DNA from: Ruminococcus sp. Phil11
GTDB taxonomy: Bacteria; Bacillota; Clostridia; Oscillospirales; Ruminococcaceae
Direction of reading: 5' to 3'
Assembly: GCA_001940925.1 (NCBI GenBank)
Contig: MSGZ01000042.1
Span: 190,970 to 254,969, forward strand
DNA: 64,000 bases
The notes beneath the pieces are model-generated. The model had not been told where the DNA came from and made no database searches. It saw nothing but the letters and a program-made list of their open reading frames with translations. Below are positions 1-64,000 of this stretch, one piece after another. Position numbers and translations under genes: made by a program. The stretch's first letter is position 1; each line of letters starts with the position of its first letter.

Positions 1-116
1 CCGGCGCGCAGCAGACCCCTGCCCCGCCGCCCCGCATCCGCGACGGACGGGATGCCGAGGAACTCCGAAAAGAGCAGGTTCTGCCCGAGCAGCACCAGAA
101 AATCAGCCAGCAGCAC
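1..116 (-). CDS. RnfA/RnfE-like membrane subunit (5' part only, runs off the left edge)
   Basis: The frame opens at a GTG (116) preceded by GGGAGG at a good distance, and overlaps the stop of the upstream rnfE-like gene by 14 bases, as in translationally coupled operons. The 38 visible residues begin VLLADFLVLLGQNLLFSEFL and continue with GIPSVADAG, which resembles the first membrane helix of RnfA/NqrE proteins (a hydrophobic stretch ending in xRFLGI). The protein would sit in the cytoplasmic membrane as part of an Rnf/Nqr-like ferredoxin:NAD oxidoreductase. Only the N-terminus is visible, so A versus E type cannot be settled; its position after an E-like gene favours A. Confidence 0.55.
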   Translation of the reverse strand, partial: MLLADFLVLLGQNLLFSEFLGIPSVADAGRRGRGLLRA

Positions 117-705
117 GGTCTTCCGCCTCCCTTCTGATCCGCTTCGGCAGATACACACGCGCGATGCACAGGCAGCAGAGCAGCAGCATCCCGCCTGCCG
201 GTGTGAGGATAAACGGCAGCGGCGGCGTCAGGACCGCTCTGCCGGAAAGCGTCCCGGTCCCGAGCAGCTCGCGCACGGCACCGAACACCGTCATCAGCAG
301 CGAGACCGTCAGCACCGTCCGCAGCAGATTGCGGAACATGCCCTTTCCGCCGAAATAGCGGTCGCGGCATACCGTCACGGCCGGCATCAGCGCGATCACG
401 GGCAGCCAGATCCCGCCGGAGACCGTCGGGAATAAGGTCGCCGCAAAGAGTGCCGCAGGGATATACACCAAAGCGCAGACGGCAGAATAAAATAGGATGC
501 GCACCGAAAGCGGCAGCTTGCGCGGAACGAGTGCCGTCAGCGGGACGGCGATCAGCATGACGACCGCAAGCACAAATGCACCGGCCAGTCCGTGCGCAAA
601 ACTCTCACAGAACACCGCCAGCGGTGCCGCGAGCAGGCCGTCAGTCAGTACCGGGTCCCGGTACGGCAGACGCTTCGTTTCGTTCTGCACCGTCAGCACC
701 TCCAT
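103..705 (-). CDS. RnfE/NqrD-like electron transport membrane subunit
   Basis: 200 residues, almost wholly hydrophobic, with about six predicted membrane helices. The opening (RDPVLTDGLLAAPL) and the central motif FGAVRELLGTGTLSG match the family signature of RnfE/NqrD, where an xREILGxGTLFG segment is conserved. In Rnf/Nqr complexes the E/D and A/E subunits form the antiparallel membrane pair that carries electrons between the soluble flavin/FeS subunits. A GTG at 690, preceded by GGAGG eight bases upstream, may be the true start; the ATG at 705 has no clear ribosome site. The gene overlaps both neighbours. The family assignment rests on visible motifs; the exact subunit letter is less certain. 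Confidence 0.65.
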   Translation of the reverse strand: MEVLTVQNETKRLPYRDPVLTDGLLAAPLAVFCESFAHGLAGAFVLAVVMLIAVPLTALVPRKLPLSVRILFYSAVCALVYIPAALFAATLFPTVSGGIWLPVIALMPAVTVCRDRYFGGKGMFRNLLRTVLTVSLLMTVFGAVRELLGTGTLSGRAVLTPPLPFILTPAGGMLLLCCLCIARVYLPKRIRREAEDRAAG

Positions 706-1588
706 TCTGCGGCTGATATCTGCGCATCAGTTCGCACAGCTTCAAAACTGCCGGTGAGAGAAGCACCGCCAGCATCACGGGCGCATCCGTGATAAACAGC
801 ACGCGCGTCAGGATCACCGACGCACCGGCCAGCGCAACGCCGTACAGCGAGCCCGCCAGATCGGGCGGGGAAAAAGCGGGATCCGCGTGCAGGAAGATCA
901 ACGAAAACAAAAACTGATTTGTCAGGCAAAGCCCGATGATCTGCACGGCAGGCTGCCGCATAAACCCAAGCAGTACGCTGCAGAACGCGGAAAATGCAAC
1001 AGCAGGCAGAAGCACCCAGCCGTTTGCAGCTTTCCGCAGCACCAGCACCGCAGCAACAACTGCGAGCAGCACGATTGAGCCTGTCCCGAGCGGCTGGTTC
1101 GGAAGGCCGGTCAGCCAGTCAACCGCATGACCCGAAAGGCCTCTGCCGCGGTTGAACGTGTCCGATATACCGTTCACGAGCGCACCGGCATCCGCACCCG
1201 CAAGCGGGATCGCGCCGAAGCGTTTGGGAAACATTGTCACCGCAGCGCGCTGATTCAGCATCGCAAAGCAAAAGCCCGCCGCCGCAGGATGCACGACCGG
1301 ATTTTCCCTGCCGCCGAGGAGCTGTCTGCCGAAAATAATTGCAAAAATACAGGACATGATAAGCAAAGAGAACGGAACGGATGCCGGCAGCATCAGCAGC
1401 AAAATCACGCCGCAGAGCCCTGCATCCAGATTCGCCCGTGTAAACGGCCTTTTCCGCAGATACAGGCAGCACCATTCCGTCAGCATGGAAACGATCAGCG
1501 CAGCTGCCGCCAGCAGCCAGACCCGAAAGCCGTAGCTGTAAGAAGCAGCGGCAAGGATTGCCAGCAGCGCACAGCCGCGGTCAAACAT
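641..1588 (-). CDS. RnfD/NqrB-like membrane subunit
   Basis: About 315 residues with eight or nine predicted membrane helices. The segment ENPVVHPAAAGFCFAML matches the RnfD/NqrB region containing NPAAAG. In the family a threonine in an SGAT or SSAT motif carries covalent FMN. The corresponding stretch here is NGISDTFNRG, which lacks the usual four-residue motif, so the flavin site is doubtful. The ATG at 1588 is chosen because GAGGGCAGGCAG precedes it; a GTG at 1624 would add 12 residues. Downstream are E- and A-like subunits. No RnfG gene lies between D and E, and no RnfC gene lies upstream because a divergent gene starts 80 bases away. Confidence 0.65.
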   Translation of the reverse strand: MFDRGCALLAILAAASYSYGFRVWLLAAAALIVSMLTEWCCLYLRKRPFTRANLDAGLCGVILLLMLPASVPFSLLIMSCIFAIIFGRQLLGGRENPVVHPAAAGFCFAMLNQRAAVTMFPKRFGAIPLAGADAGALVNGISDTFNRGRGLSGHAVDWLTGLPNQPLGTGSIVLLAVVAAVLVLRKAANGWVLLPAVAFSAFCSVLLGFMRQPAVQIIGLCLTNQFLFSLIFLHADPAFSPPDLAGSLYGVALAGASVILTRVLFITDAPVMLAVLLSPAVLKLCELMRRYQPQNGGADGAERNEASAVPGPGTD

Positions 1589-1668
1589 CTGCCTGCCCTC
1601 TATTTTGTTCTGCAACCGGTTCACCCCCCAATGCTCACCGCCGGGATCTCCGGCAGAAAGGATATCCA

Positions 1669-2214
1669 ATGACCGTACAGCAGCTCTCCGCACAGTCCGT
1701 CAAGGTGCAGCTCACAGCGGATGAGCTGACCGTCTTTTTATATGATCCGGATGCACCGCCGGATTCGCCGCAGGTGCTCCGTCTGATCTCGTTTATGCTC
1801 TCGAAAGCAGAGCTCGCGACCGGCATTCCGTTCACGGCGCATCCGGTCACGGTCGAGCTGCTGACCGCAAGGGACGGCAGCCTCTCCGCATATTTTACGG
1901 TACAGTCCGCGCCCGCCGAAAAGCCGAAGCAGGCAAAGACCGTCCGCCTTGCGGCAAGGTTCCCCGACCGCAGCACGCTCAAAAGCTGCTGCAGGCTGCT
2001 CCGCGAGAAGCAGGATGCGATCATCAGCAGCAGGCTCTATGAATACCGCTGCCAGTTCATCCTGACCTTAAAACTCCGGCGCGCAGGTGCCGCGACCGTT
2101 CAGCACCTGCTGTCGGAATACGGCAGACCGTTCCGGCTGTCCCCGCTGAACCGCGCAAGGCTCTCGGAATACGGCAGCTGCCTCTGCGAGCAGGATGCCG
2201 TCAGAGTATTCTGA
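1669..2214 (+). CDS. MecA-like adaptor protein
   Basis: 181 residues. The start is the ATG after AGAAAGGATATCCA. The N-terminal half (QQLSAQSVKVQLTADEL, then a segment like LLxxMLxKAxxxTGIPF) has the shape of clostridial MecA adaptors. The C-terminal half carries HLLSEYGRPF, close to the xLxEYGxP segment of MecA C-terminal domains. MecA proteins deliver substrates to the ClpC/ClpP protease and in Bacillus restrain competence. The central linker is short. The gene is divergent from the Rnf cluster and convergent with rpe, with one base between stop codons. Overall similarity to Bacillus MecA is weak, so family membership is likely but the substrate is unknown. Confidence 0.6.
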   Translation: MTVQQLSAQSVKVQLTADELTVFLYDPDAPPDSPQVLRLISFMLSKAELATGIPFTAHPVTVELLTARDGSLSAYFTVQSAPAEKPKQAKTVRLAARFPDRSTLKSCCRLLREKQDAIISSRLYEYRCQFILTLKLRRAGAATVQHLLSEYGRPFRLSPLNRARLSEYGSCLCEQDAVRVF

Positions 2215-2215
2215 T

Positions 2216-2875
2216 TCAGAGCGGCGTTTTCAGCGAGCGCACCGCTTCTGCCGGGTCATCCGAGCAGAGCACATAGGAGCCCGCGACCAGATAATCCGCG
2301 CCTGCTTTCCGGCAGCGCGCGCCGGTCTCCGCGTTGATGCCGCCGTCCACTTCGATATGGAGCGGCATCTGAAGTGCCTCGATGCAGCTGCGGAGATGCG
2401 CGATCTTTTTCAGCACCTCCGGCATGAACTGTTGTCCGCCGAGACCCGGACGGACCGTCATCATCAGGATAAAATCCTCCGGCTGCATCTTCTCAAGCAG
2501 CGGAAAGACCGTTTCCTCCGGCGTATCCGGGGAAACGGCAATGCCCGCCGGAATGCCGAAGCTGTGGATCGCGTTCAGCGTCTCCCCTGCATCGGAGCGG
2601 CTTTCGATATGAAACGAGAGCAGATCCGCGCCGGCCTTCACGAAGCGTTCGGCAAAATGCAGCGGATCCTCGATCATCAGATGTACATCGACCGGGAGCG
2701 TGACCAGCGGCTTTAAGCAGCTCAGAACCGGCAGCCCGAAGGAAAGATTGTCCACAAAGCTGCCGTCCATGACATCAAAATGCAGCATATCCGCACGCGC
2801 ATCTCCGATCACGGCGGCAACATCCGCCAGACGTGCAAGATCGCCGTTGAGTATTGAAACCGATACCAAAGCCAT
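2216..2875 (-). CDS. rpe: ribulose-phosphate 3-epimerase
   Basis: 219 residues, the usual length. It interconverts ribulose 5-phosphate and xylulose 5-phosphate in the pentose phosphate pathway in the cytosol. A TIM barrel is indicated by family motifs in order: SILNGDLARL, MLHFDVMDGSFV (metal-binding His and catalytic Asp), VDVHLMIEDP, MTVRPGLGGQQF (second catalytic Asp region, here M-T-V-R-P-G rather than M-x-V-x-P-G) and HIEVDGGIN. The start is the ATG at 2875, because GGAGG lies five bases upstream; a start 12 bases earlier has no ribosome site. A consensus promoter lies just upstream. Confidence 0.93.
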   Translation of the reverse strand: MALVSVSILNGDLARLADVAAVIGDARADMLHFDVMDGSFVDNLSFGLPVLSCLKPLVTLPVDVHLMIEDPLHFAERFVKAGADLLSFHIESRSDAGETLNAIHSFGIPAGIAVSPDTPEETVFPLLEKMQPEDFILMMTVRPGLGGQQFMPEVLKKIAHLRSCIEALQMPLHIEVDGGINAETGARCRKAGADYLVAGSYVLCSDDPAEAVRSLKTPL

Positions 2876-2916
2876 ACTGTCCTCCAATCACCGGAATGCG
2901 AAATCATCCATGCTAT

Positions 2917-2945
2917 ATTATATCGCAAAATCGTTATTTCGTCAA
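2917..2945 (-). promoter_or_regulatory. sigma-A promoter of rpe
   Basis: On the minus strand TTGACG (2940-2945) and TATAAT (2917-2922) are separated by 17 bases, about 45 bases before the rpe start. Confidence 0.85.
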
Positions 2946-3045
2946 GCATTCCGGTCATTCCGGCGGAACCGGTGCCGTTTTTGGAGAGTTTCCCAAAACT
3001 TCCCGTACATCCCGCCGCAATCCTGTTGAAATCATGTATAATGCT

Positions 3046-3201
3046 TCACCCGGCTCCCCTGCACACGATCTCCGGCGGCAGGTCGCCGGGCTTTGGCTCC
3101 GGCTTCGGCTCCGGCTGCTCCGGACGCTGCTTCGGGATATCATTCCCGCCGCCCTGATACCGCGGCACATAGATCTTGATATCGGATTCACGCTGTTCCA
3201 T
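3046..3201 (-). CDS. small proline/lysine-rich hypothetical protein (51 aa)
   Basis: A short frame starting at an ATG that follows AAGGAG with a seven-base spacer, better than most ribosome sites nearby. The product begins MEQRESDIKIYVPRYQGGGN and ends in a PEQPEPKPEPKPGDLPPE proline/glutamate/lysine tail. It has no membrane segment and I recognise no domain. It lies alone between rpe and a divergent deacetylase gene. The good ribosome site and the amino-acid pattern support a real gene, but the proline-rich tail comes from a simple repeat (CTCCGG-type), so chance is possible. Confidence 0.45.
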   Translation of the reverse strand: MEQRESDIKIYVPRYQGGGNDIPKQRPEQPEPKPEPKPGDLPPEIVCRGAG

Positions 3202-3319
3202 ATGGCTGCTCCTTTCGCATATCGCATCATCGGATGCTCCGACAGGAACAGTATGCCGCAAACCGGGCGGAATACACAGAGGAAAAATGAAGCAGTCAGA
3301 AAAAGCTTCCTCACATAAA

Positions 3320-3354
3320 ATGTCCGCTGCTGCATAACCTGAAAACGCGGACAT
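3320..3354 (+). other. inverted repeat in the deacetylase leader
   Basis: ATGTCCGC (3320-3327) and GCGGACAT (3347-3354) can pair around a 19-base loop just before the ribosome site of the next gene. It is not followed by a T run, so it is a possible regulatory hairpin rather than a terminator. Confidence 0.35.
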
Positions 3355-3377
3355 GTTCCGCAGGAAAGGATGACAGC

Positions 3378-4103
3378 ATGAAACGGGCAAAGTATCTGTT
3401 TCCGGTGCTGGCGGCGGTCTCCCTGCTGACAGGGATGCAGGTCTCTGCGGAGGGCTACGGTCAGGGCAGAGAACGCGATGCGATGAACCGTCCGGCCGGT
3501 GCCGTCACATTTCAGGCGCAGTACGCCGCTTCCGGCGCGTTTGCGCTCTCGGATGACCCGCAGCGGATCGTCCTGACATTCGATCAGGGCTACGAGAACG
3601 GCTATACCGCGAAGATCCTTGACACGCTGAAGGAAAAGCATGTGACTGCGATCTTTTTCCTGACCGGCGACTACGCACGGAAGGAGCCCGCGCTCATCAA
3701 ACGGATGATCGCGGAGGGACACACGCTCGGCAATCACGGCATGACACACGCCTGCATTGCGGGCATGAACAGTGCCGCAATCGAGGAGGAGCTGATGACG
3801 CTGCACAGCTTCGTGCAGCAGCAGTACGGCTATGACATGCAGTATTTCCGGCCGCCCTGCGGGGAATACGACGCGTTTGCGCTGGAAAAGGTCAAATCGC
3901 TCGGCTACCGGACACTGTTCTGGAGCGCGGCATACGAGGACTGGAAAACCGACGATCAGCCGGAACCTGCCGCCGCCCTCGGTAAGCTGACCGATATGGC
4001 ACACGGCGGCGCGGTCTATCTGCTGCATTCGGTCTCTGAGACAAATGCGGCGATCCTCGGGGAGCTGATCGACAGTCTTCGGGATAAGGGATATACGGTA
4101 TAA
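3378..4103 (+). CDS. secreted polysaccharide deacetylase, PdaA-like
   Basis: 241 residues with a signal peptide (KRAKYLFPVLAAVSLLTGMQ, cleavage near VSA-EG). The rest is a NodB domain (carbohydrate esterase 4): motif 1 TFDQGYENGYT with the catalytic/metal Asp, motif 2 LGNHGMTH with two metal-binding His, motif 3 RPPCGEYD, then LFWSAAYEDW and a C-terminal YLLHSVSETN. The FDxGYENGxT form is typical of PdaA-type N-acetylmuramic acid deacetylases that make delta-lactam in spore cortex, so a peptidoglycan substrate outside the membrane is likely. Length is normal. The start follows AAAGGA at seven bases. Spore-cortex role is inference. Confidence 0.85.
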   Translation: MKRAKYLFPVLAAVSLLTGMQVSAEGYGQGRERDAMNRPAGAVTFQAQYAASGAFALSDDPQRIVLTFDQGYENGYTAKILDTLKEKHVTAIFFLTGDYARKEPALIKRMIAEGHTLGNHGMTHACIAGMNSAAIEEELMTLHSFVQQQYGYDMQYFRPPCGEYDAFALEKVKSLGYRTLFWSAAYEDWKTDDQPEPAAALGKLTDMAHGGAVYLLHSVSETNAAILGELIDSLRDKGYTV

Positions 4104-4109
4104 AAATTT

Positions 4110-4252
4110 TTTCGTGAATAGTGAATGACGAATAGTGAAAAGTGAAAAGCGGCGATATATTTTGATATGTGCCCGCAGAGCACACCGCCGTTATTCGTTA
4201 TTCGCTGTTCGCGCTTCACTATTCACGCATTTTTTCTCCGCTCCCATTGAAA
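4110..4252 (+). repeat. R2 element, copy 1 (inverted repeat upstream of ppk promoter)
   Basis: A block of about 140 bases starting TTTTTTCGTGAATAGTGAA and ending with CTTCACTATTCAC, a T run and CTCCCATTGAAATTC. Its ends are made of repeated GTGAATAG/GAATAGTGAA units that are inverted at the other end, so the whole RNA could fold on itself. A homologous block lies upstream of tex (20863-21010) in the same orientation relative to the gene. The right end overlaps the -35 box of the ppk promoter. Confidence 0.75.
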
Positions 4253-4275
4253 TTCAACGTAAAATGTGTTATAAT
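4247..4275 (+). promoter_or_regulatory. sigma-A promoter of ppk
   Basis: TTGAAA (4247-4252), 17 bases, TATAAT (4270-4275), 40 bases before the ppk start. The -35 box lies in the end of the R2 repeat. Confidence 0.8.
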
Positions 4276-4314
4276 AAAGATGTATCCATTTTACGGAAAG
4301 GCAGGAGACCTGCT

Positions 4315-6399
4315 ATGAAAAACGAATGCTTTGAAAACCGCGAGCTTTCATGGCTCCGCTTCAACGCGCGCGTACTGGAGGAGGCACGGGCGGAGAGCAA
4401 TCCGCTGCTGGAACGCCTCTGCTTTACCGCGATCTTCCAGAGCAACCTCGATGAATTTTTCCGTGTCCGCGTCGGCAACCTGATCCGCAAGCATGCGGAG
4501 GAACCCGACAAGCCGGATTCGATCAGCGGCATGAAGCCCAAAGCCCAGCTGAAAGCGGTCTATGAGCAGGTGCGCGCACTGCTGCCCGCCCGCGATTCCG
4601 CTTACCATGAGATCATGGGCGCGCTGCGCAGCGAGGGGCTCGAACAGGTCAGCGTTGCCTCTGCGACATCCGCGGAACAGGTGCTCCTTGCGGACTGGTT
4701 CCGCCGAGAGATCCGGCCGCTTTCCATGCCGGTCATCGTCGATAAGGGCAAGCCGTTCCCGTTCCTGCGCGACCGCGCACTGTACATCGTCCTGCGGCTC
4801 GAATCCAAGTCCGGCATCCGCATGGGCATTCTCCCGGTATCCGATCAGTGTCAGCGCATGGTGCGGCTCGGCGGCGGCGGCAGATTCGTGCTCGCGGAGG
4901 ACGTCATTCTCGCTTATGCGCATACCGTGTTCGGCAACTCCCGCGTCATTGACCGCACCATTCTCCGCGTGACGCGCTCTGCAAGCATCTCGCCGGAGGA
5001 CATCGGCGACATGCGCACCGGCGATACCAGAGCAGACATGGAGCTGATGCTGCAGGAGCGCAAGCGGCTCCCGGTCGTCCGGCTGGAGCTCTCCGAGACC
5101 TTCTATCAGCCCGCGCTCGACTATCTCTGCAAAAAGCTCGATATCACCGATGAGCAGGTGTTCTACGCCAAGGCACCGATCGACCTCTCCTTTGCCTATG
5201 AGTGCAAGAATCTCGTGCAGGACCCGAAGCTGCAGTATGTGCGCATGGTGCCGCAGAAATCCGCAATGGTCGCGGAGCACGGCTCCATGTTCCCGCAGAT
5301 CCGGAAGCATGATATCCTGCTGAGCTATCCTTATGAGAGCATCCGGCCGTTCCTGCGGCTGCTGGACGAGGCTGCGGATGACCCCGCCGTTCTGAGCATT
5401 CAGATCACGCTTTACCGCATGGCAAGAGACAGCCGCGTCATTGCCGCACTCTGCGAGGCGGCAGGCAGAGGCAAGGAGGTCACTGCACTGACCGAGCTCC
5501 GCGCCCGCTTCGATGAGGAGGGCAATATCAAATGGTCGAAGGCACTTGAACGGGCAGGCGTCCGCGTGATCTACGGCCCGGAGAATTACAAGGTGCATTC
5601 CAAGCTGCTGCTGATCACCCGCAAAAACCGCGGCAAGATCGAAGCGTTCACGCAGATCGGCACCGGCAACTATAACGAAAAAACAGCCGCGATGTATACC
5701 GACTACTGCCTGATGACGGCGGATAAGCAGATCGCACAGGATGCCGCAAACATCTTCGATGCCCTGCGTGAAAACAAGCTCCCCGACCCGCAGACAGAGC
5801 TGCTCGCTGCACCCTTCGGTCTGCTGGAGCCCGTGCTCGGCATGATCGACGATGAGATTGCATTCGCCAAGCGCGGCGAGGATGCCTACATCGGACTGCG
5901 CATGAACGGCCTCTGTGACAAGACCGTCATGAAAAAGCTGATCGAGGCCTCCTGCGCGGGCGTGAAGATCGAGCTGCTCGTCCGCGGCATCTGCTGCCTG
6001 ATTCCCCGCATCCCCGACTGCACCGAGAATATCGAGGTGCGCAGCATTGTCGGGCGGTACCTCGAACACGGCAGAGTCTATTTCTTCGGTACGCCGGAGC
6101 GGATGCGCGTCTATCTCGGCTCTGCGGACTTCATGCCGCGCAATACCGTCAAGCGCGTGGAAATCTGTGCGCCGGTCAAGGATGCGGCACTCCGTAAGCG
6201 GCTTTACAGCGAATTCCGGCTGCAGTTTGACGATCCCGTCAAAGCCCGTTTCCGTACATCCGACGGCGACTATCATCTCCCCGAGGGCGGCAATCCTGCC
6301 GAGAACTCGCAGGAGGCGCTGCACCGCGCCGCCTATGCACGCGCACACGAAATGGAACACAGTGCCAAGTCATCGGAATCCAAAAAAAATGACGCATAA
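4315..6399 (+). CDS. ppk1: polyphosphate kinase
   Basis: 694 residues, the normal length for PPK1, which reversibly transfers the terminal phosphate of ATP to polyphosphate. The start is the ATG seven bases after AGGAG; it gives the family N-terminus (ENRELSWLRFNARVLEEA). Domains follow in order: N-terminal helical domain, head domain, and two phospholipase-D-like catalytic domains. YKVHSKLLLI contains the autophosphorylated His, and GRYLEHGRVYFF the second conserved His. FTQIGTGNYNE is also family-typical. The AI-2E-type permease follows after 14 bases, so they are probably co-transcribed from the promoter at 4247. Confidence 0.95.
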   Translation: MKNECFENRELSWLRFNARVLEEARAESNPLLERLCFTAIFQSNLDEFFRVRVGNLIRKHAEEPDKPDSISGMKPKAQLKAVYEQVRALLPARDSAYHEIMGALRSEGLEQVSVASATSAEQVLLADWFRREIRPLSMPVIVDKGKPFPFLRDRALYIVLRLESKSGIRMGILPVSDQCQRMVRLGGGGRFVLAEDVILAYAHTVFGNSRVIDRTILRVTRSASISPEDIGDMRTGDTRADMELMLQERKRLPVVRLELSETFYQPALDYLCKKLDITDEQVFYAKAPIDLSFAYECKNLVQDPKLQYVRMVPQKSAMVAEHGSMFPQIRKHDILLSYPYESIRPFLRLLDEAADDPAVLSIQITLYRMARDSRVIAALCEAAGRGKEVTALTELRARFDEEGNIKWSKALERAGVRVIYGPENYKVHSKLLLITRKNRGKIEAFTQIGTGNYNEKTAAMYTDYCLMTADKQIAQDAANIFDALRENKLPDPQTELLAAPFGLLEPVLGMIDDEIAFAKRGEDAYIGLRMNGLCDKTVMKKLIEASCAGVKIELLVRGICCLIPRIPDCTENIEVRSIVGRYLEHGRVYFFGTPERMRVYLGSADFMPRNTVKRVEICAPVKDAALRKRLYSEFRLQFDDPVKARFRTSDGDYHLPEGGNPAENSQEALHRAAYARAHEMEHSAKSSESKKNDA

Positions 6400-6413
6400 C
6401 GAAAGGGAATCTC

Positions 6414-7874
6414 ATGGATCATGAACGCCGTCCGCGGCTCAAATCTTCATATATGCTCGTGACCTACGGCATTCTGCTGTATCTCGGGCTCACGCATTTT
6501 TCCTCTATCAAAAGCGCATTCGTCTGGCTGTTCGCGATCATCCGGCCTGTCGCATACGGCATCTGCATCGCGTTCGTCATCAATCTGATTCTCAATCTGT
6601 TCAAAAACAAGATATTCCGCGGCATGGCTGCGTCAAAGCATCCGGTTGAGCGAAAGATTGCACCGGTCCTGAGTGCGGTCTGCACGGTGCTGCTCGGCCT
6701 GATCCTGCTCGCCATGATCGTCCTGCTCATTATCCCGCAGGTCACGAACGCGGTCAACATGCTGATCGAGAAAATGCCGCGCAGTCAGGATCAGCTCTGG
6801 GAAATCTGCGAAAAACAGCTCCTTGCATGGAATACACCGGAGTTCATTGTGAAAAAGCTCCGCGAAATTGACGTTGACTGGGACACTGCATACAACTACG
6901 TCACCAATTTCCTCGACGGCAAGGTCGAGATTACCTCGGTGCTCGGCACGGCGTTTTCCGCGACAGCCTCCGTGCTGTCCACGGTCACGAATCTCCTGCT
7001 CGGGCTCATCATTGCGATCTACCTGCTGATACAGAAGGAGCGCGTGCTCTACGTGTTCCATAAGTTTGTGCAGCTTATTTCGCCGAAGCGGTATCAGGAA
7101 CAGATTTTCCGCATCCTGCACCTTGCAAACACCTCGTTCGCGAATTTCCTGACGGGACAGATCATTGAGGCGGTCATCATCGGCTCGCTCTGTACGCTGG
7201 GGCTGTATATCTTCCGGTTTCCCTATGCCGCGACGATCGGCATTCTGACCGGCATCACGGCACTGCTCCCGATCATCGGCGCATGGATCGGCGGCGGCGT
7301 CGGTGCGCTGCTGATCCTCGTTGAGGCACCCGAGCGGGTGATCTGGTTCCTTGTGTTTATCCTCGCGCTGCAGCAGATCGAGGGACAGTTCATCTATCCG
7401 CGTGTCGTCGGCAATTCGATCGGCCTGCCGGGACTGCTCGTGCTGGTCGCAGTCATTCTGGGCGGCGGTTTCGCGGGCATCATGGGCATTATCTTTGCCG
7501 TGCCGCTGTTCGCGATCCTTTATCAGCTGCTGAAAGAGGCGATCCATAACATGGAGGAGGCCGAACGGCTCGCCGTGCCGGAGCCCGAACCCGAAACGGG
7601 TCTGCGCGTTGTGGACAGGCCGCTGAACGGCCCGACCATGGAGGCGATCCAGCATCCGGCGATCGAACCGGAGCCTTTACAGGAGCCGGAAGTACCGGAA
7701 AAAGAACCGGAGCCGCCGGCAGAACCGCCGGTAGAACCGGAACCGCCGGTAGAACCGGAGCCTTTACAGGAGCCGGGATCTCCTGTCAATGCATCACAGG
7801 AGCGAAAGCCGCTCACGCAGCAGCAAAAGAGCTGCCCGCAGAAAAAGCATAACAGCAAAAAGAAAAGGCGGTAA
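6414..7874 (+). CDS. AI-2E family transporter-like membrane protein
   Basis: 486 residues. Residues about 1-380 hold seven or eight membrane helices in the AI-2E (UPF0118) pattern: paired N-terminal helices, a long periplasmic-type loop, then LTGQIIEAVIIGSLCTLGLY, ITALLPIIGAWIGGG and EGQFIYPRVVGNSIGLPGL, the conserved signature. The family includes TqsA and Na+/H+ antiporters; the substrate cannot be read from sequence. The C-terminal 100 residues are an unusual tail of EPEPPVEPEP-type repeats ending in a basic stretch (SCPQKKHNSKKKRR), probably a flexible cytoplasmic extension. The start follows AAGGGA, 14 bases after ppk. Confidence 0.85.
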   Translation: MDHERRPRLKSSYMLVTYGILLYLGLTHFSSIKSAFVWLFAIIRPVAYGICIAFVINLILNLFKNKIFRGMAASKHPVERKIAPVLSAVCTVLLGLILLAMIVLLIIPQVTNAVNMLIEKMPRSQDQLWEICEKQLLAWNTPEFIVKKLREIDVDWDTAYNYVTNFLDGKVEITSVLGTAFSATASVLSTVTNLLLGLIIAIYLLIQKERVLYVFHKFVQLISPKRYQEQIFRILHLANTSFANFLTGQIIEAVIIGSLCTLGLYIFRFPYAATIGILTGITALLPIIGAWIGGGVGALLILVEAPERVIWFLVFILALQQIEGQFIYPRVVGNSIGLPGLLVLVAVILGGGFAGIMGIIFAVPLFAILYQLLKEAIHNMEEAERLAVPEPEPETGLRVVDRPLNGPTMEAIQHPAIEPEPLQEPEVPEKEPEPPAEPPVEPEPPVEPEPLQEPGSPVNASQERKPLTQQQKSCPQKKHNSKKKRR

Positions 7875-7876
7875 GA

Positions 7877-7944
7877 GCGGACATTGTCCGCAGCCCCCGT
7901 TATACGGATATGAAAAGGACGCTGACAGCGATCAGCGTCCTTTT
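7877..7944 (+). repeat. R3 element, copy d (short form) with terminator
   Basis: Immediately after the permease stop, GCGGACA and TGTCCGC pair around one base (7877-7891), followed by CAGCCCCCGTTATACGG and the terminator at 7917. The string matches the end of the R3 copy at 50069-50219 (GGGGACA, T, TGTCCCC, then AGACCCCATTATG), but the paired arms carry different bases. Confidence 0.6.
7917..7944 (+). terminator. intrinsic terminator after ppk and permease
   Basis: GGACGCTGA (7917-7925) pairs perfectly with TCAGCGTCC (7932-7940), followed by TTTT. Confidence 0.85.
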
Positions 7945-7960
7945 ACTATTGATTATACTT

Positions 7961-8080
7961 CCGCCGTGCTTCAGCATTGGGAGAAGCAGCCTTTCAGAAG
8001 CCGCGATCAGCGGCGTGCAGAAATGAATATTGGGAGAGTCCGGCCGCCGGCTCCCGGAGGAAATCGCCAGCGGGGGCTCC
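7961..8080 (+). repeat. R1 element, copy a
   Basis: First of two adjacent copies exactly 120 bases apart. Core strings are GCTTCAGCATTGGGAG, GCCGCGATCAGCGGCGTGC (a hairpin), TTGGGAGAGTCCGGCCGCC and GGAAATCGCCAGCGGGGGC. No gene is visible in it. Confidence 0.8.
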
Positions 8081-8207
8081 CCGCCGCGCTTCAGCATTGG
8101 GAGATGCAGCCTTTCAGAAGCCGCGATCAGCGGCGTGCAGAAAAGAATGTTGGGAGTGTCCGGCCGCCAGTTTCCATAGGGAATCGCCGGCGCGGGCTCC
8201 GCGCACC
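8081..8207 (+). repeat. R1 element, copy b (tandem with copy a)
   Basis: Second unit of the 120-base tandem pair, with scattered substitutions. It ends at the stop codon of the leftward LRR-dockerin gene, so it lies in the 3' region of that transcript in inverse orientation. Confidence 0.8.
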
Positions 8208-8209
8208 GC

Positions 8210-10960
8210 TTATTCGGCCATGACTTCCGGCCATGTCGGCTTCAGACCAGCGATCGACTTGGTGTAATACCGCAGAATGTAGGTCGTATCCGCAAGGGTC
8301 GCGCCTTCCACGCCGTCCACATCCGTGACGAACTTCTGCACATCGTTCAGAAGCTCCTCCTTTTTGCCCGCGACCCCGTTCACATAATGCTTGAGCGCGA
8401 GCATCGCGTCCTCGACCTCGACCTTGCCATTTAAGTCTGCGTCGCCGCGCAGATACACCGGAACCGTGCAGCCGATGCCGTGCGTGCTGAAATAGCTCTG
8501 GATATCCCGGTCGCCGCCGCGGTACTTGAACGTCACCGCATTGCCGGATGCAGGCGTCATATTCGTATAGCAGTCATTCGTGATATCGACTTCCTTCGTC
8601 TGACCGTTTTCGGATATGACCGCGATCAGCGTGAAATCACGCATCTGATACGAACCCTCGTCCGCGAGCCAGACGTTCCGCTTCGGAGATGCCGAGACTG
8701 CAATGCAGCTCCGGACGACCTGCGGCGCATTCTGCTGGAACACCACGGAGACCGTATGGTTCGCGTTCAGGTCGCGGATCGTGAGCGAGCCGTTCTGGGA
8801 AACGGATTCGCCGTCCAGCAGCACCGCCGCAATGCGGTAGCCGTTGTTTGCCCGGAAGCTGACCGTCGTGCTGCTGCCTGCCGCCGCGCGGATCTCGCCT
8901 TTCGGCGTGACAGTGCCGCCTTCATTCGCCGTGACCGTGATCACATAGCTCGTCAGCTTCGGGATCTCCTGCGTGCGGGTCTTGCCGCAGCGGGCGCATT
9001 TGCTTTCCTCAACGCCCTCGTTGTCGATCGTCGGCTGACGGGTCGTTTTCCATTCGCCCCATTCGTGGCCGAGTGCCCAGAGATCGCGCTGTTCGGTCTT
9101 GCCGCAGCGGGCGCATTTGCGCTCCTCGATCCCGGCCGTCTCACAGCCGGCAGGCGTTTTGACCGTCCATTCCCCGAAGCTGTGGCCGGTCGCGGTGACG
9201 GTGCGCTGCTCGGTCTTGCCGCAGTTTGCGCATACACGCTCCTCAATGCCGTCGTTCTCGCAGCCGACCGGGGTCTTGCCCATCCATTCGCCGAAGCTGT
9301 GGCCGGTCTGTTCCGTCAGTCTGAGCTCCGTCTCGCCGCAGTTTTTACAGGTACGGCTCTCTCTGCCGTCGGATTCGCAGCCGGCAGGGACATCGACCGT
9401 CCAGTCCGACCAGCTGTGTCCCTTTGCGGGAATGTCCTCGTTACGGGTCTGCGCGCTGAATGCCGGATTCTCAAATTTTGCCGTATAAACAGCCTTGCCC
9501 TTTTTCGTGCAGGTCGCGTCCGGATTTGCGGAATAAACCGCATCCACGGTCTCGGATTCGGTCTTGCCGGAGTTTGCCTCTTTACGGGTCGCGGTACAGC
9601 GTCTGCCGTCTGCCGACCATGTGTATTCCGGCGTGCTCCATCTGGAATCCACGGCCGGGATCTCGACCTTCACGGTCTGCTTTGCAAACGCACTGTTCTG
9701 AAATGTGACCGTATACACGCACTCACCCGGAACGCCGACACCTGCCTGCTTCGTCACGGAATAGCTGCTCTTTTTGGTTTCCTGCTCGGTCTCTCTGCAG
9801 TACGCGCAGGTTCGCGAGGCCGTGCACTGCGCATGATCGTCAGACCACGCATACTGCGGTGTGCCCCAGCTGTGGCCTGTCGCGGGGACTGACGCAGTCT
9901 CCTCCTTGCCGCAGCGGGAGCAGGTGCGGCAATTGACGCCGTTTTCGGTACAGGTCGGGTCACTGCTGACCATCCACGGGCCGTAGTTGTGGCCGAGCCT
10001 GTCGATCTTCTGTGTTTCGGTCTCGCCGCAGCTGCAGGTGCGGATCTGCTCGCCGTCCGTTTCACAGGTCGCGGCGGTTTTGACTGTCCACGCAGACCAG
10101 CTGTGCGTATGATTTTGTTCGGAGCCGTCCGAGTTCTTGAACGGCAGATTCGCTTTATTCGCGTAGGTTTCCGCAGCGGATCCCGGCTTGCCGATGATCG
10201 TGACGCGCTTCGTCGCACCGCTCGTTCTGCCTGTGAAGGAATCGCCGTTCGCGACAACAGTATCATAGCAGACGCCGAATGCGTCCGTCGCGACCTTCGA
10301 TGCATCGCTGACCGAATCCGGGAATACAACGGACGGGAAGCAGCAGAGCGCGAACGCTTTGGTGCCGATCGTCGTCACGGATCTTCCGATCGACAGCGTC
10401 TTGATGTTCGTGCCCATAAACGCCGAAGCACCGATGGTCGTAACGCCGTCCGGCAGCTCTGCGGAAGTCAGCGCAAGATTGCCGTAAAATGCCTTGTTTC
10501 CGATCGTTTTCAGTGCGGTCGGCAGCGTCAGCGTACTGAGCTTGCTGCAGTTTTCAAATGCGCTGTTCGGGATGATCTCCAGATTCGCGGAAAGCATGAC
10601 CTCCTTCAGTGCAGTACATCCGCTGCAGAATAACGCGCCGACCGATGTGACCGAATCCGCCATCCGGACGCTTTCCAGGGTCTGATATGCGAGAAAAGAC
10701 TGCGCGGGCATGGAGGTGATGCCGTCCCCGATCACGACCTTTTTGACCGTGCCCTTGCAGTATGACCACGCTGCGCGGCTGACGGCACCGGTGCCGCTGA
10801 TCGTCAGCGTGTCGCCGGAATAATCCCATGACGCGGAGCTGCCGCAGCTGCCGCCGACTGCATATGCCTGCTGCGGCAGCGTCACGAAAACGCCCGCCGA
10901 AAGCACGGCAGCGGTCAGGACGCCGGCCGCCCGCATAATGATGTTTTTGAATTTACCCAT
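8210..10960 (-). CDS. secreted LRR (BspA-like), Cys-repeat and dockerin protein
   Basis: 916 residues. A signal peptide (to about residue 34, QQAYA) is followed by BspA-type leucine-rich repeats (LxxIxxxAFxxCxxLxxLxLP) to about 280. Then come seven or eight repeats of about 35 residues with the pattern GHSWGEWxVxxxAxCExxGxExRxCxxCGxTExR (about 290-655), which look like small Cys-pair modules. A beta-rich Big/InlB-like repeat follows (TVTANEGGTVTPKG), then a C-terminal type I dockerin with two calcium loops (GDADLNGKVEVEDAM and TDVDGVEGATLADTTYILR). It is probably displayed on a cohesin scaffold on the cell surface. The start follows AGAGGAAG. Function is unknown; BspA-like proteins often mediate adhesion. 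Confidence 0.85.
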   Translation of the reverse strand: MGKFKNIIMRAAGVLTAAVLSAGVFVTLPQQAYAVGGSCGSSASWDYSGDTLTISGTGAVSRAAWSYCKGTVKKVVIGDGITSMPAQSFLAYQTLESVRMADSVTSVGALFCSGCTALKEVMLSANLEIIPNSAFENCSKLSTLTLPTALKTIGNKAFYGNLALTSAELPDGVTTIGASAFMGTNIKTLSIGRSVTTIGTKAFALCCFPSVVFPDSVSDASKVATDAFGVCYDTVVANGDSFTGRTSGATKRVTIIGKPGSAAETYANKANLPFKNSDGSEQNHTHSWSAWTVKTAATCETDGEQIRTCSCGETETQKIDRLGHNYGPWMVSSDPTCTENGVNCRTCSRCGKEETASVPATGHSWGTPQYAWSDDHAQCTASRTCAYCRETEQETKKSSYSVTKQAGVGVPGECVYTVTFQNSAFAKQTVKVEIPAVDSRWSTPEYTWSADGRRCTATRKEANSGKTESETVDAVYSANPDATCTKKGKAVYTAKFENPAFSAQTRNEDIPAKGHSWSDWTVDVPAGCESDGRESRTCKNCGETELRLTEQTGHSFGEWMGKTPVGCENDGIEERVCANCGKTEQRTVTATGHSFGEWTVKTPAGCETAGIEERKCARCGKTEQRDLWALGHEWGEWKTTRQPTIDNEGVEESKCARCGKTRTQEIPKLTSYVITVTANEGGTVTPKGEIRAAAGSSTTVSFRANNGYRIAAVLLDGESVSQNGSLTIRDLNANHTVSVVFQQNAPQVVRSCIAVSASPKRNVWLADEGSYQMRDFTLIAVISENGQTKEVDITNDCYTNMTPASGNAVTFKYRGGDRDIQSYFSTHGIGCTVPVYLRGDADLNGKVEVEDAMLALKHYVNGVAGKKEELLNDVQKFVTDVDGVEGATLADTTYILRYYTKSIAGLKPTWPEVMAE

Positions 10961-11010
10961 AAAAATAACTTCCTCTCATTCCGATGTAAAGTGCTGCTGA
11001 GGTATGATTT

Positions 11011-11039
11011 ATTATACCATTTATATGTGTTATTGTCAA
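11011..11039 (-). promoter_or_regulatory. consensus promoter of the LRR-dockerin gene
   Basis: Minus strand TTGACA (11034-11039), 17 bases, TATAAT (11011-11016); a full consensus match on both boxes. Confidence 0.88.
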
Positions 11040-11111
11040 TGAGATGCGGCGAATTTATGCATTATCCATAAAACATTTGCGCGGATTCCGCACACCTGCA
11101 CAAATCAGGCC

Positions 11112-11140
11112 TTTACAAAATGTACACGGTATGTTATAAT
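11112..11140 (+). promoter_or_regulatory. sigma-A promoter of the CoA-activase genes
   Basis: TTTACA (11112-11117), 17 bases, TATAAT (11135-11140), about 64 bases before the ATG. Confidence 0.85.
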
Positions 11141-11203
11141 ATAAAGGAGTGTAAAATCCCCGGCGAAAATGCCGGAAAGAAATCAGAGGGCAGCGGATAC
11201 TAT

Positions 11204-14137
11204 ATGAAAAGACTCGGACTGGATATCGGTTCCACAACCATTAAGTGCGTCGTGCTCGGGGAGCAGGATGAGATCCTGTTCTCGTCCTACGAGCGGCACA
11301 TGTCCCGCATTGCAGAAATGACAGCGGTCTATCTCCGGCGGATCGCGGAGCAGACCGGACAAGAGAATATGCATATTACGATCTCCGGCTCCGCGGGCAT
11401 GGGTCTTGCGGAGACGCTGGAGATCCCATTTGCGCAGGAGGTCTATTCGACGCGCGCGGCGGTAACGAAGCTGAACCCCGGCACGGACGTCGTCATTGAG
11501 CTGGGCGGCGAGGACGCCAAGATCCTGTTCCTGACCGGCGGCTTCGAGGCGCGCATGAACGGCAGCTGCGCGGGCGGCACCGGCGCGTTCATCGACCAGA
11601 TGGCCACGCTGATCGGCGTGACGCCGGACGACATGAACCTGCTCGCACGGAAGGCCGACAAGATCTATACGATCGCCTCACGCTGCGGCGTGTTCGCCAA
11701 ATCGGATATCCAGCCGCTGCTCAATCAGGGGGCGGGGTTCCCGAATATCGCCGCCAGCATCCTGAAAGCGGTCGTCAACCAGACCGTCGGCGGGCTTGCG
11801 CAGGGACGCCCGATCGAAGGGAATGTGCTCTATCTCGGCGGGCCTCTCACCTACCTTGACATGCTGCGCAAAAGCTTTGACGAGACGCTGCACCTGACCG
11901 GCACCTGTCCCGAGCACGCGCTCTATTATGTCGCCTACGGTGCGGCGATGCAGTGCGATGACCGGGCATTCTCCCTGACCGCGCTCGCGGAAAAGGCGGA
12001 GGCCTACACCGCGTCCGGCTGCTATAAGACGACACAGCCGCTCTTTGCCTCGCAGGAGGAATACGACGCATTCTGTGCGCGGCATAAGGCAAATTCCGCG
12101 CATATCCGGTACATTGACAAACCGTCGGGCGATATGTTCCTCGGCATTGACGCCGGCTCCACGACGGTCAAGGCGGCCGTCACCGACGCGGACGGCGGCA
12201 TCCTCGATACGATCTATCAGTCCAACAAGGGCAATCCCGTCCCCGTGATCCGGGACTATCTGCTGCATCTCTATGAAGCATATCCCGGGATGCACATTGC
12301 GGGCGCGGCCGTCACCGGCTACGGCGAGGACATCATCCGCGAGGCGTTCGGCGTCGATTTCGGCATTGTCGAGACGATCGCGCATTATACCGCGGCACAG
12401 AAATTCAAGCCGGACGTCGATTTCATCATCGACATCGGCGGGCAGGATATCAAATGCTTCCGCATCCACAACCGCGCGATCGACAGCATTTTCCTGAACG
12501 AAGCCTGCTCCTCGGGCTGCGGCTCCTTTTTGCAGACCTTCGCCGAAGCGATGCACTATTCCATTGCGGATTTTGCGAAATTAGGGCTCTTTGCGGAACA
12601 GCCGGTCGATCTCGGCTCCCGCTGCACGGTGTTCATGAACAGCTCCGTCAAACAGGCGCAGAAGGACGGCGCATCCGTGGAGAATATCTCCGCAGGACTC
12701 TCCGTCAGCGTGGTCAAGAACGCGCTCTATAAGGTCATCCGCTGCGCGAATGCATCCGAGCTCGGAAAGCATATCGTCGTGCAGGGCGGCACGTTCCTCA
12801 ATGACGCGGTGCTCCGCGCCTTTGAGCTCGAACTGAAGCAGGCGGTCGTCCGGCCGGAGATCTCCGGCATCATGGGGGCTTACGGTGCCGCACTCTATGC
12901 GGTGCAGCGCAGCACCGGCACAAGCACGCTGCTCACCGCAGAGCAGCTCCGCAATTTTACGCATACCGTCAAAACGGTCACCTGCAAGGGGTGCAGCAAC
13001 AACTGCTCGCTGACCGTCAATTCCTTCGGCGGGGCACATACCTATATCGCGGGCAACCGCTGCGACCGTCCGCTCAAGCTGAAAGAGCAGCCGACCGTCT
13101 GCAACCTCTACGAGGAAAAGCGGCAGCTGCTGATGAAATACCGCAAAAACGAACGCAGAGAGGGACAGCCGGTCGTCGGCATCCCGCTTGCGCTGAATCT
13201 CTACGAGCTGCTCCCGTTCTGGCATACGCTGCTGACGGCACTCGGGTTCAGCGTCATCGTCTCGCCGGATTCCACGAGAAAGCTCTTTCTCTCCGGGCAG
13301 CACACGATCCCCTCGGATACGATCTGCTTCCCGGCAAAGCTCCTGCACGGGCATATTGAAGCCCTGCTCGCGGAAAACCCCGACATGATCTTCTATCCCT
13401 GCATGAGCTACAATGTCGATGAGGGCGCGGGCGACAACCATTATAACTGCCCGGTCGTCGCGTATTACCCGGAGGTCGCGAACATCAATATCAAGGCATT
13501 GAAGGACGTCCGGTTCCTGCACGATTTTGTCGGCATCCACAACCGGAAAAGCTTTCCCGCGAAGTTCCGCGCGATCATGCAGAAATACGGCTATTCCTTC
13601 ACCGCAAAGCAGATGAAGGCCGCTGCGGATGCCGCATACCGCGAATATGAATGCTACATGAACGCCGTGCGCAACAAGGCCGAGGAATTTCTCGCGATCG
13701 CGAAAGCAAAGCAGATGCCGGTCATCGTGCTGGCGGGCAGACCCTACCACATCGACCCCGAGGTCAATCACGGGCTGGACAAGCTGATCTGCGGGCTGGG
13801 GGCTGTCGTCATCACCGAGGACAGCATCGCCTGCCGCGTCGATCCGTTCCGGACGACGGTTCTCAATCAATGGACGTACCATGCGCGGCTGTATCTGGCC
13901 GCAAGATATGTTGCGGACGCGCTGCCCGAGGAGCGGATCAATCTGGTGCAGTTCGTGTCCTTCGGCTGCGGCGTGGACGCCGTCACGACCGACGAGGTGC
14001 GCGCGATCCTCGAAGGCTCCGGCAAGATCTATACGCAGCTGAAGATCGACGAGGTCACGAACGCCGGTGCCGCAAAGATCCGACTGCGGAGCCTGTTTGC
14101 CGCGGCCGGCTATGATGTCCGCAAAAAGGAGAGTTAA
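11204..14137 (+). CDS. 2-hydroxyacyl-CoA dehydratase activase-like protein, N-terminal part (two BadF/BcrA ATPase domains)
   Basis: 977 residues. Two actin-fold ASKHA ATPase domains lie in tandem: the first starts MKRLGLDIGSTTIKCVVLG and has GSCAGGTGAFIDQMA, the second starts at about 308 with FLGIDAGSTTVKAAV and has NEACSSGCGSFLQTFAEAM. The GGTGAFID and SSGCGSFLQ segments hold the Cys that in the family hold a bridging 4Fe-4S cluster. Then comes a DUF2229-like region with VTCKGCSNNCSLTV. In related Clostridia these domains are in one protein of about 1400 residues; here a TAA ends the frame and the rest continues in the next gene in the same frame. The substrate is unknown. The start is chosen at MKRLGLDIGS. 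Confidence 0.85.
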   Translation: MKRLGLDIGSTTIKCVVLGEQDEILFSSYERHMSRIAEMTAVYLRRIAEQTGQENMHITISGSAGMGLAETLEIPFAQEVYSTRAAVTKLNPGTDVVIELGGEDAKILFLTGGFEARMNGSCAGGTGAFIDQMATLIGVTPDDMNLLARKADKIYTIASRCGVFAKSDIQPLLNQGAGFPNIAASILKAVVNQTVGGLAQGRPIEGNVLYLGGPLTYLDMLRKSFDETLHLTGTCPEHALYYVAYGAAMQCDDRAFSLTALAEKAEAYTASGCYKTTQPLFASQEEYDAFCARHKANSAHIRYIDKPSGDMFLGIDAGSTTVKAAVTDADGGILDTIYQSNKGNPVPVIRDYLLHLYEAYPGMHIAGAAVTGYGEDIIREAFGVDFGIVETIAHYTAAQKFKPDVDFIIDIGGQDIKCFRIHNRAIDSIFLNEACSSGCGSFLQTFAEAMHYSIADFAKLGLFAEQPVDLGSRCTVFMNSSVKQAQKDGASVENISAGLSVSVVKNALYKVIRCANASELGKHIVVQGGTFLNDAVLRAFELELKQAVVRPEISGIMGAYGAALYAVQRSTGTSTLLTAEQLRNFTHTVKTVTCKGCSNNCSLTVNSFGGAHTYIAGNRCDRPLKLKEQPTVCNLYEEKRQLLMKYRKNERREGQPVVGIPLALNLYELLPFWHTLLTALGFSVIVSPDSTRKLFLSGQHTIPSDTICFPAKLLHGHIEALLAENPDMIFYPCMSYNVDEGAGDNHYNCPVVAYYPEVANINIKALKDVRFLHDFVGIHNRKSFPAKFRAIMQKYGYSFTAKQMKAAADAAYREYECYMNAVRNKAEEFLAIAKAKQMPVIVLAGRPYHIDPEVNHGLDKLICGLGAVVITEDSIACRVDPFRTTVLNQWTYHARLYLAARYVADALPEERINLVQFVSFGCGVDAVTTDEVRAILEGSGKIYTQLKIDEVTNAGAAKIRLRSLFAAAGYDVRKKES

Positions 14138-14140
14138 TAT

Positions 14141-15388
14141 TTGGCAACCAATGAGCTGTATCCGGAATTTACGCCGGAGATGAAAAAAACGCATACCATT
14201 CTGATCCCGAACGCGCTGCCGGTGCACTTTTCCCTGATGGGCTCGGTGTTCCGCGATGCAGGCTATAAAATCGCGCTGCTCGATTACGACGGGCAGAAGG
14301 TCATTGACACGGGACTGAAATATGTCCACAATGACGCCTGCTATCCGGCGATCGTTGTCATCGGACAGCTGATCTATGCGCTGGAATCGGGCGATTACGA
14401 CCCGAAAACATCCGCGCTGATGCTCTATCAGACCGGCGGCGGGTGCAGAGCGTCGAACTATGTGCACATGCTGCGCAAGGCACTGAAAAAGGCCGGGCTC
14501 GAATATGTGCCGGTCGTCTCGGTCAACTTCGGCGGCATTGAGAAAAACAGCGGCTTCGATATCACACCGCTGATGTTCCTGAAAGGGCTCATCACATGGC
14601 TCTACGGCGATTTTGTCATGCTGCTGCGCAATCAGGTCGTGCCCTATGAGAACAACAAGGGCGATGCCGCGGCCGTCATGGAAAAATGGCGCGTGAAGCT
14701 CACTGACCAGATCCGGGAGAACAAGGGGCTGACCATGCGCACGATCAAACAGAATTTCCGCGCCATTGCGGACGATTTTGCCGCGGTGCCGGTCACGAAA
14801 ACGAAAAAGCCGCGGGTCGGCATCGTCGGGGAGCTGTACGTCAAGTACGCGGACTTCGGCAACGATCACCTGCCGGATTTCCTTGTCTCGCAGGGCGCAG
14901 AGGTCATGGTGCCGGGCATCCTCGGCTTTGCAATGTACAGCCTCAACATTGTGCGGGAGAATCACAGGCTTTACGGCGACCGCAAGGGCGTGATGTTCAG
15001 CCGTGCTTCGGTCTGGTATGTCGAGCGGCTGGAAAAGGCCATGCTCGGCGTACTGAAGGATTACCCGCAGTTTGAAAAGCCCATTCCGTTCCCGAAGCTG
15101 AAGGCACTCGGCGAGGAGACGATCAGCAGCGGCGTCTGCATGGGCGAGGGCTGGCTCCTGACTGCGGAAATGTCCGAGCTGATCGAAAAGGGCTACAGCA
15201 ATATCGTCTGCGTACAGCCGTTCGGCTGCCTGCCGAATCATATCGTCGGCAAGGGCATGATCCGCGGCATGACCGAGAAATACAGGAACGCCAATATCTG
15301 CGCGATCGACTACGACCCCGGCGCGACACGCGTCAACCAGCAGAACCGCATCAAGCTGATGCTTTCGATCGCAAAAGAGCGGGTATAA
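14141..15388 (+). CDS. CoA-activase-like protein, C-terminal part (HgdB-like/DUF2229)
   Basis: 415 residues starting at TTG, which follows AAAAAGGAGAG at seven bases, a strong ribosome site. The frame is the same as the preceding gene, with only TAA-TAT between, so both were almost certainly one gene. It contains the C-terminal region of the large activase family: LLDYDGQKVIDTGLKYVHND, YPAIVVIGQ, YQTGGGCRASNY and CVQPFGCLPNHIVGKGM, with conserved Cys that suit an FeS cluster. The two chains probably assemble into one enzyme. The role as electron donor to a dehydratase is by family only; no dehydratase subunits lie in the window. Confidence 0.8.
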   Translation: MATNELYPEFTPEMKKTHTILIPNALPVHFSLMGSVFRDAGYKIALLDYDGQKVIDTGLKYVHNDACYPAIVVIGQLIYALESGDYDPKTSALMLYQTGGGCRASNYVHMLRKALKKAGLEYVPVVSVNFGGIEKNSGFDITPLMFLKGLITWLYGDFVMLLRNQVVPYENNKGDAAAVMEKWRVKLTDQIRENKGLTMRTIKQNFRAIADDFAAVPVTKTKKPRVGIVGELYVKYADFGNDHLPDFLVSQGAEVMVPGILGFAMYSLNIVRENHRLYGDRKGVMFSRASVWYVERLEKAMLGVLKDYPQFEKPIPFPKLKALGEETISSGVCMGEGWLLTAEMSELIEKGYSNIVCVQPFGCLPNHIVGKGMIRGMTEKYRNANICAIDYDPGATRVNQQNRIKLMLSIAKERV

Positions 15389-15389
15389 C

Positions 15390-15565
15390 CCGCAGCCGAT
15401 TCCCTCCGGGCGGGGAGCCCCCGCCGGCATTTCCCTCCGGGCGGGCAGTGCCCGCAGCCGATTCCCTCCGGGGACGGTGAGCGGAGAACTCCCAGTCAGC
15501 AAAGCACACGCCGCTAAAGCGGCTTTTGAAAGGTCACTGCTCCCAATGCTGAAGTGCGCCGAAGG
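15390..15565 (-). repeat. R1 element, copy c (inverse orientation, extended)
   Basis: Read on the minus strand it has CTTCAGCATTGGGAGCAG, a GCCGCTTTAGCGGCGTG hairpin and GGAGGGAATCGGCTGCGGG, the last module repeated. It also holds GCGGGCA-G-TGCCCGC (15442 region), a one-base-loop hairpin like those of R3. It lies between the activase stop and a terminator. Confidence 0.75.
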
Positions 15566-15620
15566 CAGAAGCATACCGAAGGCAGAAGCATACGAAAAAA
15601 TCCGGAAACCATACAAAAGG

Positions 15621-15652
15621 ACGCTGACATGGTTCGGCGTCTTTTTTTCATC
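15621..15652 (+). terminator. intrinsic terminator after the activase genes
   Basis: GACGCTGA pairs with TCGGCGTC (one G-T pair) around a short loop, followed by a run of seven T. Confidence 0.75.
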
Positions 15653-15854
15653 TCCCCGTTTTTTTGTACGCAGAGCGGAAAACAGGACGTTTACTTTTTA
15701 ACATTTTCTCGCATTCTGTTCAATATAAAAACAGAGAAATCCGGAATTGCCGCTAAATGATATTAGTAAAATTGCGTTTAACAATTATGTTTGCTGCAAG
15801 GTTTTATCATGTTGTGATTTATTTGTAGATAGTGCCGAAATCGCACATTTACAG
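15653..15854. other. AT-rich intergenic stretch without recognised gene
   Basis: About 200 bases between the terminator and the next promoter. Only short frames are present and none has a ribosome site or family motif. Confidence 0.6.
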
Positions 15855-15883
15855 TTGACAAACAGCAGCTTTTGATATATAAT
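15855..15883 (+). promoter_or_regulatory. consensus promoter of the peptidoglycan-binding protein gene
   Basis: TTGACA (15855-15860), 17 bases, TATAAT (15878-15883), full consensus. Confidence 0.9.
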
Positions 15884-15935
15884 AGCCGCGGCCGAAAGGT
15901 CAAAATACTACATTTCAGAATAAGGAGTAGAAAAC

Positions 15936-16394
15936 ATGAAAACATTAACCAAAAAGATTGTCTCAGTGATGATGGCAGCCACCTGCCTCGGTGCAGCACC
16001 GGTCGTTCTGCCGGAAGCCCTCAAGCCCGCGGCAATCACCGCAAGTGCATACAGACCGCCGTATGCTGACTACAGAGTCCCGGTTTACGGCTACAACTAC
16101 GGCTGGTACCCCCACACCGGAAACAACAGCTCTTATGACCGTGAGTGCATCAAGTTCATTCAGGCATGGTACAATGAAATTGCGCCGTCACAGGGCTGGC
16201 CGCTGATCGCTGTGGACGGCTACTACGGCTACAATACCACACAGGCTGTCCTGAGATGGCAGAACTCGTATAATAACAACCCGGAGACAGGCTGGCTCAA
16301 TCCGGACGGCATTTTCGGGCCGAATACCTATAGTGCGCTAATGGGCGGTATGATCCCGTACAGCGGCCAACTGTACAGAAATATCAGATGGTAA
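15936..16394 (+). CDS. small secreted peptidoglycan-binding-like protein
   Basis: 152 residues with a signal peptide (MKTLTKKIVSVMMAATCLGA, cleavage probably near ASA-YR). A Tyr/Pro-rich segment (YRVPVYGYNYGWYPHTGNN) precedes a PG_binding_1-like helical domain: CIKFIQAWYNEIAPSQGW, PLIAVDGYYGYNTTQAVLRW, then GIFGPNTYSALM. This pattern (xxxxQxxLxxxGYxxxxxDGxxGxxTxxAVxxFQ) binds peptidoglycan in endolysins and wall enzymes. There is no catalytic domain, so it may be a wall-bound accessory protein. It has its own consensus promoter and a terminator, so it is monocistronic and possibly strongly expressed. The start follows AAGGAG. Confidence 0.75.
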   Translation: MKTLTKKIVSVMMAATCLGAAPVVLPEALKPAAITASAYRPPYADYRVPVYGYNYGWYPHTGNNSSYDRECIKFIQAWYNEIAPSQGWPLIAVDGYYGYNTTQAVLRWQNSYNNNPETGWLNPDGIFGPNTYSALMGGMIPYSGQLYRNIRW

Positions 16395-16444
16395 TCACTC
16401 CATCGCTGAATACATAATCAGCAAACAGCAAAAACATGAAGAAA

Positions 16445-16480
16445 ACGGACTCGCTGCGCAATTGCAGTGAGCCCGTTTTT
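16445..16480 (+). terminator. bidirectional terminator between convergent genes
   Basis: ACGG-A-CTCGCTGC pairs with GCAGTGAG-C-CCGT with T runs on both strands. It serves the rightward wall protein gene and the leftward mscS-like gene. Confidence 0.8.
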
Positions 16481-16500
16481 GTTATACGCGGTGCAGATAT

Positions 16501-17349
16501 TCACTTTTCGCTCTTGTGCACAACGACCTGCGGGAACGGGATCTCGACGCCCGCTTTGTCAAGGGTATTCTTCACAAGCTCCCGGAGCTCCGGCTGTGCG
16601 GTGAAGTAATCGTACTTCGCGACCCACGCATTGAGCATCAGCTCCATGCCGCTTTCCCCGAGCGCATTGACCGTGACGGTCGGCTCCGGCTCGCGGATGA
16701 CGTATTTCTGCTTTTTGGCCGCAGTCAGCAGCGCGCTCCTCGCCGCAGCGATATCGGTGCTGTACGAAACGGAAACGGGGATGCTGATGCGCAGCTTGCC
16801 CTTGCGGGAGAGATTGACAACAGCCCCCGCCGCGACCCTGCTGTTCGGCAGATTAACGGTGCGGTTATCGCGGGTCGTCAGCCGCGTATAGAGGATCGTC
16901 ACCGCCTCGACATAGCCTTCCTCGCCGTCCGCGCAGATATAGTCCCCTGCCTGAAACGGTTTCGCGAGCATCAGCTGAAAGCCGCCCGCCAGATTCGACA
17001 GGCTGTTCTGCAGCGCCAGACCGACGGTCACACCGGCGGCGCCCAGCAGCGTCACGACGGATGCGGCCGGTACCCCGAGCAGCGACAGGCAGATCACGAT
17101 GAGCGTCACGTACAGCACGATGCGTGCAAACGACTGCCCGAAGCTGATCGCGGCTGCATTGACCTTTGCCCGCTTCATCGTATGCCGGAGCAGCCAGATC
17201 AGGAATCTTGCGATCAGCACGCCGATCAGGAACACGACCAGCGCACACAGCAGCGTCGGCATGAAGTTGACGACCTTTTCCCCGAGCTTCGTCAGGACGC
17301 CCGCGGTCTGTTCGATCGCCTCCTGTCCGGCTTCGAGTTGATTATACAT
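16501..17349 (-). CDS. MscS-family mechanosensitive channel
   Basis: 282 residues; small-conductance mechanosensitive channel of the inner membrane. Three N-terminal helices are followed by the pore-lining TM3 pattern LLGAAGVTVGLALQNSLSNLAGG, then a beta domain with PFQAGDYICADGEEGYVE and TRDNRTVNLPNSRV, all family-typical. The start is the ATG after GGAGGAATCCG; the upstream phosphoesterase ends inside this ribosome site, overlapping by eight bases. It probably releases solutes during hypo-osmotic shock. It is the last gene of the leftward run that starts at tex. Confidence 0.9.
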   Translation of the reverse strand: MYNQLEAGQEAIEQTAGVLTKLGEKVVNFMPTLLCALVVFLIGVLIARFLIWLLRHTMKRAKVNAAAISFGQSFARIVLYVTLIVICLSLLGVPAASVVTLLGAAGVTVGLALQNSLSNLAGGFQLMLAKPFQAGDYICADGEEGYVEAVTILYTRLTTRDNRTVNLPNSRVAAGAVVNLSRKGKLRISIPVSVSYSTDIAAARSALLTAAKKQKYVIREPEPTVTVNALGESGMELMLNAWVAKYDYFTAQPELRELVKNTLDKAGVEIPFPQVVVHKSEK

Positions 17350-18091
17350 CGGATTCCTCCTCCGGCAGCAGTTCGGGTTCTGCGGTGACGGACGGGTCAT
17401 AGGCTGCGCCGGGTGCCTTGCCCTGCGTATCCCGCAGCGGATAGATGCCGTCAAACACCGCGTAATACTTGACCGGCACATAGCGGTTCAGATGACATTT
17501 GCCGAAGTACCACTGCTGAAATGTACAGATCTGCGTCAGATCCTCGAAAAAGGCGTGCACCTCGAGCCGCTGCATCATATCGACGCGCAGGCAGTCCTTC
17601 AATGAAGCGGGCGGCTCATGCGTGATGATGTAATCAACAGTATTGTCATGCGCCTTGAGGTTCTCTGCCGCGTGGAGGATCTCCTCGTAGGTCGGCTGTT
17701 CGCGCTCCCACCAGTTCTCGGCGGTGCGGTATTCAAAATCCTGCGAGTGTCCGCCGCCGAAGGTAAAGAACCGCTTGCCGCAGATCGTATAGATCTCGCC
17801 GCGCAGCAGATGCACGAGGTTCGGCGCGATCACGCGTGCGTTCCCGCCGTTCCACTCCCCGACCGGATAGGCTTCCAGCATATCGTAGTTCTCGTGGCAG
17901 CCGTCCACGAATGCGACCGTATATTTCAGGTCGGTGAGCTTTTCGCGGAGCTTCTGCTCCTTTTTGGAATCGTCCCAGAAAAAGCCGAAGTCCCCGCAGA
18001 CGATGACGATATCGTTCGCATCCGCCTTTTTGAGCAGCGGGTGCTTGAAGCGGGAAAAATCGCCGTGCGTGTCGCCGGTCACATATACCAT
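17342..18091 (-). CDS. calcineurin-like metallophosphoesterase
   Basis: 249 residues. Motifs of the metallophosphatase fold occur in order: GDTHGDF (metal Asp and His), VCGDFGFFWD (GD-x-x), DGCHENYDML (GNHD variant with C and E, still with N-H order changed to C-H-E-N), and ITHEPP (His). The N-terminal MVYVTGDTHGD is typical of bacterial serine/threonine-phosphatase-like or nucleotide phosphoesterases. Substrate unknown. A tail of about 30 residues (AEPELLPEEESDV) is acidic. The start follows AAGGAG. It lies between a decayed HepT and an MscS channel, in one probable transcript. Confidence 0.85.
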   Translation of the reverse strand: MVYVTGDTHGDFSRFKHPLLKKADANDIVIVCGDFGFFWDDSKKEQKLREKLTDLKYTVAFVDGCHENYDMLEAYPVGEWNGGNARVIAPNLVHLLRGEIYTICGKRFFTFGGGHSQDFEYRTAENWWEREQPTYEEILHAAENLKAHDNTVDYIITHEPPASLKDCLRVDMMQRLEVHAFFEDLTQICTFQQWYFGKCHLNRYVPVKYYAVFDGIYPLRDTQGKAPGAAYDPSVTAEPELLPEEESDV

Positions 18092-18102
18092 AGTGTTCTC
18101 CT

Positions 18103-18286
18103 TTATTCAATCAGTTCTCTGATCTGTTCAATCAGAACAGGCAGTTCCTCAAACACGACTTCTGCAATAATATTCCAGTTCGTGCCGTCATAATCGTGAA
18201 CCAGCCTGTGCCTCGGTGAGATAGTTCATCAGTTTGACAGCATTATCGTATATTTTCTGTATTCTTTGTTCGTCTTGATACTTCAT
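18103..18286 (-). pseudogene. decayed HepT-like HEPN toxin
   Basis: The frame opens with ATGA overlapping the stop of the MNT gene, the standard arrangement, and reads MKYQDEQRIQKIYDNAVKLM then NYLTEAQ, a plausible HEPN first helix, but stops after 32 codons. The next frame, without its own start, encodes HRLVHDYDGTNWNIIAEVVF then EELPVLIEQIRELIE up to 18103. RLVHDY matches the Rx4-6H catalytic motif (R-x-x-x-x-H form) and C-terminus of HepT/DUF86 toxins. The middle of about 50 to 80 residues is missing and the junction is out of frame. I infer an internal deletion that removed toxin activity. Confidence 0.75.
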
Positions 18287-18585
18287 GCCACCTTGACCCT
18301 CTCTTTCATGATCGTTTCATAGAAGGAACTGTCGCGGTTGACTTCATGGATCTCAAAAACATCTATTTCTTTCTGTATTATCATGCGCAGTTCTTCGGCA
18401 AAGGCAAAAACAGAGGTAAGTTTGAAGTCCTTGCCACCAAACACAAGAAAGTCAATGTCACTGGAGGGAGTCGCTTCATTTCTCGCATAGGAGCCGAAAA
18501 TATACACCTCGCTGATATGATATTTTTCCGCAAGCGGCTTCACGACCCGCTGAATATCGCTGAAAGACAAAATGTTCTCTGACAT
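18283..18585 (-). CDS. MNT-type nucleotidyltransferase antitoxin (MntA-like)
   Basis: 100 residues. FGSYARNEATPSSDIDFLVF contains the GSx10DxD signature of minimal nucleotidyltransferases, and KEIDVFEI has the third acidic residue. In HepT/MntA pairs this protein adds AMP units to the HEPN ribonuclease and silences it. It has a strong ribosome site (TAAGGAG, eight bases). Its partner gene, overlapping by four bases, is broken, so this antitoxin seems orphaned. It sits 49 bases after the tex stop on the same strand. Confidence 0.85.
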   Translation of the reverse strand: MSENILSFSDIQRVVKPLAEKYHISEVYIFGSYARNEATPSSDIDFLVFGGKDFKLTSVFAFAEELRMIIQKEIDVFEIHEVNRDSSFYETIMKERVKVA

Positions 18586-18634
18586 TTTTTCATCTCCTTA
18601 CGAAACAGGCTTTTTGCTTCTCCGCATTTTCCGT

Positions 18635-20809
18635 TTACATATCCAGATCCGCCTGCGAGACGCCCTTCATGGTCAGGCTGATGCGCTTGCGCTTGGCATC
18701 GACCTCGAGCACGCGGACACGGACGATCTGCCCGACCTTGACGATATCGAGCGGATGCTTAACGAATTTGTTTGCCAGCTGCGACACATGGACAAGGCCG
18801 TCCTCATGCACGCCGATATCCACAAATGCGCCGAAATCAATGATATTGCGCACCGTGCCGACCAGCTCCATGCCGGGCTTTAAATCCTCTGCAGTCATGA
18901 TATCGCCGCTGCGCATCAGCGGTTTCGGGAGCTCGTCGCGGGGGTCGCGGCCGGGCTTCTGCAGCTCCTTGACGATATCGCGGAGCGTCGGCTCACCGAT
19001 GCCCAGCTTTGCCGCCATATTTGCGCAGCCTGCCTTTGTGACTGCCTCGTTCAGCTTCGAGAGGTCGCCGCCGACATCGGCAAGCGTATAGCCGCATTCG
19101 TTCAGCAAAGCCTCTGCCGCCGCATAGCTTTCCGGATGCACGCCGGTGTTGTCCAGCGGGTTCTTTCCGTTCCGCACCCGCAGGAAGCCCGCGCAGAGCT
19201 CATAGGCCTTTGCACCGAGCTTCGGCACCTTCATCAGTGCCTTTCTGGACGTAAATGCGCCGTTTTCCTCGCGGTATGCAACAATGTTGTGCGCAATGCC
19301 GCTGTGAATGCCCGAAATATACGAGAGCAGCGAGCCGGATGCCGTATTGAGATCAACGCCGACCGCGTTCACGCAGTCCTCGACCACGCCGGTCAGGGAT
19401 TCGTTCAGTCTTGCGGGCGGCATATCATGCTGATATTCGCCGACGCCGATCGCCTTCGGCTCGATTTTGACAAGCTCGGCCAGCGGGTCCTGCAGTCTTC
19501 TCGCAATGGAGACCGCAGAGCGCAGCGCGACGTCATAATCCGGAAATTCCTCTGCCGCCAGCTTGGACGCAGAATACACCGACGCGCCCGCCTCGCTGAC
19601 GACCATATACGCGGCTTTGCACTCCGGCAGCTCGTGCAGGATCTCCGCGACGATCTGCTCCGATTCGCGGGAGGCCGTGCCGTTGCCGATCGCGATCGCC
19701 TCGACATGATGCTGCGTAATCAGCCGTTTCAGTTTCAGTTTATCGCGCTCGATCGCCTGCTTGGAATTCGCCGTGATATGCACGACGTCGGTCGCGATGA
19801 CCTTGCCGGTCGGATCGACGATCGCAACCTTGCAGCCTGTCCGGAAGCCGGGGTCAAGTCCGAGCGTAATCATGCCCTTCATCGGGGGCTGCAGCAGTAA
19901 CTGCCGCAGGTTCGAGGAAAACACCGTGATCGCCTGCTCCGCAGCGGCCTCGGTCAGAGAGGCGCGCACCTCGCGCTGTACCGCGGGGAGCAGCGATTTT
20001 TTGTATGCTTCGAGCGCGGCGGTCTCGACAAGCTGACCCGCCGGTGCCTGATTCTTCACATAAGCCTTGGTGACGATCTGCTCGCCGAGCCCCTCCGGCA
20101 TCGTGACGGCAACCTTCAGATAGCCCTCTTTTTCGCCGCGGTTGATCGCAAGGATACGGTGCTTTGCGGCCTTCTCGACAAGCTCCGCATAATCATAATA
20201 GTTGCGGTACACACTGTCCTCGTCGGGGTCGGTCGCCTTGACGGTCAGGCTGCCGCGCAGTCCGAGCACATTGCGCAGACGCTTCCGGAGCTCCGCGTCA
20301 TCGGAGACGGTCTCCGCAATAATGTCAAGAGCACCGGCAAGCGCGGCTTCAACGTCCGGGACTTCCTTTTCCGCATCGACAAAGGCAGCGGCTTCCTGCG
20401 CAGGATCCGTGTTCATTTTCTGCTCCATGATCAGCAAGGCAAGCGGTTCCAGGCCGCGTGCCTTTGCAACGGACGCCTTGGTCTTGCGCTTCTGCTTATA
20501 GGGGCGGTAGAGGTCCTCGGCCTCAACGAGCGTTTTTGCCGCGGAGATCGCCTCGGCGAGCTCGGGCGTCATTTTTTCGAGCGCGGTGATCGCGTCGGTG
20601 ATCTCCTGCTTGCGTTCCTCGAGCTTGCGCAGATAATTGAGGCGGTCGCTCAGCGCATGAAGCGTCTGGTCGTCAAGGGAGCCGGTAACCTCCTTGCGGT
20701 AACGTGCGATAAAGGGAACTGTTTTGCCCTCGTCCAGCAGCGCGACGGCGTTGGTCACCTGCTCGGGGCGGAGCTTGAGTTCCTCTGCAATTTGTTTCAG
20801 AATATCCAT
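18635..20809 (-). CDS. tex: Tex family RNA-binding transcription accessory protein
   Basis: 724 residues, normal length. N-terminal helical Tex domain with ELKLRPEQVTNAVALLDEG and TVPFIARYRKEVTGSLDDQ, a YqgF-like RNase H fold (ITLGLDPGFRTGCKVAIVD, then AIGNGTASRESE), HhH domains (GVDLNTASGSLLSYISGI) and a C-terminal S1 RNA-binding domain (GMELVGTVRNIIDFGAFVDI). Tex acts on transcription and RNA turnover in the cytoplasm. The start is the ATG after GGAGGTATAAC. A sigma-A promoter lies upstream, its -35 abutting an R2 element. Confidence 0.95.
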   Translation of the reverse strand: MDILKQIAEELKLRPEQVTNAVALLDEGKTVPFIARYRKEVTGSLDDQTLHALSDRLNYLRKLEERKQEITDAITALEKMTPELAEAISAAKTLVEAEDLYRPYKQKRKTKASVAKARGLEPLALLIMEQKMNTDPAQEAAAFVDAEKEVPDVEAALAGALDIIAETVSDDAELRKRLRNVLGLRGSLTVKATDPDEDSVYRNYYDYAELVEKAAKHRILAINRGEKEGYLKVAVTMPEGLGEQIVTKAYVKNQAPAGQLVETAALEAYKKSLLPAVQREVRASLTEAAAEQAITVFSSNLRQLLLQPPMKGMITLGLDPGFRTGCKVAIVDPTGKVIATDVVHITANSKQAIERDKLKLKRLITQHHVEAIAIGNGTASRESEQIVAEILHELPECKAAYMVVSEAGASVYSASKLAAEEFPDYDVALRSAVSIARRLQDPLAELVKIEPKAIGVGEYQHDMPPARLNESLTGVVEDCVNAVGVDLNTASGSLLSYISGIHSGIAHNIVAYREENGAFTSRKALMKVPKLGAKAYELCAGFLRVRNGKNPLDNTGVHPESYAAAEALLNECGYTLADVGGDLSKLNEAVTKAGCANMAAKLGIGEPTLRDIVKELQKPGRDPRDELPKPLMRSGDIMTAEDLKPGMELVGTVRNIIDFGAFVDIGVHEDGLVHVSQLANKFVKHPLDIVKVGQIVRVRVLEVDAKRKRISLTMKGVSQADLDM

Positions 20810-20839
20810 GTTATACCTCCGTAAGAAATGCTGTCTATT

Positions 20840-20868
20840 ATTATAGCATATTATCCGGGGAATTTCAA
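20840..20868 (-). promoter_or_regulatory. sigma-A promoter of tex
   Basis: Minus strand TTGAAA (20863-20868), 17 bases, TATAAT (20840-20845). The CTCCCATTGAAATTC context is identical to that at the ppk promoter. Confidence 0.82.
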
Positions 20869-21018
20869 TGGGAGAAAAATAAAAAAGTGAAGAATGAAGA
20901 GTGAATAACGAAGAATGAATAACGGCGGTATCGCCTGCGGCGATTGATTTTGATATGCCCGAAGTGCACACCGCTGTTATTCACTCTTCACTATTCGTCA
21001 TTCACTATTCACTAAAAA
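20863..21018 (-). repeat. R2 element, copy 2 (upstream of tex promoter)
   Basis: Read on the minus strand it starts TTTTTTAGTGAATAGTGAA, has TGACGAATAGTGAAGAGTG near one end and inverted CTTCACTTTTTT near the other, then CTCCCATTGAAATTC. The order matches the copy before ppk. A fragment with two ACTATTCAC units occurs at about 21366-21392. Confidence 0.75.
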
Positions 21019-21035
21019 ATTATGATCGGTACGCT

Positions 21036-21163
21036 TCCGGCGCGCTTCAGCATTGGGAGAAGCGACCTTACAGAAGCCGCGATCAGCGGCGTGTGCTTGG
21101 CTGATTGGGAGCGTATCGCCTGCCGCCCCCGGATGGAATCGCCCGCGGGGGCTGCCCCGCCGC
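21036..21163 (+). repeat. R1 element, copy d
   Basis: GCTTCAGCATTGGGAGAAG, then GCCGCGATCAGCGGCGTG, GCTGATTGGGAGCGTATCGC, and GAATCGCCCGCGGGGGC. It is the first of four R1 copies in this long intergenic region. Confidence 0.8.
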
Positions 21164-21168
21164 AATTC

Positions 21169-21247
21169 CTGAGAGGAAACCACAAGAGAGGTGAGAGAGT
21201 GCTCCTTCGTCGCTTATTCTCTCCCCTCCCTTAAGGTTTCCTCTCAG
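21169..21247. repeat. 79-base inverted-repeat segment
   Basis: CTGAGAGGAAACC (21169-21181) is the perfect inverse complement of GGTTTCCTCTCAG (21235-21247). Inner purine-rich GAGAGGTGAGAGAG and pyrimidine-rich CTCTCCCCTCCC strings extend the pairing imperfectly. It lies between R1 copies and codes for nothing visible. Confidence 0.65.
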
Positions 21248-21410
21248 ACTCTCTTTCCTTATTCCTCCCCTCTCTTGCGTCGCTGCGCATACCTTTGTCT
21301 GTATGGCTGTTTTCAGTTCTGCGTTTCGTTTCGCTTCTCGCTGTAATAGGGGCATCTCCCGAAAATACTATTCACCATGCACTATTCACTGAAATCAGGA
21401 TTACCGGTAT
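21248..21410. other. intergenic stretch without recognised gene
   Basis: Pyrimidine-rich DNA, a fragment of R2 (about 21366-21392) and no frame with a ribosome site or family motif. Confidence 0.5.
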
Positions 21411-21480
21411 GCTGTCGGCGGGCTTCAGCATTGGGAGCAGTTATTCCAAAGCAGCCGCCCTGCGGTGCTGGCTCCGTGTA
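21411..21480 (+). repeat. R1 element, copy e (truncated)
   Basis: GGCTTCAGCATTGGGAGCAG and a GCCGCCCTGCGGTG hairpin are present; the later modules are missing. Confidence 0.65.
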
Positions 21481-21530
21481 CCCCTCCACCGCTTCGCGGT
21501 TCCCCTCCCCTTTCAGGGGAGGCTTGGGGA

Positions 21531-21650
21531 AAGCTTCAGCGTTGGGAGCAGTTACGCCAAAGAAGCCGCGATCAGCGGCGTGTACTTGGCAAATTGGGGG
21601 AGCATCGCCAACCGTCTCCGGAGGAAATCGCCCGCGCAGGCTCTGCGCCC
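21531..21650 (+). repeat. R1 element, copy f
   Basis: GCTTCAGCGTTGGGAGCAG, GCCGCGATCAGCGGCGTG, TTGGCAAATTGGGGGAGC and GGAAATCGCCCGCGCAGGC. It is nearly identical to copy g. Confidence 0.8.
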
Positions 21651-21664
21651 CTTTCAGGGGAGGC

Positions 21665-21790
21665 TCGCGGCGGGCTTCAGCGTTGGGAGAAGTTACGCCA
21701 AAGAAGCCGCGTTTAGCGGCGTGTACTTGGCAAATTGGGGGAGCATCGCCAACCGTCTCCGGAGGAAATCGCCCGCGGGGGCTCCCCGCT
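21665..21790 (+). repeat. R1 element, copy g
   Basis: Same order of modules as copy f, with the hairpin loop changed (GCCGCGTTTAGCGGC) while the arms are kept. Confidence 0.8.
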
Positions 21791-21876
21791 TTGGGCAAAA
21801 AAACGGGAAGTTTCCCCGTGAGAGTGCGGTTCCGAAAAGTTTTTCAAAAAAAATCTGTGATTTTGCAAAAAAACAC

Positions 21877-21905
21877 TTGCTTTTTTTTGTGAAGTATGCT
21901 AAAAT
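21877..21905 (+). promoter_or_regulatory. probable promoter of the ddl-like operon
   Basis: TTGCTT (21877-21882), 17 bases, TAAAAT (21900-21905). It leaves an untranslated leader of about 190 bases. Confidence 0.6.
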
Positions 21906-22097
21906 AGGAATGTACGAAAAATCGGCGCGGATCGCATCAGTTCTGCGTGTTCACGCACTTTTTTCGTGATATCAGCGTTTTTCATTGGTTTCTGCGCGGA
22001 CGCATCAGAATTATGCACAAATGGCAAAATGCCCAAAAGAACGAAAGAATCCAACATCAGACGCATGAACGCAACATCTTGAAAGGGGCGCAAGGCA

Positions 22098-23120
22098 ATG
22101 GCAAAACTCCGGCTGCTGATCCTGTTCGGCGGCGCATCCAATGAATATGAGACCTCATGCAGAACGGCTGCAGCGATCCTTCACACACTGGAGGACGACC
22201 GGTTCGAGATCGTGCCGGTCGGCATCAGCAAAAAAGGCAGATGGCTCTATTTTCCCGGCGAGACCGAGGAGATCGGCAGCGGCAAGTGGATCGAGAATCC
22301 CGACTGCTCCCCCGCGATCCTCTCCCCGGACCCCGCACACCGCGGCATCCTCATCATGGAGGACGGCAGCTATACGCTCAAGCGCATCGACGTCGTGTTC
22401 TCCGTGCTCATGGGCAAATACGGCGAGGACGGTGCCGTGCAGGGTCTCTGCGAGCTCTCGCATATCCCGTATGTCGGGAACAGCATTCTCGGTTCGGCGA
22501 TCTGCCGCAGCAAGGCAGTCACGCATTCCGTGCTGAGTGCCGCACACATCCCGATGCCGCACTGGACGACCGTCGCACAGCGCAACATGAGCCGTCTGGA
22601 ACATGAATACGACCGCATTGAGGAGCTGCTGGAATATCCGGTCTATGTCAAGCCGTCCGGCTGCAATTCCGCCGTCGCGTCCGGCATTGCCGCGAACCGT
22701 GCAGAGCTGGCCGCGCATGTCAAGCGCGCCTTTACGCAGGACAGCACCGTCCTTGTGGAGGAGCTCGTCCGCGGCAGAGAATTCCGCATCGGCGTGTTCG
22801 GCTACGATCTGCCGTTTGCATCGTTTGTCGGGGAGCTGAAGGACGGTACCCTGACCGTTCCGGCCGACCTTGACGACACCACTTCCCAGACAATCCGCGA
22901 GCTCGCGATCACCGCCTATCAGGCACTGGAATGCCGGTCGCTGGCACTGTTCGATCTCTTTTATACCGAGCGCGGCGATATCCTGTTCGGTGAGGTCAAT
23001 ACCCTGCCGGAGCTGACCGAGCAGGCGATCTATCCTGCGCTGATGGGCGACCTCGGTATGCGGTTCCGCTATCTGCTCGAAAAGCTCATTGAGCAGGCGA
23101 TCGAGCACGCAGACCGCTGA
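22098..23120 (+). CDS. divergent D-alanine-D-alanine ligase-like ATP-grasp protein
   Basis: 340 residues with the Ddl layout: N-terminal LRLLILFGGASNEYETS, YGEDGAVQGLCE, IPYVGNSILGSAICRSK, an ATP-grasp core (PVYVKPSGCNSAVASG, VLVEELVRGREFRIGVFG) and C-terminal ILFGEVNTLPELTEQAIYP. Metal ligands Asp (LFDLF) and Glu/Asn (GEVNT) remain. Several residues needed for D-Ala binding in classical Ddl differ: His of HGxxGEDG is Met, the GSSVG loop is NSAVA, the Arg before the metal Asp is Leu, and the omega-loop Tyr segment is shortened. It is probably a peptide ligase of the cell wall or a related pathway, but D-Ala-D-Ala specificity is doubtful. DUF1934 and argS follow closely. Confidence 0.7.
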   Translation: MAKLRLLILFGGASNEYETSCRTAAAILHTLEDDRFEIVPVGISKKGRWLYFPGETEEIGSGKWIENPDCSPAILSPDPAHRGILIMEDGSYTLKRIDVVFSVLMGKYGEDGAVQGLCELSHIPYVGNSILGSAICRSKAVTHSVLSAAHIPMPHWTTVAQRNMSRLEHEYDRIEELLEYPVYVKPSGCNSAVASGIAANRAELAAHVKRAFTQDSTVLVEELVRGREFRIGVFGYDLPFASFVGELKDGTLTVPADLDDTTSQTIRELAITAYQALECRSLALFDLFYTERGDILFGEVNTLPELTEQAIYPALMGDLGMRFRYLLEKLIEQAIEHADR

Positions 23121-23144
23121 GCAAATCCCACGGAGGTCAGAATA

Positions 23145-23594
23145 TTGGCAAGAAAAAAACACGAACGCAATGAAAACGCCGTCGTCCGCATCACGAGCAT
23201 CCAGACCGCGGAGGGCGAAACGGATCAGTCCGAGCTGAACACCACCGCGTCCTACCGGATCACGCCGGAGGCTGCGGAGATCACATACACCGAGCTGGAT
23301 GAGACCGGCGACGTCAGCGGCGAAACAATCGTCACCGTGCTGCATGACGGGCTGGTCACGATCCGCAAGACCGGCTTTGCCGATGCGCTCATGATCCTTG
23401 AACGCGGCAAGACGCACCCGGTCAAATACAGCACGATGCTCGGCACAATGGAAATGCTGCTCTGCGCACTTGATATCCGCGCGGAGCTCGACGAGGAAGG
23501 CGGCAGCCTGCACCTCAGATATCTCATTGATATCGGGGAGGCCTATTCCGCTCAGAACACGATTGATCTGCGGGTCAGCCTGCGCAGCAGCTGA
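23145..23594 (+). CDS. DUF1934 beta-barrel protein (YwiB-like)
   Basis: 149 residues from a TTG that follows GGAGGTCAGAATA. Segments VVRITSIQTAEGETDQSEL, ASYRITPEAAEITYTELDET, and LRYLIDIGEAYSAQNTIDL match the DUF1934 family, small lipocalin-like barrels encoded next to argS in many Firmicutes. Function is unknown. The spacing of 24 bases from the ligase-like gene and 45 bases to argS suggests one operon. Confidence 0.8.
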   Translation: MARKKHERNENAVVRITSIQTAEGETDQSELNTTASYRITPEAAEITYTELDETGDVSGETIVTVLHDGLVTIRKTGFADALMILERGKTHPVKYSTMLGTMEMLLCALDIRAELDEEGGSLHLRYLIDIGEAYSAQNTIDLRVSLRSS

Positions 23595-23639
23595 TCCCGC
23601 TGGTTCATAGAAATTCACGCTATGAAAGGAGTGCTGCAC

Positions 23640-25409
23640 TTGAATCACATTTCCGCTTCCGCAACGGAAGCAAAAAATCTGATCATGGAGGCAATGGGGC
23701 GTCTGGTCGCCGAAGGGGTCTTCCCTGCGGAGCCGCTGCCTGCCTTCAATATTGAAATCCCCGCAGACCGTGCACACGGCGACTTCGCAGCAAACGTCGC
23801 AATGGTCTCCGCAAAGGCACTGCACATGGCACCGCGGAAAATCGCCGAGGCGATCGAAGGTGCACTGGTACTGGAGGGCTCGTCCTTTGACAAGGTCGAG
23901 ATCGCAGGACCCGGCTTCATGAACTTCTATCTCGCACAGAAATGGTATTCCGGCGTGGTGAAGAACATCACAAAGGAGGGCGCGGATTACGGCAGATCCG
24001 ATACCGGCAAGGGTCAGCGCGTGCTCGTGGAATTCGTTTCCGCAAACCCGACCGGCCCGATGCATGTCGGCAATGCCCGCGGCGGTGCGATCGGCGACAG
24101 CTTAGCTTCCGTTTTACAGGCGGCAGGCTATGAGACCGAGCGCGAATTCTACATCAACGACGCCGGCAATCAGATCGAGAAATTCGGCAAGTCGCTCGAC
24201 CTGCGGTATATGCAGCTCTGCTCGGACAAGGGACAGGCTGTGATGCAGCAGACCGGCAGCACCGAGGAGCTCTGCAAGGCGGTCTACGGCGAAAACGGCA
24301 ATACCGCGGATTTCCCGATGCCCGAGGACGTCTATCTCGGTCAGGACATCATCGCACACGCAAAGGGCTACTACGACCTGAACGGCAGCGCACTCTCTGC
24401 GCAGCCCGAGGCCGACCGCCGCAAGGCACTCGTCGCGTATGCGCTCCCGAAGAACATTCAGGGATTAAAGGACGATCTTGCGCAGTACCGCATCCACTAT
24501 GACACATGGTTCGCGGAGAGCACGCTGCATGAAAACGGCAGCGTCGCGGGGATCATTCAGCAGCTCAAAGACAGCGGCTACACCTACGAGCAGGACGGCG
24601 CACTCTGGTTCAAGGCCGAAGCACTCGGCGCAGACAAGGATTTCGTCATCGTCCGCTCGAACGGCATCCCGACCTATGTCGTGCCGGATATCGCATACCA
24701 TTACAATAAGCTTGTGACCAGAGGCTTTGACCGCGCGATCGATATTCTCGGCGCGGATCATCACGGCTATGTCCCCCGCCTGAAGGCAGCACTGAAAGCC
24801 CTCGGCGTCGATGCCGACCGGCTGACCGTCGTGCTGATGCAGATGGTCGCGGTGATGCGGGACGGTCACCCCGTCAAGCAGTCCAAGCGCAGCGGCAAGG
24901 CTCTGACGCTCGTCACGCTGCTGGAGGATATCCCGGTCGATGCGGCAAGATTCTTCTTCAATCTGCGGGAGGCAAATTCCCACTTTGAATTTGACCTTGA
25001 CCTCGCAGTCGAGAAGTCCTCGTCGAACCCGGTATACTATGTACAGTATGCGCACGCAAGAATCTGCAGCCTGATCCGCAATCTCGCGGAGGCCGGCGTT
25101 CCGGTCCCTGCCGCGGAAAGCGCGGAGCTCGACCTGCTCGCTGCCCCGGCAGAGCGTGAGCTGATCCGTCAGCTGGCACTGATGCCCGCGGAGATCGAGA
25201 CGGCGGCAAAGGCACTTGACCCGTCCAGACTGACGAAGTATTCGGTCGATCTTGCGGCGCAGTTCCACAAGTTCTACGACGCCTGCAAGGTGCGCGATGC
25301 GGAGACCCCGCAGCTGCGCGATGCAAGACTCCTGCTCTGCTCCGCAACCTGTCAGGTGCTCGGCAATGCGCTCGGGCTCCTCAAGGTATCTGCGCCGGAG
25401 AAAATGTAA
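23640..25409 (+). CDS. argS: arginyl-tRNA synthetase
   Basis: 589 residues. It charges tRNA-Arg. The N-terminal Add-1 domain is followed by the HIGH-type motif in SANPTGPMHVGNARGG, by FYINDAGNQIEKFGKSL, and by HPVKQSKRSGKALTL at the KMSKS position, then the C-terminal anticodon-binding DALR domain (YVQYAHARICSLIRN onwards). The start is the TTG at 23640, because AAAGGAG lies eight bases upstream; the ATG at 23622 precedes that ribosome site. The last residues run to a terminator. Confidence 0.94.
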   Translation: MNHISASATEAKNLIMEAMGRLVAEGVFPAEPLPAFNIEIPADRAHGDFAANVAMVSAKALHMAPRKIAEAIEGALVLEGSSFDKVEIAGPGFMNFYLAQKWYSGVVKNITKEGADYGRSDTGKGQRVLVEFVSANPTGPMHVGNARGGAIGDSLASVLQAAGYETEREFYINDAGNQIEKFGKSLDLRYMQLCSDKGQAVMQQTGSTEELCKAVYGENGNTADFPMPEDVYLGQDIIAHAKGYYDLNGSALSAQPEADRRKALVAYALPKNIQGLKDDLAQYRIHYDTWFAESTLHENGSVAGIIQQLKDSGYTYEQDGALWFKAEALGADKDFVIVRSNGIPTYVVPDIAYHYNKLVTRGFDRAIDILGADHHGYVPRLKAALKALGVDADRLTVVLMQMVAVMRDGHPVKQSKRSGKALTLVTLLEDIPVDAARFFFNLREANSHFEFDLDLAVEKSSSNPVYYVQYAHARICSLIRNLAEAGVPVPAAESAELDLLAAPAERELIRQLALMPAEIETAAKALDPSRLTKYSVDLAAQFHKFYDACKVRDAETPQLRDARLLLCSATCQVLGNALGLLKVSAPEKM

Positions 25410-25449
25410 CCGGATTGTAATAATTCGGAGCGTGCAAATCCGGTTTTTC
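25408..25449 (+). terminator. terminator after argS
   Basis: AACCGGATT (25408-25416) pairs with AATCCGGTT (25437-25445), then a T run. The stem starts inside the argS stop codon. Confidence 0.7.
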
Positions 25450-25525
25450 ATCCTGTGATTCGGTATTTTTCACAATGAAAACGTCGAAAAAAGACCGAAA
25501 TCACGGAATATTAACACTTTGTTCA

Positions 25526-25570
25526 CACTTTGGTAACAATTGAGCGAGGGAAATGTGTTACAATTTGTAA
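25526..25570 (+). promoter_or_regulatory. possible operator upstream of the CdaR-like gene
   Basis: GTAACA and TGTTAC form an inverted repeat with about 17 bases between, the second arm overlapping a TACAAT box. No good -35 box is visible, as might be seen at a regulated promoter. Confidence 0.35.
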
Positions 25571-25693
25571 TAGTTTCAGATCGGGATCATCTTCTTGAAG
25601 TGAAACCTGCAAAAACAGGCATTTCCTTTTCGCTTTGTATCATGGCACTCCCCACTCTGAAAAAATCATGAAGAAAGCGAAGGGATCGAGATT

Positions 25694-26779
25694 ATGTCTA
25701 ACAGACCGTTTCAGGGACTTGTCGTGCAGATGCATGACACCATCCATGCGACCATCGGCGTTGTCGATGAGACCGCTACCATCATCGCGTGCAGCGACCC
25801 CAACAAGGTCGGCACCACCAACGAGTTCGTATCGAACGATATGAACGAATCCGGCGACCTGTTCATCCGCGACGGCTTCACCTATAAGCCGTTCGGCGTC
25901 CGGACCACACCCGACTACGCGGTGTTCGTCGAAGGAACAGACGAGAATGCTGCCAGATATGCGGATATTCTTGCGATCGCAATGTCCAGCATCAAGCAGT
26001 ATTACGATGAAAAGTATGACCGCAACAACTTCATCAAGAACGTCGTCCTCGACAATGTTCTCCCCGGTGATATTGTGGTCAAGGCGCGTGAGCTCCACTT
26101 CAATGCGGAGATCAGCCGCGTCGTATTCCTGATCCGTATCGTTTCTGCAAATGATATCTCCGCTTATGATGTCATTCAGAATCTGTTTCCGGATAAGAGC
26201 AAGGATTTCGTCTTCAACATCACGGAGACCGATATCGTGCTCGTCAAGGAAATCAAGTCCACGGTCGAAAGCAAGGATCTCGAAAAGCTTGCCCGTTCTA
26301 TTGCGGATACCCTTTCGAGCGAGTTTTATACCCGCGTCAATGTCGGCATCGGCACCAGCGTCATCGGCGTCAAGGAGCTTGCACGCTCGTTCAAGGAAGC
26401 GCAGATGGCTCTGGAGGTCGGAAAGGTCTTTGATACCGACAAGGTCATCGTCAGCTACGATAACCTCGGCATCGCCCGCCTGATCTATCACCTGCCGACC
26501 ACCCTCTGCGAGACCTTCCTGCATGAGGTGTTCAAGCGCGGCAGCATCGAAAGCCTCGATCATGAAACACTCTTTACCATTCAGCGCTTCTTCGAGAACA
26601 ACCTGAACGTCTCCGAGACCTCGCGCAAGCTGTTCGTGCACAGAAATACGCTTGTGTACCGCCTCGAGAAGATCAAGAAACTGACCGGTCTCGATCTGCG
26701 TGAATTCGATCACGCGATCGTGTTCAAGATCGCGCTGATGGTCAAGAAGTACCTGTCTGCAAGTCCTGTAAAATTCTGA
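25694..26779 (+). CDS. CdaR/PucR-type transcriptional regulator
   Basis: 361 residues. An N-terminal sugar-diacid-recognition-like or GAF-like region (MSNRPFQGLVVQMHDTIHAT, then AVFVEGTDENAARYADILAI) is followed by a GGDEF-like middle domain (VNVGIGTSVIGVKELARSFK) and a C-terminal PucR HTH_30 (FENNLNVSETSRKLFVHRNT then LVYRLEKIKKLTGLDLREFD). This domain order is that of the CdaR family, which respond to small metabolites. The ligand is not readable. The gene stands alone with a terminator, upstream of ftsEX. Confidence 0.85.
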   Translation: MSNRPFQGLVVQMHDTIHATIGVVDETATIIACSDPNKVGTTNEFVSNDMNESGDLFIRDGFTYKPFGVRTTPDYAVFVEGTDENAARYADILAIAMSSIKQYYDEKYDRNNFIKNVVLDNVLPGDIVVKARELHFNAEISRVVFLIRIVSANDISAYDVIQNLFPDKSKDFVFNITETDIVLVKEIKSTVESKDLEKLARSIADTLSSEFYTRVNVGIGTSVIGVKELARSFKEAQMALEVGKVFDTDKVIVSYDNLGIARLIYHLPTTLCETFLHEVFKRGSIESLDHETLFTIQRFFENNLNVSETSRKLFVHRNTLVYRLEKIKKLTGLDLREFDHAIVFKIALMVKKYLSASPVKF

Positions 26780-26807
26780 TTTTACTGCAAAAATGGTTGC
26801 TGGGGAG

Positions 26808-26838
26808 TGCCGAACGAATCTGATTCGTTTGGCATTTT
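26808..26838 (+). terminator. terminator after the CdaR-like gene
   Basis: TGCCGAACGAATC (26808-26820) is followed at once by its near-perfect complement GATTCGTTTGGCA (26822-26834), then TTTT. Confidence 0.8.
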
Positions 26839-26946
26839 CCATGTTCAAACAATTGATTTTCGGCCTTAGTACGATGTCCGGGGAACTGCACATCCTCTCG
26901 TAAAATCATGTGCTGTTCCGCAAAACGTCCAAAAGGAGGATTCTTC

Positions 26947-27639
26947 TTGGTAGAACTCAAAAATGTTTCCGTTACCTATGAGAGTACCGGTGTCGAGGCA
27001 CTGTCCGACGTCAGCCTGAAGGTTGAGGACGGCGAGTTTGCATTTGTGATCGGCCGCTCCGGTTCCGGAAAAAGTACGCTGATCAAGCTGCTGATGAAGG
27101 AGCTTGACGCGAACAAGGGCGAGGTCTATGTCAACGGCTATGACCTCATCAAGCTGAAAAAACGGAAGATCCCGGAATTCCGCCGCACGATCGGCGTTGT
27201 GTTCCAGGATTACCGCCTCATCGAAAACCTGACCGTCTACGAGAATATTGCATTCGTGCTGCGCGTGATCGACGCGCCGAAAAAGCAGATTCGCAAGCGT
27301 GTGCCCTATGTGATGTCGCTGGTCGGACTGCAGGATAAGGCGGACTGTTATCCGAGCGAGCTTTCCGGCGGCGAGCAGCAGAGATGCGCGCTGGCGCGTG
27401 CACTGGTCAATGACCCTGCCTTGCTGATTGCCGACGAGCCGACCGGAAATGTCGATCCGGAGCTTGCCTACGAGCTGGTCGAGCTGCTGCAGGGCATCAA
27501 TGCCTGCGGTACGACCATTCTCATGGTCACGCACGCACATGAAATGGTGCGGCATTTCGGCGGCAGAATCATCAATATCAGCGAGGGCGAGGTCGTATTT
27601 GACGAAGTGATTGGAGGCGCAGAAGTTGAAGCTCAGTAG
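26947..27639 (+). CDS. ftsE: cell division ABC ATPase FtsE
   Basis: 230 residues, as usual for FtsE, from a TTG six bases after AAAAGGAGGA. Walker A GRSGSGKST, Q-loop VFQDYRLIENLTVYEN (the family's FQDxRLL form), signature LSGGEQQRCALARALVN, Walker B LLIADEPTGN and the switch His in VTHAHEMV are all intact. With FtsX it forms an ABC-type complex that, through ATP hydrolysis, activates wall hydrolases at the septum. ftsX overlaps by 14 bases and hydrolase genes follow. Confidence 0.95.
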   Translation: MVELKNVSVTYESTGVEALSDVSLKVEDGEFAFVIGRSGSGKSTLIKLLMKELDANKGEVYVNGYDLIKLKKRKIPEFRRTIGVVFQDYRLIENLTVYENIAFVLRVIDAPKKQIRKRVPYVMSLVGLQDKADCYPSELSGGEQQRCALARALVNDPALLIADEPTGNVDPELAYELVELLQGINACGTTILMVTHAHEMVRHFGGRIINISEGEVVFDEVIGGAEVEAQ

Positions 27640-28543
27640 TTTTCGGTATCTCGTGAGACAGGGCTTCGACAACGTGTGGAAGAACCGCGTCATGGCGTTT
27701 GCTTCCTTCTGCGTGCTGCTGGTCAGCCTGCTGCTGGTCGGCATCTCCGTCCTGTTTTATATCAATATCAATGCAATCATCGGCGGCATCGAGGATAAGA
27801 ATGAGGCAGTTGTATTTCTGCTGGATGACACCTCCGATGCCCGTGTGGAGGAGATCGGCGAGACCCTCCGCAATATGGAGAATGTCAGTTCCGTATCCCT
27901 GTATACCGGTGAAGAGGCACTCGAAAACCTCAAGATCAATATGCAGGATTATACCGAGGTCTTTGATTCCTACGAGGATGAGCAGATTCTGCCGGATGCC
28001 TACCGCATCCGTGTCGCGGACATCACCAAGATGGATCAGACCGTCAAAGCTGTCAGAGAGCTCCCGGATGTCGATTCGGTCAGCTCCCCTGATTCCTTCG
28101 TGGAGCTGCTGACGGAAGCACGCCGCATCGTCACGATCGTGGCCTCTGCAATCATCATTGCACTGCTGATCGTTTCCGTCGTGATTATCTCGAATACCAC
28201 ACGCGCCAGCGTGTTCTCCCGCCGCCGCGAGATCAGCATCATGCAGAGCGTCGGCGCAACAAAGGGCTTTATCCGGTTCCCGTTCTTTATTGAGGGCATG
28301 ATCACGGGCTTCCTTGCAGGATGCTTTGCCACACTGATGACATGGTTCTCCTACGACAGTCTGGTCGATCTGCTCGGCAGATTCGATGTCCTCAGCGCGA
28401 TCGGTCTCGGCAATGTCATTCCGTACAGCAAGATCAGTGCGGTCGTCACGCTTGCTTACGTCATCGCCGGTTCCGTGATCGGCGCGGTCGGCTCTGTGCT
28501 CTCCACCAGAGTACATCTCAAATACCGCGCTGCCAATATGTAA
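27626..28543 (+). CDS. ftsX: cell division membrane protein FtsX
   Basis: 305 residues. One N-terminal helix (VMAFASFCVLLVSLLLVGIS), a large extracellular domain (about 45-165) and three C-terminal helices fit FtsX. The start is taken as the TTG after GGAGG within the end of ftsE. The extracellular loop is where FtsX binds and activates peptidoglycan hydrolases. The next two genes encode such coiled-coil M23 proteins, which are the likely partners. The segment NTTRASVFSRRREISIMQSV is characteristic of FtsX. Confidence 0.93.
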   Translation: MKLSSFRYLVRQGFDNVWKNRVMAFASFCVLLVSLLLVGISVLFYININAIIGGIEDKNEAVVFLLDDTSDARVEEIGETLRNMENVSSVSLYTGEEALENLKINMQDYTEVFDSYEDEQILPDAYRIRVADITKMDQTVKAVRELPDVDSVSSPDSFVELLTEARRIVTIVASAIIIALLIVSVVIISNTTRASVFSRRREISIMQSVGATKGFIRFPFFIEGMITGFLAGCFATLMTWFSYDSLVDLLGRFDVLSAIGLGNVIPYSKISAVVTLAYVIAGSVIGAVGSVLSTRVHLKYRAANM

Positions 28544-28555
28544 GGAGCAAATTCT

Positions 28556-30220
28556 ATGGATATCAGGATCAAACGGACACTCGCGCTGCTGTTCGCGGTG
28601 ACCACCGCTACTGCTTCATTCTCCGCCTGGCAGAATGTGCCCGCTCCCGCAGAAGCGAAAACGCTTGAGGAGATCGAAAAGGAGAAGAAGGAAAAGCAGG
28701 AGCAGATCAATAAGAAAAAAGAACAGCTTGCCACACTCGCGGACGATCTCAGCAAAAAGGCGCAGTATGAGCAGACGCTCAAGGAGCAGATCGAGCTCAT
28801 CAACGGCAAAATGCTGCTGATCGACACGCAGCTCCAGAATCTCCATGTCGATATGGAAGATACCGAGACGCAGATCGCGGCACTCGAGGAGCAGATCGAC
28901 GAGCAGAAGAAACAGGTCGAAAAGGACCGTGAGCTGTTCAAAAAGCGCATCCGCGCGATGTATGTGCACGGCAACGACGGCATTCTGTCCGCGCTGGTCG
29001 GCGCAAGCAGCTTTTATGATGTGCTCTCCCGCATTGATATCGTCAAGCGCATCTCCAAGCACGACAACGAGATCATCGACCGTCTGCGCAAGGAGATCCG
29101 CGAGCTGCAGAAGTCCGAGCAGGATCTCACATCCAATCTGCAGTCGCTCAATATTCAGGAAACCGAAATGGGCGTGCTCTACGGCGAATTCAAGTCCTCG
29201 CAGGACGAACTGAGTGCGGCCTCTGCACAGAACGGCACCGAAATGCAGATCATCATGGACCGGCAGGAGGATGTCAAGGTGCAGATCGCGGCCGACCAGA
29301 AATCAATGGATGAGCTCGCCGAGGAAGAAGAAAAGATCATCGCGGAGGCGATCGCAAAGGCCGAGGCGGAGCGCAAGGCGAAGGAAGAAGCCGAGCGCAA
29401 GGCCAAGGAGGAAAAGGAACGCAAAGAGCGCGAAGAAAAGGAACGCAAGGCCAAAGAGGAAGCCGAGAAAAAGGCAAAGCAGGAGGCCGAGCGCAAAGCC
29501 AAGGAAGAAGCCGAACGGAAGACAAAGGAAGAAGCTGACCGCAAGGCAAAGGAGGAAGCCGAGCGCAAGGCCGCAGAGGAAGCTGCCAAGAAGAACGCCG
29601 TCACCGCGGCACCGCAGCAGCAGACGCCGACGACCGTGACCACGGCGGCTCCCGCGCCGGCACCGGTTGTCACGCAGGCACCTGCAACGACAAAGGCGCC
29701 CGCCACGACGAAGGCTCCGGCCGTCACGCAGGCTCCGGCCACACAGCCGACGCAGACCAATCCGACGCCCGACTATCAGGGCGGCAAGCTCTCATGGCCG
29801 GCTCCGGGCTATTACCGCATTTCCAGCGGCTTCGGCCCGCGCTGGGGCACACATCACAGCGGCATTGATATCATCGGCTCCACATCCGCGATCAACGGTG
29901 CGGCAGCCTGTGCGGCAGCATCCGGAACCGTGATCCTCGTCAAGGGCGGCTGCGGCCATAACTTCGGCAAAAACTATAACTGCGGCTGCAACGGCGGCTA
30001 CGGCAATTATGTTATCATCAGCCACGGCAACGGCATGTATACGCTCTACGCGCATCTTGCCAGGGCGACTGTTTCGCAGGGTCAGTCCGTGACGGTCGGT
30101 CAGCAGATCGGCGTCATCGGCTCGACCGGCCACTCCACCGGCCCGCATCTGCATTTTGAGGTGCGCATCGGCGGCAACAGCACCGGCAACCGTGTAGACC
30201 CGGAGGCCTATCTGTTCTGA
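28556..30220 (+). CDS. secreted coiled-coil M23 peptidoglycan hydrolase (EnvC-like), copy 1
   Basis: 554 residues. Signal peptide to about 32; long coiled coil about 35-260 like the FtsX-regulated EnvC/PcsB proteins; a low-complexity KAKEEAERKAKEE helix about 260-355; a Thr/Pro/Ala linker (ATTKAPATTKAPAVTQAPAT); and a C-terminal LytM/M23 domain. Zinc ligands are visible in HHSGIDI (His, Asp), YAHL and HLHFEV. An unusual Cys-rich insertion (GGCGHNFGKNYNCGCNGGYG) lies inside the M23 domain. Position 13 bases after ftsX and the coiled coil suggest activation by FtsEX at the septum. The start follows AAGGAG. Confidence 0.9.
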   Translation: MDIRIKRTLALLFAVTTATASFSAWQNVPAPAEAKTLEEIEKEKKEKQEQINKKKEQLATLADDLSKKAQYEQTLKEQIELINGKMLLIDTQLQNLHVDMEDTETQIAALEEQIDEQKKQVEKDRELFKKRIRAMYVHGNDGILSALVGASSFYDVLSRIDIVKRISKHDNEIIDRLRKEIRELQKSEQDLTSNLQSLNIQETEMGVLYGEFKSSQDELSAASAQNGTEMQIIMDRQEDVKVQIAADQKSMDELAEEEEKIIAEAIAKAEAERKAKEEAERKAKEEKERKEREEKERKAKEEAEKKAKQEAERKAKEEAERKTKEEADRKAKEEAERKAAEEAAKKNAVTAAPQQQTPTTVTTAAPAPAPVVTQAPATTKAPATTKAPAVTQAPATQPTQTNPTPDYQGGKLSWPAPGYYRISSGFGPRWGTHHSGIDIIGSTSAINGAAACAAASGTVILVKGGCGHNFGKNYNCGCNGGYGNYVIISHGNGMYTLYAHLARATVSQGQSVTVGQQIGVIGSTGHSTGPHLHFEVRIGGNSTGNRVDPEAYLF

Positions 30221-30293
30221 TCTCCGGTCACGCAGACACACCCGCGCACATATCATAGGGTGAAGCCGTCTGCATCAGGAAAGGAAGCCTGAC

Positions 30294-31805
30294 ATGAACA
30301 GAACCGTAAAACGAACCCTCGCGCTGCTCTGCGCTTTGACCGCAGCAGTCTCTCCCCTCTCCGCATGGATACCCGCATCGGCCGAGACCCGGACGATCGA
30401 GCAGATCAACAGGGAGAAAAAGGAAAAGCAGGAGCAGATCAACAAGAAAAAAGAACAGCTTGCCGCGCTCGCGGACGATCTCAGCAAAAAGGCGCAGTAT
30501 GAGCAGACGCTCAATGAGCAGATCGGGCTCATCAGCGACAAGCTGACGCTCATTGATTCCCAGCTGCAGGATCTCCATGTCGATATGGAGAACACCGAGG
30601 ATAAGATCTCCGCGCTGGAGGATCAGATCGAAGATCAGAAGGTACAGGTCGCAAAGGACATGGAGCTGTTCAAAAAGCGCATCCGTGCGCTGTATGTCCA
30701 CGGCAATGACGGCATTCTGTCCGCACTTGTCGGCGCGACCAGCTTCTACGACATCCTCTCCCGCATTGATATCATCAAGCGCATCACCAAGCATGACAAT
30801 GATATCATCGAACGGCTGCGCGACGAGATCCGGGAGCTGAACAAAAGCGAGCAGGATCTGACCGCGAATCTGCAGGCACTCAATATTCAGGAGACTGAAA
30901 TGAATGTGCTCTGCGACGAATTCCGCGCCTCGCAGGATGAACTGCATCTTGCAGCGGAACAGAACAGCTCCGATATGCAGACGATCCGCGGGCAGCAGGA
31001 TACCGTCAAAAAGGAGATCGCCGGCTACGAGGAAATGATCGAGGAGCTGGATACCGAGGAGGATAAGCTCATCGCAGAGGCGATTGCCAAGGCAGAGGCC
31101 GAGCGCAAAGCCAAAGAAGAAGCAGCGCGCAAAGCCAAAGAGGAGGCAGAAAAAAAGGCCAAAGCCGAGGCAGATCGTAAGGCAAAGGAAGAAGCCGACC
31201 GTCTTGCAAAGGAGAAGGCTGCCGCACAGCAGCAGGCTGCGGTCACGCAGGCACCTGTCAATCAGCAGCAGAACCCTGTGACGGCGACAACGGCAAAGCC
31301 CGCGGCTCCGGTCACGGCGGCTCCGGTCGTCACATCGCCCCCGCAGCAGCAGAGCAGCAGCAAGCTGCAGTGGCCTGCACCGGGACATTATCATGTCAGC
31401 AGTTATTTCGGCTGGCGTACCCTGCACAATCAGCAGAATTATCACGGCGGCATTGATATCAGCGACGGCAGCATCAACGGCGCGGCTGCCTGTGCTGCCG
31501 CATCCGGCACCGTTCTGATGCACGGCGCAAAATTCTGCCCCCATAATTACAAGAAAAATTCCAGCTGCGGATGCAACGACGGCTACGGCAATTATGTCGT
31601 CATCAGCCACGGCAACGGCATCTATACGCTTTACGCACATCTTGCTTCTATTTCGGTTGCAGACGGACAGTCCGTGACCGTCGGGCAGCAGGTCGGCGTC
31701 ATCGGTTCAACGGGACATTCCACGGGACCGCATCTGCACTTTGAGGTGCGTGTCGGAGGGAACTCGACCAAGAACCGCGTGAACCCGCTTGATTACCTGC
31801 CCTGA
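30294..31805 (+). CDS. secreted coiled-coil M23 peptidoglycan hydrolase (EnvC-like), copy 2
   Basis: 503 residues, a tandem paralogue of the preceding gene with the same order: signal peptide, coiled coil (KEQLAALADDLSKKAQYEQT is nearly identical in both), KAKEEA-rich helix, shorter linker, and M23 domain with YHGGIDI, YAHL and HLHFEV. The Cys insertion is present in another form (FCPHNYKKNSSCGCNDGYG). The low-complexity segments are shorter than in copy 1. The start follows AGGAAAGGA. The pair suggests either redundancy or two substrates for one FtsEX complex. Confidence 0.9.
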   Translation: MNRTVKRTLALLCALTAAVSPLSAWIPASAETRTIEQINREKKEKQEQINKKKEQLAALADDLSKKAQYEQTLNEQIGLISDKLTLIDSQLQDLHVDMENTEDKISALEDQIEDQKVQVAKDMELFKKRIRALYVHGNDGILSALVGATSFYDILSRIDIIKRITKHDNDIIERLRDEIRELNKSEQDLTANLQALNIQETEMNVLCDEFRASQDELHLAAEQNSSDMQTIRGQQDTVKKEIAGYEEMIEELDTEEDKLIAEAIAKAEAERKAKEEAARKAKEEAEKKAKAEADRKAKEEADRLAKEKAAAQQQAAVTQAPVNQQQNPVTATTAKPAAPVTAAPVVTSPPQQQSSSKLQWPAPGHYHVSSYFGWRTLHNQQNYHGGIDISDGSINGAAACAAASGTVLMHGAKFCPHNYKKNSSCGCNDGYGNYVVISHGNGIYTLYAHLASISVADGQSVTVGQQVGVIGSTGHSTGPHLHFEVRVGGNSTKNRVNPLDYLP

Positions 31806-31869
31806 TACCGGAACGGGTCAGTCAAACAGAGATAGAACAAAAAGAAAGCAAAATCGCAAAAATCCGGTC

Positions 31870-31903
31870 AAACGGCAGGAGACGGACAGGTCTCTTGCCG
31901 TTT
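31870..31903 (+). other. long hairpin in the leader of the S41 protease gene
   Basis: AAACGGCAGGAGAC (31870-31883) pairs with GTCTCTTGCCGTTT (31890-31903) with one G-T pair and a six-base loop. It lacks a T run, and lies 30 bases before the start codon, so it may be an attenuating or processing site. Confidence 0.45.
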
Positions 31904-31934
31904 CCGGCGTTTCATTCGGAAGGAGCATCCGGCA

Positions 31935-33119
31935 TTGAAAAAGCAGATATCGCCCGGCACCGTCCTCAGCCTGATGGCACTGACCGCGGCGGCGACCTTT
32001 ACAGTTACGCTCTCCATGAGCAGAAAAGCGTTCAATGAAAAGGTCACGGAGGTAGACCGGCTGGCCGACAAATACGACCGGCTCGATGAGCTGGATGCAG
32101 TCGTGCGCGAGAACTTTTACCGCGAAGTGCCGGAGGAGGACGTCCTCGACGGCATTCTGGCAGGTTATGTGGTCGGGCTCGGCGACCGCTACAGCGTCTA
32201 CCGCAGTGCAAGAGAACTGACAGATTATGAGGACACCACTGCCGGCGTCTATACCGGCATCGGCATCACCGTCATGAAAAATGACAGCGGTGACGTCGAG
32301 ATCGTCGATATCGCACCGGGCGGCTCCGCAGAGCAGGCCGGCATCAAAAAAGGTGATCTTCTGATCGAGGTCGAGGGCATTTCCGCGAAAGAGAACTATT
32401 CCGAAGCGATCGACAGGATCAGCGGTGAGGTCGGGACATCGGTCTCGCTGCGCATTCAGGAAAAGGGCTCCGACAGACAGAAAAAGCTCTCGGTCAAGCG
32501 CGTTCACATCGACGAGGTCACGATCCTTGCAGACATGCTCGACAACAAGATCGGATTTATCCGCATTGACAAATTCCGCAGCAACACTGCGGCGCAGTTT
32601 GAGGAAGCCCGGCAGAAGCTTCTGAAGGAGGGCGCAAAGGGCTTTATCTTTGACGTCCGGCAGAACGGCGGCGGCGTGCTCGGCGCACTCGAACAGCTGG
32701 CCGATCCCCTGCTGCCGGAGGGCGCGCTCGCCTTCTCGACGACAAAGGACGGCACGCGCGAAACGATCATCACCTCTGACGCAAACTATACCGACATGCC
32801 CTATGCGGTGCTCGTGGACGGCGGCACGGCAAGCGCATCGGAGCTGTTTGCCTGCCTGCTGCGCGATTACTCAGGCGCGATCCTTGTCGGGGAAAAGACC
32901 TTCGGCAAGGGCATCATGCAGGCGACCATTCCGCTTTCCAGCGGCGGCGTCACACTGACCACCGCGACCTATGAAACCGGCATTACCCCCTGCTATCACG
33001 AGATCGGCCTTGAGCCCGATGTGCTCAGCGTGTACGATCCCGAGGCAGAAACCGACACCCAGCTCGAAGCAGCGCAGAAAGCACTGCTCAGCCGGATGAA
33101 CCAGAAGAAGGCGGCATAA
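31935..33119 (+). CDS. S41 C-terminal processing protease (CtpA/CtpB-like)
   Basis: 394 residues from a TTG nine bases after GGAAGGAG. One N-terminal membrane anchor (TVLSLMALTAAATFTVTLSM), a PDZ domain (about 105-190, GIGITVMKNDSGDVEIVDIA) and the S41 protease core with FIFDVRQNGGGVL, Ser300 in DGGTASASELF and Lys325 in GEKTFGKGIMQ, 25 residues apart as in the catalytic Ser-Lys pair of CtpB. It works outside the membrane. Placed after ftsEX and two hydrolases, it may process a wall enzyme or its regulator. Confidence 0.9.
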   Translation: MKKQISPGTVLSLMALTAAATFTVTLSMSRKAFNEKVTEVDRLADKYDRLDELDAVVRENFYREVPEEDVLDGILAGYVVGLGDRYSVYRSARELTDYEDTTAGVYTGIGITVMKNDSGDVEIVDIAPGGSAEQAGIKKGDLLIEVEGISAKENYSEAIDRISGEVGTSVSLRIQEKGSDRQKKLSVKRVHIDEVTILADMLDNKIGFIRIDKFRSNTAAQFEEARQKLLKEGAKGFIFDVRQNGGGVLGALEQLADPLLPEGALAFSTTKDGTRETIITSDANYTDMPYAVLVDGGTASASELFACLLRDYSGAILVGEKTFGKGIMQATIPLSSGGVTLTTATYETGITPCYHEIGLEPDVLSVYDPEAETDTQLEAAQKALLSRMNQKKAA

Positions 33120-33152
33120 GCCGCAGACTGCCTGAAAGGAGGCGGAGGCTTC

Positions 33153-33203
33153 TTGAACCGGAATGCCGTCCGGGACGGTGTCGCACACCGGATCACCGGA
33201 TGA
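33153..33203 (+). CDS. putative 16-residue leader peptide overlapping the GH26 start
   Basis: TTG after AAGGAGGCGGAGGCTTC begins a 16-codon frame (MNRNAVRDGVAHRITG) whose TGA overlaps the ATG of the GH26 gene (ATGA). The GH26 ATG itself has no ribosome site, so its translation could depend on termination at this small frame. It could also be a chance frame. Confidence 0.4.
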   Translation: MNRNAVRDGVAHRITG

Positions 33204-34825
33204 ACAAGCAAAACGGCGTCAGCGGATTCTCCCGCTGGCTGCTTGTGATATTCTCCGTCGCACTCGTATCCTGCACCTTCCTGTTTGCACCGATCGGCAA
33301 TGAGCCTTCCCGCAGCACCCGGAATCTCTATGAGCAGTACCTTGCCGGTACTGCGAACGGCGCGGAACGCCCGAATGCCGACGAGCTGCCCCCCGACCGC
33401 AGGATGCTCTCCGTGCCGGAGATCAGCCAGACGCCCGTTTCCATGACGATCGAGGCGGAAACGCTCAAGGTCCGGAACCCGCTCACCGTGCAGTGTGAGC
33501 GTCCCGGCTATACCGGGGAGGGCTATATCGGTACGCTGCCGAAGGACACCGAGGCAGCGGTGACCGTCCCGCTGCATATCAGAGCGACCCAGCATTATGA
33601 TATCACGCTCTGCGCGGCGGCAAAAAAAGACTGCGAAAACGCGATCTGCATCAACGGGAGCATGGTCTCGCAGTTTTCGCTCGAAGGCAATGACACCTTC
33701 ACGAAGATCACTTTCTACGGCATTTTTCTCGAGGCCGGCGACAATACGCTCACGATCGACGGTATGGACGGCGGGCTCGATCTTGATTATATCATGCTGC
33801 GGAACGACACGACCGATTACCGGCCGGATTTCGCCCTGACCGAATCGCTCTGCAATCCGAATGCGGATGCGGAAGCGCAGAAGCTCTACGCATTTCTGCG
33901 GGAGCAGTGGGGCAAGACCGTCCTGACCGGACAGTATGCGTCCGACGGCAGCAACCCGGAGCTGAACCTGATCTATCAGATCACCGGACAGCTCCCCGCG
34001 ATCCGCTTTTCGACGCTCGGCACCGGCGACGACCGCGCACAGACCGACGCCGCGATCGACTGGAGCGTCTATACGCACGGCATTGTCGGGCTGATGTGGC
34101 AGTGGAATGCCCCCGGCACGGATTCCGTCTACGCCGACGAGACCGATTTCCGGCTCTATCCCGCACTGCAGCGAAAGGATCCGGTATCCGTTGCGAAGCT
34201 GACCCCGAAGCAGGCGGAGCAGGCCGTCGAATGCGGCGCGCTCTCAAAAGAGGCGCAGATGCTGCTTGCCGATATCGACAGCGTTGCGGTGAGCCTCAAA
34301 AAGCTCGATAACATGAACATTCCGGTGCTGTGGCGTCCTTTGCACGAGGCCGGCGGCGGCTGGTACTGGTGGGGCGCATCCGGCCGAGAAGCCTATCAGA
34401 AGCTCTGGTCACTGGTCTGGCACCGCCTGACCGATTACCACAAGCTCAATAACCTGATCTGGGTCTGGAACGGGCAGAGTGCCGCGTATCTGGTTCCGGA
34501 GCAGAGCTATGACATCGCCTCGCTGGACGTCTATCTCCAGCCGAGAATGCAGTTCGGCAGCCGCTATGAGCAGTTCATCTCGCTGGCGCGCATCACGAAC
34601 GGCAGAAAGCTGCTTGCACTCAGCGAATGCAGTACGCTCCCCGACCCCGAAATGATGAAGCTGGACGAATCCGTCTGGTCGTTCTTCGGGCTCTGGTACG
34701 GCGATTATCTGATGAATCCCGACGGCAGTCTCAACGATACCAATTATTCAAGCAGTGATTTGTATAACCTGTACAACTCTGAATTAGCTTTATCGCTGAA
34801 TGATTTTCTGTCGCTTTCCGAATGA
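33200..34825 (+). CDS. GH26 beta-mannanase-like enzyme with CBM35-like domain
   Basis: 541 residues. An N-terminal membrane segment or signal (SRWLLVIFSVALVSCTFLFA) is followed by a beta-sandwich about 80-200 (IEAETLKVRNPLTVQ, GYTGEGYIGTL, NTLTIDGMDGGLDLDYIML) of the CBM35 pattern and a GH26 barrel. Acid/base Glu383 lies in WRPLHEAGGGWYWWG and nucleophile Glu476 in LALSECS, with WVWNGQS between, all typical of GH26 beta-1,4-mannanases. It has no dockerin, so it is probably membrane-anchored. It follows the S41 gene and precedes a GH130 phosphorylase, consistent with mannan use. Confidence 0.88.
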   Translation: MNKQNGVSGFSRWLLVIFSVALVSCTFLFAPIGNEPSRSTRNLYEQYLAGTANGAERPNADELPPDRRMLSVPEISQTPVSMTIEAETLKVRNPLTVQCERPGYTGEGYIGTLPKDTEAAVTVPLHIRATQHYDITLCAAAKKDCENAICINGSMVSQFSLEGNDTFTKITFYGIFLEAGDNTLTIDGMDGGLDLDYIMLRNDTTDYRPDFALTESLCNPNADAEAQKLYAFLREQWGKTVLTGQYASDGSNPELNLIYQITGQLPAIRFSTLGTGDDRAQTDAAIDWSVYTHGIVGLMWQWNAPGTDSVYADETDFRLYPALQRKDPVSVAKLTPKQAEQAVECGALSKEAQMLLADIDSVAVSLKKLDNMNIPVLWRPLHEAGGGWYWWGASGREAYQKLWSLVWHRLTDYHKLNNLIWVWNGQSAAYLVPEQSYDIASLDVYLQPRMQFGSRYEQFISLARITNGRKLLALSECSTLPDPEMMKLDESVWSFFGLWYGDYLMNPDGSLNDTNYSSSDLYNLYNSELALSLNDFLSLSE

Positions 34826-34829
34826 TGCA

Positions 34830-34858
34830 TTGCAATCCGGCGTCTTTCATGCTATAAT
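34830..34858 (+). promoter_or_regulatory. sigma-A promoter of the GH130 gene
   Basis: TTGCAA (34830-34835), 17 bases, TATAAT (34853-34858). Confidence 0.8.
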
Positions 34859-34900
34859 AAAAGCAGAGCCGCGGCAATGCGGCGGAAAGGCGGGCACATC

Positions 34901-35896
34901 ATGAATGGAAAGATCATCGGCGGGACTTCGCTCCCGCATATCCCGTGGCAGGATAAGCCGGCAGGCTGCCGGGACGTCCTCTGGCGGTATACGGAAAACC
35001 CGGTCATCCGGAGAGACGCAGTCCCCTGCGCGAACAGCATCTTCAACAGTGCGGCCGTTCCGTTCGGTGACGGCTTTGCAGGCGTGTTCCGCGTCGATGA
35101 CAGAGCGCGCAATATGCAGCTTCATGCGGGTTTCTCAAAGGACGGCATTCACTGGGACATTCAGCCGGAGCGCATCGAATTTGTCCGGAACGATCCGGAG
35201 ATCCAGCCGTTCCAGTACGGCTATGACCCGCGTGTCTGCTTCATTGAAGACAGATATTATGTAACATGGTGCAACGCCCTCGACTGGAAGCCGACGATCG
35301 GCATGGCGTACACCTTCGATTTCAGGACGTTTTATCAGACTGAAAACGCATTTCTGCCGTTCAACCGCAACGGCGTCATGTTCCCGCGGAAGATCAACGG
35401 CATGTATATGATGCTCAGCCGCCCCTCGGACAGCGGGCATACCCCGTTCGGGGATATTTTCCTGTCGCAGTCGCCCGACCTCACCTTCTGGGGAAAGCAC
35501 CGCCATGTGATGTCCCCGCAGGCACCGTGGGAATCGACTAAGATCGGCGCGGGGCCTGTCCCGATCGAGACGGAGCGCGGCTGGCTGCTTTTTTATCACG
35601 GTGTTCTGACCTCATGCAACGGCTTTGTGTACAGCTTCTCGGCGGTGCTGCTTGACCGCGATGAACCGTGGAAGGTGCTCCGCCGCGGCAGAGAATATCT
35701 GCTCAGTCCGCAGAGGGATTACGAATGCGTCGGGGATGTGCCGAATGTGGTGTTCCCCTGCGCGGCACTGACCGATGCCGATACCGGCAGGATCGCGCTC
35801 TATTACGGCTGCGCGGATACCTGCACATCGCTCTGCTTCACGACCGTGGACGACGTCCTCGCATGGCTGGATGATTGCGGTATCGCTCCGCGATGA
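34901..35896 (+). CDS. GH130 beta-mannoside phosphorylase-like enzyme
   Basis: 331 residues, a five-bladed beta-propeller. [45 protein letters not shown] (the catalytic Asp region), RPSDSGH and [20 protein letters not shown] match GH130 mannosylglucose or mannooligosaccharide phosphorylases, which use phosphate to release mannose 1-phosphate inside the cell. It is probably the intracellular partner of the GH26 enzyme upstream. The ATG at 34901 follows AAGGCGGG. The last four codons (GIAPR) lie within the start of an R3 repeat, so the present stop may come from the repeat. Confidence 0.88.
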
Positions 35897-36036
35897 TTTG
35901 AAATGGGGCTCCGCCAAACATGAAGAAACTTGTTTCTTCATGTTGAACCCTGCCAAAGGGACACTGTCCCTTTGGAATCCCATTATGTATTACGGAACGG
36001 GTGCTGACAGATTCAGTCGGCACCTGTTTCTGTTTA
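35879..36036 (+). repeat. R3 element, copy a, with terminator
   Basis: It starts with GGTATCGCTCCGCGATGA in the GH130 3' end, then AAATGGGGCTCCGCC, a perfect hairpin of AACATGAAGAAAC (35917-35929) and GTTTCTTCATGTT (35932-35944), a second of CCAAAGGGACA (35953-35963) and TGTCCCTTTGG (35965-35975), then CCCATTATGTA and the terminator. Confidence 0.8.
36000..36036 (+). terminator. terminator after GH130
   Basis: GGTGCTGAC (36000-36008) pairs with GTCGGCACC (36016-36024), followed by TGTTTCTGTTT. Confidence 0.65.
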
Positions 36037-36129
36037 TGCAAAATAATTTTTCATCCCCTGTCATATCTTCCGGGAAACGGGTACTAATATACAGAATCCG
36101 AACATCATGCAGAAAAGAGGTGCTTGCCG

Positions 36130-36636
36130 ATGGAGGACTTCGAGGAGATCTACCGGAACTATCAGCCGGAGGTGTTCCGCTTTCTCCTGCGCATAACCGG
36201 CTTTGAGCCGCAGACCGCCGAGGAGCTCACGCAGGAGACATTTTATCAGGCGTTTCTCTCCTTCGGCAGGTTCCGCGGCGAATGCAGTATGCGGACATGG
36301 CTGTTTCAGATCGCAAAAAATGTCTACGCCAAATTTGTCCGGAAGGAATCCCGCCAGCGCGCTGCCGTCAGGAGCGAGGAACCCATGACCGCTCCCCCGC
36401 CCGCCGCAGCGCTCGAACAGCTGGAAATGCTCACGCTTCTGCGCAAAGAGATCGCCGCCCTTGCGGAACCGGCGAGATCCATTGTCGAATACCGGCTGTA
36501 TGCAGAGGCGGGCTATCCCGAGATCGCGGAGCTCCTGCACATCAAGCCGAATACGGCGGCGGTCATTTACCGGAGAACGGTCGCAGCACTGCGCAAATGT
36601 ATGAAAGAGAGGTACGGCTATGAAATATCAGCATGA
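36130..36636 (+). CDS. ECF sigma factor
   Basis: 168 residues. Region 2 (FEEIYRNYQPEVFRFLLRIT, EELTQETFYQAFLSFGRFRG, RTWLFQIAKNVY) and region 4 (EYRLYAEAGYPEIAELLHIK, NTAAVIYRRTVAALRKC) are intact. The ATG follows GAGG at nine bases, better than the TTG six bases earlier. It overlaps the zinc-finger anti-sigma gene by 17 bases, the usual pairing of an ECF factor with its membrane regulator. A GGGAAACGGGTAC string 58 bases upstream could be an autoregulated -35 region. Confidence 0.88.
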   Translation: MEDFEEIYRNYQPEVFRFLLRITGFEPQTAEELTQETFYQAFLSFGRFRGECSMRTWLFQIAKNVYAKFVRKESRQRAAVRSEEPMTAPPPAAALEQLEMLTLLRKEIAALAEPARSIVEYRLYAEAGYPEIAELLHIKPNTAAVIYRRTVAALRKCMKERYGYEISA

Positions 36637-37546
36637 AGTCGTGCGGGATCTGATGCCGCTGTGCATCGACGGCATCGCATCCCCGCAGAGCGAGCAGCTT
36701 GTCCGGGCGCATATCGCGGAATGCCCGGAATGCGCCGCGGAATGGGCACAGATGCAGCCCGGCAGCATCCCGCAGTCCCCTGCCGAACGCCCCGCAGAGG
36801 TTCTCCGGTACGCAGAGACCGCAAAGCGCGTGCGGCGGCATAACCGGCTGATGCGTCTGCTGACGGCAGGCATCGTGCTGGTGCTGTTCGGCGGTCTGTA
36901 TGCCAGAGGGCTGTATACCAGCGGCGCGCATCTCACCATGCGCGGCGTCATGGACGATCTGGTGCAGAAAGACATCGCGGATCATGTCTTTTCCGAGGAA
37001 TACGGCCAGACCCCCGACCCGCATAATCTGCCGCATCTGGAATACGAGTATCTCGGCGAGGTCAAAAATCCGAAGGGTTATGCGGCTTCTGCCTATGCGT
37101 TTGTCAGGCATCCGTATAAGGAGCTTTACAGCTTTACGGAGTGCTACGGCAGCAGAAAGGATGCCTACCACTTCAATCTGCTGTATGAGTGCGCCGGCGG
37201 CGGCTGGAGCTTTCAGCCGATGAAAACCGGCATCTATATGCAGGACGGCGGTTTCTCGCAGACATCGTCAACGGAAAAGAAATCGGCGGAGATCCGCTGT
37301 GCAGCATTTTACGTCACCGACCCGCGCGTCAGAACGCTGACCGTCACGGACGGCAATACCGAACGCACGCTGACCCCCGATGAAAACGGTTTCTGCTCCA
37401 TGCTGCGGCAGTCCGACGACGAGATCACCTGCGGCACCGCTTACGGCGAAAACGGCAACGTGCTCTATACGGTTCAGCAGGTTGAGCATACGAATGAAAA
37501 CGGTGAGCTTTACGGCGAACCGGAATGGGTACAGGCTGAAGGATAA
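36620..37546 (+). CDS. membrane anti-sigma factor with zinc-finger (zf-HC2)
   Basis: 308 residues. An N-terminal zinc-finger anti-sigma domain (VVRDLMPLCIDGIASPQSEQ, then HIAECPECAAEW with the HxxxCxxC pattern), one helix at about 75-95 (LLTAGIVLVLFGGLYARGLY) and an extracellular part of about 210 residues. It likely holds the cognate ECF factor at the membrane until a wall or envelope signal. The extracellular part matches no family I can name. Confidence 0.8.
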   Translation: MKYQHEVVRDLMPLCIDGIASPQSEQLVRAHIAECPECAAEWAQMQPGSIPQSPAERPAEVLRYAETAKRVRRHNRLMRLLTAGIVLVLFGGLYARGLYTSGAHLTMRGVMDDLVQKDIADHVFSEEYGQTPDPHNLPHLEYEYLGEVKNPKGYAASAYAFVRHPYKELYSFTECYGSRKDAYHFNLLYECAGGGWSFQPMKTGIYMQDGGFSQTSSTEKKSAEIRCAAFYVTDPRVRTLTVTDGNTERTLTPDENGFCSMLRQSDDEITCGTAYGENGNVLYTVQQVEHTNENGELYGEPEWVQAEG

Positions 37547-37548
37547 AA

Positions 37549-37590
37549 AACGCTCCCGCATCCGACAAAAGAATGTGGGAGCGTTCTGTT
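37549..37590 (+). terminator. terminator after the sigma/anti-sigma pair
   Basis: AACGCTCCCGCA (37549-37560) pairs with TGTGGGAGCGTT (37574-37585) with one G-T pair; only a weak T run follows. Confidence 0.65.
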
Positions 37591-37624
37591 TCGCAGCAGC
37601 ATACAGCAGTTTTTCTCTGTTCCC

Positions 37625-37653
37625 TTGACAAAACAACAATATTGCGATATAAT
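37625..37653 (+). promoter_or_regulatory. consensus promoter of LRR-dockerin gene 2
   Basis: TTGACA (37625-37630), 17 bases, TATAAT (37648-37653). Confidence 0.9.
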
Positions 37654-37698
37654 CAAGAAAGGACACATGGATGTTCACAGTGTAAAGGGAGGATAGCT

Positions 37699-39357
37699 AT
37701 GAAATTATTGCGAAAAATGGCATTTATGAGCGCAGGTGCGCTGTCTCTGATGAATCTGACCGCGGTAATGCCTGCGGTGCTTTCCGTATCTGCGGTGGAG
37801 AAGGGTACATGGAGCTTTGACGAAGCAACCGGTACGCTGACGATCTCCGGCGAGTGGCCGGATTTTTACAACGATTACGATCATCTCAGCGATTATTCCC
37901 GCCCCTGGGAGAATCTGAAGAACAACGCAGAAACGCCGGTCAAATCTGTTGTATTCGGTGAAAACACGGCCGTCATTCCGAGAAATGTCCTAAACGGATT
38001 CAGAACCGTAACATCGGTCTCCGTTCCGGAGGGTACAGAATATATTGAAGATTTTGCGTTTGCCGGCTGCAGTGCGCTGAAGCAGATCACGCTGCCGGAC
38101 AGTCTGATCGAGATCGGGTATTCCGCATTCCATAGATGCACGGACCTTGAATCGGTTGTCGTTCCGGAAAATGTCACGCTGATCGGGAGCGAGGCGTTTG
38201 AGGAATGCACCAAATTGAAGGAGATCACACTCCCTGAAAATCTGACCGAACTCGGTGTCGGGGTATTTCGTGATACACCGTGGCTGTCCGACCGGCGCAA
38301 AGATGATCCGCTTGTGGTCGTCAACGGCGTTGTGATCGACGGAAAGAACTGCAATGGCGTTGTACAGATCCCGGACGGCGTCAGGATCATCGGCCATTCT
38401 GCGTTCCAAAAAAACAGTGAGATCACGGAAGTCATCCTGCCGGAGAGCGTGACAAAGCTTGGTTCCTATTCCTTCGGTGAGTGTCCGGCACTCGAAAAAG
38501 CCGTGATTCCGAAGCAGATCAAGTGCGTGTCAGACTATGCATTCTTCAACTGTGACAACCTGAAAAGCGTCGTCATAGAGGAAGGCGTCACCGAGCTCGG
38601 AAACGGTGCGTTTGCAAACTGTGATCAGCTGGAGGAGATCACGATCCCGAAATCCGTGAACAGCATCGAAACGTATGCACTCTCAAATACGCTGTGGATG
38701 AAGAACCGGCAAAAGGAAAACCCGCTTGTGATCGTCAACAATATCCTGATAAGCGGCACAGCCTGCAAGGGAAATGTCGTTATCCCGGAGGAGGTCACGG
38801 CCATTGCACCCTATGCGTTTGAGCAGAGTGAGCTGGCTTCCGTTGTCATTCCGGAAGGCATCCGTGAGATCCCGTTCATGGCATTCGGCACCTGCGAAGA
38901 ACTGACATCGGTCACGATTCCGGATTCGGTCACGTTCATCGACGACAGTGCGTTTTCCTCCTGCAGCAAGCTGAAGGAGATCACGATCCCGCCGACTGTC
39001 CGGGAGCTGGATTACCAGGTGTTCTGTGATACGGATGTGACGATCAAGGGATACACCGGCTCCCCCGCAGAAGCATACGCAAAACAGTATGAGATCCCGT
39101 TTGTGTCGATCGGCAGCGTTTCCGATCAAACCTCGGAGCTCTGCGGCGACGTCAATGCGGACGGCGCATTTGATGTGTCCGATGCGGTTCTGGCATCAAG
39201 ATACATCATCGAGGATAAATCTGCGTTTATCAGCGATGCAGGCAAGCGGAATGCGGATGTGACCGGTGACGGCGAACTCACCCAGGATGATGTGACCGCA
39301 ATGCTGCAGCGCATTGCAAAGAAGATCCCGCAATTCCCCGCAGAGGAAAAGAAATAA
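37699..39357 (+). CDS. secreted LRR (BspA-like) dockerin protein
   Basis: 552 residues. Signal peptide to about 30 (PAVLSVSA), a domain like the start of BspA proteins (GTWSFDEATGTLTISGEWPD), about a dozen LRR_5 repeats (xxxIxxxAFxxCxxLxxVxIPxSV), and a C-terminal type I dockerin from about 482 (CGDVNADGAFDVSDAVLASR, then NADVTGDGELTQDDVTAML). It shares architecture with the protein at 8210 but lacks the Cys repeats. Probably attached to a surface scaffoldin; binding partner unknown. The start follows GGGAGG. Own promoter and terminator. Confidence 0.9.
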   Translation: MKLLRKMAFMSAGALSLMNLTAVMPAVLSVSAVEKGTWSFDEATGTLTISGEWPDFYNDYDHLSDYSRPWENLKNNAETPVKSVVFGENTAVIPRNVLNGFRTVTSVSVPEGTEYIEDFAFAGCSALKQITLPDSLIEIGYSAFHRCTDLESVVVPENVTLIGSEAFEECTKLKEITLPENLTELGVGVFRDTPWLSDRRKDDPLVVVNGVVIDGKNCNGVVQIPDGVRIIGHSAFQKNSEITEVILPESVTKLGSYSFGECPALEKAVIPKQIKCVSDYAFFNCDNLKSVVIEEGVTELGNGAFANCDQLEEITIPKSVNSIETYALSNTLWMKNRQKENPLVIVNNILISGTACKGNVVIPEEVTAIAPYAFEQSELASVVIPEGIREIPFMAFGTCEELTSVTIPDSVTFIDDSAFSSCSKLKEITIPPTVRELDYQVFCDTDVTIKGYTGSPAEAYAKQYEIPFVSIGSVSDQTSELCGDVNADGAFDVSDAVLASRYIIEDKSAFISDAGKRNADVTGDGELTQDDVTAMLQRIAKKIPQFPAEEKK

Positions 39358-39372
39358 GCCCATTCACATACA

Positions 39373-39412
39373 AAAGCTCCCGCATTCACAAACGGAATGC
39401 GGGAGCTTTCTG
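39373..39412 (+). terminator. terminator after LRR-dockerin gene 2
   Basis: AAAGCTCCCGCATTC (39373-39387) pairs perfectly with GAATGCGGGAGCTTT (39395-39409). Confidence 0.8.
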
Positions 39413-39429
39413 CAATCGGATGATGCGTA

Positions 39430-39464
39430 AAACAAAACAACGCCTGACAGTTTCCTGTCAGGCG
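39430..39464 (-). terminator. terminator of the tRNA-Gln gene
   Basis: On the minus strand CGCCTGACAG, GAAA, CTGTCAGGCG is followed by TTGTTTTGTTTT. Confidence 0.8.
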
Positions 39465-39467
39465 CTT

Positions 39468-39543
39468 TGGTTGGGGTGGAAGGATTTGAACCCTCGAAAT
39501 AACGGAGTCAGAGTCCGCTGCCTTACCGCTTGGCGACACCCCA
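39468..39543 (-). tRNA. tRNA-Gln (anticodon CTG)
   Basis: 76 bases with encoded CCA. Acceptor TGGGGTG pairs with CACCCCA; D stem GCC/GGC; anticodon stem GCGGA/TCCGT with loop CTCTGAC giving CTG; T arm GAGGG/CCTTC with loop TTCAAAT. The variable region has six bases. The TGGGGTGTCGCCAAGCGGTA start is typical of bacterial tRNA-Gln. It reads codon CAG. Confidence 0.93.
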
Positions 39544-39574
39544 GTTTTTTCGTCGTCTCGCTGACGACTTGTAT

Positions 39575-39603
39575 ATTATAGCATAAAACAGATGATTTGT
39601 AAA
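39575..39603 (-). promoter_or_regulatory. promoter of tRNA-Gln
   Basis: Minus strand TTTACA (39598-39603), 17 bases, TATAAT (39575-39580). Confidence 0.8.
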
Positions 39604-39651
39604 GCCTTTTTTTCGATTTTTCTGAATTTTTTGGGTTTTCACAAAAAACGC

Positions 39652-39680
39652 TTGCATTTTTCGTACAAATTTGCTATAAT
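39652..39680 (+). promoter_or_regulatory. promoter of the diacylglycerol-kinase-family gene
   Basis: TTGCAT (39652-39657), 17 bases, TATAAT (39675-39680), leaving a leader of about 120 bases. Confidence 0.8.
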
Positions 39681-39808
39681 GTCATTATGGGGTATTGTAA
39701 ACGCCCCATGATGAGAACGGGGATGTCTCCTGCGGCAGCGGCGGGTCTGCGTGAGACCCGGATGCGGTCTGCCGTGCATCCCGAAATCGGCATAAAGGAA
39801 ATGAGAGA

Positions 39809-40783
39809 ATGAAGAAGCTGTATTTTATCACCAATCTCCGCTCCGGAAAAAATGCCATGCGCGGAAAGCTTGCTGCGGTCATTGATATCTTTACGGCAGC
39901 AGGCTACGAGGTCACGGTGCGCACAACGCAGGGCAGGCGCGATGCCACCGCTGCGGCGGAATATGCATGTCTCGTCGGACATTACGATCTGATCGTCTGC
40001 TCCGGCGGCGACGGGACGCTCAATGAGGTCGTGCAGGGACTGATGCACAGCCAGAGACCGCTCCCGATCGGCTATATCCCGTGCGGCTCCACCAATGACT
40101 TCGGCAGGTCCCTCAAAATCCCGACAGATATTGAGGAGGCCGCCCGTCAGATCGTGAACGGTCATCCGTTCCGCTGCGATATCGGGCGGTTCAACGCGAG
40201 CTATTTCCTTTATGTTGCAGCCTTCGGCGCATTTACCGAGGCAGTTTATGAAACGCCGCAGAATGTCAAGAATGTCATCGGGCACATGGCGTATCTGCTG
40301 CACGGACTGACGCTGATCCCGTCCATCCACGCGCTGCATATGAAAATTGAGTACGACGGCAAGGTCGCTGAGGACGACTATCTGTTCGGCATGGTCAGCA
40401 ACACCGCATCTGTCGGAGGAATGCTGAAGCTCAACAATTTCCGTCTGGATGACGGCATGTTTGAGGTCATGCTGATCCGCAAGCCGCCGAATGTCATTCA
40501 GCTCAACAAGATCATTACGCAGCTCATGGATATCAACATGGATATCGACGAGGAATATGTCTCCTATTTCCGCGCCAGTCACCTGCGGTTCATCTCCAAT
40601 GAGGAGATCCCGTGGACGCTGGACGGCGAATACGGAGGCGCCACTTGCGATTCGGAGATCGGGATCTGTCACCATGCCGTGACATTCTGGGTCAGCGACG
40701 ATGCGCCGTATAATGACGATGAGATCAGAAGGCTGTTCAGGGAGGAGCAGGAGGAGGCGCCTCATTTTGAAAAGGAGGAATGA
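39809..40783 (+). CDS. diacylglycerol/lipid kinase family protein (DagK/YegS)
   Basis: 324 residues. The NAD-kinase-like catalytic fold is marked by ITNLRSGKNAM, YDLIVCSGGDGTLNEVVQGL (the GGDGT nucleotide loop), and IPCGSTNDFGRSLKIP. The C-terminal beta domain includes WTLDGEYGGATC, the usual DGE motif. Members phosphorylate diacylglycerol or related lipids at the inner face of the membrane, recycling it to phosphatidic acid. The start follows AAGGAA. The PIN/NYN gene overlaps the stop (ATGA). Confidence 0.87.
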   Translation: MKKLYFITNLRSGKNAMRGKLAAVIDIFTAAGYEVTVRTTQGRRDATAAAEYACLVGHYDLIVCSGGDGTLNEVVQGLMHSQRPLPIGYIPCGSTNDFGRSLKIPTDIEEAARQIVNGHPFRCDIGRFNASYFLYVAAFGAFTEAVYETPQNVKNVIGHMAYLLHGLTLIPSIHALHMKIEYDGKVAEDDYLFGMVSNTASVGGMLKLNNFRLDDGMFEVMLIRKPPNVIQLNKIITQLMDINMDIDEEYVSYFRASHLRFISNEEIPWTLDGEYGGATCDSEIGICHHAVTFWVSDDAPYNDDEIRRLFREEQEEAPHFEKEE

Positions 40784-41604
40784 GCCCTCTCGGAAAGCGG
40801 CTCATCAACACTATGCGACTGTTTCTGATTGATTACGAAAATGTCAACTCGGCGGGTCTGCACGGGATCGGGCAGGCAGAGCCGGATGACCGGTTCATCC
40901 TGTTCTACAGCCGGGAGGCGAACACGCTGTCGTTCGAGATCATGGACGAGATGATCGGCGCGAACATCATGCCGGAGCGCGTCTGTCTCGAACACAGCGG
41001 CAAAAACGCACTGGATTTCCAGCTCGTGACATTTCTCGGATATCTGATCGCGAAGGAAAAGGCTGATACGTATTACATCATCAGCCGGGATTCGGGCTTC
41101 CAGTCCGCGATCCTGTTCTGCCAGTCCTATCTGGGCGTCAGGGTGCACCTGAAGCCCTCGATCAAGGCAGCGATCGGAGCCTCTCCGAAGAAAGCAAAGA
41201 AAAAGGACCTGCCGCAGGAGTCTGCGGTAACGCTGAAAAAAGCCGCCAAGGCACAGCCTGTCCTGAAAAAGGCGAAGAAGGCTGACGAAAAGGCGGAGAA
41301 GAAAAAGGGCAAGGCTGCCTCTGTCAGCCTGCGGAAAAAGGCGACGGTGATCCAGGTGCAGCCTGTCAGCGGACCGGTCTATACCGTGCCGCAGGAGGAT
41401 GCGGTGCCGATCGACCTTGAGACTGTTCTCACGCTGGTACAGCCCGCGGTCAATGTCGATACCGCAACGGAAATTCTGCACTGCCTGCAGAAAAGCCACA
41501 GCAAAACGGAGTTCCATAATGCGCTGCAGCAGCATTTTGACAATGACAATGTCAAGCAGTATTATCACTGCATGAAACCCTGTTTCGTTACATTTGTGGA
41601 ATGA
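40780..41604 (+). CDS. PIN/NYN-domain protein with lysine-rich linker
   Basis: 274 residues if translation starts at the ATGA overlap; an ATG at 40813 gives MRLFLIDYENVNSAGL and may be the true start. The first 120 residues form a PIN-like nuclease fold with conserved acids (LIDYENV, KNALDFQL, YIISRDSGFQ), as in NYN ribonucleases. A basic Ala/Lys linker (about 145-205, KKAKKADEKAEKKKGKAA) follows, and a C-terminal domain (LETVLTLVQPAVNVDTATEI) of unknown type. Probably an RNA-degrading or RNA-binding protein; the substrate is unknown. Confidence 0.65.
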   Translation: MSPLGKRLINTMRLFLIDYENVNSAGLHGIGQAEPDDRFILFYSREANTLSFEIMDEMIGANIMPERVCLEHSGKNALDFQLVTFLGYLIAKEKADTYYIISRDSGFQSAILFCQSYLGVRVHLKPSIKAAIGASPKKAKKKDLPQESAVTLKKAAKAQPVLKKAKKADEKAEKKKGKAASVSLRKKATVIQVQPVSGPVYTVPQEDAVPIDLETVLTLVQPAVNVDTATEILHCLQKSHSKTEFHNALQQHFDNDNVKQYYHCMKPCFVTFVE

Positions 41605-41680
41605 CCCCCGCCGCCGCGCACAGTCCGGCGCGGCAGGCTCAGAGCCCGCGCGGGCGATATTCTGAAGCACACCGCGCGAT
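41605..41680 (-). repeat. degenerate R1 remnant
   Basis: On the minus strand GTGCTTCAG is joined directly to ATCGCCCGCGCGGGCTC, as if an R1 copy lost its middle part. Identification is tentative. Confidence 0.4.
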
Positions 41681-41693
41681 TTGTGCAGACAAA

Positions 41694-41737
41694 AGAACCT
41701 GCTGTGATATGAACATATCACAGCAGGTTCTCTTTTT
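41694..41737. terminator. bidirectional terminator
   Basis: AGAACCTGCTGTGATAT (41694-41710) and ATATCACAGCAGGTTCT (41715-41731) form a perfect 17-base stem with T runs on both sides, between convergent genes. Confidence 0.92.
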
Positions 41738-41768
41738 ATGTCCCCGTTTGAAAGGGGAATCTCTGATT

Positions 41769-41976
41769 TCATGCAACCGGATAGAACATTCTGTCTCCGA
41801 ACCGGAAGGCCGCGACCTCGTTCACATCAATAAAGCCGCACCAGTCCTCAGGGCTGTCAAGCTGAATGCTGCCGACGACGCTTTCGCTGCCGATCACATC
41901 ATGGGTCGGGACGGCAAATTCGCCCCATGTAATGTCAGTTCTGCCGCTTCCGCCGCTGCCGTCCGCAATCCCGGTG
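41769..41976 (-). pseudogene. fragment of an anti-sigma-like protein C-terminus
   Basis: Directly after the stop of the next leftward gene, another frame without a start encodes TGIADGSGGSGRTDITWGEF, then GSIQLDSPEDWCGFIDVNEV and AAFRFGDRMFYPVA with a stop at 41769. The end (GFIDVNEVAAFRFGDRMFYP) resembles that of the intact gene upstream (GFDFLNVSEVTAIETDGVTY). I read it as a leftover 3' end from a duplicated or recombined paralogue. Confidence 0.55.
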
Positions 41977-42900
41977 TTAGCTGATGCGATGATAGGTCAC
42001 GCCGTCCGTTTCGATTGCGGTAACTTCGCTGACGTTGAGAAAATCAAAGCCAAGTACGGAATAGAAGTAGGTATCCGAGTCATTTCCGTTTTCGTCCTTG
42101 AGGAATTGACCGCCGCCGCCCTGCGGATTCAGCTCGACACTGCTGCCGTCCTTGAAGAACAGTTTTTTGGGTGCAGTGCTCCGAGGCGGTGACGTATAAT
42201 GATCGTCAGCATGGGGATAATTCTCATAGCTCACCAGTTCAAAACATGAAAGCTGCATATGGAAGCCGTCAATCGTTTCAAAATCGGCAAGCTCGGTATT
42301 GACCTCGCTGTGAACCGCAATGCGGATGTCTCTCAGCGGATTGTTTTCACTGTCTTTTCCTTCGCCGAACATCCCAAAGCACATATATGACGGCTGACCT
42401 GCGATATCCTCATGCATCACAAACTCCGCCAGATTTGAACGGGAACCCTCCCAGCAGAATCCGCCGCGGCCGTTCTCGCCGACCATCAAATCGTCTTCTC
42501 CCACATACATCGGATAATACCCTGTTTCGTCATTCATCAGGGCAAACGGCGTACCGTCTGGATTTTCAGCAGTCAGCAGCATAAAGTGATTCACGCCGTC
42601 GTCGATCTCGGTTTCCACGGTCAGGCGCACACGCCCGTTCTCGTATACAACCGGTTCAGGCAGCCCCGCCTCCGAAACAGAGTTCTCGCCGTTTGCACCG
42701 AACCAGTCATTCAGCAGCTCCGTATTGCGCCCGATATACGCCGAGACACCCGCTGTCATAACCGCAACCGCTGCCGCCGCCGCAATCAGCGCAGGCGCCA
42801 TTCTTCTCTTTTCGGTATGGTGAATCACCGGCAGCTCCGCCTCATTGAGGTATTTCACATCCAGATGATTCATCCATTCCAGCATATCCGTGCTTTTCAT
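41977..42900 (-). CDS. ECF-associated membrane protein (anti-sigma-like)
   Basis: 307 residues. A short cytoplasmic N-terminus (MKSTDMLEWMNHLDVKYLNE) precedes one helix (APALIAAAAAVAVMTAGVSA) and a large extracellular part with no named domain. The gene overlaps the ECF sigma gene by four bases, so it is most likely that factor's regulator. No zinc-finger motif is visible, unlike the pair at 36 kb. A fragment with a related C-terminus follows its stop. Confidence 0.7.
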   Translation of the reverse strand: MKSTDMLEWMNHLDVKYLNEAELPVIHHTEKRRMAPALIAAAAAVAVMTAGVSAYIGRNTELLNDWFGANGENSVSEAGLPEPVVYENGRVRLTVETEIDDGVNHFMLLTAENPDGTPFALMNDETGYYPMYVGEDDLMVGENGRGGFCWEGSRSNLAEFVMHEDIAGQPSYMCFGMFGEGKDSENNPLRDIRIAVHSEVNTELADFETIDGFHMQLSCFELVSYENYPHADDHYTSPPRSTAPKKLFFKDGSSVELNPQGGGGQFLKDENGNDSDTYFYSVLGFDFLNVSEVTAIETDGVTYHRIS

Positions 42901-43454
42901 TCTGCATCCTCCTTTTCAAGATACGTTTTCAGCTTCCGACGCGTGCGCGTCAGGGACACACGCACCTTGCTCTCCGACATGCGGTACATCTCCGCGATCT
43001 CCCTTGTGCTGTTCACATACCAGTACCGCCGCACAAAGATTTTGCGGGCATCCGGTTTCAGGGTATCGAGGAACCGTTCCAGCCGCCGGAGAAAGCTGCG
43101 TTCATCGTAAGCCGCTTCGACTGTTTCCGCGGCGGGGATACAGTCGGCAAGCTCATCGAGGACTGCGGGGACCGTACCGCCGCCCCGCCGCAGACGGCTG
43201 TTTTCCTTCCGCCTGTTGAGTGCCAGATTCCGCGTGATGACATGCAGATACGCAGCAAGACTGTCCGGCTGCTGCGGCGGAATCGTGCTCCATGCTTTCA
43301 TCAGCGCATCACTGAAGCATTCCTCCGCATCTTCGTCCGAGCCGAGAATGCGTGCCGCAAGACGTCTGCATTCCCTGCCGTATTTCTGCTCCGTTTCCGC
43401 GATCGCGCGCTCGCTTCTTGCTGCAAATAATTGCAGGATCTCGCTGTCATGCAC
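42897..43454 (-). CDS. ECF sigma factor
   Basis: 185 residues from a GTG. Region 2 (LAARILGSDEDAEECFSDAL, KAWSTIPPQQPDSLAAYLHV, ITRNLALNRR) and region 4 (RRYWYVNSTREIAEMYRMSE, SKVRVSLTRTRRKLKTYLEK) are complete. It is divergent from a second ECF gene at 43697 and resembles it in sequence (RRLAxRILGxxxDAEEC in both), so the two modules look like an inverted duplication. The ribosome site AAAGGAGG lies about ten bases before the GTG. Confidence 0.88.
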   Translation of the reverse strand: MHDSEILQLFAARSERAIAETEQKYGRECRRLAARILGSDEDAEECFSDALMKAWSTIPPQQPDSLAAYLHVITRNLALNRRKENSRLRRGGGTVPAVLDELADCIPAAETVEAAYDERSFLRRLERFLDTLKPDARKIFVRRYWYVNSTREIAEMYRMSESKVRVSLTRTRRKLKTYLEKEDAE

Positions 43455-43538
43455 CGGAAACCGCCTCCTTTCATCGTCCTCTGTCCCTTATGACAACATT
43501 TGAATGCGGAATGTTACACGTTTCATTTTTCGTTCTGT

Positions 43539-43568
43539 TTGACACAAGCGCAGTCACCGTGTTATAAT
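43539..43568 (+). promoter_or_regulatory. promoter of ECF module 3
   Basis: TTGACA (43539-43544), 18 bases, TATAAT (43563-43568), about 125 bases before the start at 43697. Confidence 0.7.
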
Positions 43569-43696
43569 AGACAAAACACCCGCTCCCCTGCTGACCGAAA
43601 AAATTTTTTTCGGAAACGCGTTACCTTTCCGGTTCGTTTCCTGTCAAACATTGCAGGGACGGCAAACAGCACAGTTCAGTAAAGGAGGTGTCCGCA

Positions 43697-44326
43697 ATGA
43701 TACCGGCAATCGAACAGCACGATTCCGAAGGCCGCACGAAAAAGGCCAAACCGATCCAAAAGCACATTTCGGATGAAGCGATCATCCGCATGTTCACCGA
43801 ACGCCGGGAAGCGGCACTGCAGGAAACCGAAGCGCGGTACGGACAGATGAGCCGCAGGCTTGCATTCCGCATTCTGGGCGATCGACAGGATGCAGAGGAA
43901 TGCACGAACGATATGCTGATGCAGCTCTGGGACTCCATTCCGCCGACGATCCCGCATTCACTTCCTGCGTTCATTTCCGCATTGACCCGGAACATCGCGC
44001 TCAACCGCTACGAGGAGCGCAAGACCGCCAAACGCGGCGGCGGGCAGTATGCGGCTGCACTGGACGAGATTTCCCCGTTTCTTGCCGATCCCGGTCAGAA
44101 TGTTGAGGACAGCTTCACGGAGATCGCCCTGCGCGATGCACTGACCGCATTTCTCGGGACGCTGACGGCCGAAAACCGCCTGATCTTTCTGGCGCGGTTC
44201 TGGTCATTCCAGCCAATCGCCGAGATCGCGGCAGACCATAACATCAGCGTCGGCGCCGTGAAAATGTCACTCAGACGAACCAAGAACAAGCTCAGAAAAT
44301 ATCTCATGAAGGAGGGGCTGATATGA
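43697..44326 (+). CDS. ECF sigma factor
   Basis: 209 residues with the start at the ATG eight bases after AAAGGAGG. About 30 extra N-terminal residues precede region 2 (RRLAFRILGDRQDAEECTND, QLWDSIPPTIPHSLPAFISA, LTRNIALNRYEERKT); region 4 is LARFWSFQPIAEIAADHNIS then VGAVKMSLRRTKNKLRKYLM. The next gene overlaps by four bases. GGAAACGCGTTAC lies 85 bases upstream and is similar to a string before the ECF gene at 36 kb. Confidence 0.87.
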   Translation: MIPAIEQHDSEGRTKKAKPIQKHISDEAIIRMFTERREAALQETEARYGQMSRRLAFRILGDRQDAEECTNDMLMQLWDSIPPTIPHSLPAFISALTRNIALNRYEERKTAKRGGGQYAAALDEISPFLADPGQNVEDSFTEIALRDALTAFLGTLTAENRLIFLARFWSFQPIAEIAADHNISVGAVKMSLRRTKNKLRKYLMKEGLI

Positions 44327-45780
44327 AGCGCAGAGAAACCGTTTTTCTGAAAGCACTCGGCGATATCCCGCAGCCGTACATTGACGAGCTGACGCGGTTT
44401 CAGCAGGAGCAAGCCCCTGCATCCGCGGCAAAACCGAAGGCAGCCGCAGGGGATCATGCTGAGCCGCTGAATCAGAAGGAGCGATTTGGAATGAAGCATA
44501 CAGTACAGCAGTCAGCAGACAAGAACAGAGAAGCCGGGATCAATGTCAGAAAACTAAGACCTGTCACGATCGGCATTCTCGCGTCGCTTACCGCCTGCGC
44601 GGTGATCGCGGCAGGCTTCGGGACCGGCCTTTTCGGAAATGCGCCCGACCGTCTGCCGGGCTTCTCGCCGGAGCAGTCCGGTGCTGAGGTTCAGGCAGAA
44701 GAAGATGAGAACGCGCATACCGATGTGACCGAAGTGCCGGAAACGGATGAAGCATACGGCGATCCGGAAGGCGATCCGGAGGCCGGCGAAGTCAATGTTC
44801 AGGAGGAGCTGTTCTTCCCGGCGTTCTCCTGCTACGGCGACAACACGGAGACCGGCGGCATTCCGGAGATCCCGGAAAACGGCGCGACGCTCTTTACCTC
44901 AATGGACGATCTCCGTCCGCTGCTCGAACGCGCAGTCAATACCGACCTGCCGGTCAAGGGCGTTCAGCACACGGAAGGCCTCTTTGAGGACGGCGGCAGA
45001 GTTCTGGTCATCAAGGGCGCATGGGACCGGAAAAGCATTGACCACGAACTCCGTTCGATGTATCTCACCGCAGACGGTTATCTCCATGCAGACGTCGCGG
45101 CCTATCTCAATCTGAACTATGATGCCGGTATGCCGGATCACCTTACAAATTATTATATTCTCCTCGGTGTTCCGGCAAGCGTGGGGCAGATCAGCGGTGT
45201 ATCCGTGCAGGAGACGCTGTTTGTCTCCGAAGGGACAGCCGAAGCGGATCCGATCGAAGCCGAATTCCGTCAGGGCTATGATTACGCCTATTCGATGAAG
45301 CGTCTTGCAAACAATGATGCGGATTACATCTTCCCGGAGACGACCTACGAGTTCTATTCCGCGGAGGATCTTGACAGCAACAGCGCATGGAATATCGGCA
45401 GCATGTGGGTAATGATGCCCGATGCAGGCAGCGGTCTGCCGCAGTTCCTCTCCGATCAGACAGACAGCATCGTGCAGGAACAGCTTGCTGCAGGCGGCAA
45501 TGCGGTCATCGGCACGAACAGCGTGCAGAACGGCACGGCTCCGTTCATCGCAGTCTATAACAGCATGACCGACAGCAGCGATCCGCGCCGCCTCGTGTAC
45601 CCGGAGCAGCATTATGCTGAGGTGATGACCTCCGGCACCCGCCTGACAATCCTGTGTTCATCCGAACTGTCAAAGGATGCACAGATGACCGCGCCGCCCG
45701 AGGACATCATAAACCCCGACAGCAATCTGCCGCATACCGAAGGTCACGGCTCGATGCTCGCGATCGTCAACGGCCGGTGA
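44323..45780 (+). CDS. ECF-associated membrane protein (anti-sigma-like)
   Basis: 485 residues. A cytoplasmic N-terminus of about 80 residues (FLKALGDIPQPYIDELTRFQ), one helix at about 90 (GILASLTACAVIAAGFGTGL), an acidic linker (TEVPETDEAYGDPEGDPEAG) and a C-terminal extracellular domain of about 320 residues unlike any family I know. Translation is coupled to the sigma gene (ATGA). Likely the regulator of that sigma factor. Confidence 0.7.
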   Translation: MKRRETVFLKALGDIPQPYIDELTRFQQEQAPASAAKPKAAAGDHAEPLNQKERFGMKHTVQQSADKNREAGINVRKLRPVTIGILASLTACAVIAAGFGTGLFGNAPDRLPGFSPEQSGAEVQAEEDENAHTDVTEVPETDEAYGDPEGDPEAGEVNVQEELFFPAFSCYGDNTETGGIPEIPENGATLFTSMDDLRPLLERAVNTDLPVKGVQHTEGLFEDGGRVLVIKGAWDRKSIDHELRSMYLTADGYLHADVAAYLNLNYDAGMPDHLTNYYILLGVPASVGQISGVSVQETLFVSEGTAEADPIEAEFRQGYDYAYSMKRLANNDADYIFPETTYEFYSAEDLDSNSAWNIGSMWVMMPDAGSGLPQFLSDQTDSIVQEQLAAGGNAVIGTNSVQNGTAPFIAVYNSMTDSSDPRRLVYPEQHYAEVMTSGTRLTILCSSELSKDAQMTAPPEDIINPDSNLPHTEGHGSMLAIVNGR

Positions 45781-45796
45781 TACACATAGATAATGT

Positions 45797-45893
45797 GGTA
45801 TCTGCGATGCATCCAAAATGGGGACTCCGTCCCCAAGCCCCTGCCGGGGATATTATCCCCGGACCCCATGATAAATCATCGCGCAGCGATACC
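45797..45893 (+). repeat. R3 element, copy c
   Basis: It starts with GGTATCTGCGATGCATCC and AAAATGGGG, has hairpins GGGGAC-TCC-GTCCCC (45820-45834) and CCGGGGATA-T-TATCCCCGG (45844-45862), then ACCCCATGATAA. It ends in GCGCAGCGATACC, nearly the inverse of its first bases, so this copy is bounded by terminal inverted repeats. Confidence 0.75.
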
Positions 45894-45908
45894 TTTTTCG
45901 ACAAACAG

Positions 45909-45938
45909 AGAGACCGGCTTCGCGCCGGTCTCTGTTTT
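45909..45938. terminator. bidirectional terminator between convergent genes
   Basis: AGAGACCGGC (45909-45918) and GCCGGTCTCT (45924-45933) with a five-base loop, then GTTTTTA. Confidence 0.85.
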
Positions 45939-47500
45939 TATGCTTCGGGTTGTGCGGTCAGATAACGGAGAAGCTGACGGGCGTCCTCCGCCTTCCGTTC
46001 GCCGTCGCCGTTCCAGTCAGCGGCAGGCAGACAGAGGTCATCGCGTTCGCTGCCGGACAAGACCTGTTTCAGCAGCGACAGGTCAGCCGCATTGACGAAG
46101 CCGTCGCGGTTCAGGTCGCCGGGGATGTAAGCTTCTGATTCGCCCTCATACGCCGTATACACATGAATGCAGACATCGCCGTATCCCTTGTCAAAGCAGT
46201 CCTTCCACTCCCGCATTTTTGTTTCACCGTAAACTGCATAGAAAGAAACGCCCTTCTTCCAGCATGCAGAATCCTTATATACATAATACTGCTTTCCGAT
46301 CGGCAGCCGGATGATCACAGAATACAGCTGCCCTGCCCCTGCCGCAAAGTGCTGCGGCAGGCTGACCGTATGGAAACCGGCGTATTCCGCGCACCAGTCA
46401 AACTGTTCGATCAATGTTCCGTCCTGAGGATCCGTAAAATCAGCATCCAGCGCATAAACGGAGATCTGACAGAATTCAGACGGCAGATTCGTAAAGAATC
46501 CGACTGCAGTGATCGTTTCTTCTTTTTCTGCCTGAAACACATTCGCCATGTACATTCCGTTTTGCTCATTGGACGCAAAAAGCGTGCTTAAATCAGAACA
46601 ATTATAATGATACACATTCGCGTAATTCGTCACGGGCTCAAAATCCAGGTGATAGAACATCTGGATCGAAGGCTCATAATAGCTCATATAAAAATATTCG
46701 TTTCCGTTTTTGATACGCGCCGACTGGCTGTCACGGATGATCCATGCGCCGTCACCGAGCGGCTGATCATTGAAATTCTCTTTGGCAAAGCTGTCGTCCC
46801 ATCCGACGACAACAACATCATGCAGCATTCCGTTCAGGGTATCCTGTTCCTTGCATTCTGCGTAATCTGCATTGTAATAACCGTGCTGTGCTGAGATCGG
46901 ATCATCATGCGAATTATAATACATCAGGACGATCGGCCCTTTTTCAGCGATCTTGGCCTTGACTGTCTGCGGCTCATCCAGAGGATAGCTTTCTGTATTC
47001 TGAAGATGCGCAATCGACTGATAACGCATCGACTCATCCAGCGGCTGCATATCCGCATGGGATGCAGCATCGCTTTCCGGTATCACGCCCTGCCATGCAG
47101 CGAGTGCGGTAACTGCAGCTTTCACCGAACCGGTATCACGATAGCCTTCGATGCCCTCATTGTGTCCGCCGCCGTAACGAGGATCATCCGGGTCGGTCGG
47201 GGAGCCCTGACATTCCGTAAACCAGATCAGATGTGATTCCGAAAGGTCAATGCTGCAGTCCGCAATTTCTTTTTTGATCAGATTTGCTTCCGCGCAGGTG
47301 ATCGTCGAATACGCCCAGCAGGTGTTGCCGATCTGCGCCTTGACCGGTGTTATGATCTCCGGTGCTTCCTCGCGCCAGTCAAAATGCGCGGGCAGTTCTG
47401 TTTCCTCTGCGGCAAACGTCTGCGCGGTCAGTCCGGCGCCGCAGAGCGTACAGCACAGCAAGGCAGCTGTCAATCTGCATAACCTTGTTTTGTGTTCCAA
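45938..47500 (-). CDS. C1 (papain-like) peptidase with lectin-like and dockerin domains, copy 1
   Basis: 520 residues from a TTG seven bases after AGGAGG. Signal peptide to about 30; papain fold with Cys61 in AQIGNTCWAYST and His227 in MLHDVVVVGWDDS. At the place of the conserved Asn (NSWG) stands Asp257 (IIRDSQSA), so the catalytic triad is altered. A lectin-like beta domain follows (about 270-450) and a type I dockerin (IPGDLNRDGFVNAADLSLLK, then ADWNGDGERKAEDARQLLRY). It lies 11 bases after a paralogue in the same operon. Activity is uncertain because of the Asn change. Confidence 0.85.
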   Translation of the reverse strand: MEHKTRLCRLTAALLCCTLCGAGLTAQTFAAEETELPAHFDWREEAPEIITPVKAQIGNTCWAYSTITCAEANLIKKEIADCSIDLSESHLIWFTECQGSPTDPDDPRYGGGHNEGIEGYRDTGSVKAAVTALAAWQGVIPESDAASHADMQPLDESMRYQSIAHLQNTESYPLDEPQTVKAKIAEKGPIVLMYYNSHDDPISAQHGYYNADYAECKEQDTLNGMLHDVVVVGWDDSFAKENFNDQPLGDGAWIIRDSQSARIKNGNEYFYMSYYEPSIQMFYHLDFEPVTNYANVYHYNCSDLSTLFASNEQNGMYMANVFQAEKEETITAVGFFTNLPSEFCQISVYALDADFTDPQDGTLIEQFDWCAEYAGFHTVSLPQHFAAGAGQLYSVIIRLPIGKQYYVYKDSACWKKGVSFYAVYGETKMREWKDCFDKGYGDVCIHVYTAYEGESEAYIPGDLNRDGFVNAADLSLLKQVLSGSERDDLCLPAADWNGDGERKAEDARQLLRYLTAQPEA

Positions 47501-47511
47501 ATCGGCACCTC

Positions 47512-49176
47512 CTAACCTGTTTCATCCCTTTGAAGCAAAAAGCTGAGCAAGCCTCTTGCATCCTCTGCATTGATCGCCTGATCTCCGTTCCAGTCTCCGG
47601 CGATCTGGCAAAGGTCTGTGCGTTCGCTGCCGAGCAGCACCTGTTTCAGCAGAGAGAGGTCAACCGCATTCACTTTGCCGTCACGGTTCAGGTCGCCGCG
47701 GATCAATGTTTCTGCGTCTGCTAATTCTTTTTCGGTGATGACATAATCCCCGTTTTTGTCGTAAGCATCCGCAGCAGCTTTCCGGTAAAGCGCATCGGGA
47801 TAATTCTGCTCATTGACCGCAGTGCCGTCCTTCGTGAACGCTTTTGCCACGAGATTTCCGTAGTTATTGATTGACGAAACCAACGACCACCTTGTCTGCG
47901 ATGTCTCGCCGTATTCCATGAAATAGGTTTTGACCGGGCCGCTGCCGTTCATGTCAAACCACAGATGCGATTCTTCCTTGATGCCGGTTTTCACCGCGAC
48001 GGAGAATTGCTGTCCGGCTGCGACCTGACATACTGTGTGCAGCGGATAGGTGTGATAGCCCTCATACGGTTCTGTGCCGCTGATCTGTGCCAGCAGTTCG
48101 CCGTCCAGCGGATTCTGATAATTCTCCTTCAGCGCGAAAATGCTGATCTCATAAGGCAGGTCGGGATCACTTGTATAAATCGCTGCAGCGGTGATATTCT
48201 CATCCTTTTTAGCGGTGTAGACATTGGCATAGACATATCCCTTGTTCTGACGCGTCCGGACACCGTGCGGAAACCCGCAGCACTGATAGATACCGTCATA
48301 ATTATCGACCGGCTCCACATCATACTGAACAACACCGCCGAGAGAAGACTCGTAATAGGAGATGTAGAAGAATCCCTCCTTCATGGAAACGGTCGTATCG
48401 CCCCAGCTGTTTTTGCAGAGCCATGCGCCGTCTCCGGGCGGCGTTACGCTGAAGTTTTCTTTCGGGAAATTGTCATCCCAGCCGCAGAGACAGACCGCGT
48501 GCCATGCGGCGTCCAGTTCCTTGACATTGCTGCCGTCATAGAGCGTTTCGTAATATGCGTGATGTTCAGAATACAGTTCTGCCTGATGCACATTCAGATA
48601 CGTGATCTGCATCGCGCCTTTTTCCATAAGATTTTTCTTGATTATATCCGGTTCGGAAAGAGGGTATTCCGACGAATCCTGCAGATGCGCGATCGACGCA
48701 TAACGCTGCGATTCATCAAACGGAAGCTTCGCTTTGTTTTCCTGTGTTTCGGATTCCTGCACCACGCCCTTCCAGCAGGCAAGCGAACCGGCGAAATATA
48801 CTCTCGTTGCGAGTTGTGTATATCCGCTTACGCCGAGTTCCTTTCCGTCGCCGTAAAGCGGGTCGTCCGGATCGTCCGGACTGCCCTTGCAGAAGGTGAA
48901 CCACGAAAAATGGGATTCGGAAAGATCAAGCGTATTGTCTGCCATGCCCTTTTTAATCATATTGGATTCGATCGCAGCCATGCCGGAATAGATGCCGCAG
49001 GTGCCGCCGTACTGCTGCTTGACAGAGGTCACGGCACCTTCGTCCCTGAGATCAAATTTTGCTGGCAGTTCTTCTGTTTCTTCAATTGAAAATGCCGGCT
49101 CCGTCAGGCCGGAGCAGCAGAGCGTGCAGGCCAGCATCGCTGCCGTGAGCCTTGATAAAATTGCTGTGTGTTTCAT
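47512..49176 (-). CDS. C1 (papain-like) peptidase with lectin-like and dockerin domains, copy 2
   Basis: 554 residues. Signal peptide to about 30; Cys60 in KQQYGGTCGIYSG (the Trp after Cys replaced by Gly), His226 in AAWHAVCLCGWDDN and Asn256 in WLCKNSWGD, so the Cys-His-Asn triad is complete. A lectin-like domain and a dockerin at the end (RGDLNRDGKVNAVDLSLLKQ, then GDWNGDQAINAEDARGLLSF) follow. An extra stretch with EF-hand-like DKNGDYVITEKE precedes the dockerin. Secreted, probably scaffold-bound, possibly degrading plant or host proteins. It is the first gene of the pair and has a consensus-like promoter. Confidence 0.87.
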   Translation of the reverse strand: MKHTAILSRLTAAMLACTLCCSGLTEPAFSIEETEELPAKFDLRDEGAVTSVKQQYGGTCGIYSGMAAIESNMIKKGMADNTLDLSESHFSWFTFCKGSPDDPDDPLYGDGKELGVSGYTQLATRVYFAGSLACWKGVVQESETQENKAKLPFDESQRYASIAHLQDSSEYPLSEPDIIKKNLMEKGAMQITYLNVHQAELYSEHHAYYETLYDGSNVKELDAAWHAVCLCGWDDNFPKENFSVTPPGDGAWLCKNSWGDTTVSMKEGFFYISYYESSLGGVVQYDVEPVDNYDGIYQCCGFPHGVRTRQNKGYVYANVYTAKKDENITAAAIYTSDPDLPYEISIFALKENYQNPLDGELLAQISGTEPYEGYHTYPLHTVCQVAAGQQFSVAVKTGIKEESHLWFDMNGSGPVKTYFMEYGETSQTRWSLVSSINNYGNLVAKAFTKDGTAVNEQNYPDALYRKAAADAYDKNGDYVITEKELADAETLIRGDLNRDGKVNAVDLSLLKQVLLGSERTDLCQIAGDWNGDQAINAEDARGLLSFLLQRDETG

Positions 49177-49243
49177 AAACGGATTCCCCTCCCCTTTTCA
49201 GATCATGCGGAATATACGTGAGAAAACTGCGCTCCATTGAAAA

Positions 49244-49272
49244 ATTATAGCATAAGAAAATCAACAGGTCAA
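49244..49272 (-). promoter_or_regulatory. promoter of the C1 peptidase pair
   Basis: Minus strand TTGACC (49267-49272), 17 bases, TATAAT (49244-49249). Confidence 0.82.
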
Positions 49273-49393
49273 TAAAATCCGACAGAACGCCGTATTTCAC
49301 GACGAAATCCCGCTTTTTGAGGACGAAATCCCGTTTTCGGCAGACGAACGGGATGTGCATTTCATCTGCGACGAAATGCAAAGGCTTTTCCGC

Positions 49394-49422
49394 TTGACTT
49401 TTCGGCGGAAATGTGGTAGAAT
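49394..49422 (+). promoter_or_regulatory. promoter of the lipoprotein gene
   Basis: TTGACT (49394-49399), 17 bases, TAGAAT (49417-49422). Confidence 0.7.
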
Positions 49423-49491
49423 CTTGTAGTACGAGAAACCGGCATTCTCCGGACAGCTGTCCGGCGGATGCACACATAAAGGAGCATGACC

Positions 49492-49908
49492 ATGAAACGA
49501 CTGATCCCGCTTTTTCTTGCATCGGCACTGCTGCTGACCGGCTGCCCCGGCAGTGACAAGCAGACCGATTCCGATACCCCTGCCGAGACGACCGCGGCCG
49601 TCACCGAAGCACCCTCCGAACCGGCGGAGACCGAATCCGCAGAGCAGACCGATGCGCCGAAGCAGACCAAAGCCAAGGAAAAAAAGGATGCCGATACCAA
49701 GGAGACGACCGCCGCAGGAACGACTGCAAAGCAGTCTGACGGAAACGCTGCGCCCGCCGCGCCCGAACAGGACGAGCTGCCGGTCATCGGCGGTGAGAGC
49801 GCAGACCCCGCACCCGCCCCGCAGACCCCTGCGGATTCCGACCCCGACGACGAGATCGCCTTCAATGAGGACGGCGTCATCGAGCTGCCGATCATCCCCA
49901 TAAGGTAA
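49492..49908 (+). CDS. small acidic Thr/Ala/Pro-rich lipoprotein
   Basis: 138 residues. The ATG at 49492 follows AAGGAG with a proper spacer. A lipoprotein signal peptide (KRLIPLFLASALLLTGC) with Cys in LLTGC is followed by a low-complexity, acidic chain (PAETTAAVTEAPSEPAETES, then Lys-rich KAKEKKDADTKE) and a hydrophobic end (GVIELPIIPIR). It has no domain I recognise, and is probably an unstructured surface lipoprotein. It has its own promoter. Confidence 0.7.
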   Translation: MKRLIPLFLASALLLTGCPGSDKQTDSDTPAETTAAVTEAPSEPAETESAEQTDAPKQTKAKEKKDADTKETTAAGTTAKQSDGNAAPAAPEQDELPVIGGESADPAPAPQTPADSDPDDEIAFNEDGVIELPIIPIR

Positions 49909-49911
49909 ATG

Positions 49912-50045
49912 CGGTATCGCTCCGCGCGGGCAGTGCCCGCAGCCGTTTTCCTCCGGGGACGGTGAGCGAACCGCTCCCAGCTTTCGCAATGCACGCCGCT
50001 AAAGCGGCTTCTGAAAGGTTACTGCTCCCAATGCTGAAGCCCGCC
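49912..50045 (-). repeat. R1 element, copy h (inverse orientation)
   Basis: On the minus strand GCTTCAGCATTGGGAGCAG, GCCGCTTTAGCGGCGTGC and the GGGAGCGGTTCGCTCACC module are read. It begins with GCGGTATCGCTCCGCG, the same string that opens R3 copy a. Confidence 0.75.
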
Positions 50046-50068
50046 GCAAATAACACAAAAAAATCAGA

Positions 50069-50112
50069 ATCAAAAAATGGACGCCGATCATAATATCCGC
50101 GTCCATTTCTTT
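50069..50112. terminator. terminator after the S41 membrane protease operon (and the lipoprotein gene)
   Basis: AAATGGACGC (50075-50084) and GCGTCCATTT (50099-50108) with inner GAT/ATC pairing; T runs on the minus strand side, and TTTC on the plus side. Confidence 0.75.
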
Positions 50113-50219
50113 ATACACATAATGGGGTCTGGGGACAATGTCCCCAGCGGGGCTCAACTTGAAGAAACAAGTTTCTTCATGTTTAGGCGGAGCCCCATTT
50201 TGAATGCATCGCAGATACC
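50113..50219 (-). repeat. R3 element, copy b
   Basis: Read in the direction of the S41 gene it begins at the stop codon with GCGGTATCTGCGATGCATTC and AAAATGGGGCTCCGCC, then a hairpin of AACATGAAGAAAC and GTTTCTTCAAGTT, then CTGGGGACA-T-TGTCCCCAG and ACCCCATTATG, and leads into the terminator at 50069. Confidence 0.8.
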
Positions 50220-50221
50220 GC

Positions 50222-51925
50222 TTACTGTTCCAGCATCTCCCGTGCCTTGTCCATGAGATAGTCGCGGCCTTCGTCAAACAGCGCGCGGATCGCTTCTCCG
50301 TCAAACGGAATGATCTCCACGCCGTCCCCGTCGCCGCTCTGGCGGTCAATACCCGAGTCGATCGCAATATCGCCGTTTTCGTCAAGCACGACGCAGTTCG
50401 AGAACGAGACCGTTCCGCATTCTCCAGCCTTCATGCCGACTGCCTGCGACGAGCCGTTCGGCTCCGTGAAGCCGATCACGGTCACATTCTCAAGGCCTTC
50501 CATTTCCTTTGTCATGATGTCTCCCGCGCTGACCGTCGCGGAATCGACCAGCACGATGATGCGCCCGTCCCCGAGCAGCTGCTCCCCCTGATACACGATA
50601 TCATTGCCCTTGACATACCGGCCGGACGCGTCCTTTGCCCAGCAGTGGTTCTGCTCGTCCCAGACACAGTTCGTCAGGCAATAATGCTCCCCCTTCGGCG
50701 CGAACATTGCCGTCACGCCGTTGACCATGTGCGGAGAGCCGCCCTCATTGCCGCGCAGGTCAATGATGACGTCCTTGACCCCGTCCTGCTGATATTCGAG
50801 GATCTGCTGCCGGATCTCGTTTTTCATCTCGTCATAGGCGTCATCGTCCGCGGAGTTGTAGGACTTCATGTCAAAGCTCATGCCCTTGATGCGCAGGCAG
50901 GCTGTTGTCCTGCTGATGCGCTTCCACATCAGATTGCCTGTTTCCACGCTCTGACCGACCGTTTTCACCGTACCGGTCAGGCGGTCGAGATAATCGCCGC
51001 ACTGCGGAAGGACGGCGGTCTGCTCCGCGCCGTTCTCATCGAGATAGGTCACGGTCACGCTGTCCCCGCCGACGCCCGCACAGAGCACGCCGCTCCAGAA
51101 GATCTCGTTGTCAATGTCGGGATAACTGCCCATGATGAGCGTCAGTTCTTCCTTTTCTTCATCGTATACGAAGAAATTGACGTCATAGAGCGGTGCGGTC
51201 CTGCTCACTTCATCAGGCGATCTGCCGTCCCATGCCGTAATGACGGTACCGTTGCGGATGCCGTACTCTGCAAGGCTTTCGTCGGTATTCACCGCAGCAA
51301 AACTGCCGTCTGAGCAGCGCATCAGCGAAAGACCGTAATCATGGCCGAGTGCCTCGCGGATCGCCTGATTGGCAGGAGCCATGTCCTCTTTGATGCTGTA
51401 GGTATAGCCGACATGACCGTCGTGGAACTCACCGCAGAATGCGCCCCATGTCAGCAGATTGGCTCCTGCGTCCTGTGTGCGGTCGATCTCCGCGAATTTC
51501 GGCTGATACTTCGCATAAAGCGCGTCCCAGTCAATGCCCTTGTGATCGGTCAGCACATAATGCTCCCGCATACAGGCGGAGAGTTTCTCAAAGTCGCCGA
51601 GATAATCCTTTGCACGGTACCGCGGATTCAGCAGGCAGACCGGCACACTCAGCAACATACAGGCCGCGCCCGCTGCCGCCAGTCTGCGGCGGATGCCGGA
51701 TAATTCCGTGAAGAATCCGAGTGCCGCGATCACTGCGCCGAGATACAGCGGCAGCAGCGAGACGGTCAGGCCGTGCTTGGAAACACCGATCGCAAGCAGC
51801 GGCACGATCAGCCAAAATATTTTCCATTTTGTGCTTTTGACGCGGTCTGCATAGCCTGCCAGCCAGAACAGTCCCCCGCAGGCGGCAGCACAGACGCCTA
51901 CCGCGATGATATCCATCATCTTCAT
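50222..51925 (-). CDS. membrane S41-family peptidase-like protein
   Basis: 567 residues. Three N-terminal helices (about 5-95) anchor it, then a PDZ-like region and an S41 core: IIDLRGNEGGSPHMVNGV, LVDSATVSAGDIMTK with the presumed nucleophile Ser, and FTEPNGSSQAVG where the Lys of Ctp proteases would be expected but is not obvious. It is the last gene of the leftward set with two ABC permeases, an ATPase and a two-component system, so it may act on the exported substrate or on envelope proteins. The start follows AAAGGAGG. Confidence 0.75.
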   Translation of the reverse strand: MKMMDIIAVGVCAAACGGLFWLAGYADRVKSTKWKIFWLIVPLLAIGVSKHGLTVSLLPLYLGAVIAALGFFTELSGIRRRLAAAGAACMLLSVPVCLLNPRYRAKDYLGDFEKLSACMREHYVLTDHKGIDWDALYAKYQPKFAEIDRTQDAGANLLTWGAFCGEFHDGHVGYTYSIKEDMAPANQAIREALGHDYGLSLMRCSDGSFAAVNTDESLAEYGIRNGTVITAWDGRSPDEVSRTAPLYDVNFFVYDEEKEELTLIMGSYPDIDNEIFWSGVLCAGVGGDSVTVTYLDENGAEQTAVLPQCGDYLDRLTGTVKTVGQSVETGNLMWKRISRTTACLRIKGMSFDMKSYNSADDDAYDEMKNEIRQQILEYQQDGVKDVIIDLRGNEGGSPHMVNGVTAMFAPKGEHYCLTNCVWDEQNHCWAKDASGRYVKGNDIVYQGEQLLGDGRIIVLVDSATVSAGDIMTKEMEGLENVTVIGFTEPNGSSQAVGMKAGECGTVSFSNCVVLDENGDIAIDSGIDRQSGDGDGVEIIPFDGEAIRALFDEGRDYLMDKAREMLEQ

Positions 51926-51940
51926 TTCTGCCGCCTCCTT

Positions 51941-52744
51941 TCACGCCATATCATCCACATGGAAAAAGTGATAGCCGATCAGCAGATACACCGCCGTCAT
52001 GATGACCGCGCAGACGATGATCGGCCAGACCGTCGATGCAGGCAGCGCGGGGTCGTAAGTGAAATACTGATTCAGGCTCAGGTCGTAGGTATACCAGCTG
52101 TCAAATTTGCCGAGACGTCCGAGCCCTGAAGGCGCCAACAGGAACGGATGCGCCGACAGCTTTTCGATCACCGGCACGGATGATTCCGCGACCTGTGCAA
52201 GCGCAAACGCCGGCATCACCAGCGTAGAAAACGAAATCGAAGCTGTTGGATTTTTCAGGATGAAAACGGTCATCAGACAGAACGCCGTCATCCGGATGTT
52301 CGGGAACAGCATCAGCAGAAAACGTCGGACGACTTCAGACACCGGCACAACATCCCCGACGCCGAACAGTGCGCCGTAAAGCAGCAGCGGTAAAGCGGTC
52401 ACGGCCAGCGCAATCAGCGGACCCGCGATCAGCACAGGGATCGCGCGCCCGAAAAACGACGCCGCACGGCTTCTGCCGGAGGTCAGCTCATGATTGATCG
52501 TCTTGTCCGTGAAATCGGCACCGCTGACCATGCCGACCGTCAGGCCGGCGGAAATTGACGCAAAGCCCGCAAACACCGGAAGCGAACCTGCAATGTATTC
52601 CGTCACCGGCTTTACTCTTTCACCGGTGCCGCCGCTGTCCAGAAACATCATGAGAAAGAATACGGCTGCGAGCGAAAGATTGCAAAGATGCAGCGTCCTT
52701 GCATGCAGAAAAATGCGGATCTGTCCGCGTATAATATCAAGCAT
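51941..52744 (-). CDS. ABC-2 type transporter permease
   Basis: 267 residues with six predicted helices. The start LDIIRGQIRIFLHARTLHLC and ADFTDKTINHELTSGRSRAA are typical of ABC-2/LanEG-like permeases. It follows the other permease after 12 bases; the two would form the membrane half of one exporter with the ATPase at 53493. The substrate is not readable; peptides such as lantibiotics or bacitracin are common for this layout. Confidence 0.8.
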   Translation of the reverse strand: MLDIIRGQIRIFLHARTLHLCNLSLAAVFFLMMFLDSGGTGERVKPVTEYIAGSLPVFAGFASISAGLTVGMVSGADFTDKTINHELTSGRSRAASFFGRAIPVLIAGPLIALAVTALPLLLYGALFGVGDVVPVSEVVRRFLLMLFPNIRMTAFCLMTVFILKNPTASISFSTLVMPAFALAQVAESSVPVIEKLSAHPFLLAPSGLGRLGKFDSWYTYDLSLNQYFTYDPALPASTVWPIIVCAVIMTAVYLLIGYHFFHVDDMA

Positions 52745-52756
52745 GACAGCACCCCC

Positions 52757-53536
52757 TTACGGAATATCTTTTTTGCGGAACAGCGCGAATCCGCCGAACA
52801 GCCAGAACAGCCCGAAGCCGAGGCTGGTGCAGAGCATCCGCAACGCGGTTTTGCCGGACAGCGCAACCTTATAAATGAGGTAGTCCTTTCCGTCCGCATA
52901 GCCGCTTGTCGTGTTGGAAAAATCGAGCAGCGTCATGATATCGGAGAAGGTCGTCTGCCATGACAGATGAATGTCCGCAGCACCGAGCAGAAACACACAT
53001 AATGCGACGCACATGGTTCCGATCAGCGCGACAGACAGCGGCACAATGTCGTTCCCGCAGAGGAAAGTCAGCGCGGTAAAGAAGCAAACGCAGCGGAAGA
53101 TCATCACAATCAGCAGCCCGAAGATCGCCCATGCGGTCTGCACGGGGATCGCCGCGCCCCAGCCGTTTTTCGCCGTAAGGAACAGCACGGGGATCAGGAC
53201 GACTGCCGCGATCACACTGACCGTTACGATCAGCGCGGCAAAAAATCTGCCGAAATAGACCGCTGAACGGTGCTTGCCGAAAAGGATCTCATAATTGGCG
53301 GTCTTATCGCGGAGATCGCAGCCGCAGATCCTGCTGGTGAATGCCCCGACTACGACCGTCGTCATGATCAGCAGCGTATTCGCTATGATACCGGAAACTG
53401 TGCTGCCGTGCGTATTCCAGTCCGCACCGTTCTGTACCAGCATCTCTCCTGCCATGAGCAGAAAATAAAACAGACCGATCAGCAGGAGCTTGTCACGCTT
53501 TGTCTGCCGCAGCATCGCTTTCAGAATATTCAGCAT
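52757..53536 (-). CDS. ABC-2 type transporter permease
   Basis: About 259 residues, six helices, with CGCDLRDKTANYEILFGKHR matching the corresponding segment of its neighbour (DKTxNxExxxGxxR). The ATG at 53536 is preceded by AGGTG at six bases; GTG/ATG starts three and two codons earlier are possible. It overlaps the ATPase gene by about 44 bases. Confidence 0.78.
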   Translation of the reverse strand: MLNILKAMLRQTKRDKLLLIGLFYFLLMAGEMLVQNGADWNTHGSTVSGIIANTLLIMTTVVVGAFTSRICGCDLRDKTANYEILFGKHRSAVYFGRFFAALIVTVSVIAAVVLIPVLFLTAKNGWGAAIPVQTAWAIFGLLIVMIFRCVCFFTALTFLCGNDIVPLSVALIGTMCVALCVFLLGAADIHLSWQTTFSDIMTLLDFSNTTSGYADGKDYLIYKVALSGKTALRMLCTSLGFGLFWLFGGFALFRKKDIP

Positions 53537-54449
53537 TGTCATCACCTACCAGTTTCATGTAATACGATTCCAAATCAGCCTCGTGAATATGAAGCGTCAC
53601 CGGAACAAGCCCGTTTTCGTACAGCGTTTTTGAGATCAGCGGCAGTTCGTCAAGCCGCTCAAACAACCGGAGACTGCCGTCCTTCAGCACATCACAGTTC
53701 TCAATGCCGAGCTTGTTTTGCAGGACGGCGAGCGCAACAGAATCGTTATCGGTATGGATGTGGTAATATTCCCCGCAGATTTTGTGCAGCTCCTCAGCCG
53801 ATGAAAACGCACGGATCGTGCCCTTGCGGATAAACATGTAGTCCGTGCAAAGCTGTGAAAGCTCCGCCAGAATATGCGAGGAAATCAGAATCGTGATGTT
53901 CTCCTCCTCATTGAACCGCCGCAGCATCTCACGAATCTCTATGATGCCTTCGGGGTCAAGACCGTTGACCGGCTCGTCCAGCACCATGATCTCCGGTTTC
54001 GAGAGCATCGCACCCGCAAGCCCGAGCCGCTGCCGCATTCCGAGCGAGAATTTGCGCACCTGCTTTTTGCCGGTATCTGCAAGCCCGACCAGCTCCAGCA
54101 CCTCATCCACGCGCTTCGGGTTCGGGATGCCCTTTTGCAGACGCAGCTTTTCGAGATTCTCCCGCGCAGACATTTCCTCTTTTGCATAGGGCGTTTCGAT
54201 CATGAAGCTCATGCGGGAACGCGCATGACAGAGCGCCTCCTCCGTGCTGCCGCCGAACAGCGAGAAGCTGCCGCCGGTCGGGAGCACCAGTCCGCCGAGC
54301 ATTTTCATGATCGTGGTCTTGCCGGCGCCGTTCGGCCCGACCAGTCCGCAGATCATGCCCTTTCTGATCTGAAAGCTGACGCTGTCAACCGCCTTTTGCT
54401 TTTTATACTGCTTCGTCAGCTCTTTTGCTTCGATCACGATTTCTGACAT
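53493..54449 (-). CDS. ABC transporter ATP-binding protein
   Basis: 318 residues. Walker A GPNGAGKTT, Q-loop FMIETPYAKEEMSA (an E-T-P form typical of bacitracin/lantibiotic-type exporters), signature FSLGMRQRLGLAGAML, Walker B IMVLDEPVNGLDPEG and the switch His in ISSHILAEL are intact. The C-terminal extension of about 90 residues is typical of the BcrA group. The ATG at 54449 follows AAGGAGGAACTGAT. With two permeases it forms an exporter, perhaps for resistance to antimicrobial peptides. Confidence 0.9.
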   Translation of the reverse strand: MSEIVIEAKELTKQYKKQKAVDSVSFQIRKGMICGLVGPNGAGKTTIMKMLGGLVLPTGGSFSLFGGSTEEALCHARSRMSFMIETPYAKEEMSARENLEKLRLQKGIPNPKRVDEVLELVGLADTGKKQVRKFSLGMRQRLGLAGAMLSKPEIMVLDEPVNGLDPEGIIEIREMLRRFNEEENITILISSHILAELSQLCTDYMFIRKGTIRAFSSAEELHKICGEYYHIHTDNDSVALAVLQNKLGIENCDVLKDGSLRLFERLDELPLISKTLYENGLVPVTLHIHEADLESYYMKLVGDDNAEYSESDAAADKA

Positions 54450-54505
54450 ATCAGTTCCTCCTTTGTATGCCGGATTGGTTCCTGCTGATTTCATGATAAA
54501 GGAAA

Positions 54506-54535
54506 AGTATAAAGAATCCTTTAAGATTCCGTAAG
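54506..54535 (-). promoter_or_regulatory. probable response-regulator-controlled promoter of the ABC genes
   Basis: On the minus strand CTTACGGAATC and TTAAAGGATTC lie side by side as direct repeats 11 bases apart (54514-54535), followed by TATACT (54506-54511). The repeats cover the -35 place, where no good box exists, as expected for an OmpR-family activated promoter. Confidence 0.55.
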
Positions 54536-54638
54536 TTTACAATTTGTTCACATTTTGCAGAGGATATTGCTTCGTTTTGGTATGAAAAAGGGATCCCCCG
54601 GCGTGCTGTCCGCCTGCAGGAATCCCCTGTTATTCCGG

Positions 54639-55556
54639 TCAATACACCGCATCCGCAAGCGGGAACTGCATCTGCAGCGTCAGGACGTTTCCTTCCGCGG
54701 ACGCGCTGACCTGCGCGTTCTGTTTTTCCGCGAGCAGCCGCACGATAAACAGTCCGAGCCCCGCGCCGCCGCCGCTGCGGGACGCATCCGCACGGTAACT
54801 TCGCTGGAACATCCGCTCCGGGTCGGGCATCTGCTCCGCCGGAACCGTGTTCGAGAACGAAACCGTACAGCACGCGCCCTCCTGCTTCGCTTCCAGCCGG
54901 AACGTATCCTTTGCATACTTTAAGATATTGTTCAGCACATTGCCGAGCATCCTGAGAAGCATCTGCTCGTCTGCGCGGATGCTGACGGTCTTTTCCGGCA
55001 GAACGATCTCCGGTTCCAGACCGTGCAGCCGGATCGCGGCTTCGCTGTCCGCAAGGAACTGCATCAGCACCTTTGTCAGATTGACCGTGCGAATCTCTGC
55101 GGCGGCATCGTCGCTTTCCAGCACGGAAAGCTCAAAGAACGCATCCGCCATGTCTTTCAGCACATCCGCCTTTTCGCAGCAGATCGCCAGATGCTCTTTT
55201 CCGTTCGGCGAGAGCTGTTCCTCCTGCGTCAGAAGCTGCAGATTGCCCTTGATGACCGTCATCGGCGTGCGAAGGTCATGTGCAATGTCTGAGACGGACT
55301 GCTTCAGATCATTCTCCGCACGCACGGCATCCCGCTTCAGCCGCCGCTGATAGTCCAGCGAGCGGTTGATCTCTGCGGCAAGGCTGTTCAGTCCGCGGTC
55401 AAGCAGTGTGATTGTGATCTGCCGGTTGTATTCCGGGTCGAGATTGTGGTTCAGTGTCTCTTTCAGCAGACGGATCTCATGCCGGATGATGACCAGCCGG
55501 ATCAGCAGCACGATGCAGATAACCAGCAGTACGCCAGCAATGATATAGCCTGTCAT
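54639..55556 (-). CDS. sensor histidine kinase
   Basis: 305 residues. Only one N-terminal helix (YIIAGVLLVICIVLLIRLVI) and no extracellular domain, then HisKA with His93 in SDIAHDLRTPMT, and HATPase with N-box NVLNNILKYA and G-box GGGAGLGLFIVRLL. Small intramembrane-sensing kinases of this build often work with ABC exporters against antimicrobial peptides. It overlaps the response regulator gene by four bases. Confidence 0.9.
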   Translation of the reverse strand: MTGYIIAGVLLVICIVLLIRLVIIRHEIRLLKETLNHNLDPEYNRQITITLLDRGLNSLAAEINRSLDYQRRLKRDAVRAENDLKQSVSDIAHDLRTPMTVIKGNLQLLTQEEQLSPNGKEHLAICCEKADVLKDMADAFFELSVLESDDAAAEIRTVNLTKVLMQFLADSEAAIRLHGLEPEIVLPEKTVSIRADEQMLLRMLGNVLNNILKYAKDTFRLEAKQEGACCTVSFSNTVPAEQMPDPERMFQRSYRADASRSGGGAGLGLFIVRLLAEKQNAQVSASAEGNVLTLQMQFPLADAVY

Positions 55557-56233
55557 GCGTCCCCCTTCATCCGGTAGCCGATGCCCCAGACCGTCTCGAT
55601 CAGATCGCGTCCGGACGCCTTTTTCAGCTTCGCGCGCAGATTGCTGACATGCACGCTGACCGTGTTGTCCTCGCAGAAATATTCCTCGTTCCAGACGGAT
55701 TCGTACAGATTCGCCTTGCTGTACACCTTCTGCGGATGCTCCATAAACAGCAGCAGAAGCTGAAATTCCTTTGCCGTCAGCGAAAGCGGCGTTTCCTCCC
55801 AGCAGACGCGGTTTTCCGCCGGGTAAAGGGTCAGGCTGCCGACGCGGAGTATCTCCGGGAGCTTTTCCCGTCCCGCCCGCCGGAGCACGACCTCCATGCG
55901 GACAAGCACTTCGTTCAGGTCAAACGGCTTTAAGATATAGTCATCCGCACCGAGGCGCAGCACCGCAAGACGCGTTTCCAGCATGGATTTTGCCGAGATC
56001 ACAATGACCGGCGTATCCGATTCCCGCCGAAGCGACGCGATCAGCTGCTCCCCGCTGATGCCGGGCAGCATCAGATCCATTAAGATCAGGTCAAAGGATC
56101 CCTCCGCGAGCAGCTTTTCCGCCGCGTGACCGTCTGCCGCCTCGCTGACCGTGCAGCCCTTGCCTTCCAGAAAGCTGCGCAGCATCTTCCGGATATCCGG
56201 TTCGTCCTCGACCAGTGCGATTTTTGCGTTCAT
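55553..56233 (-). CDS. OmpR-family response regulator
   Basis: 226 residues. Receiver domain with acidic ED pair (LVEDEP), phosphorylated Asp53 (LILMDLMLPG), Thr/Ser (VISAKS) and Lys in LKPFDLNE, then a winged-helix Trans_reg_C domain (LTAKEFQLLLLFMEHPQKVY to ETVWGIGYRMKG). The start is MNAKIALVED after AGGTGAAAAC. It probably activates the promoter at 54506. Confidence 0.92.
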   Translation of the reverse strand: MNAKIALVEDEPDIRKMLRSFLEGKGCTVSEAADGHAAEKLLAEGSFDLILMDLMLPGISGEQLIASLRRESDTPVIVISAKSMLETRLAVLRLGADDYILKPFDLNEVLVRMEVVLRRAGREKLPEILRVGSLTLYPAENRVCWEETPLSLTAKEFQLLLLFMEHPQKVYSKANLYESVWNEEYFCEDNTVSVHVSNLRAKLKKASGRDLIETVWGIGYRMKGDA

Positions 56234-56263
56234 GTTTTCACCTGCTTTTTGTAATCTGTTGTC

Positions 56264-56292
56264 ATTATAGCACAAATTTTCCTGCGCGTCAA
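56264..56292 (-). promoter_or_regulatory. promoter of the two-component genes
   Basis: Minus strand TTGACG (56287-56292), 17 bases, TATAAT (56264-56269). Confidence 0.85.
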
Positions 56293-56356
56293 TCCGGCAT
56301 TCTGTAGCCCTGTCGGTGCACATCCATATTTTTTGCGCCGATTCCCGCCGAAGCTC

Positions 56357-56385
56357 TTGATTTCTTGCAAAAAAAATGGTATAAT
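56357..56385 (+). promoter_or_regulatory. promoter of the NifU-like/GGGtGRT genes
   Basis: TTGATT (56357-56362), 17 bases, TATAAT (56380-56385). Confidence 0.75.
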
Positions 56386-56475
56386 GGGAAAAGCGGTGTC
56401 CGATCCGGTCAGTGCTCCGGCGAACCGGCCGCCGAAATCAATTTTTCTCGCTTTATGCCAGAAAGGAGTATTTGA

Positions 56476-57168
56476 ATGATCTATTCGCACGAAGTAGAAA
56501 CAATGTGTCCGATCGCACAGGGCGTTGCACACGGCGCAGCTCCGATCCCGGAGGAAGCCAAGTGGGTCAAGGCCAAGGAGATCAAGGATATTTCCGGCTT
56601 TACGCACGGTGTGGGCTGGTGTGCTCCGCAGCAGGGTACCTGCAAGCTGACCCTGAATGTGAAGGAAGGCGTGATTCAGGAGTGTCTGGTCGAGACGATC
56701 GGCTGCTCCGGCATGACGCATTCCGCTGCCATGGCTTCTGAAATCCTGCCGGGCAGAACCATTCTCGAAGCACTGAATACAGACCTCGTCTGTGACGCAA
56801 TCAATACTGCAATGAGAGAGCTGTTCCTCCAGATCGTCTACGGCCGTTCCCAGTCCGCATTCTCTGAGGGCGGTCTGGTCGTCGGCGCAGGTCTTGAGGA
56901 CCTCGGCAAGGGCCTCCGTTCCCAGGTCGGTACCATGTACGGCACGCTGGCAAAGGGTCCGCGCTACCTCGAAATGACCGACGGCTACGTGACCGGTCTT
57001 GCTCTGAACGAGTACGATGAAATCATCGGCTACAAGTTCGTCAACTTCGGCAAGATGATGGACTTCATCAAGGCAGGCGATGATGCCAATACCGCATTTG
57101 AGAAGGCACAGGGTCAGTACGGCCGTGTCGCCGATGCAGTGAAGATCGTGGATCCGCGCAAGGAATAA
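56476..57168 (+). CDS. NifU-like iron-sulfur scaffold family protein
   Basis: 230 residues. GVGWCAPQQGTCKLTL, ECLVETIGCSGMTHSAAMAS and an FGKMMDFIKAGDDANTAFEK end resemble the NifU N-terminal fold. Conserved Cys (three visible) could bind a cluster. It is found before the GGGtGRT gene in many Clostridia; function of the pair is unknown. Base use differs from neighbours (many GCT, GGT, AAG codons), pointing to strong expression. The start follows AAAGGAG. Confidence 0.75.
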   Translation: MIYSHEVETMCPIAQGVAHGAAPIPEEAKWVKAKEIKDISGFTHGVGWCAPQQGTCKLTLNVKEGVIQECLVETIGCSGMTHSAAMASEILPGRTILEALNTDLVCDAINTAMRELFLQIVYGRSQSAFSEGGLVVGAGLEDLGKGLRSQVGTMYGTLAKGPRYLEMTDGYVTGLALNEYDEIIGYKFVNFGKMMDFIKAGDDANTAFEKAQGQYGRVADAVKIVDPRKE

Positions 57169-57181
57169 GGAGGTTTGTTCA

Positions 57182-58183
57182 ATGGCATTATTTGAATCTT
57201 ATGAGAGACGCGAGAAGCAGATCCTCGCTGTGATCAAGGAATACGGCATCAACTCGATCGAGGAGTGCGCAGATGTCTGCAAGGCAAAGGGTCTGGATAT
57301 CTACAAGCTGGTCGAGGGCATTCAGCCGATCTGCTTCGAGAACGCAAAGTGGGCTTATACCGTCGGCTGCGCAATCGCAATCAAGAAGGGCTGCACCAGA
57401 GCTGCTGACGCTGCTGCCGCAATCGGCGAGGGTCTGCAGGCATTCTGCATCCCGGGCTCCGTTGCTGACCAGAGAAAGGTCGGCCTCGGCCACGGCAACC
57501 TCGGCAAGATGCTCCTCGAGGAGGAGACCGAGTGCTTCGCATTCCTCGCAGGCCACGAGTCCTTCGCGGCTGCTGAGGGCGCGATCGGTATTGCTGAAAA
57601 AGCAAACAAGGTCCGCAAGAAGCCGCTCCGTGTTATCCTGAACGGCCTCGGCAAGGACGCTGCACAGATCATTGCAAGAATCAACGGCTTTACTTATGTT
57701 GAGACCGAGATGAACTATCAGACCGGCGAGGTCAAGGAAGTCTTCCGCAAGGCTTACTCCGACGGCCTGCGCGCAAAGGTCAACTGCTACGGCGCAAACG
57801 ATGTCGTCGAGGGCGTCGCGATCATGTGGAAGGAAAACGTCGATGTTTCGATCACCGGCAACTCCACCAATCCGACCCGCTTCCAGCATCCGGTCGCAGG
57901 TACCTATAAAAAGGAGCGCACCGATGCCGGCAAAAAGTATTTCTCCGTTGCTTCCGGCGGCGGCACCGGCCGTACCCTGCACCCGGACAACATGGCAGCC
58001 GGCCCTGCTTCCTACGGCATGACTGATACCATGGGCAGAATGCACTCCGATGCACAGTTCGCAGGTTCCTCTTCCGTTCCGGCTCACGTTGAGATGATGG
58101 GCCTGATTGGCATGGGCAACAACCCCATGGTTGGTGCTACTGTTGCTTGCGCAGTTGCTGTTGAAGAGGCTATGAAGGGCTAA
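57182..58183 (+). CDS. GGGtGRT protein
   Basis: 333 residues. It contains the family-naming motif in ASGGGTGRTLHPDNM. Conserved segments FCIPGSVADQRKVGLGHGNL and FLAGHESFAAAEGAIGI, and QFAGSSSVPAHVEMMGLIGM near the end fit the family. Role unknown; it is always next to the NifU-like gene, here 13 bases away with AGGAGG before the ATG. Codon use suggests high expression. Confidence 0.9.
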   Translation: MALFESYERREKQILAVIKEYGINSIEECADVCKAKGLDIYKLVEGIQPICFENAKWAYTVGCAIAIKKGCTRAADAAAAIGEGLQAFCIPGSVADQRKVGLGHGNLGKMLLEEETECFAFLAGHESFAAAEGAIGIAEKANKVRKKPLRVILNGLGKDAAQIIARINGFTYVETEMNYQTGEVKEVFRKAYSDGLRAKVNCYGANDVVEGVAIMWKENVDVSITGNSTNPTRFQHPVAGTYKKERTDAGKKYFSVASGGGTGRTLHPDNMAAGPASYGMTDTMGRMHSDAQFAGSSSVPAHVEMMGLIGMGNNPMVGATVACAVAVEEAMKG

Positions 58184-58245
58184 AATACGTGGTTTTCTGA
58201 ATTTCAGAAATTTAACAAAATTTGCCAAATAGTTCAAAAATGCGA

Positions 58246-58312
58246 TTTGTCACCCATTTGTCACCCTGAATTCTAAGTGGATGACAAGACGGATGACAAA
58301 ATCGGATGACAA
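58246..58312. repeat. cluster of TTGTCA-type short repeats
   Basis: TTTGTCACCC occurs twice with 11-base spacing (58246, 58257) and, inverted, GGATGACAA three times (58279, 58291, 58304; spacing 12 and 13). The cluster lies between the GGGtGRT gene and the AT-richer island. Confidence 0.65.
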
Positions 58313-58323
58313 GAAAACATAAA

Positions 58324-58358
58324 ACGCCGTTCAGGTTCGTCCTGAGCGGCGTTTTTTT
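58324..58358. terminator. terminator between GGGtGRT and the DUF234 ATPase genes
   Basis: AACGCCG-T-TCAGG and CCTGA-G-CGGCGTT pair around TTCGT, then seven T on the plus strand. Confidence 0.82.
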
Positions 58359-59731
58359 CATTCGTTGAAGTACAGTGCTTTTCCGTCAATGAGTGTGAAT
58401 CCCTCATCACCCTCAAAATCAAATCCTCCCGTGCAGACAAAGCCCACACCCGACACGGTGATACCCTTGATGCTGTCAAGCTGTTCCTTTTCCTGACGGC
58501 ATTCTTCAAGCGTCATGGGGCGGTCGAAGTATTTGCATTCGTAGAAATCATACTGCTCTCCACGCCGTATCACGCAGTCAAACTCGCCGTTGGTCTTGGT
58601 GGCAGGATCATCGTACCAATAGCTGCCGAAATCGTCGATATCAGGGTATTTGCCCAGCATAGCAGCTCTGTGGAAGTATTGCAGGGCGATGCCTTCAAGC
58701 CGTCTGCTGACGAATTGCTCCAGTACAGCGTCAATATTTCGATTGAAGAACTGCTCCTCACCAATACGGGCGATCGTTCCCGCCTTGCCGAAAATGAACG
58801 TGAAATAGAACCGCATCAGGTTATCCACGATCTCATAGAACTGCTTTTTCTTATCGTTTCGGCGGTTGATGGGTTCGGTCTTTTGGATGGTCTCCATGTC
58901 GAGCAAAATCTTCAACTGCTTATCAAGCAGACCTGTCTCGCTGTTCGCTATTCTGTCCCGTATCTCGCTGTAACGCTTCTTGCCGTTGCCGAGAATTTCC
59001 AGAATCCGTGCGTCAAAAGTCTTCTGTATCTCTTTGAGCATGACATTCTCGATGTGCGACCGCACCAGACCCGTTTCGGGCAGCAGAAGGCGTTCGATGT
59101 TCTCACGAATGGTCAGGCTTGTATCCAGATTTTCCAGAACATAGGGGCTTCCGCCGAACACGGCATAGAAAGCGACTTTGTAACGAAGGTCAAGCTCCGG
59201 ATAGAATTTTGCTGCGTCAAGGTAGTCAAAGTCACGGATATGCTGTATCAGCGAGAACCGTCCGAACAGTGGGTTGCCCTCCTTCAGCAGTTCCTTCATC
59301 ACTGTGATATACGAGCCGCAAAGCACCAGCTTGACATTTTCGGGCAGCCTGTCGATGACCGCCTGCATATAGGAATCGACCTCGTTCTTCTTTTTGGTCT
59401 GCTTGAGGTAGGGGTATTCGTCGATGATGAGCAGTATCTTTTTGTCCAGAGTTTTCAGGTAGTCCATCATCTCAAAGAGAGAGCCGAATCGGATATTGGG
59501 CAGTCCAAGCCCCTCCGAAACGCTCCGGTAGATCAGCTCCATATTGCCCTCAAAGGTGCTTGTCACGCACATATGATTGATGACGACACCCTCAAAACTC
59601 TTTGCAGCTTCGCTCAAAAGCGTGGATTTTCCAACTCTGCGTTTGCCGTAGACCAGCACCGCTGTTTTGCGTTTCCATGAGGAAAGCTCGGCATTCAACT
59701 GCCTGAGTTCTTTTTCTCTGCCGATAAACAT
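58358..59731 (-). CDS. AAA ATPase with DUF234 C-terminal domain
   Basis: 457 residues. Walker A YGKRRVGKSTLL, Walker B ILLIIDEYPYL and the FGGSPYVLENLD segment mark the archaeal-type ATPase family. The C-terminal DUF234 region (GEFDCVIRRGEQYDFYECKY) contains a D-x(n)-E-x-K pattern like PD-(D/E)XK nucleases. Such proteins are common as dispersed, possibly mobile or defence-related genes; role unknown. It has a full consensus promoter flanked by palindromes. Higher AT content than the genes to the left. Confidence 0.85.
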   Translation of the reverse strand: MFIGREKELRQLNAELSSWKRKTAVLVYGKRRVGKSTLLSEAAKSFEGVVINHMCVTSTFEGNMELIYRSVSEGLGLPNIRFGSLFEMMDYLKTLDKKILLIIDEYPYLKQTKKKNEVDSYMQAVIDRLPENVKLVLCGSYITVMKELLKEGNPLFGRFSLIQHIRDFDYLDAAKFYPELDLRYKVAFYAVFGGSPYVLENLDTSLTIRENIERLLLPETGLVRSHIENVMLKEIQKTFDARILEILGNGKKRYSEIRDRIANSETGLLDKQLKILLDMETIQKTEPINRRNDKKKQFYEIVDNLMRFYFTFIFGKAGTIARIGEEQFFNRNIDAVLEQFVSRRLEGIALQYFHRAAMLGKYPDIDDFGSYWYDDPATKTNGEFDCVIRRGEQYDFYECKYFDRPMTLEECRQEKEQLDSIKGITVSGVGFVCTGGFDFEGDEGFTLIDGKALYFNE

Positions 59732-59761
59732 AGCATCACTTCTTTTCTGAAAATATTTTCT

Positions 59762-59835
59762 CTGAATGATTTTTCAGTATAATGATATTATACCACAGCG
59801 CTTTGCCATTGTCAAGTTTCTGAATAAAAATTCAG
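59762..59835. promoter_or_regulatory. promoter and paired palindromic operators of the DUF234 ATPase gene
   Basis: Minus strand TTGACA (59810-59815), 17 bases, TATAAT (59787-59792). CTGAATGATTTTTCAG (59762-59777) and CTGAATAAAAATTCAG (59820-59835) flank it; a half-site ATTCAG follows. Confidence 0.75.
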
Positions 59836-60053
59836 TGAAAAACTATTCAGAAAACAATTTCTCTAATCTAATGACTGTTATTGATAGTATGCCACAGGTA
59901 AGCGATACTATCATTCACGTTATTATGCACCGGGGAAAGTGTCGGTATTGCTGCGCTCTGCACAAGAATTGTTACAGATTTGCCGCAGAGCTGGACTCTT
60001 GTTGCCTTATCAGCTATAATGGAGTCACAATAAAACTTATGGAGGTCAAAGCT

Positions 60054-60266
60054 ATGTTGAGAACACCTGAATTGGCAATGCCGAGGTCACGCAAGGTCAC
60101 TACTGTCTGCAACGGAAAGCGTGAGGTCTGGACAGACTATGAGGAAGCAAAGGCATATTTCCTTGAACTTATGATGTCTACTGACGGCGAGGAGCATGAA
60201 CGAGCAGAGTGCGTTTATATTCAGCTTATGCACGGGCTTGATGAGTGTAGCGACGAGGACGAATAA
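60054..60266 (+). CDS. small conserved hypothetical protein (70 aa)
   Basis: 70 residues. The ATG follows GGAGGTCAAAGCT. The product (MLRTPELAMPRSRKVTTVCN, DYEEAKAYFLELMMSTDGEE, AECVYIQLMHGLDECSDEDE) is hydrophilic with an acidic end; it looks like small proteins seen in clostridial mobile regions, but I cannot name a family. A TATAAT box lies at about 60015 with a poor -35. A terminator follows. Confidence 0.7.
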   Translation: MLRTPELAMPRSRKVTTVCNGKREVWTDYEEAKAYFLELMMSTDGEEHERAECVYIQLMHGLDECSDEDE

Positions 60267-60269
60267 GCA

Positions 60270-60310
60270 AAAGAGCGAGTTGTCGAAAAATGGCAATTCG
60301 CTCTTTTATA
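60270..60310 (+). terminator. terminator after the 70-aa gene
   Basis: AAAGAGCGAGTTG pairs with CAATTCGCTCTTT (one G-T pair), then TATATTATA. Confidence 0.75.
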
Positions 60311-60545
60311 TTATACGTGTACTGGTAGATATCAAAACAATTGAGATATTTCCTATGACAGCACCTTTATGCAGCAATGAGCAGCATTACTGTTCGGTCG
60401 TTGATTCACTTTCACCGAAGAAACAACTGTAGGAATGGCTGTCGTAGTTGGCATTCAGCTTGTCTCATAACCGGAATAGTCCGTAAAAAAATCTATGTGC
60501 GTCAATTCCTTTCAAGACATAAAAAGTCACATCCATTTAGAAATA
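60311..60545. other. intergenic stretch without recognised gene
   Basis: AT-rich DNA; short frames only and none with a ribosome site or a family motif. Confidence 0.5.
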
Positions 60546-61028
60546 CTACTCATAATATGACTCTATAATCTCAATCAATGGAGAGACATCGTCAATGATG
60601 TGATTGGCATAAGGGATTTTGACTGTAATTGTCTTTTGAGATTCAATCTTCTTTTTCGTTTTTCTATTTCCAATATCAATTGCTTCTTGAATATTAACGT
60701 AATAAAAACCTGTTCCGGACAATGATATGTATATCAGTATTACAGGTATATTTGACTGAAAAGCGTACCTGGCATTTGATGTCGAAATAGTACAAGACAC
60801 ATCATCTGTTCTTTTATTCTTTTTGATGCTGTCTTGGGTTGATTTCAATTGAACTAACGCTATTTTTCCACAGGGATAATCACCTGCAAACAGTTCAATT
60901 ATTCCATCAATACCGTAATCTCTACCAGTTAATTCTCTAAATAATGCCGAGTCATGCTTATCAATTATTGTTCTTGCTTTATCACAGGATCTTGTTTCTG
61001 CCTTATGTGTCGGAATTCGAGATGCCAT
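60546..61028 (-). CDS. DUF4365 nuclease-like protein
   Basis: 160 residues. ELTGRDYGIDGIIELFAGDY and GKIALVQLKSTQDSI contain the D-x-x-x-E and Q-x-K residues of the DUF4365 fold, related to PD-(D/E)XK nucleases. The family occurs with restriction and other defence genes. It lies 1.5 kb from a type I methylase gene. Strong ribosome site (AAAGGAGG) and full consensus promoter. Confidence 0.8.
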   Translation of the reverse strand: MASRIPTHKAETRSCDKARTIIDKHDSALFRELTGRDYGIDGIIELFAGDYPCGKIALVQLKSTQDSIKKNKRTDDVSCTISTSNARYAFQSNIPVILIYISLSGTGFYYVNIQEAIDIGNRKTKKKIESQKTITVKIPYANHIIDDVSPLIEIIESYYE

Positions 61029-61050
61029 AATAACGCCTCCTTTTAGTGTA

Positions 61051-61079
61051 ATTATAACATTAATGTAGAATCATGTCAA
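61051..61079 (-). promoter_or_regulatory. consensus promoter of the DUF4365 gene
   Basis: Minus strand TTGACA (61074-61079), 17 bases, TATAAT (61051-61056). Confidence 0.88.
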
Positions 61080-61080
61080 T

Positions 61081-61345
61081 TCACAGCAGTCCCTCAATTA
61101 GGCGTGGCTTCTTTTTTGAGATGTCATAGTTTGCGCAGTAATCTTTGAGTCCTATATATACACCTGTATGTTGTTACTTTTGTAGTAAAAACTCTGAGCC
61201 TCAAGGTGCTGCGGATTATAGTTGTACTCCTCTGCAATGCGGTTGAATATCTTCTTCGTGATGTTTTTATTGCGGTGAACTTTTTTCTTACGTTGTCTAC
61301 ATAATACCTCTAAACGGGAATTATATCGTCTCGCTAAAAAACTAC
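61081..61345 (-). pseudogene. frameshifted gene remnant
   Basis: A frame without start encodes KKIFNRIAEEYNYNPQHLEA then QSFYYKSNNIQVYI and meets TAG within TATATATAGG; in the next frame it continues GLKDYCANYDISKKKPRLIE-GLL to a stop at 61081. The natural-looking composition on both sides suggests one old gene broken by slippage in the TA run. Family not recognised. Confidence 0.35.
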
Positions 61346-61411
61346 AGAGGAATCGTGAAAAACAACCGTTAGAATCGTATATTTGACATCCTAAAATTTC
61401 ATAGTATAGAA

Positions 61412-61457
61412 TTTATACGTATAAACTCTTGACAATGAATCGAAAATGTGTTATAAT
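61412..61457 (+). promoter_or_regulatory. promoter and palindromic operator of the HTH gene
   Basis: The perfect palindrome TTTATACGTATAAA (61412-61425) lies directly before TTGACA (61429-61434), 17 bases, TATAAT (61452-61457). Confidence 0.82.
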
Positions 61458-61475
61458 GCTCTTGGAGGTGAGATT

Positions 61476-61940
61476 ATGAAGACTGACAAAGAAACTATCG
61501 AGAAGCTACGACGTGATCTTCCTACAATTCGCAATCTTGCAGGATGGTCAGCAGCAAGATTGGCAGATCTTCTCGGGGTAACAAGGGCTACCATTGTCAC
61601 AATAGAAAATACTGAATACAAAATGTCTGTAATCCAGTATCTTGCGATTCGGAAACTACTTGATGAGGAAATCAAGGACAGTTCTAATCAGAAACTTGCT
61701 GCAGCAATTGATATTCTCGTTGACAGTGAGGACGTTTCTGAATCTGACAAATGCAAATTGCGTGATGAGACTGAACGCATTGCCAAAAGGGTCGGAAGAA
61801 AAGCCGGAAGCAAAGCTTTGAGCGAATGCTTATTGAGCGAAATCCCACCTGAATCCATCCAACGTGGAAGGGAAGCCATAGATCACTTACTCTCCAAACA
61901 AATCCCACTTGAATCTTTGAAGGAGGATAAAAATGAATAA
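61476..61940 (+). CDS. HTH (Xre-like) regulator
   Basis: 154 residues. LAGWSAARLADLLGVTRATI-VTIEN in the first 50 residues is a helix-turn-helix of the Cro/C1 type; the rest (about 60-154) is helical and charged, of unknown kind. The start follows GGAGGTGAGATT. The palindrome in its promoter suggests self-regulation. A small membrane protein gene overlaps its end by eight bases. Confidence 0.78.
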   Translation: MKTDKETIEKLRRDLPTIRNLAGWSAARLADLLGVTRATIVTIENTEYKMSVIQYLAIRKLLDEEIKDSSNQKLAAAIDILVDSEDVSESDKCKLRDETERIAKRVGRKAGSKALSECLLSEIPPESIQRGREAIDHLLSKQIPLESLKEDKNE

Positions 61941-62166
61941 CTATGATGATTATGATAACATCCGGGAACTGAGCGTGGAGGAATCCAACGCATATGACGA
62001 TCGCACAGGACAACCATGTATCGATTCGGCTGCAATTGCAGATGCAGGTGCGAAGGCTTTAAACGGACCGAACGGAAAAGATGTATGCAAGACAGTTAGA
62101 TTCATTGCTTGTATAGCAGGAATATTTGGGTTAGCATGGCTTTATGAAGGCGGTAATAAAGCATAA
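61933..62166 (+). CDS. small membrane protein (77 aa) coupled to the HTH gene
   Basis: 77 residues with a hydrophilic N-terminus (MNNYDDYDNIRELSVEESNA) and one helix near the end (TVRFIACIAGIFGLAWLYEG). Its ribosome site AAGGAGG lies in the HTH gene. No family recognised. The pair resembles small regulatory or toxin-like modules, but there is no direct sign of toxicity. Confidence 0.65.
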   Translation: MNNYDDYDNIRELSVEESNAYDDRTGQPCIDSAAIADAGAKALNGPNGKDVCKTVRFIACIAGIFGLAWLYEGGNKA

Positions 62167-62326
62167 TCACAGCACTAACATATTGCTGCTGTCATAAATG
62201 CTTCCACTCGTGTCGTGTACACATTGAATCACTCGGTAGAGCACCGTGATAGCAGCCACAGATCCATCTATTTTTCCTTGCAAAGTTTGACGTTGGGTTA
62301 AAAGAATGATCAGATGAATAGAATTG
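62167..62326. other. intergenic stretch without recognised gene
   Basis: About 160 bases with no convincing frame between the small membrane protein gene and the next terminator. Confidence 0.5.
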
Positions 62327-62364
62327 AAAATCCGCATATTCGAAAGGAGTATGCGGATTTTTAC
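62327..62364 (+). terminator. terminator after the HTH/membrane pair
   Basis: AAAATCCGCATA (62327-62338) pairs with TATGCGGATTTT (62350-62361), followed by T. Confidence 0.8.
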
Positions 62365-62426
62365 TGTTATCTTGACTTCCATTCAGACTCATTTGTTGAA
62401 ATGCGTGAAATAATTGCGTTTTCTCG

Positions 62427-62455
62427 TTGCAAAACTCGTAAAAATGTGATATAAT
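62427..62455 (+). promoter_or_regulatory. promoter of hsdM
   Basis: TTGCAA (62427-62432), 17 bases, TATAAT (62450-62455). Confidence 0.82.
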
Positions 62456-62515
62456 TAGATATGTATAGGCAGTTGCCAATTCAAGAAATAAAACTTTTTG
62501 AAAGAGAGAGTTATA

Positions 62516-64000
62516 ATGGCGAAAAAAATCGTTCAATCGGTTTCAAGCGAAGAAACAACCAGCCAGCAATTGTTTTCACATCTGTTTGAAGCCTGTAATA
62601 TTCTGAGAGGACCGATCAATCAGGATGAATATAAAAGCTACGTTACACCGATATTGTTCTTCAAGCGCATCTCCGATGTATATGATGAGGAAACGCAGAT
62701 CGCACTTGACGAGTCCGGCGGCGATGAGGAATATGCGGCATTCCCGGAGAACCACAGCTTTGATATTCCGCAGGGCTGCCACTGGAACGACGTCCGTGAA
62801 GCACATGAGAATATCGGTGTCGCTATTGTAAAAGCCATGACCGGCATTGAGAGAGCAAATCCGGATACCCTCAGTGGTGTCTTTTCCAGCTTCGATGATG
62901 CAAACTGGACGGATAAGGGCAAGCTCTCTGACGAGCGCCTGAAAAACCTTGTCGAGCATATGTCCAAGATCAAGCTCGGCAACCAGAACTACTCCGATGA
63001 CATCATGGGAGATAGCTACGAATACCTGATCAAGAAATTCGCTGACCTCTCAAAAAAGAACGCTGGAGAATTCTATACACCTCGTCCTATCGTCAAGCTG
63101 ATGGTGCAGCTTCTTGCCCCGAAAGCCGGAGACTATGTATATGACGGAGCCTGCGGCACAGGGGGTATGCTGCTGGAGGCAATTCGCTACATCGGCAATG
63201 ATCAACTTACATACGGTAAGATCTTCGGTCAGGAGAAAAATCTGGCTACCTCTGCGATTGCAAGAATGAACCTGTTTTTGCATGGTGCAAAAGATGTTCA
63301 GATCGTGCAGGGCGATACTCTTCGTTCGCCTGCGTTCTTGGAAGCCGGACAGCTCCGTACATTCGACTGCGTTATCGCAAATCCGCCGTTCTCCCTCAAG
63401 AATTGGGGCGCAGATCAATTCTCCTCCGATATATACGGCAGAAATATGTGGGGATCTCCGACGGATTCCAATGCCGATTTTGCATGGCTGCAGCACATGA
63501 TCTGCTCTATGGATAAGAAAAAAGGGCGCTGCGCTATCGTCCTTCCGCAAGGCGTACTGTTCCGCAGCGGTAAAGAGGGCAATATCCGAAAGCAGCTTGT
63601 TGATTCGGATAAGCTGGAGTGCATCATCACGCTGGTCGGAGGCGTATTCTACAGCACGGGCGTGTCTGCCTGCATCCTTGTTATGAATAATAATAAGCCC
63701 AGCAACCATATCGGCAGAGTGTGCATGATCGATGCTTCCAACATCTATACACCGCAGCGGGCGCAGAACATCATGACAGAAGATGATATTCAGAAGGTCT
63801 TCACGCTGTATACCAATTATGAAGATGTCATCGAGCAGGTTAAAATCGTGACGCTGGACGATATTCGCCAGAAGGATTATACTCTCGCTATCAATAATTA
63901 CATCGAAAAGAAAGAAGCAGAAACTGTGCCGCCGGAAGAAGTGCGCCGACAGTATTTCGCCGCATTACAGGAAGTCAAGGATGCGGAGAAAGCTATGAAG
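62516..64000 (+). CDS. hsdM: type I restriction-modification methylase subunit M (5' part, runs off the right edge)
   Basis: 495 codons are visible with no stop. An N-terminal HsdM_N domain (TSQQLFSHLFEACNILRGPI, YVTPILFFKRISDVYDEE) is followed by the N6-adenine methylase fold: KKNAGEFYTPRPIVKLMVQL, the SAM motif DGACGTGGMLLEA and catalytic NPPF (Asn289) in CVIANPPFSLKNWG. As part of M2S it methylates adenine, and with HsdR it restricts unmodified DNA. S and R genes should lie to the right. It begins about 61 bases after its -10 box; the ribosome site is GAGAG. Confidence 0.93.
   Translation, partial: MAKKIVQSVSSEETTSQQLFSHLFEACNILRGPINQDEYKSYVTPILFFKRISDVYDEETQIALDESGGDEEYAAFPENHSFDIPQGCHWNDVREAHENIGVAIVKAMTGIERANPDTLSGVFSSFDDANWTDKGKLSDERLKNLVEHMSKIKLGNQNYSDDIMGDSYEYLIKKFADLSKKNAGEFYTPRPIVKLMVQLLAPKAGDYVYDGACGTGGMLLEAIRYIGNDQLTYGKIFGQEKNLATSAIARMNLFLHGAKDVQIVQGDTLRSPAFLEAGQLRTFDCVIANPPFSLKNWGADQFSSDIYGRNMWGSPTDSNADFAWLQHMICSMDKKKGRCAIVLPQGVLFRSGKEGNIRKQLVDSDKLECIITLVGGVFYSTGVSACILVMNNNKPSNHIGRVCMIDASNIYTPQRAQNIMTEDDIQKVFTLYTNYEDVIEQVKIVTLDDIRQKDYTLAINNYIEKKEAETVPPEEVRRQYFAALQEVKDAEKAMK

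Follow-up and report, generated by a model that had tools for sequence, protein, structure and literature searches.

A large family of stop-to-terminator hairpins in one Ruminococcus-like genus, probably MITEs of an IS1182-type system that targets terminators

The hairpins that separate stop codon from terminator at several gene ends of a 64,000-nucleotide stretch from Ruminococcus sp. Phil11 (the window, taken at its full length) belong to a large family of short repeats, present in one Ruminococcus-like genus of the rumen and gut. It is likely that this family is made of IS1182-type MITEs targeting terminators, and that the window's stop-abutting copies are shortened derivatives of such elements. 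In this case an IS1182-type system seems to seek out intrinsic terminators and to copy them, a low-cost choice of target in that the host gene stays terminated. It is worth emphasizing that gene ends, with their stop codons, C-termini and terminators, are remodelled between close species, and that covarying, perfectly paired palindromes of 3′ UTRs can stem from the dynamics of mobile elements rather than from selection on RNA.

Copies in the window and extent of the family

An earlier note on this DNA had reported four copies, at 7877, 35879, 45797 and, on the minus strand, 50219, and all four are present as described. Their parts, with scores from a covariance model (window, filters off), are as follows.

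35879..35987, plus strand: headline copy, stop-abutting form, 66.0 bits; A hairpin 35882-35894, B 35901-35915, C hairpin 35917-35944, D palindrome 35953-35975, connector AATCCCATTATG 35976-35987
35996..36026, plus strand: terminator hairpin 3′ of the headline copy, GGnnGCTGA..TCGGCnnCC type
45783..45908, plus strand: near-complete palindromic copy, 71.2 bits; outer-repeat-like left remnant 45783-45796, A 45797-45814, B 45820-45834, D 45844-45862, A′ 45877-45893, right outer-repeat remnant 45894-45908 (reverse complement CTGTTTGTCGAAAAA)
45909..45933, no strand: terminator hairpin abutting the right outer-repeat remnant of the 45797 copy
50118..50219, minus strand: stop-abutting copy with C module, 72.4 bits; A from 50219, D 50147-50129, connector to 50118
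50077..50106, minus strand: terminator hairpin 3′ of the 50219 copy, read by eye
7877..7903, plus strand: reduced copy, with D-like palindrome GCGGACATTGTCCGC 7877-7891 and AGCCCCCGTTAT
7917..7940, plus strand: terminator hairpin 3′ of the 7877 copy, of the shared GGACGCTGA type

Along the gene, the unit consists of stop codon, A, B, optional C, D, CCCCATTATG and terminator, in this order. Module A is a hairpin such as ATCGC-TTC-GCGAT, B the hairpin GGGGC-TCC-GCCCC, C, where present, AACATGAAGAAAC-TT-GTTTCTTCATGTT, and D a perfect palindrome, for example CTGGGGACA-T-TGTCCCCAG, CTGGGGACTAGTCCCCAG or CCAAAGGGACA-C-TGTCCCTTTGG. The one-base loop ascribed earlier to these hairpins is correct at the level of the DNA palindrome, the fold predicted for the RNA having a loop of 3 nt. 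AAATGGGGCTCCG is exact in two window copies, and a third carries an additional A. The 7877 copy, devoid of A and B, scores 19.6 bits (E 0.026, same settings), and the 45797 copy alone, among those of the window, has A ends in inverted orientation (A, A′) and remnants of the outer repeat.

The statement that all copies begin at a stop codon or within a few bases of it has to be nuanced. It is right for the 50219 copy, 3 nt past the stop (50224-50222) of the minus-strand gene 50222-51925, and wrong for the 45797 copy, which starts 17 nt past the stop ending at 45780; the headline copy contains the stop. Indeed, it supplies the TGA (35894-35896) of a GH130 gene (34901-35896). As the element begins with GGTATC at 35879, the protein ends in an element-coded ...GIAPR*, read from module A, here and in the close congener G024, the majority of the GH130 orthologues compared terminating in ...HSQV* or similar. 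The named relatives at this locus are mostly MAGs of ruminant and other gut Oscillospiraceae/Ruminococcus. The hairpin 45909..45933 is flanked by convergent genes, 44323-45780 on the plus strand and 45938-47461 on the minus strand; the product of the latter combines papain-like protease, lectin-like and dockerin domains, and the host may, on the strength of this dockerin-bearing protease, be a fibre degrader of the cellulosome type. A second dispersed repeat (GCTTCAGCATTGGGAG..AGCCGC) lies 3′ of several gene ends (window 7961-8200, 15507-15561, 21009-21786, 49992-50046).

Within the window alone, the count of AAATGGGGCTCCG with two mismatches does not rise above chance (2 found against 1.97 expected), so that the case rests on genome-wide counts. 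In the whole genome GGGACANTGTCCC occurs at 45 places (0 for the reversed-pattern control) and AATGGGGCTCCGCC, with at most one mismatch, at 41 (control 1). The covariance-model search that had been proposed was run with a model, R1, built from 33 copies and carrying the B and D pairs only. It gave at least 108 matches at E≤1 in the window's own genome, at least 98 of them with 32 bits or more, these being lower bounds as 150 of 827 first-look candidates were scored. Scoring at most 75 candidates per genome under stricter filters, we found matches at E≤0.001 in 26 of 29 congeners, three being without the element, and in none of 31 genomes of other genera. GGGGACANTGTCCCC was present in a single one of 119 genomes drawn from the bacterial family, the window's own. 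A symmetric A..A′ arrangement was rare in the first copy set: a recognisable A′ lay at most 90 nt downstream in 3 of 179 copies, the 45797 copy among them. Rfam 15, at its gathering threshold, recognised a single tRNA in the window and made no match to the element, and no earlier description of the family was recognised in the literature searched, the reach of which left out most subscription journals.

Complete copies, their hairpin targets and an IS1182-type relative

The architecture of the family becomes apparent in the congeners, where complete copies read outer repeat CAGnnTGTnGAnAAAG, A, B, D, spacer, D′, B′, A′, outer repeat. Many copies in these other genomes lie away from a stop codon, preceded by CAGnnTGTnGAnAAAG placed directly 3′ of a terminator hairpin. 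A stem of at least 7 bp ends within 3 nt of 63 of the 68 distinct CAGnnTGTnGAnAAAG sites, against 64 of 340 random positions; with a stem of 8 bp the figures are 61 of 68 and 33 of 340. The earlier idea of a small mobile element tolerated only at gene ends is thus better put as targeting, since the outer repeat sits directly on the hairpin.

At 8 of 20 loci the local hairpin is repeated exactly and in direct orientation, over 15-30 nt, on both sides of the element, and among mismatched left and right pairs, taken as a control, 0 of 380 reach 14 nt. All eight loci are in one congener, G022 (8 of its 10 loci), where the duplication is an exact copy of the local terminator at which the element landed; no such duplicate was seen at the 10 loci of G004 and G029, some of which have two unlike hairpins on their two sides. 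Considering end pairs in all the loci fetched, 7 of 15 have repeats of 24-32 nt that touch both ends exactly, and these seven comprise five copies of the element, an element with another interior (L410, in G008) and the IS described below. The arrangement is best seen in a whole copy of 231 nt (L440), which reads hairpin, outer repeat, A-B-D, spacer, D′-B′-A′, outer repeat and the same 32-nt hairpin. Elsewhere (L357, 1440-2080) two complete copies stand in tandem, 289 nt apart, with terminator hairpins in common. The same outer repeat encloses other interiors at L396, L397, L403, L405 and L410, which represent additional MITE types belonging to this system.

In G008 the outer repeat occurs at 137 sites, mostly near contig ends (the reversed control matched once in nine genomes), an abundance that suggests recent amplification, as expected of young high-copy repeats. 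Very many copies of the element itself are found at contig ends in G018 and G008, whose assemblies these repeats seem to break.

The same outer repeat lies 5′ of a transposase gene. The transposase of G025 belongs to the IS1182 family (NCBIfam NF033551, 331.6 bits for a cut-off of 270) and contains Pfam DUF772 and DDE domains. With a transposase protein as query, 6 of 30 genomes of the genus are matched at E≤1e-10, the window's genome retaining only a remnant of 82 residues; with the IS1182 family model, 11 of 30 are matched at E≤1e-5 and 2 of 30 lie above the curated cut-off, all being counts on drafts. G007 carries an IS about 1.64 kb long that ends in CAGCTTGTCGAAAAAG and CAGACTGTCCATAAAG and shows an exact 28-nt duplicate of a hairpin, and the right ends of IS fragments adjoin hairpins in G022, G029 and G003 (L458, L455, L463); no hairpin was apparent at a glance at the right end of the fragment at L469. 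In G004 an IS1182 left end (L418, from 1500) is followed by what resembles, by eye, the beginning of a group II intron.

MITE and IS have closely similar, not identical, ends. Terminal inverted repeats, expected of an IS1182 MITE, are present in the complete copies of congeners, the window copies carrying remnants at most; a transposase exists in the genus; and a shared target with duplication is found in the MITE copies of G022 and in the IS of G007, and was not seen in the copies of G004 and G029. The sparseness of transposase matches across the genus, above all in those genomes in which the enzyme would be expected to be most active, slightly lowers our confidence. G008, which has the most outer-repeat sites, gave no IS1182 transposase match at E≤1e-5 in its draft, G022 has a C-terminal fragment only, at a contig edge, and with the family model the window's genome shows the remnant and two weaker matches. 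As a repeated IS may be lost from draft assemblies, the want of a complete transposase in G008 and G022 is to be read with care.

Comparison of the same gene between genomes adds to the picture. One gene exists in both forms, as stop, spacer, hairpin, outer repeat and A in G008, and as stop directly followed by A in the window's genome and in G024. At another (L389), the hairpin bears the element in G022, and the window's genome and G024 have a terminator by itself. The 45797 site itself is empty in G024, where the terminator hairpin stands alone. Of the two possibilities raised at the outset, an element of the 3′ UTR for mRNA stability or a mobile element, the second has gained ground from the empty orthologous sites, the terminal inverted repeats, the exact duplication of terminator hairpins and the close similarity of the ends to those of an IS1182-family element; the first is not supported by the argument then offered for it.

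The element is most likely non-autonomous and moved in trans by an IS1182-family transposase. This enzyme would recognise the ends common to MITE and IS and join them at the foot of terminator hairpins, an operation that would duplicate the hairpin and leave the upstream gene with its terminator. Stop-abutting copies, the prevailing form in the window's genome, would be derivatives shortened by loss of the left spacer, hairpin and outer repeat, usually of the right half as well, the downstream terminator having stayed. The sharp left edge that some 80 copies show at the stop codon lies outside what random shortening predicts, and the same-gene links between the two forms amount to one.

Placement at gene ends, module exchange and selection on RNA

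Random placement of the copies, which the earlier note had named as an observation that would count against its proposal, was looked for and not seen. The stop of a sense gene lies near A in 84 of 98 matches, to be compared with 399 of 1973 random intergenic positions, and a mirrored antisense gene is found in 6 of 98; the gene caller was home-made, which may explain some matches that lack an upstream gene. For 63 of the 84, AATG lies 19-28 nt from the stop, which means that A begins almost at the stop, and in 16 the element itself contains the stop. Most stop-abutting copies have A beginning 0-5 nt past the stop, with the proviso that these gaps were measured automatically, that the stop assigned to the headline copy is out of the gene frame and that one listed copy is degenerate. 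In stretches from congeners, picked from the top-scoring matches, a sense stop is found for 45 of 94 testable copies and a mirrored antisense stop for 9 of 94. Single stop-abutting copies make up 82 of 98 in the window's genome, 48 of 55 in G024 and 40 of 94 testable copies in the other congeners. Placement at stops is therefore strongest in the window's genome and in G024.

Terminators of one common family lie within 70 nt 3′ of 46 of the 98 copies. The type GGnnGCTGA..TC(A/G)GCnnCC (window 7917-7940, 35996-36026 and 50077-50106) recurs 3′ of many genes, with and without the element, and 22 element-free matches were found in L094-L172, some within coding sequence; it looks like a separate repeat family.

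In the fetched stretches of G024 we could match 39 of 75 queried gene ends of the window's genome. Read by eye, as the automatic flag for presence of the element was unreliable there, these 39 sites comprise about 32 that are occupied at the same stop, 5 empty ones, a truncated one and one at a contig end; shared sites are over-represented, most G024 stretches having been selected around its elements. In the 37 pairs with an element in both genomes, gene ends have a median identity of 0.95 and elements one of 0.81, the best paralogue of the own genome reaching 0.89; for 12 of the 37, the closest match in G024 is the orthologous element. The two partners carry different module classes in 28 of 37 pairs (A in 8 of 33 classifiable, B in 12 of 24, C in 8 of 37, D in 13 of 32), rough counts in that the classifier was made of regular expressions and misses some C modules (e.g. 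C12_67747). At the GH130 site of G024 the terminator hairpin 35996..36026 is retained, with C missing and D different. An exchange of hairpin modules between copies in place is thus shown in part, and it may have proceeded by ectopic recombination and by correction of imperfect palindromes. One might go further and see in the stop-abutting form a second, still mobile state, in which hairpins replace hairpins in place in the structure-dependent manner modelled for IS1272, the whole 3′ end of a gene, from stop through terminator, forming an exchangeable cassette, the modules of which are replaced between closely related species. We regard this extension as doubtful; if true, the swapping of cassettes rewrites protein C-termini and mRNA 3′ ends.

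The covariation of the stems is real. The earlier note had taken pairing kept while bases change as an argument for selection on RNA structure: the observation stands, but it does not carry the argument, as B and D are without an excess of G.U pairs and some of the variation comes from hairpins replaced as a whole. Stem classes of unequal length caused MAFFT to misalign the D arms, and pairs were therefore counted hairpin by hairpin, not from that alignment. Among distinct stems of B and D, in 249 copies under stricter score limits, G.U stands to A.C as 11:9, mismatched pairs being rare, against 61:14 in the hairpins of the downstream terminator region (Fisher p 0.021), a comparison set made of the best hairpin downstream of each element, some members of which are non-terminators; a previous, smaller count on 179 copies had given 12:10 against 53:12. 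For module A the ratio is 9:3, a small count. Selection on RNA is only partly supported: the covariation of B and D, on numbers that are small, does not bear its mark on the sense strand, and would fit copying or correction of the palindromes as DNA.

This bears directly on the proposal that the family is a 3′-UTR RNA element under selection, whose hairpins shield the 3′ end of the mRNA or hold up ribosomes at termination. The sense placement immediately past the stop speaks for it, as do the strong predicted RNA fold of the headline copy (z -7.3) and the retention of positions across species though modules change. Furthermore, PMC12306157 reports ribosome stalling by E. coli REPs located at most 15 nt from a stop, and by analogy the stop-abutting copies may exert an RNA effect on the upstream gene. 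Yet G.U pairs are not in excess, sites are empty by eye in 5 of 39 cases, Rfam has no match, and those copies of congeners that lie beyond the terminator would fall outside the mature 3′ UTR. We consider it unlikely that selection of this kind accounts for the family.

Another scenario inverts the order of events. A stop-to-terminator cassette would have come first, spreading by recombination between gene ends, and an IS1182-type element would later have taken two copies as its interior. The dominance of single stop-abutting copies in the window's genome and in G024, the coincidence of the unit with the 3′ UTR and the terminator family common to 46 of 98 copies are what it would lead one to expect. 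It fits badly with copies that have no common left homology beyond the stop, with the outer-repeat remnants retained on both sides of the 45797 copy and with three congeners devoid of any element, and we think it improbable. Finally, an origin as REP/BIME moved by a RAYT (REP-associated tyrosine transposase, IS200/IS605 type) is hardly credible: the short palindromic mosaic repeats in more than 90 copies, with inverted pairs and some supplying stops, do recall the GTAG REPs as presented in the part of PMC3733652 used here, but Y1_Tnp (PF01797) is absent from the window's genome and present in 3 of 30 congeners, one of which (G015) is without elements, no GTAG/CGTC tag was seen by eye at the ends of the listed copies, which are GGTATC, GGTGTC or GGTGCC, and hairpin duplication with IS1182-like ends fits a DDE transposase.

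Relation to known systems

Reading the family as IS1182-type MITEs invites comparison with other elements that settle near gene ends. According to ISfinder, target duplications of IS1182 are variable. Group IIC introns insert, like the present elements, at intrinsic terminators; they are ribozyme/RT elements without target duplication, unlike what is observed here.

The RUP, BOX and SPRITE of pneumococci are likewise MITE-like repeats of a Firmicute, SPRITE being described as terminator-like (PMC10969869), a likeness of description only; hairpin duplication, found here, goes unmentioned for the pneumococcal repeats in the portion of that article considered. With the REP/BIME of E. coli and the GTAG/CGTC REPs, as portrayed in the relevant parts of PMC12306157 and PMC3733652, the family shares many short palindromes arranged in mosaics near stops, sometimes supplying the stop. 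It differs from them in having neither RAYT nor GTAG/CGTC tag, in being nearly always in sense orientation in the window's genome, and in its DDE-type ends and target duplication. The mechanism outlined in PMC11702846 was set aside, being a different one.

The closest counterparts are IS1272 and TnSha1 of staphylococci, members of the IS1182 family which, in the passages of PMC5678879 and PMC4923244 that we rely on, target hairpins, several of them confirmed terminators, with no primary sequence preference, and delete the hairpin wholly or partly, with no target duplication. A transposase of the IS1182 family and a hairpin target are thus common to both systems. Here, by contrast, the whole hairpin is duplicated, not deleted, and the bulk of the copies are MITEs whose interior, made of stacked palindromes, is unrelated. 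In the passages used, PMC5678879 names hairpin duplication only as a possible branch of its model of stem-loop transposition, and this branch, proposed and unproven, would become directly testable. Hairpin targeting by IS1272, from the same IS family, is already published; what is new is the duplication of the hairpin.
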